Positions 1 to 35,396 of a DNA stretch of 35,396 bases are shown here, piece after piece; positions within the stretch are counted from its first letter, which is position 1; every line of letters begins with the position of its first letter. The stretch is from positions 1 to 35,396 of the forward strand of contig JAFAQY010000009.1 of the NCBI GenBank assembly GCA_019261985.1, written 5' to 3'. Both the position numbers and the translations under genes were made by a program. The notes under the pieces are model-generated. The model searched no databases, was not told where the DNA came from, and saw nothing but the letters and a program-made list of their open reading frames with translations. The stretch is from Bryobacterales bacterium. GTDB lineage: Bacteria > Acidobacteriota > Terriglobia > Bryobacterales > Bryobacteraceae.

Positions 1-99
1 GAAAAGGAAAGTATGGCGCGGCTCATGGATCGCCTGCGCGCGATCACGTGGACGGCCAGAGGCTTCACGCCTGTGCTGGCCACGGCTCTCCGCCTCTGA
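1..99 (+). CDS. possible 3' end of an upstream gene (partial)
   Basis: The first frame is open from the window edge to a TGA at 97-99 and gives 32 residues ending in ...TARGFTPVLATALRL. Third codon positions are GC-rich like the neighbouring genes, and a hairpin follows the stop closely, which fits the end of a gene. The fragment is too short to assign a family. It could be a chance open frame; the sequence left of the window would decide. Confidence 0.3.
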   Translation, partial: EKESMARLMDRLRAITWTARGFTPVLATALRL

Positions 100-107
100 A
101 AGCCGTC

Positions 108-127
108 GTGCATAAATTTCTATGCAC
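108..127. other. 7-bp inverted repeat (GTGCATA/TATGCAC)
   Basis: GTGCATA at 108-114 and TATGCAC at 121-127 are perfect complements around a 6-nt AT-rich loop. It sits 9 nt after the putative stop at 99, so it may be a weak terminator, but no T-run follows. It could equally be an operator. The rest of 128-323 has two purine-rich AGGAGG-like stretches (about 157-162 and 225-230) that lead into no convincing gene, plus the repeat at 264-296. Confidence 0.3.
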
Positions 128-263
128 CAAACGGCCAAACAAAACAATAACCTATAGGAGGAGAGCAGAACTAGTCACATCTCAACAGCTTTTCCCGACT
201 ACAGATCGGATATCAGAACCGCGCAGGAGGAATGGTCTGCGCGCATAATTTAGGTTTTGGAAA

Positions 264-296
264 CCCGCCGCAGGCTGGCATGCCAACCTGCCCCAC
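264..296 (-). repeat. dispersed palindromic repeat, copy 1 (partial, inverted)
   Basis: This is the reverse-orientation form of the repeat family found at 4609, 9175, 17881, 21495, 25195, 30042 and 35166. It reads CCCGCCGCAGGCTGGCATGC and continues to CCTGCCCCAC; its reverse complement starts with the GTGGGGCAGG terminus. It lies just upstream of pyrD. Only one end is recognisable. Confidence 0.6.
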
Positions 297-323
297 AACG
301 CCGTGCTGTTATTCTGTGTCAAA

Positions 324-1238
324 ATGTCCCGCCTGGCCACGACCCTCCTCGGCATTCCTTTAAAGACCCCGGTCTTGGCGGCTTCGGGCACATTCGCGTA
401 TGGGACCGAATTTAAGAGTTTGGTCGATTTAAGCTCGATCGGCGGATTTGTGGTCAAAGGTCTTTCCCGGGAGCCGATGAACGGAAATCCTCCCCCGCGA
501 ATGTTTGAAACGCATGCCGGCATGATCAACTCAATTGGGCTTCAAAACATGGGTGTCGCGGCATTCATTCGTGAGCGGCTACCCGAACTGCGCGAGATCG
601 GCGTTCCGGTTTTCGCCAATGCATTTGGATACGCCGTTGAGGACTACGTAGAAGTAGTGCGTCAGTTGGAAGACGCCGAGGGGCTCGCCGCCTATGAGCT
701 GAACGTCTCTTGCCCCAACACCAAACACGGCGGGATTTATTTCTCGAGCGATCCTTCGCTGCTCGCGGAGGTGGTGGCAGCGGTGCGGGTCGTGGCGCGC
801 CGGCCAATCCTGGTAAAGCTCTCGCCGAATGTAGCGCGTATCGAGCCTCTGGCTCGCGCGGCGGTGGACGCCGGCGCCGATGGCCTCTCCTTAATTAACA
901 CCTTCGTCGCTCTGGCGATCGATCCGCACACGCGCCGCCCCCGTCTGGGGGCTGGATTTGGAGGGCTGTCGGGCCCGGCCATTAAACCGATCGCTTTACG
1001 CATGGTGTATGAAGCGGCGCAGTGCGTTAATGTGCCGGTGGTCGGGCTCGGCGGGATTGCCACAGGACTCGATGCAGCCGAATTTTTCATCGCCGGCGCA
1101 TCGGCGGTAGAGGTCGGGACCGCGAATTTTTGGGATCCGCAAGCAACCGCCCGCATCGCCGCGGAGCTTGACCAATTCCTGGAGCAGGAAAATATCTCGA
1201 ACGTGCGAGAGCTAGTAGGCTCGCTGAAACTTCATTGA
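324..1238 (+). CDS. pyrD: dihydroorotate dehydrogenase, class 1B catalytic subunit
   Basis: This FMN enzyme oxidises dihydroorotate to orotate, the fourth step of pyrimidine synthesis, in the cytosol. The 304-residue TIM barrel starts with the usual segment of the family (TLLGIPLKTPVLAASGTFAYG). NVSCPNTKHGG carries the Cys that class 1 enzymes use as active-site base, and the C-terminal phosphate-binding loops (GLGGIATG, GASAVEVGTA) bind FMN. ELNVSCPN plus the NAD-type context of the family points to class 1B, which normally partners with the iron-sulphur/FAD subunit PyrK; no pyrK is visible in this window. I chose ATG 324 because the family begins close to it; a GTG at 303 would add seven atypical residues. 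ridA follows after 1 nt, so the two are probably co-transcribed. Confidence 0.93.
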   Translation: MSRLATTLLGIPLKTPVLAASGTFAYGTEFKSLVDLSSIGGFVVKGLSREPMNGNPPPRMFETHAGMINSIGLQNMGVAAFIRERLPELREIGVPVFANAFGYAVEDYVEVVRQLEDAEGLAAYELNVSCPNTKHGGIYFSSDPSLLAEVVAAVRVVARRPILVKLSPNVARIEPLARAAVDAGADGLSLINTFVALAIDPHTRRPRLGAGFGGLSGPAIKPIALRMVYEAAQCVNVPVVGLGGIATGLDAAEFFIAGASAVEVGTANFWDPQATARIAAELDQFLEQENISNVRELVGSLKLH

Positions 1239-1239
1239 A

Positions 1240-1626
1240 ATGACGAAAACTATTTCCACAGACCGCGCCCCGAAAGCCATCGGCCCTTATTCGCAGGCGG
1301 TAGTTTCGAACGGCTTAGCTTTTTTGAGCGGCCAAATACCGCTGGACCCCGCTACAGGGCAAATCATCGAGGGCGATATCGCCGTGCAAGCCGCGAGAGT
1401 GCTGGATAATCTGAAGGCCGTGCTGGAAGCATGCGGATCGTCGCTGGACCAGGTGGTGAAAACGACCGTCTACCTGAAAGACATGGCCGAATTCGCACGT
1501 ATGAATGAGGTCTATGCGCGGTATTTCTCGCAAAACCCTCCTGCCCGCGCAACGGTAGAAGCCGCGCGCCTGCCCAGAGATGTGCGCGTGGAGATAGACT
1601 GCATCGCAGTCGTGGCCGGCCGATAA
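1240..1626 (+). CDS. ridA: RidA family enamine/imine deaminase
   Basis: A 128-residue protein of the YjgF/YER057c/UK114 family. These homotrimeric cytosolic enzymes hydrolyse reactive enamines and imines, such as 2-aminoacrylate released by PLP enzymes. Family landmarks are present: the N-terminal segment APKAIGPYSQAV, the SGQIPLDPATG strand, and the C-terminal block PARATVEAARLPRDVRVEID with the conserved Arg that holds the substrate carboxylate in true RidA members. Length is normal. The start codon lies 1 nt after the pyrD stop, so expression is likely coupled to pyrD. The gene faces the minus-strand sigma/anti-sigma pair across a 35-nt convergent gap. Confidence 0.93.
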   Translation: MTKTISTDRAPKAIGPYSQAVVSNGLAFLSGQIPLDPATGQIIEGDIAVQAARVLDNLKAVLEACGSSLDQVVKTTVYLKDMAEFARMNEVYARYFSQNPPARATVEAARLPRDVRVEIDCIAVVAGR

Positions 1627-1661
1627 GTCCGCTGGGTCGCATTCAGCGCCGCAAGCGTACT

Positions 1662-2036
1662 TCACACCGAGCGGCGCTGTACGAACCACATCGATAAAAT
1701 CACCGAGATGGCCGGAAGGGCCAAAGCCAGCAGAATCCAACCCACTCCGTAGTGATTCGCGTTCTTTACGATCCCGATTGCGGCAGTGACTAATCCGGAT
1801 GAAACAGGCGACGGAGACGCCGATCGACCCGATCTAGCCGCTACAATCAGGGTAATCATCGCAGCGGCCCACGTAAGGATCAGCGGCAGCGCGCGTTTCC
1901 AAGGGAATGCGATGGGCACAGGCTCGGATACCTCGCGCCGTATGGCCGTTATCACGCGATTGGCAAATCCAGCCGGTGGCGTAATGCGTTCCTCTGCGGA
2001 AAGAGAATCCGGTCGATTTCGCCGTCGTGCATTCAA
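1662..2036 (-). CDS. small two-helix membrane protein, anti-sigma-factor-like
   Basis: A 124-residue protein with a soluble N-terminus (ITPPAGFANRVITAIRRE, a stretch commonly seen before the membrane helix of short anti-sigma-like proteins) and two predicted membrane helices at about 48-66 and 99-119. It starts at a TTG whose last two bases are part of the TGA that ends the original reading frame of the sigma gene (TTGA overlap). This indicates translational coupling and a functional link. No zinc-binding HxxxCxxC anti-sigma motif is visible, so the role as a sigma-factor inhibitor is inferred from position and topology only. Confidence 0.65.
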   Translation of the reverse strand: MNARRRNRPDSLSAEERITPPAGFANRVITAIRREVSEPVPIAFPWKRALPLILTWAAAMITLIVAARSGRSASPSPVSSGLVTAAIGIVKNANHYGVGWILLALALPAISVILSMWFVQRRSV

Positions 2037-2601
2037 GCCTCTCTTACTTGCGGCGCGTGCGAAGCGCGCTGCAGCTTACTTTTTAGCATCTCACGCGCCC
2101 GAAACAGGCGTGCCTTCACCGTCCCCTCGGGAAGGCCAAGCGTTCTTGCTGTCGTAGGCAGGTCCATATCCAGAAAGTAAAACAGAACGACGGATTCGCG
2201 GTATTTTTCGGCAGAGTTGCAACCGCCTTACGAACCGCCTGTTCCTTAGCGACATCCTCTAAGTCGACAACGCGCGATTCCACCGGCGCAACAATTTCAT
2301 CGAGCAGATCGAGCGGGATCCGCAGCAGTTCCGTCCAGTAAACATTCCACGCCAGCGCGAATAGCCAGGTGGAAAAGCTTTCATCTCCTCGCCAACTGGC
2401 GAGGCCGCGAAACGCGCGCAGGAACGCCTCCTGTGCCATATCCTCTGCCCGCGACCGTTCGTGGCAGAAATGGAAGGCGAGGTTGACCAGCGGCCCCTGC
2501 CATCGCCGGACGATGTTCTCGAACGCGTCCGTATCGCCCAGCAGAACCCGCTCCACATCGCTCCGGTCCCTCGCGGCTTGATCACCTGGTTGCGGGCTCA
2601 C
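2033..2601 (-). pseudogene. ECF RNA polymerase sigma factor, frameshifted before region 4
   Basis: The protein starts at GTG 2601, preceded by a strong GGGGAGG ribosome-binding site. Region 2 is typical of ECF sigma factors (DMAQEAFLRAFRGLASWRGD, then FSTWLFALAWN). At about 2204-2211 the family-typical LPEKYRES is broken: the DNA reads CTGCCGAAAAATACC, one base short, so the intact frame continues as unrelated sequence to a stop at 2116. In the shifted frame region 4 is perfectly preserved (KYRESVVLFYFLDMDLPTTA, then LGLPEGTVKARLFRAREMLK) and runs to a TGA at 2033-2035 that overlaps the next gene's start. It is either a recent null mutation or a one-base sequencing error next to an A5 run. 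Confidence 0.75.
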
Positions 2602-2738
2602 CCGCGCGCCTCCCCATCGTTCGACATCAGTCTGTCAGCCATGGTTGCATTTTCTGCACGAACATTCCACATTTTGCTAACAAAAGAAAACGCAACCGCG
2701 GGCAGCGGGCGCTGGTCCTACTGTTGCGGAGAAGAAAG

Positions 2739-3281
2739 ATGGACGAAAACCTTGTCTCGGCAATCGGTGTGGTCGGGTGCGCAGCGGCTATATGCGCCTA
2801 CCTTGCGGTTAAAGCGTGGGTGAACGGGAACCGCCGCGAGCGGGAGGCATTTTACCGAGCAGAGGCGATCAAAAAGGTCGCCGAGATGCGAGGCGCGACA
2901 GCTGAACCGGTCCTTGAAGTTTTGCGCGAAGCGCTGAAACCGCAGCCGGAGCCGGTTAGCGCCCTTGGTTCACAGATCTGGAATCCCAGGGCCTGGGAAA
3001 AAGTTCGCCGGAGCGAAATTTTGGCAAATATCGCAGAAAAAAAGCCGGCTGGACCGGAGGCCGCGCTCGAAATTCTGCGGGAAGAAGAGAGAATTCGCGG
3101 TCACCGCGTCCGCCAGGGTCTGAAGCTCGCGGGGATGATTACGGGTGGAGCAGGAGTTGGCCTCTGTGTATTCCTGCATCAGCTCCTTCCGGATATTCCC
3201 GTCTATCTAGTCGCATTAATTCCCATCCTGGTCGGTGCGGCGTTCTTGGCTTATGGGTTTGTACTCGCGCCCGGAGATTAG
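2739..3281 (+). CDS. membrane protein of unknown function, divergent from the sigma gene
   Basis: A 180-residue protein with one N-terminal membrane helix (about 6-27), a charged cytoplasmic-type middle of about 105 residues rich in Glu, Arg and Lys with helical character, and two C-terminal helices (about 131-151 and 155-176). The start is ATG 2739, preceded by GGAGAAGAAAG at good spacing; an upstream in-frame TTG at 2724 is less likely. Membrane proteins of this build often sit next to ECF sigma genes, and this one is divergent from the sigma/anti-sigma pair across a 137-nt shared upstream region. I do not recognise a family with certainty. Confidence 0.7.
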   Translation: MDENLVSAIGVVGCAAAICAYLAVKAWVNGNRREREAFYRAEAIKKVAEMRGATAEPVLEVLREALKPQPEPVSALGSQIWNPRAWEKVRRSEILANIAEKKPAGPEAALEILREEERIRGHRVRQGLKLAGMITGGAGVGLCVFLHQLLPDIPVYLVALIPILVGAAFLAYGFVLAPGD

Positions 3282-3349
3282 TTCTGACGTGCAAACTGCT
3301 CCCCTGGGTATGGCTTCGAAATGAGCGCCCTCGCATAGGGTTCACGGAC

Positions 3350-4573
3350 CTAGCGGACCGGCAGATACACTCGGAATACGCTGCCTTCACCCGGCGTGCT
3401 CTCGACCGCGATTTGTCCGCCGTGCTCGTCGATAATTTTGGAAACGATCGCCAGCCCCAGCCCGACACCATCCGATTTTGTCGTGAAGAACGGGTTGAAG
3501 ATGCTTTCCAGATCCTTCCGCTGAATGCCAATGCCGCGATCTATAATTGCTACCTCGACCGCCGGGCCGGTAGTGGTTTCGACGCGCCGCGTTTTTACCG
3601 TAATCACGCCGCCCCCGGGGCTCGCCTGCGCGGCATTCACCACCAGATTGAGCAACGCGCGCTCCAGCAGTTGCTCATCGAAAGCGACGGGAGGAATGTC
3701 TGGGGAGTAATTCTTGAAAACCGTCACGGACGCCATAGCGCCGGACTTTTCGCGCCCGAATCTTTCCACGACGCGATCGAGTAAAGCGGCCAGGTCGCCC
3801 TTTTGCAAACGCATGTTCGCGGGCTTGGCGAAATCGAGGAAGCGCGTGATGAGCGAGTTGGTGCGGTCGACCTCCGAGGCGATATAGCCCGCCATTTCGC
3901 GCGCGATCTCGCTCTCGCTCGAAACCTGGCGGGACAAAAGCTCGGCAGATGTTTTCATCGTACCCAGAGGATTTCGAAGCTCATGCGCGAGACCGGCGGT
4001 CAACTGCCCCAGGGCGGCGAGCCGCTCTGAGCGCCGGATTTCGGCCTGCGCTTCCTGCAAATGCCGGTTCGCTTCGGCCAACTCCTCTGCCGCAGCCTGA
4101 AGCTTGCGCGTCTTTTCGCGGTTCGCCTCCGCCAGTTGGTAGGTCAGAAATCCGGATACCGGATACAGCATCGTTCGAATGGACAGCTCGAACCAGTCTT
4201 CGCGATAGAGCGTTTGTGTAGACCAATCGATCAGCGCCAGGAAAGAAAGGTAGATCGCACACGCAGCCAGGGTGGTTAGGACCGTCCCGCGGACGCCAAA
4301 GTTGATGGCCGACGAGATCACCGGAAACAAAAGGACGATAAAGAAGCTGCTGTTCAGCCCGGCTTCCCACAATAGGCCATAGCAGAGCGCCAGCTGCAGA
4401 ACGATCGCCGCCTTCGCCCCGATGCGCGGTTCCAGCACTTGGACAACGCCGACCGCGACGAGCAGTGCGGGCGCCGTCGGCCCGGGTTCCGGGCTAAGGA
4501 ATGCGAGCGCGGAAAACAGCAGGAGCCAAACAACGTCCTGCGGCCGCAAATAGCGGCGCCAACCGGAGCCCAC
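3350..4573 (-). CDS. membrane sensor histidine kinase (NtrB/ZraS-like core)
   Basis: A 407-residue kinase. Residues 1-150 hold about five hydrophobic segments with little periplasmic sequence, so it probably senses within the membrane. A coiled coil follows at 150-185 (EANREKTRKLQAAAEELAEA). The H-box is SERLAALGQLTAGLAHELRN with His197 as the phosphorylated residue; the N-box NLVVNAAQ is at about 310, G1 DRGIGI at 345, the F-box FNPFFTTK at 359 and G2 GVGLGLAIV at 369. All catalytic motifs are present, so it should be active. It starts at GTG 4573. No response regulator gene adjoins it, so its partner lies elsewhere. It converges with the membrane-protein gene ending at 3281. Confidence 0.92.
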   Translation of the reverse strand: MGSGWRRYLRPQDVVWLLLFSALAFLSPEPGPTAPALLVAVGVVQVLEPRIGAKAAIVLQLALCYGLLWEAGLNSSFFIVLLFPVISSAINFGVRGTVLTTLAACAIYLSFLALIDWSTQTLYREDWFELSIRTMLYPVSGFLTYQLAEANREKTRKLQAAAEELAEANRHLQEAQAEIRRSERLAALGQLTAGLAHELRNPLGTMKTSAELLSRQVSSESEIAREMAGYIASEVDRTNSLITRFLDFAKPANMRLQKGDLAALLDRVVERFGREKSGAMASVTVFKNYSPDIPPVAFDEQLLERALLNLVVNAAQASPGGGVITVKTRRVETTTGPAVEVAIIDRGIGIQRKDLESIFNPFFTTKSDGVGLGLAIVSKIIDEHGGQIAVESTPGEGSVFRVYLPVR

Positions 4574-4608
4574 GCCGCCATTCTAGCGCGGGCCTGCCAT
4601 TAAACTCT

Positions 4609-4720
4609 GTGGGGCAGGATGCCATCCTGCGCGCGATTGCCAATCGCGCTGTTCGGGGTAGGAACAAAGGTCGGCAGGCGGGTAAGGCAACCCGCCGCGG
4701 TTTTGGCCAACCTGCCCTAC
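4609..4720. repeat. dispersed palindromic repeat, copy 2 (full, both termini)
   Basis: A 112-nt element in the divergent gap between the sensor kinase and infC. It begins GTGGGGCAGGATGCCATCC and ends GCCAACCTGCCCTAC, so its ends are inverted copies of each other. Internally it contains several short perfect hairpins: GCAGGATGCCATCCTGC, GCGATTGCCAATCGC and GCGGGTAAGGCAACCCGC. There is no coding capacity. This structure resembles a REPIN or a small non-autonomous element rather than a terminator, because no gene ends here. Confidence 0.75.
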
Positions 4721-4781
4721 TCGTCGCGAATCTGATAATATTTGGACATATGCTCCTGCTCCTTCTCCCCGGTCACTGCGG

Positions 4782-5387
4782 ATGAATCCAAGAGGCTTTC
4801 AACCCCGCCGGCCGAAGATCCGGGAGAACGTGAATGAAGCGATTCGAGCGCGTGAAGTGCGGGCTGTCTTCCCCGACGGCAGTGTCGAAATCCTGCCGAC
4901 CCCGGTGGCTGTACGCAAAGCCCAGGACTTGGGCCTCGACCTTATTCTGATCGCTCCCACCGCCGAACCGCCCGTCGCGAAGGCGATGGATTACGGTCAG
5001 TGGCAGTACGAGAACAAGAAGAAGCAGCATGAGGCGAAGCGCAAGCAGCACGTGATTCAAGTGAAGGAGCTGAAATTCCGCCCTAACACGGACGATCACG
5101 ATTATGAGTTCAAAAAGAACCACGCGATTCGTTTCTTGCAGGAAGGCAATCGAGTAAAGGCCGTGGTGCAGTTTCGCGGACGCGAAATTGCACACGTCGA
5201 TTTGGGCAAGAAGCTCCTGCTTCGCTTCGCTCAGGATCTGTCGCAGCATGGCTCCGTCGAAGGCCAGCCGAGGCTGGAGGGACGCAACGCCCACGTTCTA
5301 CTGAGTCCCGTGAAAGCCTCAACGCCCAAAGAAAAGGAAAAACCGAAAAACCCATCCTCGCCGCCCTCAAACGGCGCGCCCGCTTAA
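4782..5387 (+). CDS. infC: translation initiation factor IF-3
   Basis: A 201-residue IF-3. It binds the 30S subunit, prevents premature joining of 50S and checks initiator tRNA pairing. The N-domain runs from about 13 (IRENVNEAIRAREVRAVFPD) through the linker helix (ENKKKQHEAKRKQHVIQ), and the C-domain from about 90 (KELKFRPNTDDHDYEFK to LEGRN). A Lys/Pro/Ser-rich tail follows 178. The usual family signature K-I-M-D-Y-G-K-F reads KAMDYGQWQYE here, so two normally conserved positions differ. The gene is not followed by rpmI and rplT as in the common infC operon; a glycosyltransferase-like gene follows after 28 nt. It may therefore be a second, divergent IF-3 copy. Confidence 0.92.
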   Translation: MNPRGFQPRRPKIRENVNEAIRAREVRAVFPDGSVEILPTPVAVRKAQDLGLDLILIAPTAEPPVAKAMDYGQWQYENKKKQHEAKRKQHVIQVKELKFRPNTDDHDYEFKKNHAIRFLQEGNRVKAVVQFRGREIAHVDLGKKLLLRFAQDLSQHGSVEGQPRLEGRNAHVLLSPVKASTPKEKEKPKNPSSPPSNGAPA

Positions 5388-5415
5388 GCATCAATCCGCC
5401 TGTGTATCGAGGCCA

Positions 5416-6837
5416 ATGATCGCAGGTAAACGCGTTCAAGTATTGTTCTTTGCGATTTTCCTGGCATTCTTCTACATCTTCCACAGGCGTGTTTTGGCCG
5501 CGCATTTCGGCCCCGACGAGATGATGAATCTATACGGCCATTGGCACCCGCCGCTGTGGAAGACTATCGCCGCCGAGTTCGGGTTTTGGAGCAAAACCGT
5601 GCGGCCGATGGGCGCAATCTACTATCTTCCGCTCTACGGCTTGTTCGGCTTAAATCCGTGGCCGTTCAACCTGGTCCGAAGCCTGATCCTGCTTTTGAAT
5701 ACCGTAATCTTTTTCTTTCTCGCGAAGGAAATCGCAAGGTCGTCGTGGGTCGCGTTGCTGGCGAGCTTCCCGGTTGCCTATCAGGCCAACATTGGGAATT
5801 TGCATTATGACGGCGCCTATATATACGACGTACTCTGCGGCGCGTTTTATTTCGCGGCGCTGCTTTATTACGTTTCGCGGCGGCAGAAAGTTGGACCATT
5901 GCACGCCCGGCAGATATGCGTCTTTCTTGTGCTGTACATCTGTGCGCTGGATTCGAAGGAGATGGCGGTCTCCCTGCCGGTGATTGTGCTGGCTTATGAG
6001 GTTTTATTCGTAAAGCGAAAGGCAAGGTTTACGCCCGTGCTTGTTGCCGGCGCGGTCACCCTTATCTTCATTTTGGGGAAGACCACTGGGCAGGGAGCGC
6101 TCACGGCCTTAGAGAGTTACAAACCGATCTACACTTGGCAACGCTTCTCGGAATCGAGCACGCGCATTCTGAACCAGATGTTTTATACGGGTGTGTTCAC
6201 CATCGGCCGCGTTCTGGAGTTATGGGCCGTGCTGCTCTATATCGGGCTACGCAATTGGGGAAGGCGCAACTTCGACCCTCGCTGGCTGTTCTTTTTTATC
6301 TGGGTAGTGGTGACGCCGCTTCCGCTGGTTTTTCTTCCGGGGCGCGGCGGCGCGACGCTCTACGTCGTTTCCGCGGGTTGGGCAATGCTGGCCGCCCTTG
6401 CGGCCCGAGCGATCTTTCATTGGTTCGCCCGTCAGCCCGTTGCGGGATTGCCCAAAAGAGCAATCATGACCGCGGGCTTGGCGGCGTGCATCGCTGCGTA
6501 TTGGCATGAGACATTACGCGCCGAAGACAAGCTGACTGCTTTTTTAACGAAAAACGGGGAGGACACGCGCGAAGCCATTGCGCAAATGCAAGCTTTGGGC
6601 GCGCATCCTCCGCCACACAGCCTGGTTGTGTTCCTGAACGGACCTTTCCCCCACGATTACGATACCGTGTTCATTGCGGCGTTGGTGTGGAGGGAGCCAA
6701 CCGTTAACATCTGGTTCAAACCCAAGCAGCCGCCTGGCGACGACGTGCTCAAGCGGGCGAATTACATTTTCGATTACGTCGATGGGCGCTTCGTCGAGCT
6801 TCGCTCACCGCATGCGGTGCGGCCCGCATTACCATAG
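5416..6837 (+). CDS. polytopic membrane protein, probable GT-C-fold glycosyltransferase
   Basis: A 473-residue protein with about ten hydrophobic segments up to residue 370 and a soluble tail of about 100 residues. The first loop after helix 1 carries GPDEMMNLYGHWHPP; an acidic pair at this place is typical of GT-C enzymes, which transfer sugars from lipid-linked donors on the outer face of the membrane. The pattern of alternating helices and short loops with RPMGAIYYLP also fits PMT/ArnT-like or O-antigen-type proteins. Donor and acceptor cannot be deduced. It lies 28 nt after infC and 6 nt before the next gene, so the three may share a transcript. The call of GT-C is inference from topology and the loop motif. 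Confidence 0.7.
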   Translation: MIAGKRVQVLFFAIFLAFFYIFHRRVLAAHFGPDEMMNLYGHWHPPLWKTIAAEFGFWSKTVRPMGAIYYLPLYGLFGLNPWPFNLVRSLILLLNTVIFFFLAKEIARSSWVALLASFPVAYQANIGNLHYDGAYIYDVLCGAFYFAALLYYVSRRQKVGPLHARQICVFLVLYICALDSKEMAVSLPVIVLAYEVLFVKRKARFTPVLVAGAVTLIFILGKTTGQGALTALESYKPIYTWQRFSESSTRILNQMFYTGVFTIGRVLELWAVLLYIGLRNWGRRNFDPRWLFFFIWVVVTPLPLVFLPGRGGATLYVVSAGWAMLAALAARAIFHWFARQPVAGLPKRAIMTAGLAACIAAYWHETLRAEDKLTAFLTKNGEDTREAIAQMQALGAHPPPHSLVVFLNGPFPHDYDTVFIAALVWREPTVNIWFKPKQPPGDDVLKRANYIFDYVDGRFVELRSPHAVRPALP

Positions 6838-6843
6838 CTCGAT

Positions 6844-7869
6844 ATGACCTATGTTCGTATCGCAACGGAGGAAGCCTTTGCTCCCCCCGAATTGTTTCAA
6901 CGTTATCGCGCGCTGCTCGACAGCGGCTGGAACGCGGACCCCGGGTTTTGCAGTCTGATGGGGTTCTATCTGACGAGCCAGTCTCCACGTATCGCGGAAG
7001 TTGCCGCGCGGCTGCAAGATTTGGGCGAGCTGCGTTTGCGCGACATGGACGAAACGGGAATCGCCAAGCAGATTATTTCGCTCACCGCGCCGGGAGTGCA
7101 GATTTTCGATTCTCCTACCGCCGTGGATCTGGCTCGCTCCGCGAACGATCAGCTTGCCGAGGCTGTTCGCAAGCATCCGGAGCGTTTCGCGGGGCTTGCG
7201 GCCATCGCTCCGCAGAATCCGCCTGCCGCCGCACAGGAATTAGAGCGCGGCGTCCGTCAATTGGGACTGAAGGGTGCAATCATAAATTCCCACACCGGCG
7301 GAGAATATCTCGATGATCCCAAGTTCTGGGAGATCTTCGAGGCGGCCGAGGCGCTGGATGTGCCCATTTACTTGCACCCGACGTCTCCTCCTCCGGCGAT
7401 GATCGGTCCGTTCATCGAGCGCGGCCTGGATGGCGCGATCTTCGGCTTCGCGGTGGAAACCGGGCTGCACATGCTGCGCATTATCGTCAGCGGCGCGCTG
7501 GACCGCTTTCCGAATCTAAAGATTGTCGCGGGACACCTCGGCGAAGCGCTGCCGTACTGGATGTTCCGCATCGATTTCATGCACAGCCGCATGGTCGCGG
7601 CGAACCGGTATGCGAGCGTGAACAAGCTCATGAGAAAACCCAGTGAATACCTGCGCGAGACCTTCTACGTGACGACCAGCGGCATGGCCTGGGAGCCGCC
7701 CATCCTCTACGCGCAATCCGTCCTGGGCGTCGATCGAGTGCTCTATGCGATGGATTACCCCTACCAGTTTGTGCCGGAAGAGGTGAAGGTGACCGACGAT
7801 CTGCCGATCCCGGAAGCCGATAAGCAGAAGCTGTACCAGTTGAATGCAGAGCGGGTTTTCCGGCTATGA
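6844..7869 (+). CDS. amidohydrolase-family decarboxylase, LigW-like
   Basis: A 341-residue TIM-barrel protein of the amidohydrolase_2 (ACMSD/gamma-resorcylate decarboxylase) group. It resembles the 5-carboxyvanillate decarboxylase LigW along its length: the start RIATEEAFAPPE, GFYLTSQSP, INSHTGGEYLDD, the metal-ligand region YLHPTS (His178), GAIFGFAVETGLHMLRI, AGHLGEALPYWMFRIDFMH (His231) and YAMDYPYQ (Asp304). Such enzymes use a divalent metal to decarboxylate hydroxylated aromatic acids non-oxidatively. The exact substrate is not known, but a lignin-type aromatic acid is a fair guess. No signal peptide is present, so it acts in the cytosol. It starts 6 nt after the preceding membrane protein gene. 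Confidence 0.85.
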   Translation: MTYVRIATEEAFAPPELFQRYRALLDSGWNADPGFCSLMGFYLTSQSPRIAEVAARLQDLGELRLRDMDETGIAKQIISLTAPGVQIFDSPTAVDLARSANDQLAEAVRKHPERFAGLAAIAPQNPPAAAQELERGVRQLGLKGAIINSHTGGEYLDDPKFWEIFEAAEALDVPIYLHPTSPPPAMIGPFIERGLDGAIFGFAVETGLHMLRIIVSGALDRFPNLKIVAGHLGEALPYWMFRIDFMHSRMVAANRYASVNKLMRKPSEYLRETFYVTTSGMAWEPPILYAQSVLGVDRVLYAMDYPYQFVPEEVKVTDDLPIPEADKQKLYQLNAERVFRL

Positions 7870-7969
7870 AGAGCCGGGAATCGCAACTCAGGTAGACTTG
7901 CTGTTTTCCGCGCGGGAGCAATTGTGCTGCTCCTATGTGCGTGGCGGCACTCGCGGCAAGGTTTTGTAA

Positions 7970-8155
7970 CGCGACAGTAAGCCTACACGCAATGCGCCGG
8001 CACTCAAGCCGGGTATGGATTCAGTTCAGATCCGTGCTGCCGATGGCGCCGCTTTACAAGCTTGGTCCCTCAATGGGGATTCGGATGCCGGGAACTGCGT
8101 CATACTGCTTAGGAAAAGCGCGTCACTCCTCCGTTGCGGTAACTGTGACGTGTAA
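7970..8155 (+). pseudogene. remnant of an alpha/beta-hydrolase 5' end
   Basis: The 374-nt stretch between 7869 and 8244 holds no intact gene. One frame (7970-8155) encodes APALKPGMDSVQIRAADGA, then LQAWSLNGDS and NCVILL. This is the pattern of the N-terminal strands of alpha/beta hydrolases (x-x-A-D-G-x-x-L-x-A-W ... hydrophobic strand before the HG oxyanion loop). The HG loop and everything after it are missing, and the frame stops at 8153. In another frame just upstream (about 7905-7975) a hydrophobic AGAIVLLLLCAW segment could be its former signal anchor. I read this as a frameshifted and truncated gene. It is short, so chance similarity is possible. Confidence 0.4.
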
Positions 8156-8168
8156 GAAACGATCGCAG

Positions 8169-8202
8169 GCGGTCGCGCGCTTCGCGTGTCGCTTTTTCTT
8201 TT
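8169..8202 (+). terminator. possible rho-independent terminator
   Basis: GCG (8169-8171) pairs with CGC (8190-8192), and inside it CGCGCG (8174-8179) pairs with CGCGTG (8183-8188, one G-T pair) around a CTT loop. A T-rich run TTTTTCTTTT follows at once (8193-8202). It lies about 300 nt past the LigW-like gene, so it may end a long 3' region or belong to the gene remnant at 7970-8155. Confidence 0.4.
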
Positions 8203-8243
8203 ACAGATTATCGACCGCTTGCCCGATCGCAAATACCGCTTGC

Positions 8244-9158
8244 CTATACGATGCCCCCGAGCTCCCGCACATGCGCCCAGAGTCCGCGATACGCGGTGTA
8301 GATGAACACCTCGGGGTCTCCGCTAAGCTGGCCCTCGAAGTCTTTCATCGCTTTCGCGTCGATCATGTTCTGGGCGCCCATGCCCTGCTTCAATAACTTC
8401 ACAAGCTGCTCGCGGACTTTGGTGAGGACATCCAGGTTCGCCTGCACTTCGGACTTGGTCAGCACCGGCCCGGACGCGGGCACAATCTTCGTGTTGTCGT
8501 CCGCTAAACGCAGCAGTGTGCGATGCGCCTCCTGCATTCCGCCGATCCAACCGCCTGTGAACCATTCAAGCATCGGCAGCCTTCCCGGTTGCACTACGTC
8601 GCCGGCGACCAACACGTTTGATTTCTGGAAGTGCACATAAATGTCCCCGTCCGTGTGAGCCATGGGCATTAGGCCGTATTCGATCGGCTCGCCGCCAAAC
8701 GTGGCTTTTTCAGTCGTGTAAAAAGTTTCCGCCGGCACCGCTTCCTTCGCGCGAGGCGGAAAGACCTTCTTCTCGAAATCGCGGATCACTTCCTGGGTCA
8801 TCCACAACCCGGTATTGACGTGCGACACAAGCTTCGCGCCGGCCTTCGCCATCACGTCGTTGCCGCCCGTCGACTCCAGGTGAAAGTGCGTGTTAATTAC
8901 GGTCTTGACATTACCCGCAAGCTTCAAAACGTCCTGCGCGTGCGCGGCATCGCCGCAATCGACAAGCAGAGTTCCGCCATCGCCGGCCAGGGCGACAACA
9001 TTGTTTCCGGCCCCCGTGATCAGAGTCAATTTGTCGGTGAGCTTCGACGCCGCCGGCGTCGCGTCAGCAAAAGCGGAGCGAGACAGCCCGAAAGCTGCGG
9101 TTCCAGCAGCTAAGGAACGAAGAAATTCGCGTCGATGCGGGTTCATCACGGCTAACAT
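8244..9158 (-). CDS. Tat-exported MBL-fold metallo-hydrolase with incomplete metal site
   Basis: A 304-residue protein with a twin-arginine signal (PHRREFLRSLAAGTAAFG) and a metallo-beta-lactamase fold. Strands TLLVDCGDAAHA and TVINTHFHLESTGGND mark motif 2, MAHTDGDIYVHF (His168) motif 3, VLVAGDVVQPG (Asp187) motif 4, and VPASGPVL motif 5. Standard members have HxHxDH and a final His (usually PGHGP). Here Asp-His is Glu95-Ser96 and the final His is Ser229, so the first metal site (His91, His93, His168) is kept and the second is mostly lost. The substrate is unknown. Start ATG 9158 has a weak AGAAG; ATG 9146 is an alternative. A longer frame upstream only reads through the repeat at 9175. Confidence 0.8.
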   Translation of the reverse strand: MLAVMNPHRREFLRSLAAGTAAFGLSRSAFADATPAASKLTDKLTLITGAGNNVVALAGDGGTLLVDCGDAAHAQDVLKLAGNVKTVINTHFHLESTGGNDVMAKAGAKLVSHVNTGLWMTQEVIRDFEKKVFPPRAKEAVPAETFYTTEKATFGGEPIEYGLMPMAHTDGDIYVHFQKSNVLVAGDVVQPGRLPMLEWFTGGWIGGMQEAHRTLLRLADDNTKIVPASGPVLTKSEVQANLDVLTKVREQLVKLLKQGMGAQNMIDAKAMKDFEGQLSGDPEVFIYTAYRGLWAHVRELGGIV

Positions 9159-9174
9159 TGTATCTTCTGACCAA

Positions 9175-9231
9175 GTGGGGCAGGATGCCATCCTGCGGCG
9201 GCTTGCCATTGCCAAGCCGCCTGGGCGGCGA
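9175..9231. repeat. dispersed palindromic repeat, copy 3
   Basis: It starts GTGGGGCAGGATGCCATCC and continues with the hairpins GCAGGATGCCATCCTGC and GGCGGCTTGCCATTGCCAAG plus its complement CCGCC. The closing inverted terminus is not evident. It lies between the GNAT gene and the start of the MBL-fold gene, both on the minus strand, so it is in the MBL leader. Confidence 0.65.
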
Positions 9232-9276
9232 TAGTAAAATCCCGACCAAACAGCGGGCAGCGCCGCGAAAAGCGCA

Positions 9277-9777
9277 TCAGCCAACTAAAGCCACGCCCAC
9301 AACCCGGCTTCGCCGCTCCAGCAGCACCACATCGCGCCAGCGTCCGTTCATGCTTCCGAGCTTCTCACGCGTTCCGACGATCCGAAACCCAGCCTTCACG
9401 TGGAGCTTTATGCTGGCCTCGTTTTCCGGAAAAATCCCGGCTTGCAAACTCCAAATGCCTGCCTTTTCGGATTCCTCCACCAGCGCAGTCATCAGCGCGG
9501 TCCCAACTCCGCGGCTCCGCGCTCGCTCGGCGATGTAAATACTCACCTCGGCGACGCCGCTATACACGCATCTTCCGGAAACACCACTCAGCGCCGCCCA
9601 TCCGAGCACGCTACCGTCCTCGCGCGCCACCAAGCGGCACGTTTTCAGATGGCCTGCATCCCACTGCTCCCATCCAGGCGCGGATTGCTCAAAGGTCGCG
9701 TTGCCAGTGGCGATCCCTTCGATGTAGATGGAGCGCACGGCATTCCAGTCCGCGGCAGAGAGCGGCTCAATCAGCAT
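9277..9777 (-). CDS. GNAT N-acetyltransferase, phosphinothricin-acetyltransferase type
   Basis: A 166-residue acetyl-CoA-dependent N-acetyltransferase. IYIEGIATGNATFE near the N-terminus is the hallmark of the PAT/Bar-YncA subgroup, and RSRGVGTALM (about 87-96) is the acetyl-CoA pyrophosphate loop. The C-terminal NEASIKLHVKAGFRIVG block is also standard. Members acetylate amino-acid-like substrates (methionine sulfoximine, phosphinothricin); the native substrate here is not known. The start ATG lies 11 nt inside the end of the preceding fusion gene, so the two form an operon. Confidence 0.88.
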   Translation of the reverse strand: MLIEPLSAADWNAVRSIYIEGIATGNATFEQSAPGWEQWDAGHLKTCRLVAREDGSVLGWAALSGVSGRCVYSGVAEVSIYIAERARSRGVGTALMTALVEESEKAGIWSLQAGIFPENEASIKLHVKAGFRIVGTREKLGSMNGRWRDVVLLERRSRVVGVALVG

Positions 9778-12313
9778 GCTTCAGCTTATCGTCCTCATGC
9801 CGCTGACCAACGCCGATCGAGCCGAGCTGCTCAACAGCATGCTGGAGCCGCTTCGCCGCTTCGGCATGCTCGGCCCCTTCGAATTTCATCGGCCGCCCGA
9901 ACGCGATACGAACAGGACCTCTGGTGGGCCAGCGCGCATCGCGATTGAGCACGCGTTCCAGTCCCTCAATGCGAACCGGAACAACCGGAACCCGCGCTTG
10001 CGATGCGAGCATCGCCACGCCCGGCTGAAATGGATAAAGCTCGCCCGAGTGGGTACGGTCGCCTTCAGGAAAAATCAGCACACACCAAGCGCCCCCGAGC
10101 AACTCGCTCATATAGCGAAGCGCGCGCCGGGCGCCCATCTCGCGCTGCGGCAGCGGGAATGCGTTGAAGAACAGTGTCGCGAGGTAATACTGGAGTCCGC
10201 TGGTGAAGCGCCGGTACAAGGAAAAGCGCTCGGCGTGAAAATGGGCCTCAAACCATTCTTTCGCCATCGCCGGGGCCAAGCAGTTGCGCCACCGTTGCGG
10301 AAGCGCGCACAGGATAGCCGGAACATCCAGCATGCTCTGATGATTGGGCGCAAAGATCACCGGCGGCTGAAGATCGCGCAGGTTCTCGAGCCCCGCGGAC
10401 GTGATCCGTGCGTAATAGCGAGTCAGCGGCCGGAGCAATACAAACTGCAATCCGCGCCGCACGCTGCTGGCCCACCACGACCGGTTCCAGGCCGGGTACT
10501 CGAACGACTCATTTTCAGTTCTCTCCGCCCGCGCTGCAAGCGGACGAGTCAAATCGGCCACGGTTGTTGCCGAGGAAAAAGCGGATTCGTCAACCGGCGA
10601 TTCCAGCTTTTGTTCCATCTCCACAAGCAACTGAACCCGGTCGAGCGAGCTTAACCCGAGTTGATCCAGCGTGGTTTCCGGCGTGATCGCGCGATTGGGC
10701 GCATAGCGTTGCAGCAATTCGATGACGCCGCCCCTTGGACCGCCATTCGCGATGGGATGAAGTCCCTCCGCAACACGTCCGCGGATTTCGGCGCGCTTAA
10801 GTTTGCCGGTGCCTGCCGTGCGCGGCAGTTCCTCTCCGGCAGGCCACAGCGAAATCGATCGGATCTTCTGTTGCTCTTCCAGATGCTCATTCGCGCGGCG
10901 AACGATGTCCTCCGCATCCGTTCCGGGCTCCAGTTCCAGCACCGCCTGAACATGGTCGGGGCCAATCACCGCGCAATCCCGCACGCCGGGAATTGACCTC
11001 AGCACCGCTTCCACATCTTCCGGAAAGACCTTGCGCCCGTCCGGGAGCACGATCATATCCTTTTTCCGGCCGCGAATGATCAACCGGCCTTCGGTATCTT
11101 TGTCGCCGATATCGCCGGTGTGAAGCCAGCCGTTTGTAAACGCCTCCGGTGCCGCCCCGCCGAAATAGCCCTGAGAAACGTTACCGCCGCGCACGAGAAT
11201 TTCGCCATCCTCCGCCAACTGGACCTCCACTCCGCCGATCGGCGTTCCCACGGTTCCTTTGCGCGCGTGAAAGGGATGATTCAACGTCACGATGGGGGCG
11301 GTCTCGGTCAATCCGTAGCCTTGGATCACAAGAAAACCCATCCGCGACCAGAACTCTTCGACGCCCGGATCCAGCGGGGCCGCGCCTACTATGAACGCCC
11401 AAAATTTCCAGCCGAAGGCGCGGTGCACGCGGCGATAGCTCCACCATTTCCGCAGCCAGTGCCCGGAAGGCGGAGCATTCGCCGCCTCAGGAAATTCGTG
11501 CAGAACGTGATCGCGGAGAACCTCCAAAATCTTCGGCACGGAGACAAGCACCGAAATTCTGCGCGACTGAATTTGCCGCATGATCTCGCCCGGGTGGTAC
11601 GAGCGCTGAAAGACCACCGTGCCGCCAATCATCGGCGGAATGAAGGTTGCCAGCGATTGGCCGAATAAGTGGCTAAGCGGCAGCAGATTCAAAAAGCGGA
11701 TGGGATAAAACGGCGTCCCCCATTTGCGATACTTCTTCACTTCGTTCTCGACAGGCACGATGTTCGACAGAAGATTGGCATGCGTGATCAGGACGCCCTT
11801 GGGTTCGGCTGTCGCGCCGGAAGTAAAAACGATCTCCGCGACATCATTGCCGCCAATCGATACAGTGGGCGGAGAAAGCGGGTCGCTACACGGCCACTCA
11901 AACTCCGCGAACTTCCATTGCGGCGCGCCGGAGCGCAGCGATTCGTGCTTGACCGCATCCCCGGTAAGAATCGCTCGCGCATTCACGATCCCCGCAATGC
12001 GCGATGCGAAATCGGCCGAGCTGTGATAATCCACCGGCACGGCGATCACACCCTGCAATAAGCAGCCCCATAGGGCCGCGACCCACTCGGGGCGGTTCTC
12101 CGACCAGAACACGATCTTTTCACCCTTGCCGATTCCCTGCGCGCCCAAGCGAGCCGCGAATGCGCGCGCGCCCCAGACGATGTCGCGGTAGCCGCGGCTC
12201 CAGGGGCGGTAGCCGTCGTCATAGACCAGAAATTCGCCTTGTTCCTTGCAGAGGTCGTCGAAGAAATCGAGCAGGGTAGCTCGGGGGCGTAGGACACGCG
12301 CGCCGGCGCGCAT
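9767..12313 (-). CDS. AMP-dependent acyl ligase - acyl carrier - PlsC acyltransferase fusion
   Basis: An 848-residue three-part protein. Residues 1-525 form an ANL adenylation enzyme: A3 loop FTSGATAEPKG (163-173), YGLTET (333-338), LHTGDIG, RGRKKDMIVL, and the catalytic-lysine region TAGTGKLKRAE. Residues about 530-600 form an acyl carrier domain with LGLSSLDRVQLL; the second Ser (about 556) is the phosphopantetheine site. Residues about 615-830 form a PlsC acyltransferase with NHQSMLD (the HX4D motif, His658) and FPEGDRT (748-754). It should activate a fatty acid, carry it on its own ACP, and esterify a lysophospholipid or similar acceptor. E. coli Aas has the reverse order and no ACP. ATG 12313 is preferred over TTG 12319. 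Confidence 0.88.
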   Translation of the reverse strand: MRAGARVLRPRATLLDFFDDLCKEQGEFLVYDDGYRPWSRGYRDIVWGARAFAARLGAQGIGKGEKIVFWSENRPEWVAALWGCLLQGVIAVPVDYHSSADFASRIAGIVNARAILTGDAVKHESLRSGAPQWKFAEFEWPCSDPLSPPTVSIGGNDVAEIVFTSGATAEPKGVLITHANLLSNIVPVENEVKKYRKWGTPFYPIRFLNLLPLSHLFGQSLATFIPPMIGGTVVFQRSYHPGEIMRQIQSRRISVLVSVPKILEVLRDHVLHEFPEAANAPPSGHWLRKWWSYRRVHRAFGWKFWAFIVGAAPLDPGVEEFWSRMGFLVIQGYGLTETAPIVTLNHPFHARKGTVGTPIGGVEVQLAEDGEILVRGGNVSQGYFGGAAPEAFTNGWLHTGDIGDKDTEGRLIIRGRKKDMIVLPDGRKVFPEDVEAVLRSIPGVRDCAVIGPDHVQAVLELEPGTDAEDIVRRANEHLEEQQKIRSISLWPAGEELPRTAGTGKLKRAEIRGRVAEGLHPIANGGPRGGVIELLQRYAPNRAITPETTLDQLGLSSLDRVQLLVEMEQKLESPVDESAFSSATTVADLTRPLAARAERTENESFEYPAWNRSWWASSVRRGLQFVLLRPLTRYYARITSAGLENLRDLQPPVIFAPNHQSMLDVPAILCALPQRWRNCLAPAMAKEWFEAHFHAERFSLYRRFTSGLQYYLATLFFNAFPLPQREMGARRALRYMSELLGGAWCVLIFPEGDRTHSGELYPFQPGVAMLASQARVPVVPVRIEGLERVLNRDARWPTRGPVRIAFGRPMKFEGAEHAEAAKRLQHAVEQLGSIGVGQRHEDDKLKHAD

Positions 12314-12367
12314 ACCCAATTATTCGCACACAGGAGCATCAAACATCAGTGAAGCTATCCTAAAGTA

Positions 12368-13762
12368 TTGCTGCTGTCCTCCTCCACCTACTTCGTCTTT
12401 CTCGTCGGCATCTTCTTCCTTTACTGGCCGCTTTCGCGCGTTCGGGCGCTAGCGCTCGGGCTGATTTTGTTCGCGAACTACTTCTTCTACGCCCGCTGGG
12501 ACCTGACGCTGCTCGCGCTAATCCCGGTGATTTCCACAGTCGATTACTGCATTGGTCTCGGATTGCAAAGCTCGAAATCGCCTTTCACGCGGCGCGCGTT
12601 GGTCACCGCGAGCATTCTGATGAACCTCGGGGTGCTTGCGTTTTTCAAGTACATGCCTTTTTTCCTCGGGAACTGGGCGCATTGGACGGGGCGGACTGTC
12701 CCCGAGTGGACGTTGGGACTTCCAATCAGCCTGTCGTTTTATTGTTTCCAGGCGCTGACGTACACCATCGATCTTTACCGCCGCGACATCAAGGGCACGC
12801 GGAGCTATCTGGCGCACCTTGCGGCTGTGTCGTTTTTCCCCACCATTCTCGCCGGACCGATTACGCGCGTGGAGTCTCTGGTCGATCAGTTCGAAAAACC
12901 TAAGCAGCTCGATCCCGCGATGGGTGGCCGGGCGTTATTTCTAATCGGCCTGGGGCTTATCAAAAAGCTGATGATCGCCGATTATCTTGCCGGCAACCTG
13001 GTGAACCGCGTTTTCGATTTTCCGAATCTCTATACCGGTCTTGAAGTGCTGCTCGCTGTATACGCGTACGCGTTCGAGTTGTACTACGACTTTTCGGGCT
13101 ACACCGATATTGCTATCGGCTCGGCGCTGCTGTTGGGAATCAAGCTGCCCGCGAACTTCAATCGCCCCTACGCCGCCGAGAACGTCGCCGACTTCTGGCG
13201 GCGCTGGCACATCACGCTATCCAACTGGCTGCGCGATTATCTTTACTTTTCCTTACCGGGGAAGCGTTCGAAGGTTCTGCCTTATTTCAGCCTGATCGTG
13301 ACCATGGTGATCGGGGGCCTGTGGCACGGCGCGAGTTGGAATTTCGTCCTCTGGGGCGCGATTCACGGCGGCGGCCTCGCGCTGGTCCGGTTATGGCAGG
13401 TTTGGAAAGGCAACGCCAAGGCCACCGGCTTCTGGCGGTATCTCAACATCTTCGTCACATTCCACTTTGTTGTTTTCGCGTGGATCTTCTTCCGCGCGCC
13501 GGATTTCCAAACTGCTTCGGCCATCATCGGCCGGATCGGGTCGCACACCGCTTCGCTCGCAAATGTTTCGGCGGGCTTGTGGCTGGTGCTCGCCATCGCG
13601 CTCTTCTTCCATTACGTTCCCAAGAAGTGGTATGAATTCAGCTTGAATCTCTATGTACGGGCGCCCTTTTATGCACAGGCGGCCGCGCTGCTGGCGCTGG
13701 CGATCGGGATTCAGTACGTCGGGCAAACCGGCGCGGCGCCCTTTATCTATACGAAGTTCTGA
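12368..13762 (+). CDS. MBOAT-family O-acyltransferase (AlgI-like)
   Basis: A 464-residue polytopic membrane protein. It shows the AlgI/PatA/DltB hallmarks: N-terminal SSSTYFVFLVGIFFLYWPLS, YYDFSGYTDIAIGSALLLG, NFNRPYAAENVADFWRRWH, TLSNWLRDYLYF, and the catalytic histidine in GLWHGASWNFVLWG. MBOAT proteins move acyl groups across the membrane to a periplasmic partner. The start is TTG 12368, matching the usual family N-terminus. The stop overlaps the next start (TGATG), and two SGNH hydrolases follow, which is the classic arrangement for cell-wall or exopolysaccharide O-acetylation. It is divergent from the fused ligase gene, with 54 nt between the starts. Confidence 0.92.
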   Translation: MLLSSSTYFVFLVGIFFLYWPLSRVRALALGLILFANYFFYARWDLTLLALIPVISTVDYCIGLGLQSSKSPFTRRALVTASILMNLGVLAFFKYMPFFLGNWAHWTGRTVPEWTLGLPISLSFYCFQALTYTIDLYRRDIKGTRSYLAHLAAVSFFPTILAGPITRVESLVDQFEKPKQLDPAMGGRALFLIGLGLIKKLMIADYLAGNLVNRVFDFPNLYTGLEVLLAVYAYAFELYYDFSGYTDIAIGSALLLGIKLPANFNRPYAAENVADFWRRWHITLSNWLRDYLYFSLPGKRSKVLPYFSLIVTMVIGGLWHGASWNFVLWGAIHGGGLALVRLWQVWKGNAKATGFWRYLNIFVTFHFVVFAWIFFRAPDFQTASAIIGRIGSHTASLANVSAGLWLVLAIALFFHYVPKKWYEFSLNLYVRAPFYAQAAALLALAIGIQYVGQTGAAPFIYTKF

Positions 13763-15135
13763 TGATGCGTGGTTCGTTTATGCCCGGAAAAACGGCACTC
13801 ACGGTGGCGACGTTCAGCGCTCTGATTTTTCTGCCGCGGATTGCGCCGGCCTTGAAGAACTACAAATCGCTGGAGCCCGCCGGCATCCCCGCCGTGTGGC
13901 AATTCCCCATCCCCAAAAACGCTCAGGATGCGCGGCCGGAAATGGAAGAAATCCGCGCCGCTCGCCTACAGTTGCTCGCGCCGAAGAATCTGGTGGATCC
14001 GAACCACGCGATGGATCATTTTTACGAATCGCTTCGACGCGGCGGACTGACGCGAGTTCTCCATTACGGCGATTCACCAACCACCGGCGACCTGATCACG
14101 GCCGATACGCGCGCGCTCCTTCAAAAGCAATTCGGCGATGCGGGCGCGGGATTCGTGCTGATCGCGAAGCCATGGGCCTGGTACTATCATCGCGGCGTCG
14201 AAATGGACGCCGCGAGCTGGACCATCGACGTTGCGGGAGCTACGGAGATTAAGGACGGACTGCACGGTCTGGGAGGCGCCAGTTTCCGCGGAACGCCCGG
14301 TGCCGTGGCGCACTGGATGCTGCGGGATGGCCAGCAGCGGACCCTCGACATTTCATACTTAGCGCAGCCCGACGGCGGATCGTTTTCCTTGGACGCCGAT
14401 GGAAGAGAGATCGGCTCCGTGGAAACTTCCTCGCCGGAGCCTGCGCCGGCCTTCACGGGGTTTGAGCTTCCTCCCGGCTCCAAGCGGATCACATTGCGCG
14501 TGACACAAGGCAGTGTCCGGTTGTACGGCACGGAGTTTCGCAAGCAAAGCCCAGGCGTGATCTATAGCAGTCTCGGCGTGAATGGCGCGAACATCACGCT
14601 GCTGTCGCATGCATTCAACAACGCGCACTGGGCGGCGCAGTTGCACCATTACCGGCCGGATTTGGTTGTGCTCGCCTATGGAACCAATGAGAGCGGCTAT
14701 GCGCCTTTCGTCAACAATACGTGGGGCAAGGAGCTAAAAGCGGCGGTCCACCGTTTACAGGCCGCCCTGCCGGGGACCTCGATCCTGCTGATGAGCCCGA
14801 TGGACCGCGGCGAGAAAACGGACGCGGGCGAGATCGACACGATTGCCACGCTGCCTCGATTGGTGGGAATCGAAGCGGCGGTCGCCGCCGAAACCGGAGT
14901 GGCGTTCTTCAACACCTACGAAGCGATGGGAGGGCGGGGAACAATGGCCCGCTGGTATGCCGCGGAGCCGCGGTTGGTGGGGGCCGACTTCATCCATCCC
15001 ATGCCGGCGGGAGCGAAAATTGTGGGAGAACTCTTGTACAACGCCCTCAAAGACGGGTATAACGAATATAAGCTGAGAAAATTAGCAGAGACGTCGACTG
15101 GTTTCCAGGGAAGTAACGAGGTCGCATCCAAGTGA
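13762..15135 (+). CDS. exported SGNH/GDSL-family hydrolase or acyltransferase, copy 1
   Basis: A 457-residue protein with an N-terminal hydrophobic export segment (about 10-30). The SGNH residues are visible: block I HYGDSPTTGD (Ser105), block III AYGTNESG (Asn309), and block V ADFIHPMPAGA (Asp409, His412). Between blocks I and III there are about 200 extra residues, predicted mostly beta, as in SGNH proteins with an inserted carbohydrate-binding module such as Ape1/PatB types. It probably takes acyl groups from, or removes them in concert with, the MBOAT partner in the periplasm. The start overlaps the MBOAT stop by 1 nt (a second ATG follows at 13765). The next gene begins 13 nt downstream and is a diverged copy. 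Confidence 0.85.
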   Translation: MMRGSFMPGKTALTVATFSALIFLPRIAPALKNYKSLEPAGIPAVWQFPIPKNAQDARPEMEEIRAARLQLLAPKNLVDPNHAMDHFYESLRRGGLTRVLHYGDSPTTGDLITADTRALLQKQFGDAGAGFVLIAKPWAWYYHRGVEMDAASWTIDVAGATEIKDGLHGLGGASFRGTPGAVAHWMLRDGQQRTLDISYLAQPDGGSFSLDADGREIGSVETSSPEPAPAFTGFELPPGSKRITLRVTQGSVRLYGTEFRKQSPGVIYSSLGVNGANITLLSHAFNNAHWAAQLHHYRPDLVVLAYGTNESGYAPFVNNTWGKELKAAVHRLQAALPGTSILLMSPMDRGEKTDAGEIDTIATLPRLVGIEAAVAAETGVAFFNTYEAMGGRGTMARWYAAEPRLVGADFIHPMPAGAKIVGELLYNALKDGYNEYKLRKLAETSTGFQGSNEVASK

Positions 15136-15148
15136 GTAGCGCCGAGTG

Positions 15149-16549
15149 ATGACACCTTCGAAGCTGATAGCTACTCTGATCGCCGCCGCGGTGATCGGCG
15201 CAGCTGTCTCTCCCACGCCTTCCAAAAGCCCTACAAAGAAAACAAAAGTAAAGAAATATGTTTCAAGCGCCGGAAAAGCCGGGCCCGCCGCGGATTCCTC
15301 CAAGCCGGCAACAGCCGCTTCGTCGAAGGCCGTAGCCCGCCGCGCCGCTCCCAAGCCGCCTCCGGTCCCCACGAAACTGCGTGAGTCCGCGCACGATTTC
15401 GTCTTTGACAGGGTAGCGAACGGAGCGGACATCCCCGTAGAAAACGCCCCTGCGCTAATCCCGTTCTTCGAGCAGCTTTATCGCAGGCAGGACGGCTCGG
15501 CAATGGGGCCGCTGCGAATCTTGCAGTATGGCGATTCCCATACGGCCGCCGATGAATGGACCGGTGAACTGCGCAACCGTTTTCAGGAACGGTTCGGCGA
15601 TGGAGGCAGTGGCTTCTCGCTCGCCGGCCGGCCGTATGCCGGCTACCGGCGCGCCGATGTCCGCAGCGGCTCCACGCGCGGCTGGCACACCGACGGTCTC
15701 GCCGGCCATTCAGGCGATGGCATCTACGGCCTTGGCGGCATCAGCATGTCGGTTCGGATGCCCCATGAGGACATTTATGTCGAGGCAGAAGCGAACGATT
15801 TCGAGTTGTTTTATTACCAGCAGCCCGGCGGCGGCACGCTTCAGCTTTACGATAACGGCGTGGCGGTAGATCGAATCCCCACTGACGGAGAGCCCGCTCC
15901 CGGCTACTATCATTTGGAGTCCGCGCCCGGATTCCACCGGCTGGAATTGGAGACCCTCGACCGCGCTCCGGTCCGCCTCTTCGGTTGGGTGGCGGAAAAA
16001 GTATCGGGAGTGACGTATGAGACGCTGGGCATCAACGGCGCCGAGGCGCCGATCGTCCTTGGCTGGAATCAGGAGACGTTAAAGTCGAATATCGAGCGCC
16101 GCAGTCCAAGCTTGATCGTGCTCGCCTATGGAACCAACGAGGCCGGCCACAAGATTTGGACGCTGGAATCCTATCGCGAGAAGTTTTCCGAATTGCTGTC
16201 GCGCATCCGCGAAGCTGCGCCGACGGCCGCAATCCTGGTGGTGGGCCCGCCGGATCGGGACATTCGCATCAAACGCGCATGGACGCCGTTAGACGGCGTC
16301 GACATGATCGTCGAGGCTCAGCGCGAAGCGGCCAAAGCGAACCGGTGCGCCTTTTGGGATTTGCGCGCGAAAATGGGTGGGAAGGGCGCCATGCAGCAAT
16401 GGGTAAACGCAGGGCTGGCGGCGAACGATCACGTGCATTTCAGCGGCGGTGGCTATCGCATGCTCGGCGACGCGATCTTTCGCGATGTGATCAGCCAGTA
16501 CGAAGCGTTCCTGAAAGCGCGGGAAAGCATTCTGGCAGTCGCGCCGTAA
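15149..16549 (+). CDS. exported SGNH/GDSL-family hydrolase or acyltransferase, copy 2
   Basis: A 466-residue protein. A signal sequence of about 21 residues is followed by a low-complexity Pro/Ser/Lys/Ala linker to about residue 75. The SGNH core follows: QYGDSHTAADEW (Ser130), AYGTNEAGH (Asn330) and NDHVHFSGGG (Asp-x-x-His at about 427-430). It shares the overall plan of the preceding protein (insertion between blocks I and III, GINGAE/GVNGAN, LGG, FGDGGSGF/FGDAGAGF), so the pair arose by duplication. The linker suggests that the domain stands off the membrane or wall. GTG 15146 directly precedes ATG 15149; I chose the ATG. It is likely a partner of the MBOAT protein. Confidence 0.85.
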   Translation: MTPSKLIATLIAAAVIGAAVSPTPSKSPTKKTKVKKYVSSAGKAGPAADSSKPATAASSKAVARRAAPKPPPVPTKLRESAHDFVFDRVANGADIPVENAPALIPFFEQLYRRQDGSAMGPLRILQYGDSHTAADEWTGELRNRFQERFGDGGSGFSLAGRPYAGYRRADVRSGSTRGWHTDGLAGHSGDGIYGLGGISMSVRMPHEDIYVEAEANDFELFYYQQPGGGTLQLYDNGVAVDRIPTDGEPAPGYYHLESAPGFHRLELETLDRAPVRLFGWVAEKVSGVTYETLGINGAEAPIVLGWNQETLKSNIERRSPSLIVLAYGTNEAGHKIWTLESYREKFSELLSRIREAAPTAAILVVGPPDRDIRIKRAWTPLDGVDMIVEAQREAAKANRCAFWDLRAKMGGKGAMQQWVNAGLAANDHVHFSGGGYRMLGDAIFRDVISQYEAFLKARESILAVAP

Positions 16550-16559
16550 GCGGTGCGTG

Positions 16560-16700
16560 ATGGATGCGAAGAACGAGTTTTACTGTCCGAAATGTCAGCA
16601 GCCCGTAGACGATCCTCTGATATGCGGGGATTGCGCATCTCTAATTTGCCGCATTTGCGGGACGCCGCTCGAACGAGTGGACGAATTGGGTATTGGGTAG
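16560..16700 (+). CDS. 46-residue double zinc-ribbon protein
   Basis: A short frame starting 10 nt after the second SGNH stop encodes MDAKNEFYCPKCQQPVDDP, then LICGDCASLICRICGTPLER, ending at a TAG at 16698-16700. It contains CPKC, CGDC and CRIC plus a matching spacing of eight cysteine-class positions (six to seven Cys in zinc-knuckle pairs), which is very unlikely by chance. Such rubredoxin-like or zinc-ribbon knuckles usually mediate protein or nucleic-acid contacts. The end overlaps, in another frame, the signal-peptide region of the next gene, so the two should be translationally coupled. Its role in the operon is unknown. Confidence 0.7.
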   Translation: MDAKNEFYCPKCQQPVDDPLICGDCASLICRICGTPLERVDELGIG

Positions 16701-17881
16701 CCCTTTTTTGCGTGGTGCTTGCCGCATGCACCAGACCTGCCCCGCCGCCCGCGCCCACTACCGGCCTCGCCTACGCCGGCCCTCCCACGCTTAGCCTCCG
16801 TAAAGACCTGGGCCCGCGCGCCTCCATCGCCGCCACGGTAAAACATGGCGACCGTCTCGATGTTCTCGAAACGCGCCGCCGGTTTGTGAGAGTGCGTACT
16901 TCGGCAGGCGTGGAAGGGTGGACGGACCTAAATCTGCTCCTGAGCGATCCACAGATGACCGACCTGCGCGCCCTCGCGGCCGCCGCAAAACAGCTTCCGT
17001 CCGAAGGCGCGGCGACGGTTTTTGAGCCGCTGAACATCCACGCCGAGCCATTTCGCCAATCCGCAAGCTTCTTCCAAATCCCGGAGAAAGGGTCGGTGGA
17101 AGTGATCGGCCATCGCGTCTCCGCCCAGCATCCCCCGCCGGCGCCTAAACCGGCATCTCACCGCGCGGCGGCCGCGCCGAAGAAGAAATCGAAGAATAAG
17201 CAGGCGCCGTTCCTACTGCCGCTTCCCAATCCGCCGCCGGTTCCCCCGGACCTGATGGACCTCTCACGCCCCAGCGGTTTGGTAGACGAGCGGTCCGCGC
17301 AACCAATTCCGATGGATGACTGGTCACTCGTCCGCACGAGCTCTGGAGACGTTGGATGGGCGCTCTCGCGAATGCTGGTCATGTCGATTCCGGACGAAGT
17401 CGCCCAGTACGCCGAAGGGCGCCGAATCACCTCCTACCTCCCTCTCGGCACGGTTACAGACAAAGAGAAGAACGAGACGAAGCAGAACTGGCTCTGGACC
17501 ACCGCGAGTTTCAAGCAACTGCCGTATGAGTTCGACAGCTTCCGCGTCTTCGTATGGAGCTTGAAGCACCACCGCTACGAAACCGCATACATTGAACGGA
17601 ACGTAAAAGGATATTATCCGGTGGAACGCGTCAACACGCCGGGACAACAGGAAGACGCTTTTTCGCTAGTGCTCGAAGACAAAGAAGGCAAGCTCAACAA
17701 GTGCACATACGCGTTCAGCGGGTACCGGGTGCATCAAATCTCGAAAGTGCCCTACCAGCCTCCGCCTCCGCTCCCGGAAGTGCGGTCGGTAACTAGCTTT
17801 GAGCCACCGCCTCCGCCGCCTCCGGCCCAAGTAAGTTGGGCAGACCGTCTCCGCTCCTTGCGCTCCAAACTCCGCCTGTAA
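16622..17881 (+). CDS. lipoprotein with two SH3-like (bacterial SH3) regions
   Basis: The mature protein begins at the lipobox Cys (VVLAAC, codon at 16727), preceded by the hydrophobic stretch GYWVALFCVV. Domain 1 (about 40-90) is SH3-like: LSLRKDLGPRASIAATVKHG, then RRRFVRVRTSAGVEGWTDLN. A second, split SH3-like region holds NIHAEPFRQSASFFQIP and, after a Pro/Lys-rich insert, WSLVRTSSGDVGWALSRML. The C-terminus carries proline tracts. The exact start is unclear: ATG 16622 gives a 36-residue signal, TTG 16655 a 25-residue one. A GTG at 16553 would also be in frame, but that region is better explained by the zinc-ribbon gene. SH3-like domains bind peptidoglycan, which suits the upstream O-acylation genes. 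Confidence 0.75.
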   Translation: MRGLRISNLPHLRDAARTSGRIGYWVALFCVVLAACTRPAPPPAPTTGLAYAGPPTLSLRKDLGPRASIAATVKHGDRLDVLETRRRFVRVRTSAGVEGWTDLNLLLSDPQMTDLRALAAAAKQLPSEGAATVFEPLNIHAEPFRQSASFFQIPEKGSVEVIGHRVSAQHPPPAPKPASHRAAAAPKKKSKNKQAPFLLPLPNPPPVPPDLMDLSRPSGLVDERSAQPIPMDDWSLVRTSSGDVGWALSRMLVMSIPDEVAQYAEGRRITSYLPLGTVTDKEKNETKQNWLWTTASFKQLPYEFDSFRVFVWSLKHHRYETAYIERNVKGYYPVERVNTPGQQEDAFSLVLEDKEGKLNKCTYAFSGYRVHQISKVPYQPPPPLPEVRSVTSFEPPPPPPPAQVSWADRLRSLRSKLRL

Positions 17882-17920
17882 GTGGGGCAGGCTGCCAGCC
17901 GGGCTGAAGCCCGCCCCACT
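17881..17920. repeat. dispersed palindromic repeat, copy 4 (short form)
   Basis: A 40-nt element with perfect inverted ends, AGTGGGGC at the left and GCCCCACT at the right, and an inner hairpin GCCGGGCTGAAGCCCGCC-like stem. It begins at the last base of the lipoprotein stop codon and lies 22 nt before the PQQ dehydrogenase start. It could act as a terminator or transcript-stabilising hairpin between the two operons. Confidence 0.7.
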
Positions 17921-17942
17921 AATTTCAACTATCATAAACACC

Positions 17943-19625
17943 ATGCGAATAATCCTCACCTTCCTGGTGCTCCCCGCCTGCTGGGCGCAGAGCGGCGCCG
18001 CGGACGGGGCCACGCGCGCCGATTGGCCGCACTACGGAGGAACGCAGCTTTCCTGGCGCTACACCGCGCTCGATCAGGTCAATACGGCCAACGTGAAGAA
18101 CCTGAGCCCGGCCTGGATTTTCCAGACCGGCGATTACAGCGAAGGGCTGCAAGCCACTCCGATCGTCGTGGACGGCGTGATGTACATCATTACAGCCCGC
18201 GCTCAGGTCTTCGCCCTCAATGCCGCCACCGGTGCGGTGCTCTGGCATTACCGCTATCCGCCCGTCCGGCCTCCGGGCATCGGAGGCATCGCCGAAAACC
18301 AGGAAAGCCGGGGAGTAGCCGTAGGCAACGGCATGGTCTTCTTTGGAACCGCCGACAATTATATGGTCGCGCTCGATCAGAAGACCGGCCGCGAAGTCTG
18401 GAAAGTGAGCGTCGACGACACCAAGCAGTGCGGATGCAGCATCGCGGCGGCGCCGCTTGTTGTTAAAGACAAAGTTGTCGTGGGCGGAAACGGAGGCGAC
18501 CAGGCGCATCGCGGATACCTCACGGCCTTTAATTCGAAGACGGGGCGCCTGGCGTGGCGCTGGTACGTAGTTCCGGCTCCGGGTGAGAAAGGCAACGAGA
18601 CTTGGAAGGGAGATAGCTGGCGATACGGCGGCGGCGCGCCTTGGATGACGGGTTCCTACGACTCCAGCCTAAACCTCATCTATTGGGGAACGGGCAACGC
18701 CGCTTCCGATTTCTACGATGCCGATCGCGTTCCCTCGCCGGATAAAAGCAAAGACACAAACTTGTATACGGCCAGCGTAGTGGCTCTCGACGCCGATACG
18801 GGCAAGCTCCGCTGGCACTACCAGGAGGTCCCCGACGATGTTTGGGACTTCGACTCCGCCTACGAAGTCCTGCTTATGGACCGGCAGGTGCGCGGGCGCA
18901 TGCGCCAGATTCTCGTCCACATGAACAAGAGCGGATTGACGTTCGTTCTCGATCGCGCCACCGGCGAATTCCTGGGCGTCTTCTCCACTCCGGAAGTGCG
19001 GAACTGGATCACTGGCGTGACCGAAGACGGCAAGCTCGTCGGTCGCAACGAACCCAAGCCGGGAAAAACCGACACTTTCTGCCCTAGCGCAGCCGGCGCC
19101 AAGAGCTGGAATTCCATGGCATATTCGCCGCGCACTGGATTTATTTACACGCCCATCAATGAGCTCTGCGCGGCGCTGAACCCCACCACCGAGGGCCCGC
19201 AGGAAGGCCGGGGGTTTATGAACAGCTCAATGGATTTCAAGCTGCCGCCCGGCCGGACGACATATAGCCACCTGGATGCCTGGGACCCGGTTACCGGAAA
19301 ACGCGCGTGGAGCTATCCTTACAAATACATCCTCCTCGCCTCCGTGCTTGCCACGGCAGGCGATCTGGTCTTCACCGGCGATCCCGAGGGCAATTTCATA
19401 GCGTTCAATGCCAAAACCGGCGCGAAGGCCTGGAGCTATCAAACGGGCGCGGGCCATCGCGGATCGTCTATGTCTTATGCGGTGAATGGACGGCAATTCA
19501 TCGCCACGCCAGTCGGTTGGCAAGCGTTGCTGGTGGGTGGTTTGGGCGCCTCACTATTTGGGGATTTGAACCCTCGTATCGGTTCGACGATCATCGCCTT
19601 CGCTTTGCCGGAGGGATCGAAATGA
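17943..19625 (+). CDS. PQQ-dependent alcohol dehydrogenase, lanthanide-type Asp motif
   Basis: A 560-residue periplasmic quinoprotein with a signal peptide (MRIILTFLVLPACWA) and an eight-bladed propeller. Family motifs include ALNAATGAVLWHYRY, AFNSKTGRLAWRW, YWGTGNAASDFYDADR and the catalytic region VPDDVWDFDSAYE. In WDFD the first Asp (302) is the catalytic base; the second Asp (304) is the residue found in lanthanide-dependent XoxF/ExaF enzymes and replaced in calcium-dependent MxaF. The adjacent-cysteine pair of methanol dehydrogenases is absent; Cys163 and Cys165 (CGC) lie in the equivalent area. It oxidises an alcohol or aldehyde and passes electrons to a c-type cytochrome, encoded next with an ATGA overlap. 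The substrate is not known. Confidence 0.88.
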   Translation: MRIILTFLVLPACWAQSGAADGATRADWPHYGGTQLSWRYTALDQVNTANVKNLSPAWIFQTGDYSEGLQATPIVVDGVMYIITARAQVFALNAATGAVLWHYRYPPVRPPGIGGIAENQESRGVAVGNGMVFFGTADNYMVALDQKTGREVWKVSVDDTKQCGCSIAAAPLVVKDKVVVGGNGGDQAHRGYLTAFNSKTGRLAWRWYVVPAPGEKGNETWKGDSWRYGGGAPWMTGSYDSSLNLIYWGTGNAASDFYDADRVPSPDKSKDTNLYTASVVALDADTGKLRWHYQEVPDDVWDFDSAYEVLLMDRQVRGRMRQILVHMNKSGLTFVLDRATGEFLGVFSTPEVRNWITGVTEDGKLVGRNEPKPGKTDTFCPSAAGAKSWNSMAYSPRTGFIYTPINELCAALNPTTEGPQEGRGFMNSSMDFKLPPGRTTYSHLDAWDPVTGKRAWSYPYKYILLASVLATAGDLVFTGDPEGNFIAFNAKTGAKAWSYQTGAGHRGSSMSYAVNGRQFIATPVGWQALLVGGLGASLFGDLNPRIGSTIIAFALPEGSK

Positions 19626-20383
19626 AGTGGCTTTGGGTGTTCTCCGCGGCGCAGGCGGTGATGTGGGGACAGTCCGCTCGGGAAGCGGTGCGGCAAGGCG
19701 AACAGATATTTGCAAAATCATGCGCGACCGGATATTGCCACGGCGCGCGCGGCGGACCGGGTGGCGCGCCACGGCTCGCCGGGCGCGGATTTACGCAGCC
19801 ATTTATCGCCGCGACGGTTGCCCGCGGAGTCTCCGGAACGGCGATGCCGTCCTTCGCCGGGACGTTATCGCGCTCCGACTTGGCGGCTGTAGTTGCGTAT
19901 GTATCCACGTTGAACGGCATCGCGAACCCGGCTGTAGCCGCCAATGTGGGTGGCGCGGAATCGAACGCAGGTCCGGCGCTTTCGGCCAATGCCGCCAAAG
20001 GGCGCCAGCTCTTTTCCGATGCCGTGCGCGGTTTCGGCCGCTGCTCCACCTGCCACGAAGTGAATGGACTCGGAATTTCCGTCGCAACGCCGATTGCGGA
20101 GATTCCCGCCAACGCGCAAGCTCTGCGGTCGCTCGCAACGCCTCATGTTTTGACATCGATAATCGGCGGCGAGCAAATGCCGTCGTTGCCGGTTAGTAGC
20201 ACCAACCGAGGTGTTGTCTTTTACGATTTAACCAGCTCGCCCCCCGTGCTCCGCACTGCCGATCAAGGCTCGGTCACGTCGAAGGAAGGCAGCCCATGGA
20301 GTCATTCGTCCGCGATCGGCTCGTATAACGACGCGGAGTTGGACGCAATTCTCGAATACCTCCGCGCCGCATCCGTGCCTTAG
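19622..20383 (+). CDS. di-haem c-type cytochrome, one CX4CH site
   Basis: A 253-residue exported cytochrome with a short signal peptide (MKWLWVFSAAQAVMWGQS). Domain 1 contains CATGYCHG: Cys34, Cys39 and His40, four residues between the cysteines instead of two. Its distal ligand is probably Met75 (GTAMPSF). Domain 2 has a normal CSTCH (141-145) and Met186 (GEQMPSL). It is the likely electron acceptor of the PQQ dehydrogenase, whose stop overlaps its start (ATGA). An upstream in-frame extension exists but runs inside the dehydrogenase gene and is not real. A CX4CH motif can still take haem in some cytochromes; whether it does so here is open. Confidence 0.85.
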   Translation: MKWLWVFSAAQAVMWGQSAREAVRQGEQIFAKSCATGYCHGARGGPGGAPRLAGRGFTQPFIAATVARGVSGTAMPSFAGTLSRSDLAAVVAYVSTLNGIANPAVAANVGGAESNAGPALSANAAKGRQLFSDAVRGFGRCSTCHEVNGLGISVATPIAEIPANAQALRSLATPHVLTSIIGGEQMPSLPVSSTNRGVVFYDLTSSPPVLRTADQGSVTSKEGSPWSHSSAIGSYNDAELDAILEYLRAASVP

Positions 20384-20445
20384 CTAGGGGGCCGCTGGCC
20401 TCTGGTCCCTGCCTTCTGATACACTCCACCGGGGAGGCGAGCATC

Positions 20446-21495
20446 GTGAATCGGCGTCAGTTCCTCAAGGATGCCTCAACGGCGGGAATTTTCTTCAGTA
20501 GTTGCGGAGCTTGCGCACGGCGAGCATTCGCGCAATCGAGCGCGCCCAAGCGGCGTCAGGTGACCGTCGGCGGCCAGCGCGTCCGGACCATCGACATTCA
20601 CGCCCACGTGATCATCCCCGAAGCCACCGCGCTAATGGGAGTGAATACCGCGCCCACCGATGCCTCGGTCATTGCGCCGAAACGCTTCGAAACGATGGAC
20701 GAATGGGGCATGGACATGCAAGCCCTGAGCATCAATGCCAATTGGTATAGCATCGATCGCAATGTCGCCACCAAGATGATCCAGGTGCAGAACGAGGCGC
20801 TCGCGGCCTTGTGCGCGAAGTATCCGGACCGGTTCGTCGCCTTCGCTTCAGTCGCGCTCCAATTTCCCGAGCTCGCCGCCGAACAACTGGAGGAAGGAAT
20901 AAAGAAGCACAACCTGCGTGGCGCGGCCATCGGCGGCCATGTGAACGGCGATGAGCTGTCCAATCCCAAATTCGACCCCTTCTGGAAAAAAGCCGAGGAA
21001 CTCGGCTGCTTGATCTTCATGCACCCGCAGGGCATCCCTGAAATGGACAAGCGCCTCGCCGGCAGGGGCGGATTGACAAATGTAATCGGCAATCCGCTGG
21101 AAACTACGATCTTCCTCTCGCATCTGATTTTCGACGGTACGCTCGACAAGTTCCCCGGCCTGAAGATCTGCGCGGCTCACGGCGGCGGCTACTTGCCCTC
21201 CTACGCGGCGCGTTCCGATTACGGCTGCGTCCGCTTCGCCGGAGATTGCAAGGCCCTCAAAAAGAAGCCGACGGAGTACCTGAAGCAGCTCTATTTCGAT
21301 TCGATGGTCTTCACTCCAGAAGGGCTGCGCCACTTGGTCGCGGAGAGCGGCGTAAGTCAGATCATGATCGGCACGGATTACCCATTCCCATGGAGCACGA
21401 CGACAGTAGACCACGTATTGAACACCCCGGGTCTAACCGACACGGACAAGCGCGCGATCCTAGGCGGCAACGCCGCAAAGCTACTAAAAATCTAG
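20446..21495 (+). CDS. Tat-exported amidohydrolase, ACMSD-like
   Basis: A 349-residue protein with a twin-arginine signal (NRRQFLKDASTAGIFFSS) and a TIM-barrel amidohydrolase_2 domain. Metal ligands are visible: HAH (His52, His54), FMHPQG (His193), AAHGGGYLPSY (His245) and GTDYPFPW (Asp311). The family removes carboxyl groups from, or hydrolyses, aromatic or heterocyclic acids. The GTG start is fixed by GGGGAGG 8 nt upstream. It lies 62 nt after the cytochrome, so it may be part of the same transcript. Export by Tat suggests a folded metalloprotein working in the periplasm near the PQQ dehydrogenase. It is only a distant relative of the LigW-like protein at 6844. Its substrate is unknown. Confidence 0.85.
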   Translation: MNRRQFLKDASTAGIFFSSCGACARRAFAQSSAPKRRQVTVGGQRVRTIDIHAHVIIPEATALMGVNTAPTDASVIAPKRFETMDEWGMDMQALSINANWYSIDRNVATKMIQVQNEALAALCAKYPDRFVAFASVALQFPELAAEQLEEGIKKHNLRGAAIGGHVNGDELSNPKFDPFWKKAEELGCLIFMHPQGIPEMDKRLAGRGGLTNVIGNPLETTIFLSHLIFDGTLDKFPGLKICAAHGGGYLPSYAARSDYGCVRFAGDCKALKKKPTEYLKQLYFDSMVFTPEGLRHLVAESGVSQIMIGTDYPFPWSTTTVDHVLNTPGLTDTDKRAILGGNAAKLLKI

Positions 21496-21533
21496 TAGGG
21501 CAGGCTTTAGCCTGCGGCGGGCTTCAGCCCGCC
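21495..21533. repeat. dispersed palindromic repeat, copy 5, between convergent genes
   Basis: It starts GTAGGGCAGGCTTTAGCC and forms two perfect hairpins, GCAGGCTTTAGCCTGC and GGCGGGCTTCAGCCCGCC. It occupies the 45-nt gap between the amidohydrolase and the convergent ABC transporter, where it would serve as a bidirectional terminator. Confidence 0.7.
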
Positions 21534-21540
21534 ATGCAAG

Positions 21541-23670
21541 CTACCCATTCGCATAAGCCGGCCGCCTCTCAGTAAGCTGCCGAAAATTTGCCCGGTTCAA
21601 CGTCAGCAGCACGCAAGGCTCTATCGTCCGCACGGTTTCGCCCTCCGGCACTTCTTCCAGCAAAGCCGATTCGCCGAAGCAATCGCCTTCCTCAAGCACC
21701 CCGGACCGCTGCTGCTTGCCGCTTTCGATGTCACGAAGCAGCTCAACCCGCCCACGCACGATGATGTACAAATACGCGCCAAATTCACCTTCGCGAACGA
21801 TCACCCTCCCCTGGGGATGTTCTTCGCCCCGGAAAAGGTGCACGGCGCTCTCGATCACATCGTCCGCCAGGCCATAAAACACCGGGACCTGTCGCAGCCG
21901 CTCCACCGAAACCTCGAAGCGGTGGCGCGCTTCGTCCATAACGAAACCATGCTGCTTTTGCCACAAGCGCTGATAAGGCCCCGGACGCCGTACCAACTCC
22001 GCGTGAGTGCCATCGCCGGCTAACCGGCCGCGGTCCATCACCAGAATGCGGTCCGCGCGCACTACCGAGGACAAGCGGTGAGTCACCAATATCACCGTGC
22101 GGCCCTTGCGCAGCCGGTCCAGCGTCTTTAAAATCGCAGACTCCGCGGCGGCGTCCAGGGCCGATGTCGATTCATCCAGAATCAGCAGGCTGGGGTCGCG
22201 CACGATCGCGCGCGCCAGAGCGATCCGCTGCCGCTGGCCTCCCGAAAGGCGGCCGCCGCGCTCGCCGACCTCCGTGTCGTATCCATAAGGAAGCCGCGCG
22301 ATGAAATCGTGGATTTCGGCGGCCTTTGCAGCCTCCTCTACTTCCGCATCCGTCGCGGAGGGGCAGCCCAGACGGATGTTATCGCGAACGGATAAATCCA
22401 ACAAGAAACTCTCTTGCGGCACATAGCCGATACGGGAGCGAAGCTCGCGGATCGCAACACTCTTTAAATCGGCGCCATTTACAGTGATTCTGCCGCGATC
22501 GGGATCGTACAGGCGCATCAGCAGACTCAAAACCGTGCTCTTGCCCGAGCCGCTGGATCCGACAATGGCCACCATTCCTGTTTCATGAATGGAGAAGTTC
22601 AAATCGCACAGGCCGGCTTGATCCGCTGAATAGCTGAAAGCGACGTCCTCGAAGCGGATTTCCGGTAATGTTTTTGGGAGCTGTGCCGTGCCGGAATCGG
22701 ACATCGCTGTTTCAACTTCCAGCAGATCTCCGATACGTCGCATCCCGCCTTGCGCTTCTACCAGCGTGGGAACATACTGGGTCAAAGTCGCAAGCGAGTA
22801 GCTGGACGTCAAGAAAATCGCTTGAAAGGCGGCCAGGGCGCCCACGGTCAATAGACCCCGCGAAACCATGTAGGCCCCCGCAGCGAGAATGGAAACCTGC
22901 AAAAGCACAATGCCCGTGTAAGCCGACCTCTCGAGCATTCCGGAATATCTTCCCACCCCGAACATCCGCTCGCGCAAAGCGCCCGCGCGTTCCAGGAAGG
23001 CGGTGCGAAAGAAATTCGTGAGATCGAACGCCTTTATCAAAACCTGCGCTTCCAGATTTTCTTTCACTAGGCTGAGCACCCGGGTGTCCTCAACGCGCCG
23101 CTGGTAGCTTTCGGCCGCCACGCGCGGGGAAAAAATACGCGGGCCGGCGAGGGTGATCGGCCACACCAGCAACGCCATCAGCGCAAGCTTCCAATCTAAA
23201 AAAAACATCAGCGCCGTCCCCGCCAAAATATCGAGCGCGGGTAGAACGCCCCATCCGAGAAAGTTCTTGCACGCGGTTTCCAAGCTCGCCAGATCCGTGG
23301 AGAACGAGGCCAGAATTTCACCGGATTTGCCGGCCGAAAAGAAATCCAACGAAAGCTGCTGAACGTGATCGAAGATCGCGACCCGAAAATCCGTCAGCAT
23401 GGACGCGGTCAGGCGCGCGTACACGCGGTCCCGAACGTAGCCGAGAAGGCTCACTGCAACCGCCGCGGCCACCAATCCGGCGATTAGCCGGTACAGCAGG
23501 CTATGGTCGTCGCGCAACAGTCCATAATCTACGATGTATCGAAAGCTGAAGGGCAGCCCGGCGTAAAACGCCATTTCCAGCAGAATGCTCAACGCGATGA
23601 CCGGGCACACCTTCAGGTGCGGCTGGATATGGCGGAGGTAACCAAAGGTCGCTTGGCGGATGCCGCTCAT
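21541..23670 (-). CDS. ABC exporter (permease-ATPase) with C-terminal cyclic-nucleotide-binding-like domain
   Basis: A 709-residue half-transporter. Residues 20-310 are an ABC exporter membrane domain with six helices. Residues 335-570 are the ATPase: Walker A GSSGSGKST (371-379), signature LSGGQRQRIALARA (475-488), Walker B LLILDESTSALD (495-506) and the H-loop TH. Residues about 590-700 resemble a cNMP-binding domain (FYGLADDVIESAV, REGEFGAYLYIIVRGRVE, EEGDCFGESALLEEV). The phosphate-cassette Arg of true cAMP/cGMP binders (PRxA) is replaced by PEGE, so it may not bind a cyclic nucleotide. It should work as a homodimer; the cargo is unknown. It is divergent from the ATP-grasp-SET gene, with starts about 57 nt apart. 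Confidence 0.9.
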   Translation of the reverse strand: MSGIRQATFGYLRHIQPHLKVCPVIALSILLEMAFYAGLPFSFRYIVDYGLLRDDHSLLYRLIAGLVAAAVAVSLLGYVRDRVYARLTASMLTDFRVAIFDHVQQLSLDFFSAGKSGEILASFSTDLASLETACKNFLGWGVLPALDILAGTALMFFLDWKLALMALLVWPITLAGPRIFSPRVAAESYQRRVEDTRVLSLVKENLEAQVLIKAFDLTNFFRTAFLERAGALRERMFGVGRYSGMLERSAYTGIVLLQVSILAAGAYMVSRGLLTVGALAAFQAIFLTSSYSLATLTQYVPTLVEAQGGMRRIGDLLEVETAMSDSGTAQLPKTLPEIRFEDVAFSYSADQAGLCDLNFSIHETGMVAIVGSSGSGKSTVLSLLMRLYDPDRGRITVNGADLKSVAIRELRSRIGYVPQESFLLDLSVRDNIRLGCPSATDAEVEEAAKAAEIHDFIARLPYGYDTEVGERGGRLSGGQRQRIALARAIVRDPSLLILDESTSALDAAAESAILKTLDRLRKGRTVILVTHRLSSVVRADRILVMDRGRLAGDGTHAELVRRPGPYQRLWQKQHGFVMDEARHRFEVSVERLRQVPVFYGLADDVIESAVHLFRGEEHPQGRVIVREGEFGAYLYIIVRGRVELLRDIESGKQQRSGVLEEGDCFGESALLEEVPEGETVRTIEPCVLLTLNRANFRQLTERRPAYANG

Positions 23671-23727
23671 TCGGAAAAGGGAATGATTATTTTCTCACGT
23701 TTCTGAGGTATGCTTTACGTTTATTCC

Positions 23728-25287
23728 ATGAAGATCGCTGTCCTCCACCCCTCGTCCAAAGAATCCAGCAGTCCTTTCAAAGACCTCGACCCCGATTGCG
23801 ATCCCTCGCGTTACCTTCCCGAAAACACCTGCGTGAATTTCTACATTTCGAAAGCCACTGCCGCGCGCCAAGTCGGCGAGATCGCGCGCTCAGGCTTTGA
23901 TATCGCTATCAATCTTTGCGATGGCTCATGGGACGAAGATCGCCCGGGCATAGACGTCGTCCAGGCTCTGGAGCGTCTGAATATGGCCTTCACCGGAGCG
24001 GGGTCCGCGTTCTACGATCCTTCGCGCGAAGCGATGAAGATCGCCTGCAATTCCGTCGGTGTCGACTTTCCGGCCTACATCATGGCAAGAGAGTGTAGCG
24101 ATGTGGAATGGGCCGCAAACAACCTTCAATTCCCGCTGATTATCAAACCTCCGCAAGGTTATTCCAGCATCGGGCTAACTCCCGAGTCGCGCGTCAGCGA
24201 TGCGGATGCGCTGCGCTGCCGAACGCCGCGTGTGATGGAAGCATACGGCTCGGCGCTTATTGAGGAATTTATCGAAGGCCGCGAGTTCACGGTCCTGGTG
24301 GCCGACGCGCGCACAGATAATGAAGACGCCTGGGCCCTCCAGCCGGTTGAGTTTGTGTTCCCAAAAGGCGAATCGTTCAAACATTTCGATCTCAAATGGA
24401 AACACTTCGATCGCATGCAGACCCGCGCTGTCGCGGAGGAACCGCTGGCTTCTCGACTGCGCACAGCATCCGCGCTCGCTTTCGCGGCTCTCGGCGGATC
24501 CGGCTACGGCCGCTGCGACCTGCGCATGGATGCAGCGGGTAAGATCTACTTGCTTGAAATCAATCCATACTGCGGCGTGTTCTACCCGGAGGGCCAGTTC
24601 GGCAGCGCGGATTTCATTCTGGCCAACGATCCCGCCGGCCATCGCGGCTTTCTGGAGCATCTGATCGCCTGCGGATTGCGGCGGCGCGGTCGCGCGCGGC
24701 GGTCTTGGATTTTGCGCCACACCAAACACGGCGGATTCGGGTTATTCGCCGCGCGCCCCATCGCGGCGGGAGAACTGGTGGAGGCCTACGAAGAGCGGCC
24801 GCATTTTTTAGTGTCGCGCGGCAAGGTCGAGCGAAGCTGGCGCGGCTTGCGCCGCAAGTGGTTCGATCGGTATGCGTGGCCGCTCACAGCAAGCCTCAAC
24901 GTTATGTGGAGCGAAAGTCCCGAAGACTGGCGTCCGATCAATCATGCTTGCGACCCGAACACGTGGCTGGAGGGCTTGGATCTCGTTGCCCGCCGCGATG
25001 TCCTTCCCGGCGAGGAATTGACCGTCGATTATGCAACTTTCTGCGGCCCGTCGATGGCAGCATTCGAATGCGCCTGCGGTTCAGCGCTCTGCCGGGGCGT
25101 AATTTTGGGAACCGACTATCTCCTGCCGGAAATTCGCGCGCGCTACGGCAACCATGTCTCGGACTTCGTCCGCCAGAGCCGGACCAAGCGCGCAGTGGGG
25201 CAGGTTGCCAACCTGCAGCGGGTTGCCAACCCGCTTCCCGACCCGTCCACCAACCGCGCCCCATTGAAACAAATTCGCATGATTTAG
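23728..25287 (+). CDS. ATP-grasp ligase (D-Ala-D-Ala ligase-like) fused to SET methyltransferase domain
   Basis: A 519-residue protein. Residues 1-315 form an ATP-grasp ligase: KIAVLHPSS start, FTGAGSAFYDPSREAMK, LIIKPPQGYSSIGL, LIEEFIEGREFTV and GRCDLRMDAAGKIYLLEINP, with the Mg-binding Glu/Asn in EIN. Residues about 325-440 form a SET domain: HTKHGGFGLFAARPIAAGEL, NHACDPNTW (403-413) and GEELTVDY (428-435). A post-SET zinc motif follows, CxCxxxxC (Cys448, 450, 455), which probably works with Cys408. The first half should join a carboxylate to an amine through an acyl phosphate; the second uses S-adenosylmethionine, usually on lysine. Residues 490-519 are encoded by the repeat at 25195. ATG 23728 fits the family start; ATG 23710 adds six residues. 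Confidence 0.88.
   Translation: MKIAVLHPSSKESSSPFKDLDPDCDPSRYLPENTCVNFYISKATAARQVGEIARSGFDIAINLCDGSWDEDRPGIDVVQALERLNMAFTGAGSAFYDPSREAMKIACNSVGVDFPAYIMARECSDVEWAANNLQFPLIIKPPQGYSSIGLTPESRVSDADALRCRTPRVMEAYGSALIEEFIEGREFTVLVADARTDNEDAWALQPVEFVFPKGESFKHFDLKWKHFDRMQTRAVAEEPLASRLRTASALAFAALGGSGYGRCDLRMDAAGKIYLLEINPYCGVFYPEGQFGSADFILANDPAGHRGFLEHLIACGLRRRGRARRSWILRHTKHGGFGLFAARPIAAGELVEAYEERPHFLVSRGKVERSWRGLRRKWFDRYAWPLTASLNVMWSESPEDWRPINHACDPNTWLEGLDLVARRDVLPGEELTVDYATFCGPSMAAFECACGSALCRGVILGTDYLLPEIRARYGNHVSDFVRQSRTKRAVGQVANLQRVANPLPDPSTNRAPLKQIRMI
25195..25262. repeat. dispersed palindromic repeat, copy 6, inside a gene end
   Basis: GTGGGGCAGGTTGCCAACC starts the element, followed by the hairpins GCAGGTTGCCAACCTGC and GCGGGTTGCCAACCCGC, ending in a CGCGCCCC terminus. 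Unlike the other copies it lies in the coding sequence, providing the last 30 codons of the ATP-grasp-SET gene with GQVANLQRVANP. The copy at 30042 would encode the nearly identical GQVANLRRVANP. Confidence 0.75.
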
Positions 25288-25308
25288 CGCGCCATTAAAA
25301 CAAAGCAT

Positions 25309-25370
25309 CTCTCGCAAAGACGCAAAGCACGCAAGGAAGAACAGCTTGCGCCTTTACGCCTTCGCAAGAG
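25309..25370. terminator. long imperfect hairpin between convergent genes
   Basis: CTCTCGCAAAGACGCAAAGC (25309 onward) pairs imperfectly, with several G-U pairs, to CGCCTTTACGCCTTCGCAAG plus AG ending at 25370; the CGCAAG/CTTGCG parts pair inside. It lies between the ATP-grasp-SET gene and the convergent ferritin-like gene and may end both transcripts. The GCAAAGACGCAAAG word resembles a simple repeat I have seen in other environmental genomes. Confidence 0.45.
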
Positions 25371-25393
25371 TTAAAGAGGACCTACCCCCGCGC

Positions 25394-26542
25394 TTACACG
25401 TTCCGTTTTGCGCTGTCGGCGGCATTCGCCATTTGCATCAGCAGTTCGATGAATGCCCCCGATTGATAGAGGAAGAGATTATCCGCGATAAATGCATTAA
25501 TCGTGGCGACAGCGCCGCTGTTCGCTGTGGACATCGGTCGGATGATCGAGCACGGAACGTCGGGCACGAGAAACCGGCACGGCTCCGGCAGAATCAGATT
25601 TGTTTGTGATAGCTCAGCCCCGTTAACCTGATTGGCAGGATCGTTCAGGTCCGGGAATGTCGTTCCGGTTTCTGGATCTGTCACGCCCGCCAAAGGTTGC
25701 GACACTGCGTTCCCCATTTTGTCGTGCCACAGGCCAAAATGGTCGATTTCGACTCCTCCGATACTCAAAAGAATTTTTAAAACTTCGACATTGCTTACCT
25801 GCAGAGCCAACGTCGGGTAGAGACTTGACCCTCCCTGTTCGATGAAACCGAAGTGGAACGACGCCGAGTTGGCAATGGCCTGCATTCGCTTCGCTGTTTT
25901 GGTTTCCGGCGGAATCGGCTGGTCCATCTGCGGAGGTGTGTCTGTGTCATTCAGAGGAATCGCAGGCTGGTTACGGATGTTCACTGCCTGCGGAAATGTT
26001 GCGCCGAAATCCGGATTCGCATCGCTGCGATAACGCGTATAGAAGCTGGTGTCCACATCCAGCTTCATCAGGTTCGTAAGACGGCCCTTTTGCTGCGCGC
26101 CGGTGGCTTGGCTGCTGGGCAGATTCCGGAATTGGTCCAGGCTGACTGGCTGCTCGCCTTTCGATACTAGATAGGCGTTGAGAAACGCGGCGTGGCTTAG
26201 TTCATCGTCAGTGTTGTCGGAAATGTACTGCGACATGTCTGCATCCAGATTCTGAAGAGCGGCCATATACGCCGGATTCCCTCCCTCGACTCCTCCAAGT
26301 TCGGAGTACTGCGTCCAAAGATCGCTCTCAATGATCTCCGCGGCCGCCAGGAACTTTAATATCGCGACATCGCCTGAGGAAAGCTTGGTCGGGCTGTCGG
26401 CGGCCAAGTTTCTTGCCATGAGGGTTGCGCCCGCGACGCCGATTCCATGCAGAAAAGAGCGGCGGCGGGTTACGCGCTGCCGCTTTTGTCCTATGCCATC
26501 GGCGTCTTTAAGCGAATTATGGATGGGGTAAGTTTCGTTCAC
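25394..26542 (-). CDS. Tat-exported ferritin-like domain protein
   Basis: A 382-residue protein. A twin-arginine signal lies at 26-44 (RRRSFLHGIGVAGATLMA). The rest matches the ferritin_2/desiccation-related group: SGDVAILKFLAAAEIIESDL, DELSHAAFLNAYLVSKGE, FHFGFIEQGGSSLYPTLA and LLSIGGVEIDHFGLWHDK. The Glu and His residues in these helices (AAEIIE, ELSH, EIDHF) are the likely metal ligands of a four-helix bundle. Members are periplasmic and often appear in stress or dormancy settings; the precise activity is unknown. The GTG start is confirmed by AAGGAG 8 nt upstream. The 240 nt upstream are AT-richer than the neighbours and should hold the promoter, but I cannot place it. Confidence 0.85.
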   Translation of the reverse strand: MNETYPIHNSLKDADGIGQKRQRVTRRRSFLHGIGVAGATLMARNLAADSPTKLSSGDVAILKFLAAAEIIESDLWTQYSELGGVEGGNPAYMAALQNLDADMSQYISDNTDDELSHAAFLNAYLVSKGEQPVSLDQFRNLPSSQATGAQQKGRLTNLMKLDVDTSFYTRYRSDANPDFGATFPQAVNIRNQPAIPLNDTDTPPQMDQPIPPETKTAKRMQAIANSASFHFGFIEQGGSSLYPTLALQVSNVEVLKILLSIGGVEIDHFGLWHDKMGNAVSQPLAGVTDPETGTTFPDLNDPANQVNGAELSQTNLILPEPCRFLVPDVPCSIIRPMSTANSGAVATINAFIADNLFLYQSGAFIELLMQMANAADSAKRNV

Positions 26543-26782
26543 GTGAATACTCCTTCAGGGAATTGCGGACATTTCGCCCCAGGTAACGCGAGCGTGGATC
26601 AAACCGAATGTTGTTTAGCCGATTGTGAGTATGAACAACCTGAGGCAGCACTCGGTGGGACTGCGAAACCTGCCCCGCGAAAACACAAACGCGCTTTAAT
26701 TCGGGTAAATAATTTGTAAAATCCGGCGAACTACATCTACATGCGAATGCAAAATGTGCACTAAGCGCCGCTCAGGTGACGC

Positions 26783-28819
26783 TCACCACACCTTGCACTG
26801 AGTCGCGCGCACCATCGGCTGCCCCGCTTTACATGAGAAAGCCTTCTGAAACTCGGGCAGATTTTCCACGACGCCGTTAACGCGAAATTCTTCGGGCGAA
26901 TGCGGATTGGTAATCGCGTTCAGCCGCTTGCTCTCCGGGCGCTCGTCGCCGCAGGCCCACTGCGCCATTCCGACGAAGAAGCGTTGGTCCGGGGTCAAGT
27001 CATCGGCCGTCTGAAGACTCCGCCCCTTAGTCGCTTCCTTCCACGCAAGATAGGCGAGCCAGGTTCCACCCAAATCCGCCAAATCCTCGCCCAGCGTGAG
27101 CTTGCTGTTGATTTTGATGTTGTCGATAATCGTGAACCCCGCATATTCATCGGACACGCATTTGGCTGCCTTGTCGAAAGCCTGTGAATCGGCCTTCGTC
27201 CACCAGTTTTTCAGGTTGCCGTGAGCATCGAATTGCCTGCCTTCATCGTCGAACCCGTGCGTCAACTCATGGCCAATCGTAGCGCCCGTGTCGCCGTAAT
27301 TGGGAGCATCGTCCAGCTTGGGATCGTAAAGCGGAGGCTGCAATACACCCGCCGGAAAGTTGATATCGTTCATCTGCGGATCGTAGTACGCGTTCACGGT
27401 GGGCGGGGTCATTTGCCATTCCGTTCGATCCACCGGCTTTCCGATCTTGTTCAGCTCACGGCGCGATTCGAACACATCCGCGCGTTCCACGTTGCCGAAG
27501 TAGTCGTCGCGCGCAATTTTTATCGAGCTATAGTCTCGCCATTTGTCCGGATATCCGATTTTGTTCACGACAGCATGCAATTTTTCGAGCGCCTTCTGCT
27601 TGGTCGCTTCTCCCATCCACGGCAACTGCCGGATTTCGCTCTCCATGGCGTCTTCCACTTGCTTCGTCATTAGCTGCGTGCGCGCCTTCGTGTCCGCCGA
27701 AAATGTTTTAGCGACAAAAACCTGCCCCAGCGCCTCGCCCAACTGTCCGTCCACCATGCGGACGCACCGCTTCCAGCGTGGCGGAAGCTGCTCCAGCCCG
27801 CGCAGATGCTTGCTGTAAAACTCAAAATTCGCGTTCACGAATGCGGACGAAAGATACGGCGCCTTCGAATGCGCCATGTGCCACCGTAAATACGTTTGCC
27901 AATCGGCAAGCGGTCTCGATTTGAGCAGTACCTGAAGCTCTTTGTAAAACGCAGGCTCAGTCACATTGACCGCCGGAGTATCGGGCACTTCCGCCGCTTT
28001 GAAGTATTCGCGCCAGCCGAAAGCCGGCGTCAAAGCCTCGAATTCCGAGGCTTTCATCTTGTGAAATAGCTTGTGCGGATCGCGTTGCTCCACTCGCGTC
28101 AGCGAAGCCTTCGCCAGCGCCGTCTCGATATCCATTACCGTCTGCGCGTGCATCTTCGCCTGCTCGGCGGGTTCGCCCAACAGCTCGAACATTCTCTGCA
28201 CGTGCTCCACATATTTCTGCCGCGTTTCCTGGCTCTTCTGGTCCGTCTTGACGTAGTAATCGCGATCGGGCAGCCCCAGCCCTCCCGCATTCGCGAAAGC
28301 GATCACGCGCGAGGAATCGGCATAATCCTGGTTCGAGCCGAAGTCGAATAGCATCGAAGCGCCCCGCAAATGCTGGCGGGCGAGAAATGCCGGCAGGTCC
28401 GCAAGCGACTTGATCGCGGCGATCTCATCCATCGCCGGCTTAAGCGGGGCCGCTCCGGCCTTTTCTACCGTAGCCTCGTCCATGCAGGCGAAATAATAAT
28501 CGCCGGTTTGCGTCTCCACAGCGCTTCGGGCGGAATTGGGTTTCGAAGCCTGCTCCAGAATGCCCCACAGGAAGCGGAGGTTGTCTTCGGTGAGTTTGGC
28601 GTAGACGTTCCAGCGCGCTTGATCCGGCGGTATGGGATTCTTCTTGATCCATGCCCCGCACGAAAAGCGATAAAAATCCGTGCACGGATCGACGGACCGG
28701 TCCATGGACGAAACATCCAGGCTCGGGCTATAGGGCAGCGTGAACGCGGGCGTTTCCGTCGTGGCGGTTTGCGCCAGCAAAGCCGGGGTCATCAGGACAA
28801 AAAGGCTAAGGGACTTCAC
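26783..28819 (-). CDS. pepO: secreted M13-family zinc endopeptidase (neprilysin/PepO-like)
   Basis: A 678-residue protease with a signal peptide (MKSLSLFVLMTPALLAQ). Conserved neprilysin features are present: DPCTDFYRFSCGAWIKKNPI at the start, NAYYDPQMNDINFPAG, the zinc motif HELTH (from about 517), the third ligand Glu in GEDLADLGG (about 578) and the typical C-terminus ending in CKVW. It cleaves peptides in the periplasm. The GTG start at 28819 places the signal peptide at the N-terminus; a longer frame from 28891 adds an unlikely hydrophilic leader. It is divergent from the small secreted protein gene at 29057. Length is normal for the family. Confidence 0.92.
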   Translation of the reverse strand: MKSLSLFVLMTPALLAQTATTETPAFTLPYSPSLDVSSMDRSVDPCTDFYRFSCGAWIKKNPIPPDQARWNVYAKLTEDNLRFLWGILEQASKPNSARSAVETQTGDYYFACMDEATVEKAGAAPLKPAMDEIAAIKSLADLPAFLARQHLRGASMLFDFGSNQDYADSSRVIAFANAGGLGLPDRDYYVKTDQKSQETRQKYVEHVQRMFELLGEPAEQAKMHAQTVMDIETALAKASLTRVEQRDPHKLFHKMKASEFEALTPAFGWREYFKAAEVPDTPAVNVTEPAFYKELQVLLKSRPLADWQTYLRWHMAHSKAPYLSSAFVNANFEFYSKHLRGLEQLPPRWKRCVRMVDGQLGEALGQVFVAKTFSADTKARTQLMTKQVEDAMESEIRQLPWMGEATKQKALEKLHAVVNKIGYPDKWRDYSSIKIARDDYFGNVERADVFESRRELNKIGKPVDRTEWQMTPPTVNAYYDPQMNDINFPAGVLQPPLYDPKLDDAPNYGDTGATIGHELTHGFDDEGRQFDAHGNLKNWWTKADSQAFDKAAKCVSDEYAGFTIIDNIKINSKLTLGEDLADLGGTWLAYLAWKEATKGRSLQTADDLTPDQRFFVGMAQWACGDERPESKRLNAITNPHSPEEFRVNGVVENLPEFQKAFSCKAGQPMVRATQCKVW

Positions 28820-29056
28820 ACCGCTATCGTAGCCGAGACGAAATCTGTCCGGCGGCGCATTTTCTGCATGCACGTAATATTTCCTGAACACGTAAAGTTT
28901 GCTTATCCAAACTTGGGCGCCGCCGCTGACAAGCCGCTGAAGGCGCGGGGCTTATGTCTTTCGCTCGTGATGGACCGACAGGTGCAACCTTTAGGCTCGC
29001 AGCCCGTCAGGGCCGCAGCATAAAAAAAAGACCGAATTTACTAGAAAGGAACAGCT

Positions 29057-29440
29057 ATGCGAAGAACTCTTACCTTGCTCGTGCTCCCCGCGATGTTTGC
29101 TACTCTGGCCCTCGCGGAATCCTGGTCTGGTACTTTGTTGGACGCCTCCTGCTACGACCGGCAGGCACAGCAGGCGCCGGCGAAGTCGCCGTCTGACATA
29201 AGCCAGACAGCGGCAGAAGCGTGCGCGCCCACCAGCCAAACGTCGCAATTCGCGTTGGAGGCCAATGGGAAGATGTTTAAGTTGGATAGCGCGGGCAACA
29301 GCAAAGCGGCCACGGCTATGAAGAGCCATGCGGAGCGCAGCACAGGCGCGCCTGGAAAGGCTTCGGCCAAGGTAATGGCTACAGTCGAAGGCACGGAAAG
29401 CGGCGGGACCATCAAGGCTGACCGTATAGAAATTCAATAA
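29057..29440 (+). CDS. small secreted protein of unknown function
   Basis: A 127-residue protein with a clear signal peptide (cleavage likely after TLALA at 20). The mature part begins ESWSGTLLDASCYDR and contains two cysteines (32, 56) that could form a disulphide, and a C-terminal VMATVEGTESGGTIKADRIE segment. Small secreted proteins of this form (SxxGTLxDAxC) are frequent in Acidobacteriota; I cannot assign a function. AGAAAGGA 7 nt upstream is a good ribosome-binding site. A strong hairpin follows the stop by 18 nt, so it is probably a single-gene transcript. Confidence 0.75.
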   Translation: MRRTLTLLVLPAMFATLALAESWSGTLLDASCYDRQAQQAPAKSPSDISQTAAEACAPTSQTSQFALEANGKMFKLDSAGNSKAATAMKSHAERSTGAPGKASAKVMATVEGTESGGTIKADRIEIQ

Positions 29441-29458
29441 CCGAGCCCGACAATTAAA

Positions 29459-29491
29459 TTCCGGTGAGGCCTCGTCTGAGGCCCACCGGAA
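29459..29491 (+). terminator. strong hairpin after the small secreted protein gene
   Basis: TTCCGGTG (29459-29466) pairs with CACCGGAA (29484-29491), and GGCCTC (29468-29473) with GAGGCC (29478-29483) around a GTCT loop; only one A is bulged. A weak T-run (TGTTTG) follows. The position 18 nt after a stop supports a terminator or an mRNA-stabilising stem. Confidence 0.65.
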
Positions 29492-29531
29492 GTGTTTGTA
29501 CGTGGTACTCTGACGTTTTGGGGTATCACGC

Positions 29532-30035
29532 GTGTCTTTCCGTTCTCTAAGTGTCGTTCCCTTTTCCTTTTTGGTCCTATCGAGTTTCCCCAATCGATGC
29601 TTGGCGCCACAAACTGGACGGGAGCCTTCGGCAAGTGAACGCGACGCGCTTGCCAGGGAGCGTCTTCACAAGCGGCTCGGTGTGTGGCAGAACCGTCTGG
29701 AGTTGAGCGATTGGAAGATCTCGCTGATCACGGTGCACCGCGGCGAGCTGAGTCCGGGAACACTAGGAAATGTCCGCTGGAATCTGGACGAGAAGACTGC
29801 GCGCGTCAAGGTCCTGAACGCGAACGACTATGAACTGCCGTTCGAGGCGGCGTTCAGTGATATGGAGTTTACCTTGGTGCACGAGTTGATTCACCTGGAG
29901 CTCGCTTCGTTGCCGCGCACCGACGAAAGCCGCGTCGACGAGGAGGGCGCGGTGAACCGCATGGCGGATGCGCTGCTTCAGCTCGATCACCGCGAGTCGG
30001 CCAAAGCCAACGTAACGGCCTTTCTCGCGCGCTAG
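29532..30035 (+). CDS. secreted small HExxH metallopeptidase-like protein
   Basis: A 167-residue protein with a likely signal peptide (hydrophobic VVPFSFLVLSSFP). It carries VHELIHLELASLP with the zinc motif HELIH (117-121), and 16-17 residues later DEEGAVNRMADAL, where a Glu could be the third ligand, as in minimal gluzincin-like proteins. The N-terminal half (LGVWQNRLELSDWKISL) resembles the substrate strand region of such folds. It could be a protease or a catalytically minimal domain; phage or SprT-like functions are also conceivable. The start is GTG 29532. It precedes the Att-type operon but is separated from it by the repeat at 30042. Confidence 0.7.
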   Translation: MSFRSLSVVPFSFLVLSSFPNRCLAPQTGREPSASERDALARERLHKRLGVWQNRLELSDWKISLITVHRGELSPGTLGNVRWNLDEKTARVKVLNANDYELPFEAAFSDMEFTLVHELIHLELASLPRTDESRVDEEGAVNRMADALLQLDHRESAKANVTAFLAR

Positions 30036-30041
30036 CCGGCC

Positions 30042-30131
30042 GTGGGGCAGGTTGCCAACCTGCGGCGGGTTGCCAACCCGCCTGCCGACTTTTCTACAAG
30101 CCCGCCCACCGCGGTTGACAACCGCGCGCCC
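30042..30131. repeat. dispersed palindromic repeat, copy 7
   Basis: It begins GTGGGGCAGGTTGCCAACC and contains the hairpins GCAGGTTGCCAACCTGC, GCGGGTTGCCAACCCGC and GCGGTTGACAACCGC. It fills the gap between the HExxH gene and the ABC ATPase. It is open in the ATPase frame and so offers a false N-terminal extension starting GTG 30042. Confidence 0.75.
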
Positions 30132-30164
30132 GATGCATCCGGCCCTTTACGATTAGAAATAGGA

Positions 30165-30857
30165 ATGGCGTTTCTTCGCCTGGATCATGTAAGCAAGCAC
30201 TACCTGACCGATGGCGCGCGCGTAGCGGCGTTGCATGACGTGTCGCTCGAAGTGGATTGCGGCGATTTCGTGGCGTTGGTGGGTCGCAGCGGATGCGGAA
30301 AGTCCACTTTGCTCAACCTTGCGGGCGCAATGGATTTTCCAACTTCCGGGAAAGTGTATCTGGATGGCCAGCTCACCTCGGGGCTTTCCGATTCGGGTCT
30401 TGCGAAGATCCGCCGGGAAAAGGTCGGATTTATTTTTCAGTCGTTTCAGTTGTTGCCGGCGCTCTCTGTCGCCGAAAACGTGGAATTGCCGTTGTTGCTG
30501 GCGGGACGCGGCAGCGCCCGCGAGATCGCGATCGAATCGCTTGAGTGGGTGGAAATGGAGGCATTCGCTCAACGCATGCCGTATCAGCTTTCAGGCGGGC
30601 AGATGCAGCGGGTTGCGATCGCGCGCGCGCTAGCGTCGGGCCCGCGCCTGTTGCTCGCCGACGAACCCACCGGTAATCTCGACAGCTCAACCAGCGAACA
30701 CATCCTCGCGCTGCTCCGGCGCATCGTGGATGAAAAAAACACGATTCTATTAATGGCTACGCATAGCGCGGAAGCCGCGCGAATTGCCGATACGACCGTG
30801 ACTCTAAAGGACGGAAGAGTGCTTGATGTAAGCGTTCGAGCCGCAATGCAGGAGTAA
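30165..30857 (+). CDS. ABC transporter ATPase, LolD/MacB type (AttE-like)
   Basis: A 230-residue ATPase: Walker A GRSGCGKST, Q-loop FIFQSFQLLPALSVAENV, signature LSGGQMQRVAIARAL, Walker B LLLADEPTGNLD and the H-loop ATHS. These belong to the MacB/LolD class that powers mechanotransmission transporters with FtsX-like permeases. The permease of this system is at 31622 and an AttH-type protein follows, so it is the AttE-type subunit. ATG 30165 matches the family start (MAFLRLDHVSKHY); the longer frame reads through the repeat. A toxin-antitoxin remnant separates it from its permease. Confidence 0.9.
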   Translation: MAFLRLDHVSKHYLTDGARVAALHDVSLEVDCGDFVALVGRSGCGKSTLLNLAGAMDFPTSGKVYLDGQLTSGLSDSGLAKIRREKVGFIFQSFQLLPALSVAENVELPLLLAGRGSAREIAIESLEWVEMEAFAQRMPYQLSGGQMQRVAIARALASGPRLLLADEPTGNLDSSTSEHILALLRRIVDEKNTILLMATHSAEAARIADTTVTLKDGRVLDVSVRAAMQE

Positions 30858-30872
30858 ACTGAGGACAGATTA

Positions 30873-31125
30873 ATGGCCAAGAGGTTCACCCTTGAGTTCG
30901 AGCTTCCCGACGACGTCGTTGGCGGCTTGCCCGACGCGGAGGTATGCGCATTAGCAAGAGAAGCTTTCGTAATGGAGCTGCTGCGTGAGCATCGGGTCTC
31001 GCAAGGAAAGGCCGCCGAGGTCTCGTAATGAGCTATTTCCTCTCATGGCGAAATATCAAGTGCCGGTGGTGGACCTTTCCGGGGAAGAACTTCAGAATGA
31101 GCTGAACCATCGTTTTCCCGAATGA
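30873..31125 (+). pseudogene. UPF0175-family antitoxin, frameshifted
   Basis: ATG 30873 (with GAGG 8 nt upstream) starts MAKRFTLEFELPDD, and the frame continues through LREHRVSQGKAAEVS and stops at 31026-31028 after 51 residues. RxSxGKAAE is the signature of UPF0175 antitoxins, which continue with an L-G-[LM]-S turn and a helix. In another frame the missing part is present (SRNELFPLMAKYQVPVVDLS, then GEELQNELNHRFPE) and ends at TGA 31123-31125. The expected VLG turn is lost at about 31020, so a deletion or other indel changed the frame. The partner toxin lies next, also frameshifted. UPF0175 and DUF3368 are known to pair. Confidence 0.65.
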
Positions 31126-31143
31126 TGGCCTAGCCGAAACTGC

Positions 31144-31609
31144 GTGCCGATTGTTTCGAATGCAGGACCTCTTCTGTCGTTTGCCCGCGCCCGAAGGCTT
31201 GGTCTGCTGCGTGATGTCATCCGGTCCTTGCTGATTCCGAAAGCTGTGGCACGGGAAATCGGCGAGACGCTGCCAGCCGAACCTGCCGTGGGTGGAATAT
31301 AAAGCTGTGCGACATCGGGAATTGGTGGATGCCTTTCCGCAATATTTGCACCTGGGCGAACGGGAAGCCATTCTTCTAGCCGAGGAGATGAATGCAGAGT
31401 TACTCATCGATGATCGCGCGGCGCGGATAGTGGCCCACACTCGAGGCTTAGCGCATTTCGGCAGCCTTCGTGTGCTAAAGCATGGAAAAGAACTTGGCCT
31501 CGTGAACCATGTGAGACCGGTGCTTGACGATCTGATATTGAGCGGCAGTTATATCGGTAAGAATCTTTATGTCGAATTCCTGCGGCAAGTAGGCCAGGCC
31601 GTAGAATGA
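31144..31609 (+). pseudogene. DUF3368-family PIN-like toxin, frameshifted
   Basis: GTG 31144 starts VPIVSNAGPLLSFARARRLG, then LLRDVIRSLLIPKAVAREIG, the N-terminal half of DUF3368 (PIN-like) proteins, and stops at about 31296. The C-terminal half lies in another frame: WVEYKAVRHRELVDAFPQYL, LGEREAILLAEEMNAELLID and DDRAARIVAHTRGL, ending at 31609. A frame change is needed around 31258-31290. DUF3368 proteins are candidate RNases of toxin-antitoxin pairs; the acidic PIN residues (Asn/Asp near the start, Glu in GERE, Asp in DDR) can be followed. Both genes of the pair are broken, so the module is decaying, or the sequence has small errors. Confidence 0.65.
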
Positions 31610-31621
31610 AACGCTCCTGAA

Positions 31622-34117
31622 ATGCCTTATCTAAAGCTCTTTTCGCGCCTCATCCTACGCCCCCTTTGCCGCGAACGTCTGCGCACCGCGCTGACCGTCG
31701 CGGCGGTCGCCATAGGCGTAGCAGCGGTGCTGGCGATTGAGCTCGCGGGCGAGGCCGCCGCGGGATCGTTCCATTCTTCCATGGAAACGCTCATCGGCCG
31801 GGCGGATTTCGAGGTCACCGCCGCGGGAGGTCTCGCGCCGGATGTGCTTACCCGCCTCGCGACGCTTCCGTATGCTCTCAAGCTCCATCCGCGCATCGAA
31901 GATTATGCGGTACTGCCGAACTCCAATCGGTCCGTGCCCTTATTAGGCCTGGACCTCGTCGGCGAATCGCAGCGTGAAGACGCCAACCTCCAAATTCCGG
32001 AAGGCGATTCGATTTTCGTTGGGCGCGACCTCGGATACAAAACGGGTGATCGCGTAAATCTCGCTGTGAACGATTCGGTTTGCGACTGCACTGTCCGGGG
32101 CGCGCTCGGCGAAAACTCCGGCGACACCATAGTCATGGATTTGGCCGCGGCGAACCGCCTTCTTCGCCGCAACGGCGCTCTCGATCGCATCTTGATCGAA
32201 ACGCCCGCCGGGCGCTCTACCAGCGAATGGGAGGCGCTGCTCCGCCAAGCGTTGCCCGAGGGAACCGCGCTGGAGCGCGAAGGCGCGCGCACCGAAGAAA
32301 ACCGAAAAATGCTGGCCGCATTTCGCTGGAATCTGCGCGTGCTCAGTTATATTTCACTCGCGGTCGGCGCATTTCTCATCTACAACACGATTTCCGTTTC
32401 GGTGGTGCGCAGGCGCGTCGAAATCGGAATCGTACGCGCGCTGGGAGCGACCCGCCCGGCCGTCATTGCGGCCTTCCTAAGCGAAGCAGCGCTGCTGGGT
32501 CTGATCGGCGGAGCGGCGGGGATCGCGCTCGGACGATTTATGGCGGAAGGTGCGCTGAAAATGGTCGCGTCCACGGTGGAATCCCTGTACGTCAGCAGCC
32601 GGCCGGCGGCGATTGCGCTGGGATGGAATATGATCGCGCTGGCGCTCGCCATCGGCGTGCTGGTCTCTATCATCTCCGCGCTTCTGCCCGCGTGGGAAGC
32701 ATCGCAGGTCGCGCCCGCGGAAGCTATGGGCCGAGCCAGGCGCGAGCACGAAGCGCGAACGCATCGCGGCCGTAATCTGGTGCTCGCGTCGCTGCTCGCG
32801 ATCTGCGCCTGGATCTGCTCGCGGCAGGACCCCGTCGGCGGCAAACCGCTCTTCGGCTATCTCTCCGCCGTGCTGATGATCGCGGCCTCGGCGCTCGCGA
32901 TTCCCGCCGTCATCGCCTCCTTGGCCGGCGCTGCTTCGGCGGCGACGCGCCGGCTGTTTGGAGTGGAGGCCCTGCTTGCGAGCCGCAGTCTGGCTGCATC
33001 TCTGCGCCGCACCTCCGTCCTTGCAGGTGCGCTCTCCACTGCCATTGCGATGCTCGCCGCTGTAGGCATCATGGTCGGCAGCTTCCGCGAAACCGTCGTG
33101 GAATGGATGGGCGACCGTATTCAAGCCGACTATTACCTGCGCCCCGCCGTTCCCGCCAGCCCCGATCGTCATCCTACGCTCATGCCCGATATTGCGGACA
33201 GGCTGCGGCGACTGCCGGAGGTTGCTGCCGTGGACCAGCTTCGCTCCTATGAAATCCCCTATGATGGCTTGCCCGCCACGCTTTCCGCCGCGGACGTGCG
33301 GATCGCGGGGCGATACGGTACGCGCGGCTTCTTGTCCGGCCGCAATCCCGGCGCGATTCTCGAACAGCTCGTTGGCCGCGACGCTGTCGCCGTAAGCGAA
33401 CCGTTTGCAAACAAGCACCACGTAAAGGCCGGAGACACTTTAACGTTGACGCTTGCCGGCAGGAGAGCATCGTTCCGGGTAATCGATGTGTATTACGACT
33501 ACTCAAGCGAGCGCGGCGCAATTTTCATGGATCGCGGCACGCTGCTCAAATACTTGCCCGATCCCGCCCCATCGAATATAGCCGTCTATCTCAAGCCGGG
33601 ATTACGCCTCGACGATGCCCGCCCCGCGATCGAAGCCGCGCTGGGCGGCAGCCGCGCCATCGTCGCATCCAACCGCTCGCTTCGCGAAGAGGGCATCCGC
33701 GTATTCGACCGCACGTTCGCCATTACCTATGCCCTCGAAGCTGTAGCTGTTTTCGTCGCCGTGATGGGTGTCGCCGGAGCGCTGCTGGCGCTGGTGATCG
33801 ACCGCCGCCGCGAGTTCGGCTTGCTGCGTTTCCTCGGCGGAGACGATTCGCAGCTTCGCCGGATGATTTTGTTCGAGGCCGGCTTCCTCGGATTGCTCGC
33901 GAATGCGGCCGGAATCGTCCTGGGATTCTTCCTATCGCTGGTTTTGATCTATGTCATCAACAAACAATCTTTCGGATGGACCATTCAGTTTCACTGGCCC
34001 ATAGCCGTTTTGCTTCCCGCGCTTTCGATTGTTTATGCGGCAACTGTTGTCGCCGCCTTTTACCCCGCGCGAGTCGCCACCCGCTTGATTCCGATAGATG
34101 TGATCCATGAAGACTAA
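31622..34117 (+). CDS. FtsX-like ABC permease, fused double module (AttFG-like)
   Basis: An 831-residue protein with two FtsX/MacB-type halves. The N-terminal helix at 21-40 is followed by a periplasmic domain, then FtsX helices around 240-365 (LIYNTISVSVVRRRVEIGIV with the RALGATR coupling loop). The second half starts with helices near 385-435 and SLRRTSVLAGALSTAIAMLA, has another periplasmic region (about 500-690) and ends with helices 700-825 (RRREFGLLRFLGGDDSQL). Two complete permease modules in one chain mean that one copy could pair with two ATPase subunits. It lies 12 nt after the toxin remnant, and its end overlaps the AttH-like gene by 11 nt. The exported substrate is unknown. Confidence 0.85.
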   Translation: MPYLKLFSRLILRPLCRERLRTALTVAAVAIGVAAVLAIELAGEAAAGSFHSSMETLIGRADFEVTAAGGLAPDVLTRLATLPYALKLHPRIEDYAVLPNSNRSVPLLGLDLVGESQREDANLQIPEGDSIFVGRDLGYKTGDRVNLAVNDSVCDCTVRGALGENSGDTIVMDLAAANRLLRRNGALDRILIETPAGRSTSEWEALLRQALPEGTALEREGARTEENRKMLAAFRWNLRVLSYISLAVGAFLIYNTISVSVVRRRVEIGIVRALGATRPAVIAAFLSEAALLGLIGGAAGIALGRFMAEGALKMVASTVESLYVSSRPAAIALGWNMIALALAIGVLVSIISALLPAWEASQVAPAEAMGRARREHEARTHRGRNLVLASLLAICAWICSRQDPVGGKPLFGYLSAVLMIAASALAIPAVIASLAGAASAATRRLFGVEALLASRSLAASLRRTSVLAGALSTAIAMLAAVGIMVGSFRETVVEWMGDRIQADYYLRPAVPASPDRHPTLMPDIADRLRRLPEVAAVDQLRSYEIPYDGLPATLSAADVRIAGRYGTRGFLSGRNPGAILEQLVGRDAVAVSEPFANKHHVKAGDTLTLTLAGRRASFRVIDVYYDYSSERGAIFMDRGTLLKYLPDPAPSNIAVYLKPGLRLDDARPAIEAALGGSRAIVASNRSLREEGIRVFDRTFAITYALEAVAVFVAVMGVAGALLALVIDRRREFGLLRFLGGDDSQLRRMILFEAGFLGLLANAAGIVLGFFLSLVLIYVINKQSFGWTIQFHWPIAVLLPALSIVYAATVVAAFYPARVATRLIPIDVIHED

Positions 34118-35165
34118 ACTGATGGCCGGCGCGCTCGCGTTGTATCGCCTTGCTCTGCCCGGCTATCATTACGACTTCCCGCGCGATCACTTCAACCATC
34201 CGGATTATCGAACCGAGTGGTGGTATTACACCGGCAATCTTCACACCGAAGGCGGCCAGCGCTTCGGCTTCGAGCTTACTTTTTTCCGGCAAGCGGTGGA
34301 CCGCCGCGCCACCCCGCCCTCGGTATGGGACGTTCGCGATGTGTGGATGGCGCATCTGGCTTTGAGCGATATCGACGGGCGGCGCTTTTTCCATACGGAG
34401 CGCTTGAACCGCGCCGGCGCTGGTCTGGCGGGCTCGGATTCGGAACAGCGGCGTGTGTGGAATGGAAACTGGCGAGCCCAATGGCTGGACGCAAGCACTC
34501 AGCAACTCGAGGCCGTGGCGGATAACTTCTCCTTCCACTTGACCTCGAAATCCGCGAAGGCCCCCGTGATCCATGGAAAAAATGGAATCAGCCAAAAAGC
34601 TGAAGGCGAGGGCAAAGCGTCGCATTACATTTCGCTAACCCGTCTGAACACAACCGGCGTTATCGAATTGGAGGGGCGGAAATACGAAGTCGAAGGCCTG
34701 AGCTGGATGGACCATGAATTTTTCACGTACCAACTCGATGCAGCCCAAAGCGGATGGGACTGGTTCAGCCTGCAGTGCGCGGACGGTTCCGAAATCATGC
34801 TGCTCCGGCTAAGGCGCAAAGACGGATCGATGGATCCGTACTCCGCCGGAACATATATCGATCCGCAAGGCCGCGGCAGATTCCTCTCGGTGAACGAATT
34901 CTCGCTCACTCCCGGTAAGGCATGGACAAGTTCGGCGACGCATGCGTCGTATCCGATCGAATGGAGCATTCGCATTCCATCGCTAAGCATGGATGCAGCG
35001 TTAACCACGCGCCTGCCCCAGCAGGAACTCGCCGGTAATCAAGCCGCCCCGCCCTACTGGGAAGGAGCGGTAGACGTAATCGGCACGAAACAAGGCAACT
35101 CCCTGATCGCCTCAGGCTACCTGGAGATGACCGGCTATTCCGGCAACCCCCCCTTGGCATATTAA
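34107..35165 (+). CDS. AttH/CrtC-like lipocalin-domain protein
   Basis: A 352-residue protein of the AttH/carotenoid-1,2-hydratase-like group with two lipocalin-type barrels. The hallmark TEWWYYTGNL appears at about 36-45, VDRRATPPSVWDVRDVWMAH in the first domain, and VEGLSWMDHEFFTYQL with the WMDHE motif in the second. It is encoded directly downstream of the permease with an 11-nt overlap, as in att operons. AttH proteins act outside the cytoplasm with the ABC transporter; they may bind a lipid or polyisoprenoid, but the substrate is unproven. The N-terminal hydrophobic stretch is short, so export is not certain. Confidence 0.88.
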   Translation: MKTKLMAGALALYRLALPGYHYDFPRDHFNHPDYRTEWWYYTGNLHTEGGQRFGFELTFFRQAVDRRATPPSVWDVRDVWMAHLALSDIDGRRFFHTERLNRAGAGLAGSDSEQRRVWNGNWRAQWLDASTQQLEAVADNFSFHLTSKSAKAPVIHGKNGISQKAEGEGKASHYISLTRLNTTGVIELEGRKYEVEGLSWMDHEFFTYQLDAAQSGWDWFSLQCADGSEIMLLRLRRKDGSMDPYSAGTYIDPQGRGRFLSVNEFSLTPGKAWTSSATHASYPIEWSIRIPSLSMDAALTTRLPQQELAGNQAAPPYWEGAVDVIGTKQGNSLIASGYLEMTGYSGNPPLAY

Positions 35166-35305
35166 GTGGGGCAGGATGCCATCCTGCGCGCGGTTGCCAA
35201 CCGCGCTGGCCGAGTTTAACAAGAGCGCCGGGCCATGTCTAAGCATGGATCGAGACGCGCCAAGGCGGGTTGAGCAACCCGCCGCAGGGTAACACCCCGC
35301 CCCAC
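35166..35305. repeat. dispersed palindromic repeat, copy 8 (full, both termini)
   Basis: A 140-nt element beginning GTGGGGCAGGATGCCATCC right after the AttH-like stop and ending CCCCGCCCCAC. It contains the hairpins GCAGGATGCCATCCTGC, GCGCGGTTGCCAACCGCGC and GCGGGTTGAGCAACCCGC. The inverted ends show that the basic element is a palindrome made of two hairpin-bearing halves joined by a spacer. Confidence 0.75.
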
Positions 35306-35325
35306 GAAAGCCAGCATCGGAGCTA

Positions 35326-35396
35326 GTCGGGCAGGATGCCAATCCTGCGCGCGGTTGCCAACCGCGCTGGCCGAGTTTCACAAGAGCGCGGGTCAT
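35326..35396. repeat. dispersed palindromic repeat, copy 9, cut by the window end
   Basis: A near-exact direct repeat of the left half of copy 8, offset by about 160 nt: from GGGCAGGATGCC to CAAGAGCGC only a few bases differ, including one inserted A (GCCAATCC) and TTTCAC in place of TTTAAC. The similarity extends into the spacer (GGCCGAGTTT...), so the two copies arose from one another. The right half lies outside the window. Confidence 0.7.

Follow-up and report, generated by a model that had tools for sequence, protein, structure and literature searches.

What might a single bacterial protein do that joins an ATP-grasp ligase to a SET domain? The classical role of SET domains, familiar above all from eukaryotic chromatin, is the methylation of lysine in proteins. 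A ligase-SET protein of this kind is encoded in a stretch of 35,396 nucleotides from a soil-dwelling Bryobacterales bacterium (assembly GCA_019261985.1, contig JAFAQY010000009.1, positions 1–35,396), which we call the window. On balance, we favour a bifunctional enzyme, amino-acid ligase and methyltransferase in one, whose product would be a small methylated peptide or amide, secreted where an exporter exists; the reactions, substrates, order of steps, and export we infer from the comparisons below. The following features of the window are central to the argument:

21541–23670, minus strand: divergent ABC exporter with transmembrane domain, ATPase, and C-terminal cNMP-binding domain (Pfam); its nearest relatives adjoin the fusion genes of genomes G402 and G699
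23728–25287, plus strand: fusion protein of an ATP-grasp ligase and a SET domain, 519 aa (alternative start at 23710)
23728–24687, plus strand: ATP-grasp half of D-Ala-D-Ala-ligase type, residues ~1–320 (Pfam match at residues 127–283)
24706–25182, plus strand: SET half, residues ~327–485 (Pfam match at 336–435; post-SET cysteines 448, 450, and 455)
25187–25255, no strand given: interspersed repeat, which supplies the fusion protein with its C-terminal tail (second copy at 30034–30102)

The reading frame of the fusion gene (23710/23728–25287) is open throughout, and its length was taken as 519 aa because the relatives start at the ATG at 23728. Both halves match their Pfam families well above the respective cut-offs, the first Dala_Dala_lig_C (PF07478; E 1e-19, 71.3 bits against 24) and the second SET (PF00856; E 1.1e-11, 45.5 bits against 22.4). 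The motifs quoted in the preliminary description of this DNA, which had proposed the two domains in one chain and suggested profile searches for both domains as a check, are all present: PPQGYSSIGL, EEFIEGREFTV, and YLLEINP in the ligase half, followed by NHACDPNTW, GEELTVDY, and the post-SET CACGSALC. Matches among solved structures divide in the same way, with D-Ala-D-Ala ligases for the first half and the bacterial enzyme BurB together with histone methyltransferases for the second. The ligase-SET fusion is thereby confirmed, and the first outcome that the preliminary description would have counted against it, profile searches without a SET fold, did not arise.

The same join, in the same domain order, is found in 12 genes of 11 Acidobacteriota genomes including the window's own, and the relatives lie on L012 (a G396 contig), L013, and L014 as well as in G075, G811 (where the contig cuts off the 5′ end), G545, G533, G540, G402, and G699. 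These genomes comprise five coded families (f1, f22, f89, f90, and f95) and two palsa genomes. G540 carries two fusion genes in tandem, the first with a short SET and the second with two SETs, and the SET of the G699 fusion is degenerate, its motifs being lost. The SET profile matches six of the 12 fusions (those of the window, G396, G402, and G075 as well as the tandem pair of G540, whose first member reaches just 22.7 bits against the cut-off of 22.4); it finds nothing in the degenerate G699 SET, and the SET of the remaining five was assigned by alignment alone. The fusion is scarce: matches were counted in 2 of 396 genomes sampled across the phylum (full-length, the window's genome included), in 7 of 399 across the class (including the window's and the degenerate one), and in 2 of 119 from the order of G075, all of which are lower bounds since the class and phylum alignment searches scored the best three or two candidates per genome and the contig scan used six exact peptide words. 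None of the 12 other genomes of the window's genus in the class sample matches at E 1e-60, so the presence of the fusion is patchy. Phyla beyond Acidobacteriota were covered by the six-word contig scan, a viral scan with the fusion alignment, in which no relative was confirmed, and a plasmid search, which gave four records, none reaching 80% cover; the SETs on Streptomyces and Indioceanicola plasmids had no adjacent ligase by custom ligase, SET, and exporter profiles.

Could the join nevertheless be an assembly or frameshift artefact that fused two genes? The preliminary description had allowed for this if the halves were separate genes in all relatives, and ligases without SET and SETs without ligase do both occur in related genomes. 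In particular, six genomes of family f27 keep the ligase (380–417 bits over residues ~1–329), while a genome-wide SET search at E 0.001 found nothing in any of them, at completeness values of 81–100% that include two genomes at 81% and 87%. An identical join in 12 genes of 11 genomes from five coded families and two palsa genomes is, however, neither chance nor an assembly fault; these relatives rule out the latter, and we give an artefact of any such kind next to no credence. In a tree of the ligase half (30 rows), the 12 fusions and the six SET-less f27 ligases form one group (97/96), with G402 and G699 branching first and f27 placed beside the palsa, G075, and G811 fusions (91/82). A SET tree likewise places the fused SETs on one side of a branch against seven other SETs (89/98). 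As the f27 ligases are nested inside the fused group, a later loss of SET fits better than a faulty join, and a single ancient fusion followed by SET loss in f27 is suggested as the simplest account of these trees, though the value of 91/82 is not decisive.

The SET-less ligases of f27 also speak for a different reading, in which function lies with the ligase and the cell can dispense with the SET half or uses it for regulation only. The degenerate SET of G699 and the short first SET of G540 point the same way. Against it, the exact motif NHxCxPN is present in 9 of the 12 fusion rows (the exceptions being G075 with DPS, the first gene of G540 with DHSCEPN, and G699 with none) and the (D/E)Y motif in 11, and further stand-alone SET genes accompany the fusions of G402, G540, and G699. 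In addition, pN/pS was calculated for nine pairs that draw on 10 of the 12 genes; the values of the SET half (0.05–0.52) are close to those of the ligase half (0.09–0.55), with synonymous change near saturation in the distant pairs, so that both halves look constrained. We consider an appendage quite improbable and continue with the bifunctional ligase-methyltransferase.

What, then, might the ligase half join? K140, E180, R262, D264, and E277 align with D-Ala-D-Ala ligases and are invariant in all 12 fusion rows, and N279 is kept in 11 of them (S in the second G540 gene). We take these six to be the ligase residues for ATP and Mg; since they are kept in the fusions, activation of a substrate as acyl phosphate followed by attack of an amine would be the expected chemistry. 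Half of the first 32 ten-residue blocks of a structure model (16 of 32, corresponding to the ligase half) have a pLDDT of at least 85, and a Foldseek search with this model returned DdlB as best match (E 3.9e-18), the first five matches having target-normalised TM scores of 0.73–0.77. A Ddl-like fold of the ligase half is thus supported by the prediction. Like the Ddl family (TIGR01205/PF07478), the fusion would have an ATP-grasp fold with aligned ATP/Mg-site residues, with DdlB as its closest structural match; unlike it, the fusion adds a SET domain, scores far below the family cut-off (78.9 bits against 245.65 for TIGR01205), and coexists with a separate Ddl in the same genome (locus C38, 357 bits and above that cut-off). 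A role as the housekeeping Ddl is therefore out. The shown alignments to solved Ddls end at residues 283–284 of the fusion, and the C-terminal Ddl loop that binds the second D-Ala presumably lies beyond this end, for which reason the substrate pair, judged from the alignments, probably differs from that of Ddl.

A second point of reference is provided by clusters of BacD-type L-amino acid ligases, which combine dipeptide synthesis by an ATP-grasp enzyme with, sometimes, an exporter and tailoring enzymes. They share with our loci an ATP-grasp ligase, and we know of no SET domain in such clusters; the PDB ligase BL00235 matches the fusion weakly (E 0.032). A distant relative of the ligase half (29% over half of the query) lies on plasmid pTHIMO01 of Thioflavicoccus mobilis (L126) in an apparent operon with genes for SbnA, ornithine cyclodeaminase, and diaminobutyrate transaminase, a setting with diaminopropionate-type genes that would suit amino-acid products of non-ribosomal origin. 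The next gene there, on the opposite strand, belongs to the KamA family of radical SAM enzymes.

The SET half gave no usable structure model (most blocks with a pLDDT of 27–57 and a second model with a mean of 39.0, from thin alignments of seven and four rows), so the SET fold rests on the profiles. Against solved structures (phmmer), the window's SET matches BurB best (E 4.5e-8 over 62 residues) and KMT2A next (1.4e-6). The stand-alone SETs of G402 and G699, to which the comparison of stand-alone SETs was confined, prefer BurB over the best histone enzymes by about seven and eight orders of magnitude (2.6e-14 against 1.6e-7 and 8.3e-14 against 6.2e-6, respectively); the two of G540 are without post-SET cysteines. 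BurB (PDB 9l4t/9l4v), which is thus the best PDB match of all three, is likewise a small bacterial SET enzyme; unlike the fusion, with which it aligns over those 62 residues only, it is a stand-alone protein of 172 aa with no ligase, and it methylates free methionine to S-methylmethionine, holding the substrate via main-chain atoms and with stated roles for Y124 and M132 (PMC12542666). Two assumptions of the preliminary description are not supported in the form in which it gave them. One was a lysine-like nitrogen as methylation target: with two stand-alone SETs most like a methionine S-methyltransferase, lysine is not the sole candidate. The other was the rarity of SET domains in bacteria: in this phylum they are not rare, 115 of 392 Acidobacteriota genomes carrying one at E 1e-6, and a review reports such genes from over 500 genomes of bacteria, among them free-living ones (PMC3980110).

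If BurB is taken as the direct model, the bifunctional reading narrows to a special case of pure sulfonium chemistry in which S-methylmethionine, produced by the SET half, would be what the ligase couples. BurB itself makes this compound from free methionine. In the phmmer alignment there is no gap between the DY motif and CxC, and a residue count over this segment places BurB Y124 and M132 opposite Y435 and M443 of the fusion. Yet both palsa fusions have L in place of M443, plain inspection of the loci showed us no gene characteristic of methionine metabolism, and the main-chain grip of BurB on Met means that sequence cannot decide the substrate. This narrow version appears highly improbable to us. 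For the wider bifunctional ligase-methyltransferase we would envisage that the ATP-grasp half phosphorylates a carboxylate and couples the resulting acyl phosphate with an amine, giving a dipeptide or amino-acid amide, while the SET half would use SAM to methylate a side-chain heteroatom of a building block or of the product, either sulfur of methionine type or nitrogen of lysine or diamino-acid type. The linked ABC exporter, where present, would then move the product out.

A rival reading is that the protein modifies other proteins, the ATP-grasp half adding an amino acid to a protein in the manner of tubulin tyrosine ligases and the SET half methylating a protein lysine. Besides the classical role of SET domains, a profile built on 13 SETs of the genomes studied here speaks for it by putting KMT2A first (8e-24) and BurB tenth (1e-20). 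An architectural parallel is TTLL12, a single chain in which a SET-like domain is combined with a TTL domain bearing ATP-grasp-like motifs and which so illustrates that similar folds can meet; unlike our fusion, however, it is eukaryotic, has the SET-like domain first, is TTL- rather than Ddl-type, and is reported to lack critical residues and to catalyse neither reaction in vitro (PMC3520985). The nearest ligases of the fusion are D-Ala-D-Ala ligases, no TTL- or RimK-type family appears in its profile listings (25 families shown of 34 in one search), and an exporter and BurB-like SETs adjoin the fusion in some genomes. We consider protein modification unlikely and return to the bifunctional ligase-methyltransferase and its neighbours.

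The preliminary description had drawn attention to a divergent ABC exporter with a regulatory domain next door, and this stands: its C-terminal domain is of cNMP-binding type by Pfam, and the start codons of the two genes are 57 bp apart. The exporter matches the generic ABC_membrane and ABC_tran families, and no named NCBIfam family (MsbA-type or other) is above its cut-off among the 25 of 211 listed, the best being TIGR02204 at 400.5 bits against 780.4. The idea that the exporter serves the fusion gains evidence from some relatives, although the exporter is not universal. When the exporter was searched in 10 other genomes, the best matches were in G402 (511 bits, 40%) and G699 (334 bits, 36%), both adjoining the fusion gene, with the other eight genomes at 291 bits or less. 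A tree built from the window's exporter, these two, and one best background match from each of nine genomes (43 matches were listed) places the three in one clade against the nine background exporters (100/100). Three of the 11 fusion genomes are thus linked, whereas no exporter of this clade was seen beside the fusion in the other eight, where G396, G545, G533, G540, G075, and G811 have their best match genome-wide at background level (in G533, G540, G075, and G811 the contig breaks off close to the gene, and completeness is just 58% for G533 and 72% for G545) and the two palsa genomes were judged from the flanks only. A search of 389 genomes found 10 with exporter matches above 470 bits. In three of them the exporter adjoins the fusion and in G543 a stand-alone SET; the other six have neither ligase nor SET in the flanks examined, two of these contigs being short. 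In G543 (L123, 7240–9214), the stand-alone SET lies directly upstream of the exporter, whose match contains two in-frame TAG codons.

Neighbour comparison in Acidobacteriota, which had been proposed as a check, accordingly confirmed an exporter beside the fusion in G402 and G699 but not as a universal partner, and when we looked through the small ORFs around four of the loci by eye, we recognised no precursor peptide, in apparent contrast to graspetides and other RiPPs. The loci of the latter also have ATP-grasp ligases accompanied by methyltransferases or ABC transporters (PMC8939145); the main text of that paper nowhere uses the expression "SET domain". Our literature search, limited to open-licence papers, found no paper on an ATP-grasp-SET fusion.

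Several loci are more elaborate than the window's. G402 has the order HisKA-REC-ABC-cNMP / ATPgrasp-SET / AlaDH-like / SET, G699 the order SET / ABC / ATPgrasp / ATPgrasp / ATPgrasp-degenerate SET, and G540, up to the contig end, the order SET / ATPgrasp-SET / ATPgrasp-SET-SET / SET, so that stand-alone SETs occur at all three loci, extra ligases at that of G699, and a repeated module within a single genome in G540. From this we tentatively put forward a broader proposal, of which we are less confident, namely an NRPS-independent natural-product system of Acidobacteriota built from repeated ligase-SET modules, in which SETs would be the tailoring methyltransferases for the constituent amino acids and the methylated peptide would leave the cell through a dedicated ABC exporter coupled to a sensor. 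The fusion may point to an uncharacterised metabolite family in Acidobacteriota. If the bifunctional reading is true, this ligase-SET join, retained next to an exporter in some lineages, would make SET a tailoring enzyme in small-molecule synthesis and help with the re-reading of bacterial SET genes that are by default annotated as protein-lysine methyltransferases.

The AlaDH-like gene was rejected as a conserved partner, being strong in G402 only (nine genomes compared) and weak (E ~8e-6) in G533 and G699. Anti-phage defence was dismissed as the fusion has no PADLOC match at E 0.01; the exporter has 12, generic ATPase- or cNMP-type in look, the best being mad3 (2.3e-33). The G402 exporter (L066, 4072–7296) is fused to HisKA and response-regulator domains in addition to its cNMP-binding domain. 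In G545 and G533, both of one genus, a DapD-like gene with tetrahydrodipicolinate N-succinyltransferase domains lies directly upstream of the fusion (L063, 9170–10138; L064, 3142–4065). A gene that is presumably RecQ, with homologous copies in the two genomes, adjoins the G033 gene as well as that of G075, in differing arrangements.

Elsewhere in the window, positions 12368–16549 encode an MBOAT acyltransferase followed by two GDSL-type proteins, an arrangement as in polysaccharide O-acetylation loci. Positions 17943–20383 hold a PQQ-type dehydrogenase and then a frame with a CxxCH motif (by eye), and positions 30042–35165 an ABC ATPase-like frame (by eye), a MacB/FtsX-type permease, and a CrtC/lipocalin-like protein. 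The last ~30 residues of the fusion protein lie outside the conserved family and consist of the interspersed repeat, this tail being matched at eight other places in the genome. A 36-bp repeat, GTGGGGCAGG(T/A)TGCCA(A/T)CCTGC, has five copies in the window (at 4607, 9173, 25193, 30040, and 35164), one being the tail of the fusion gene and another falling on the listed start of ORF 30042, the true start of which is probably further inside than listed.
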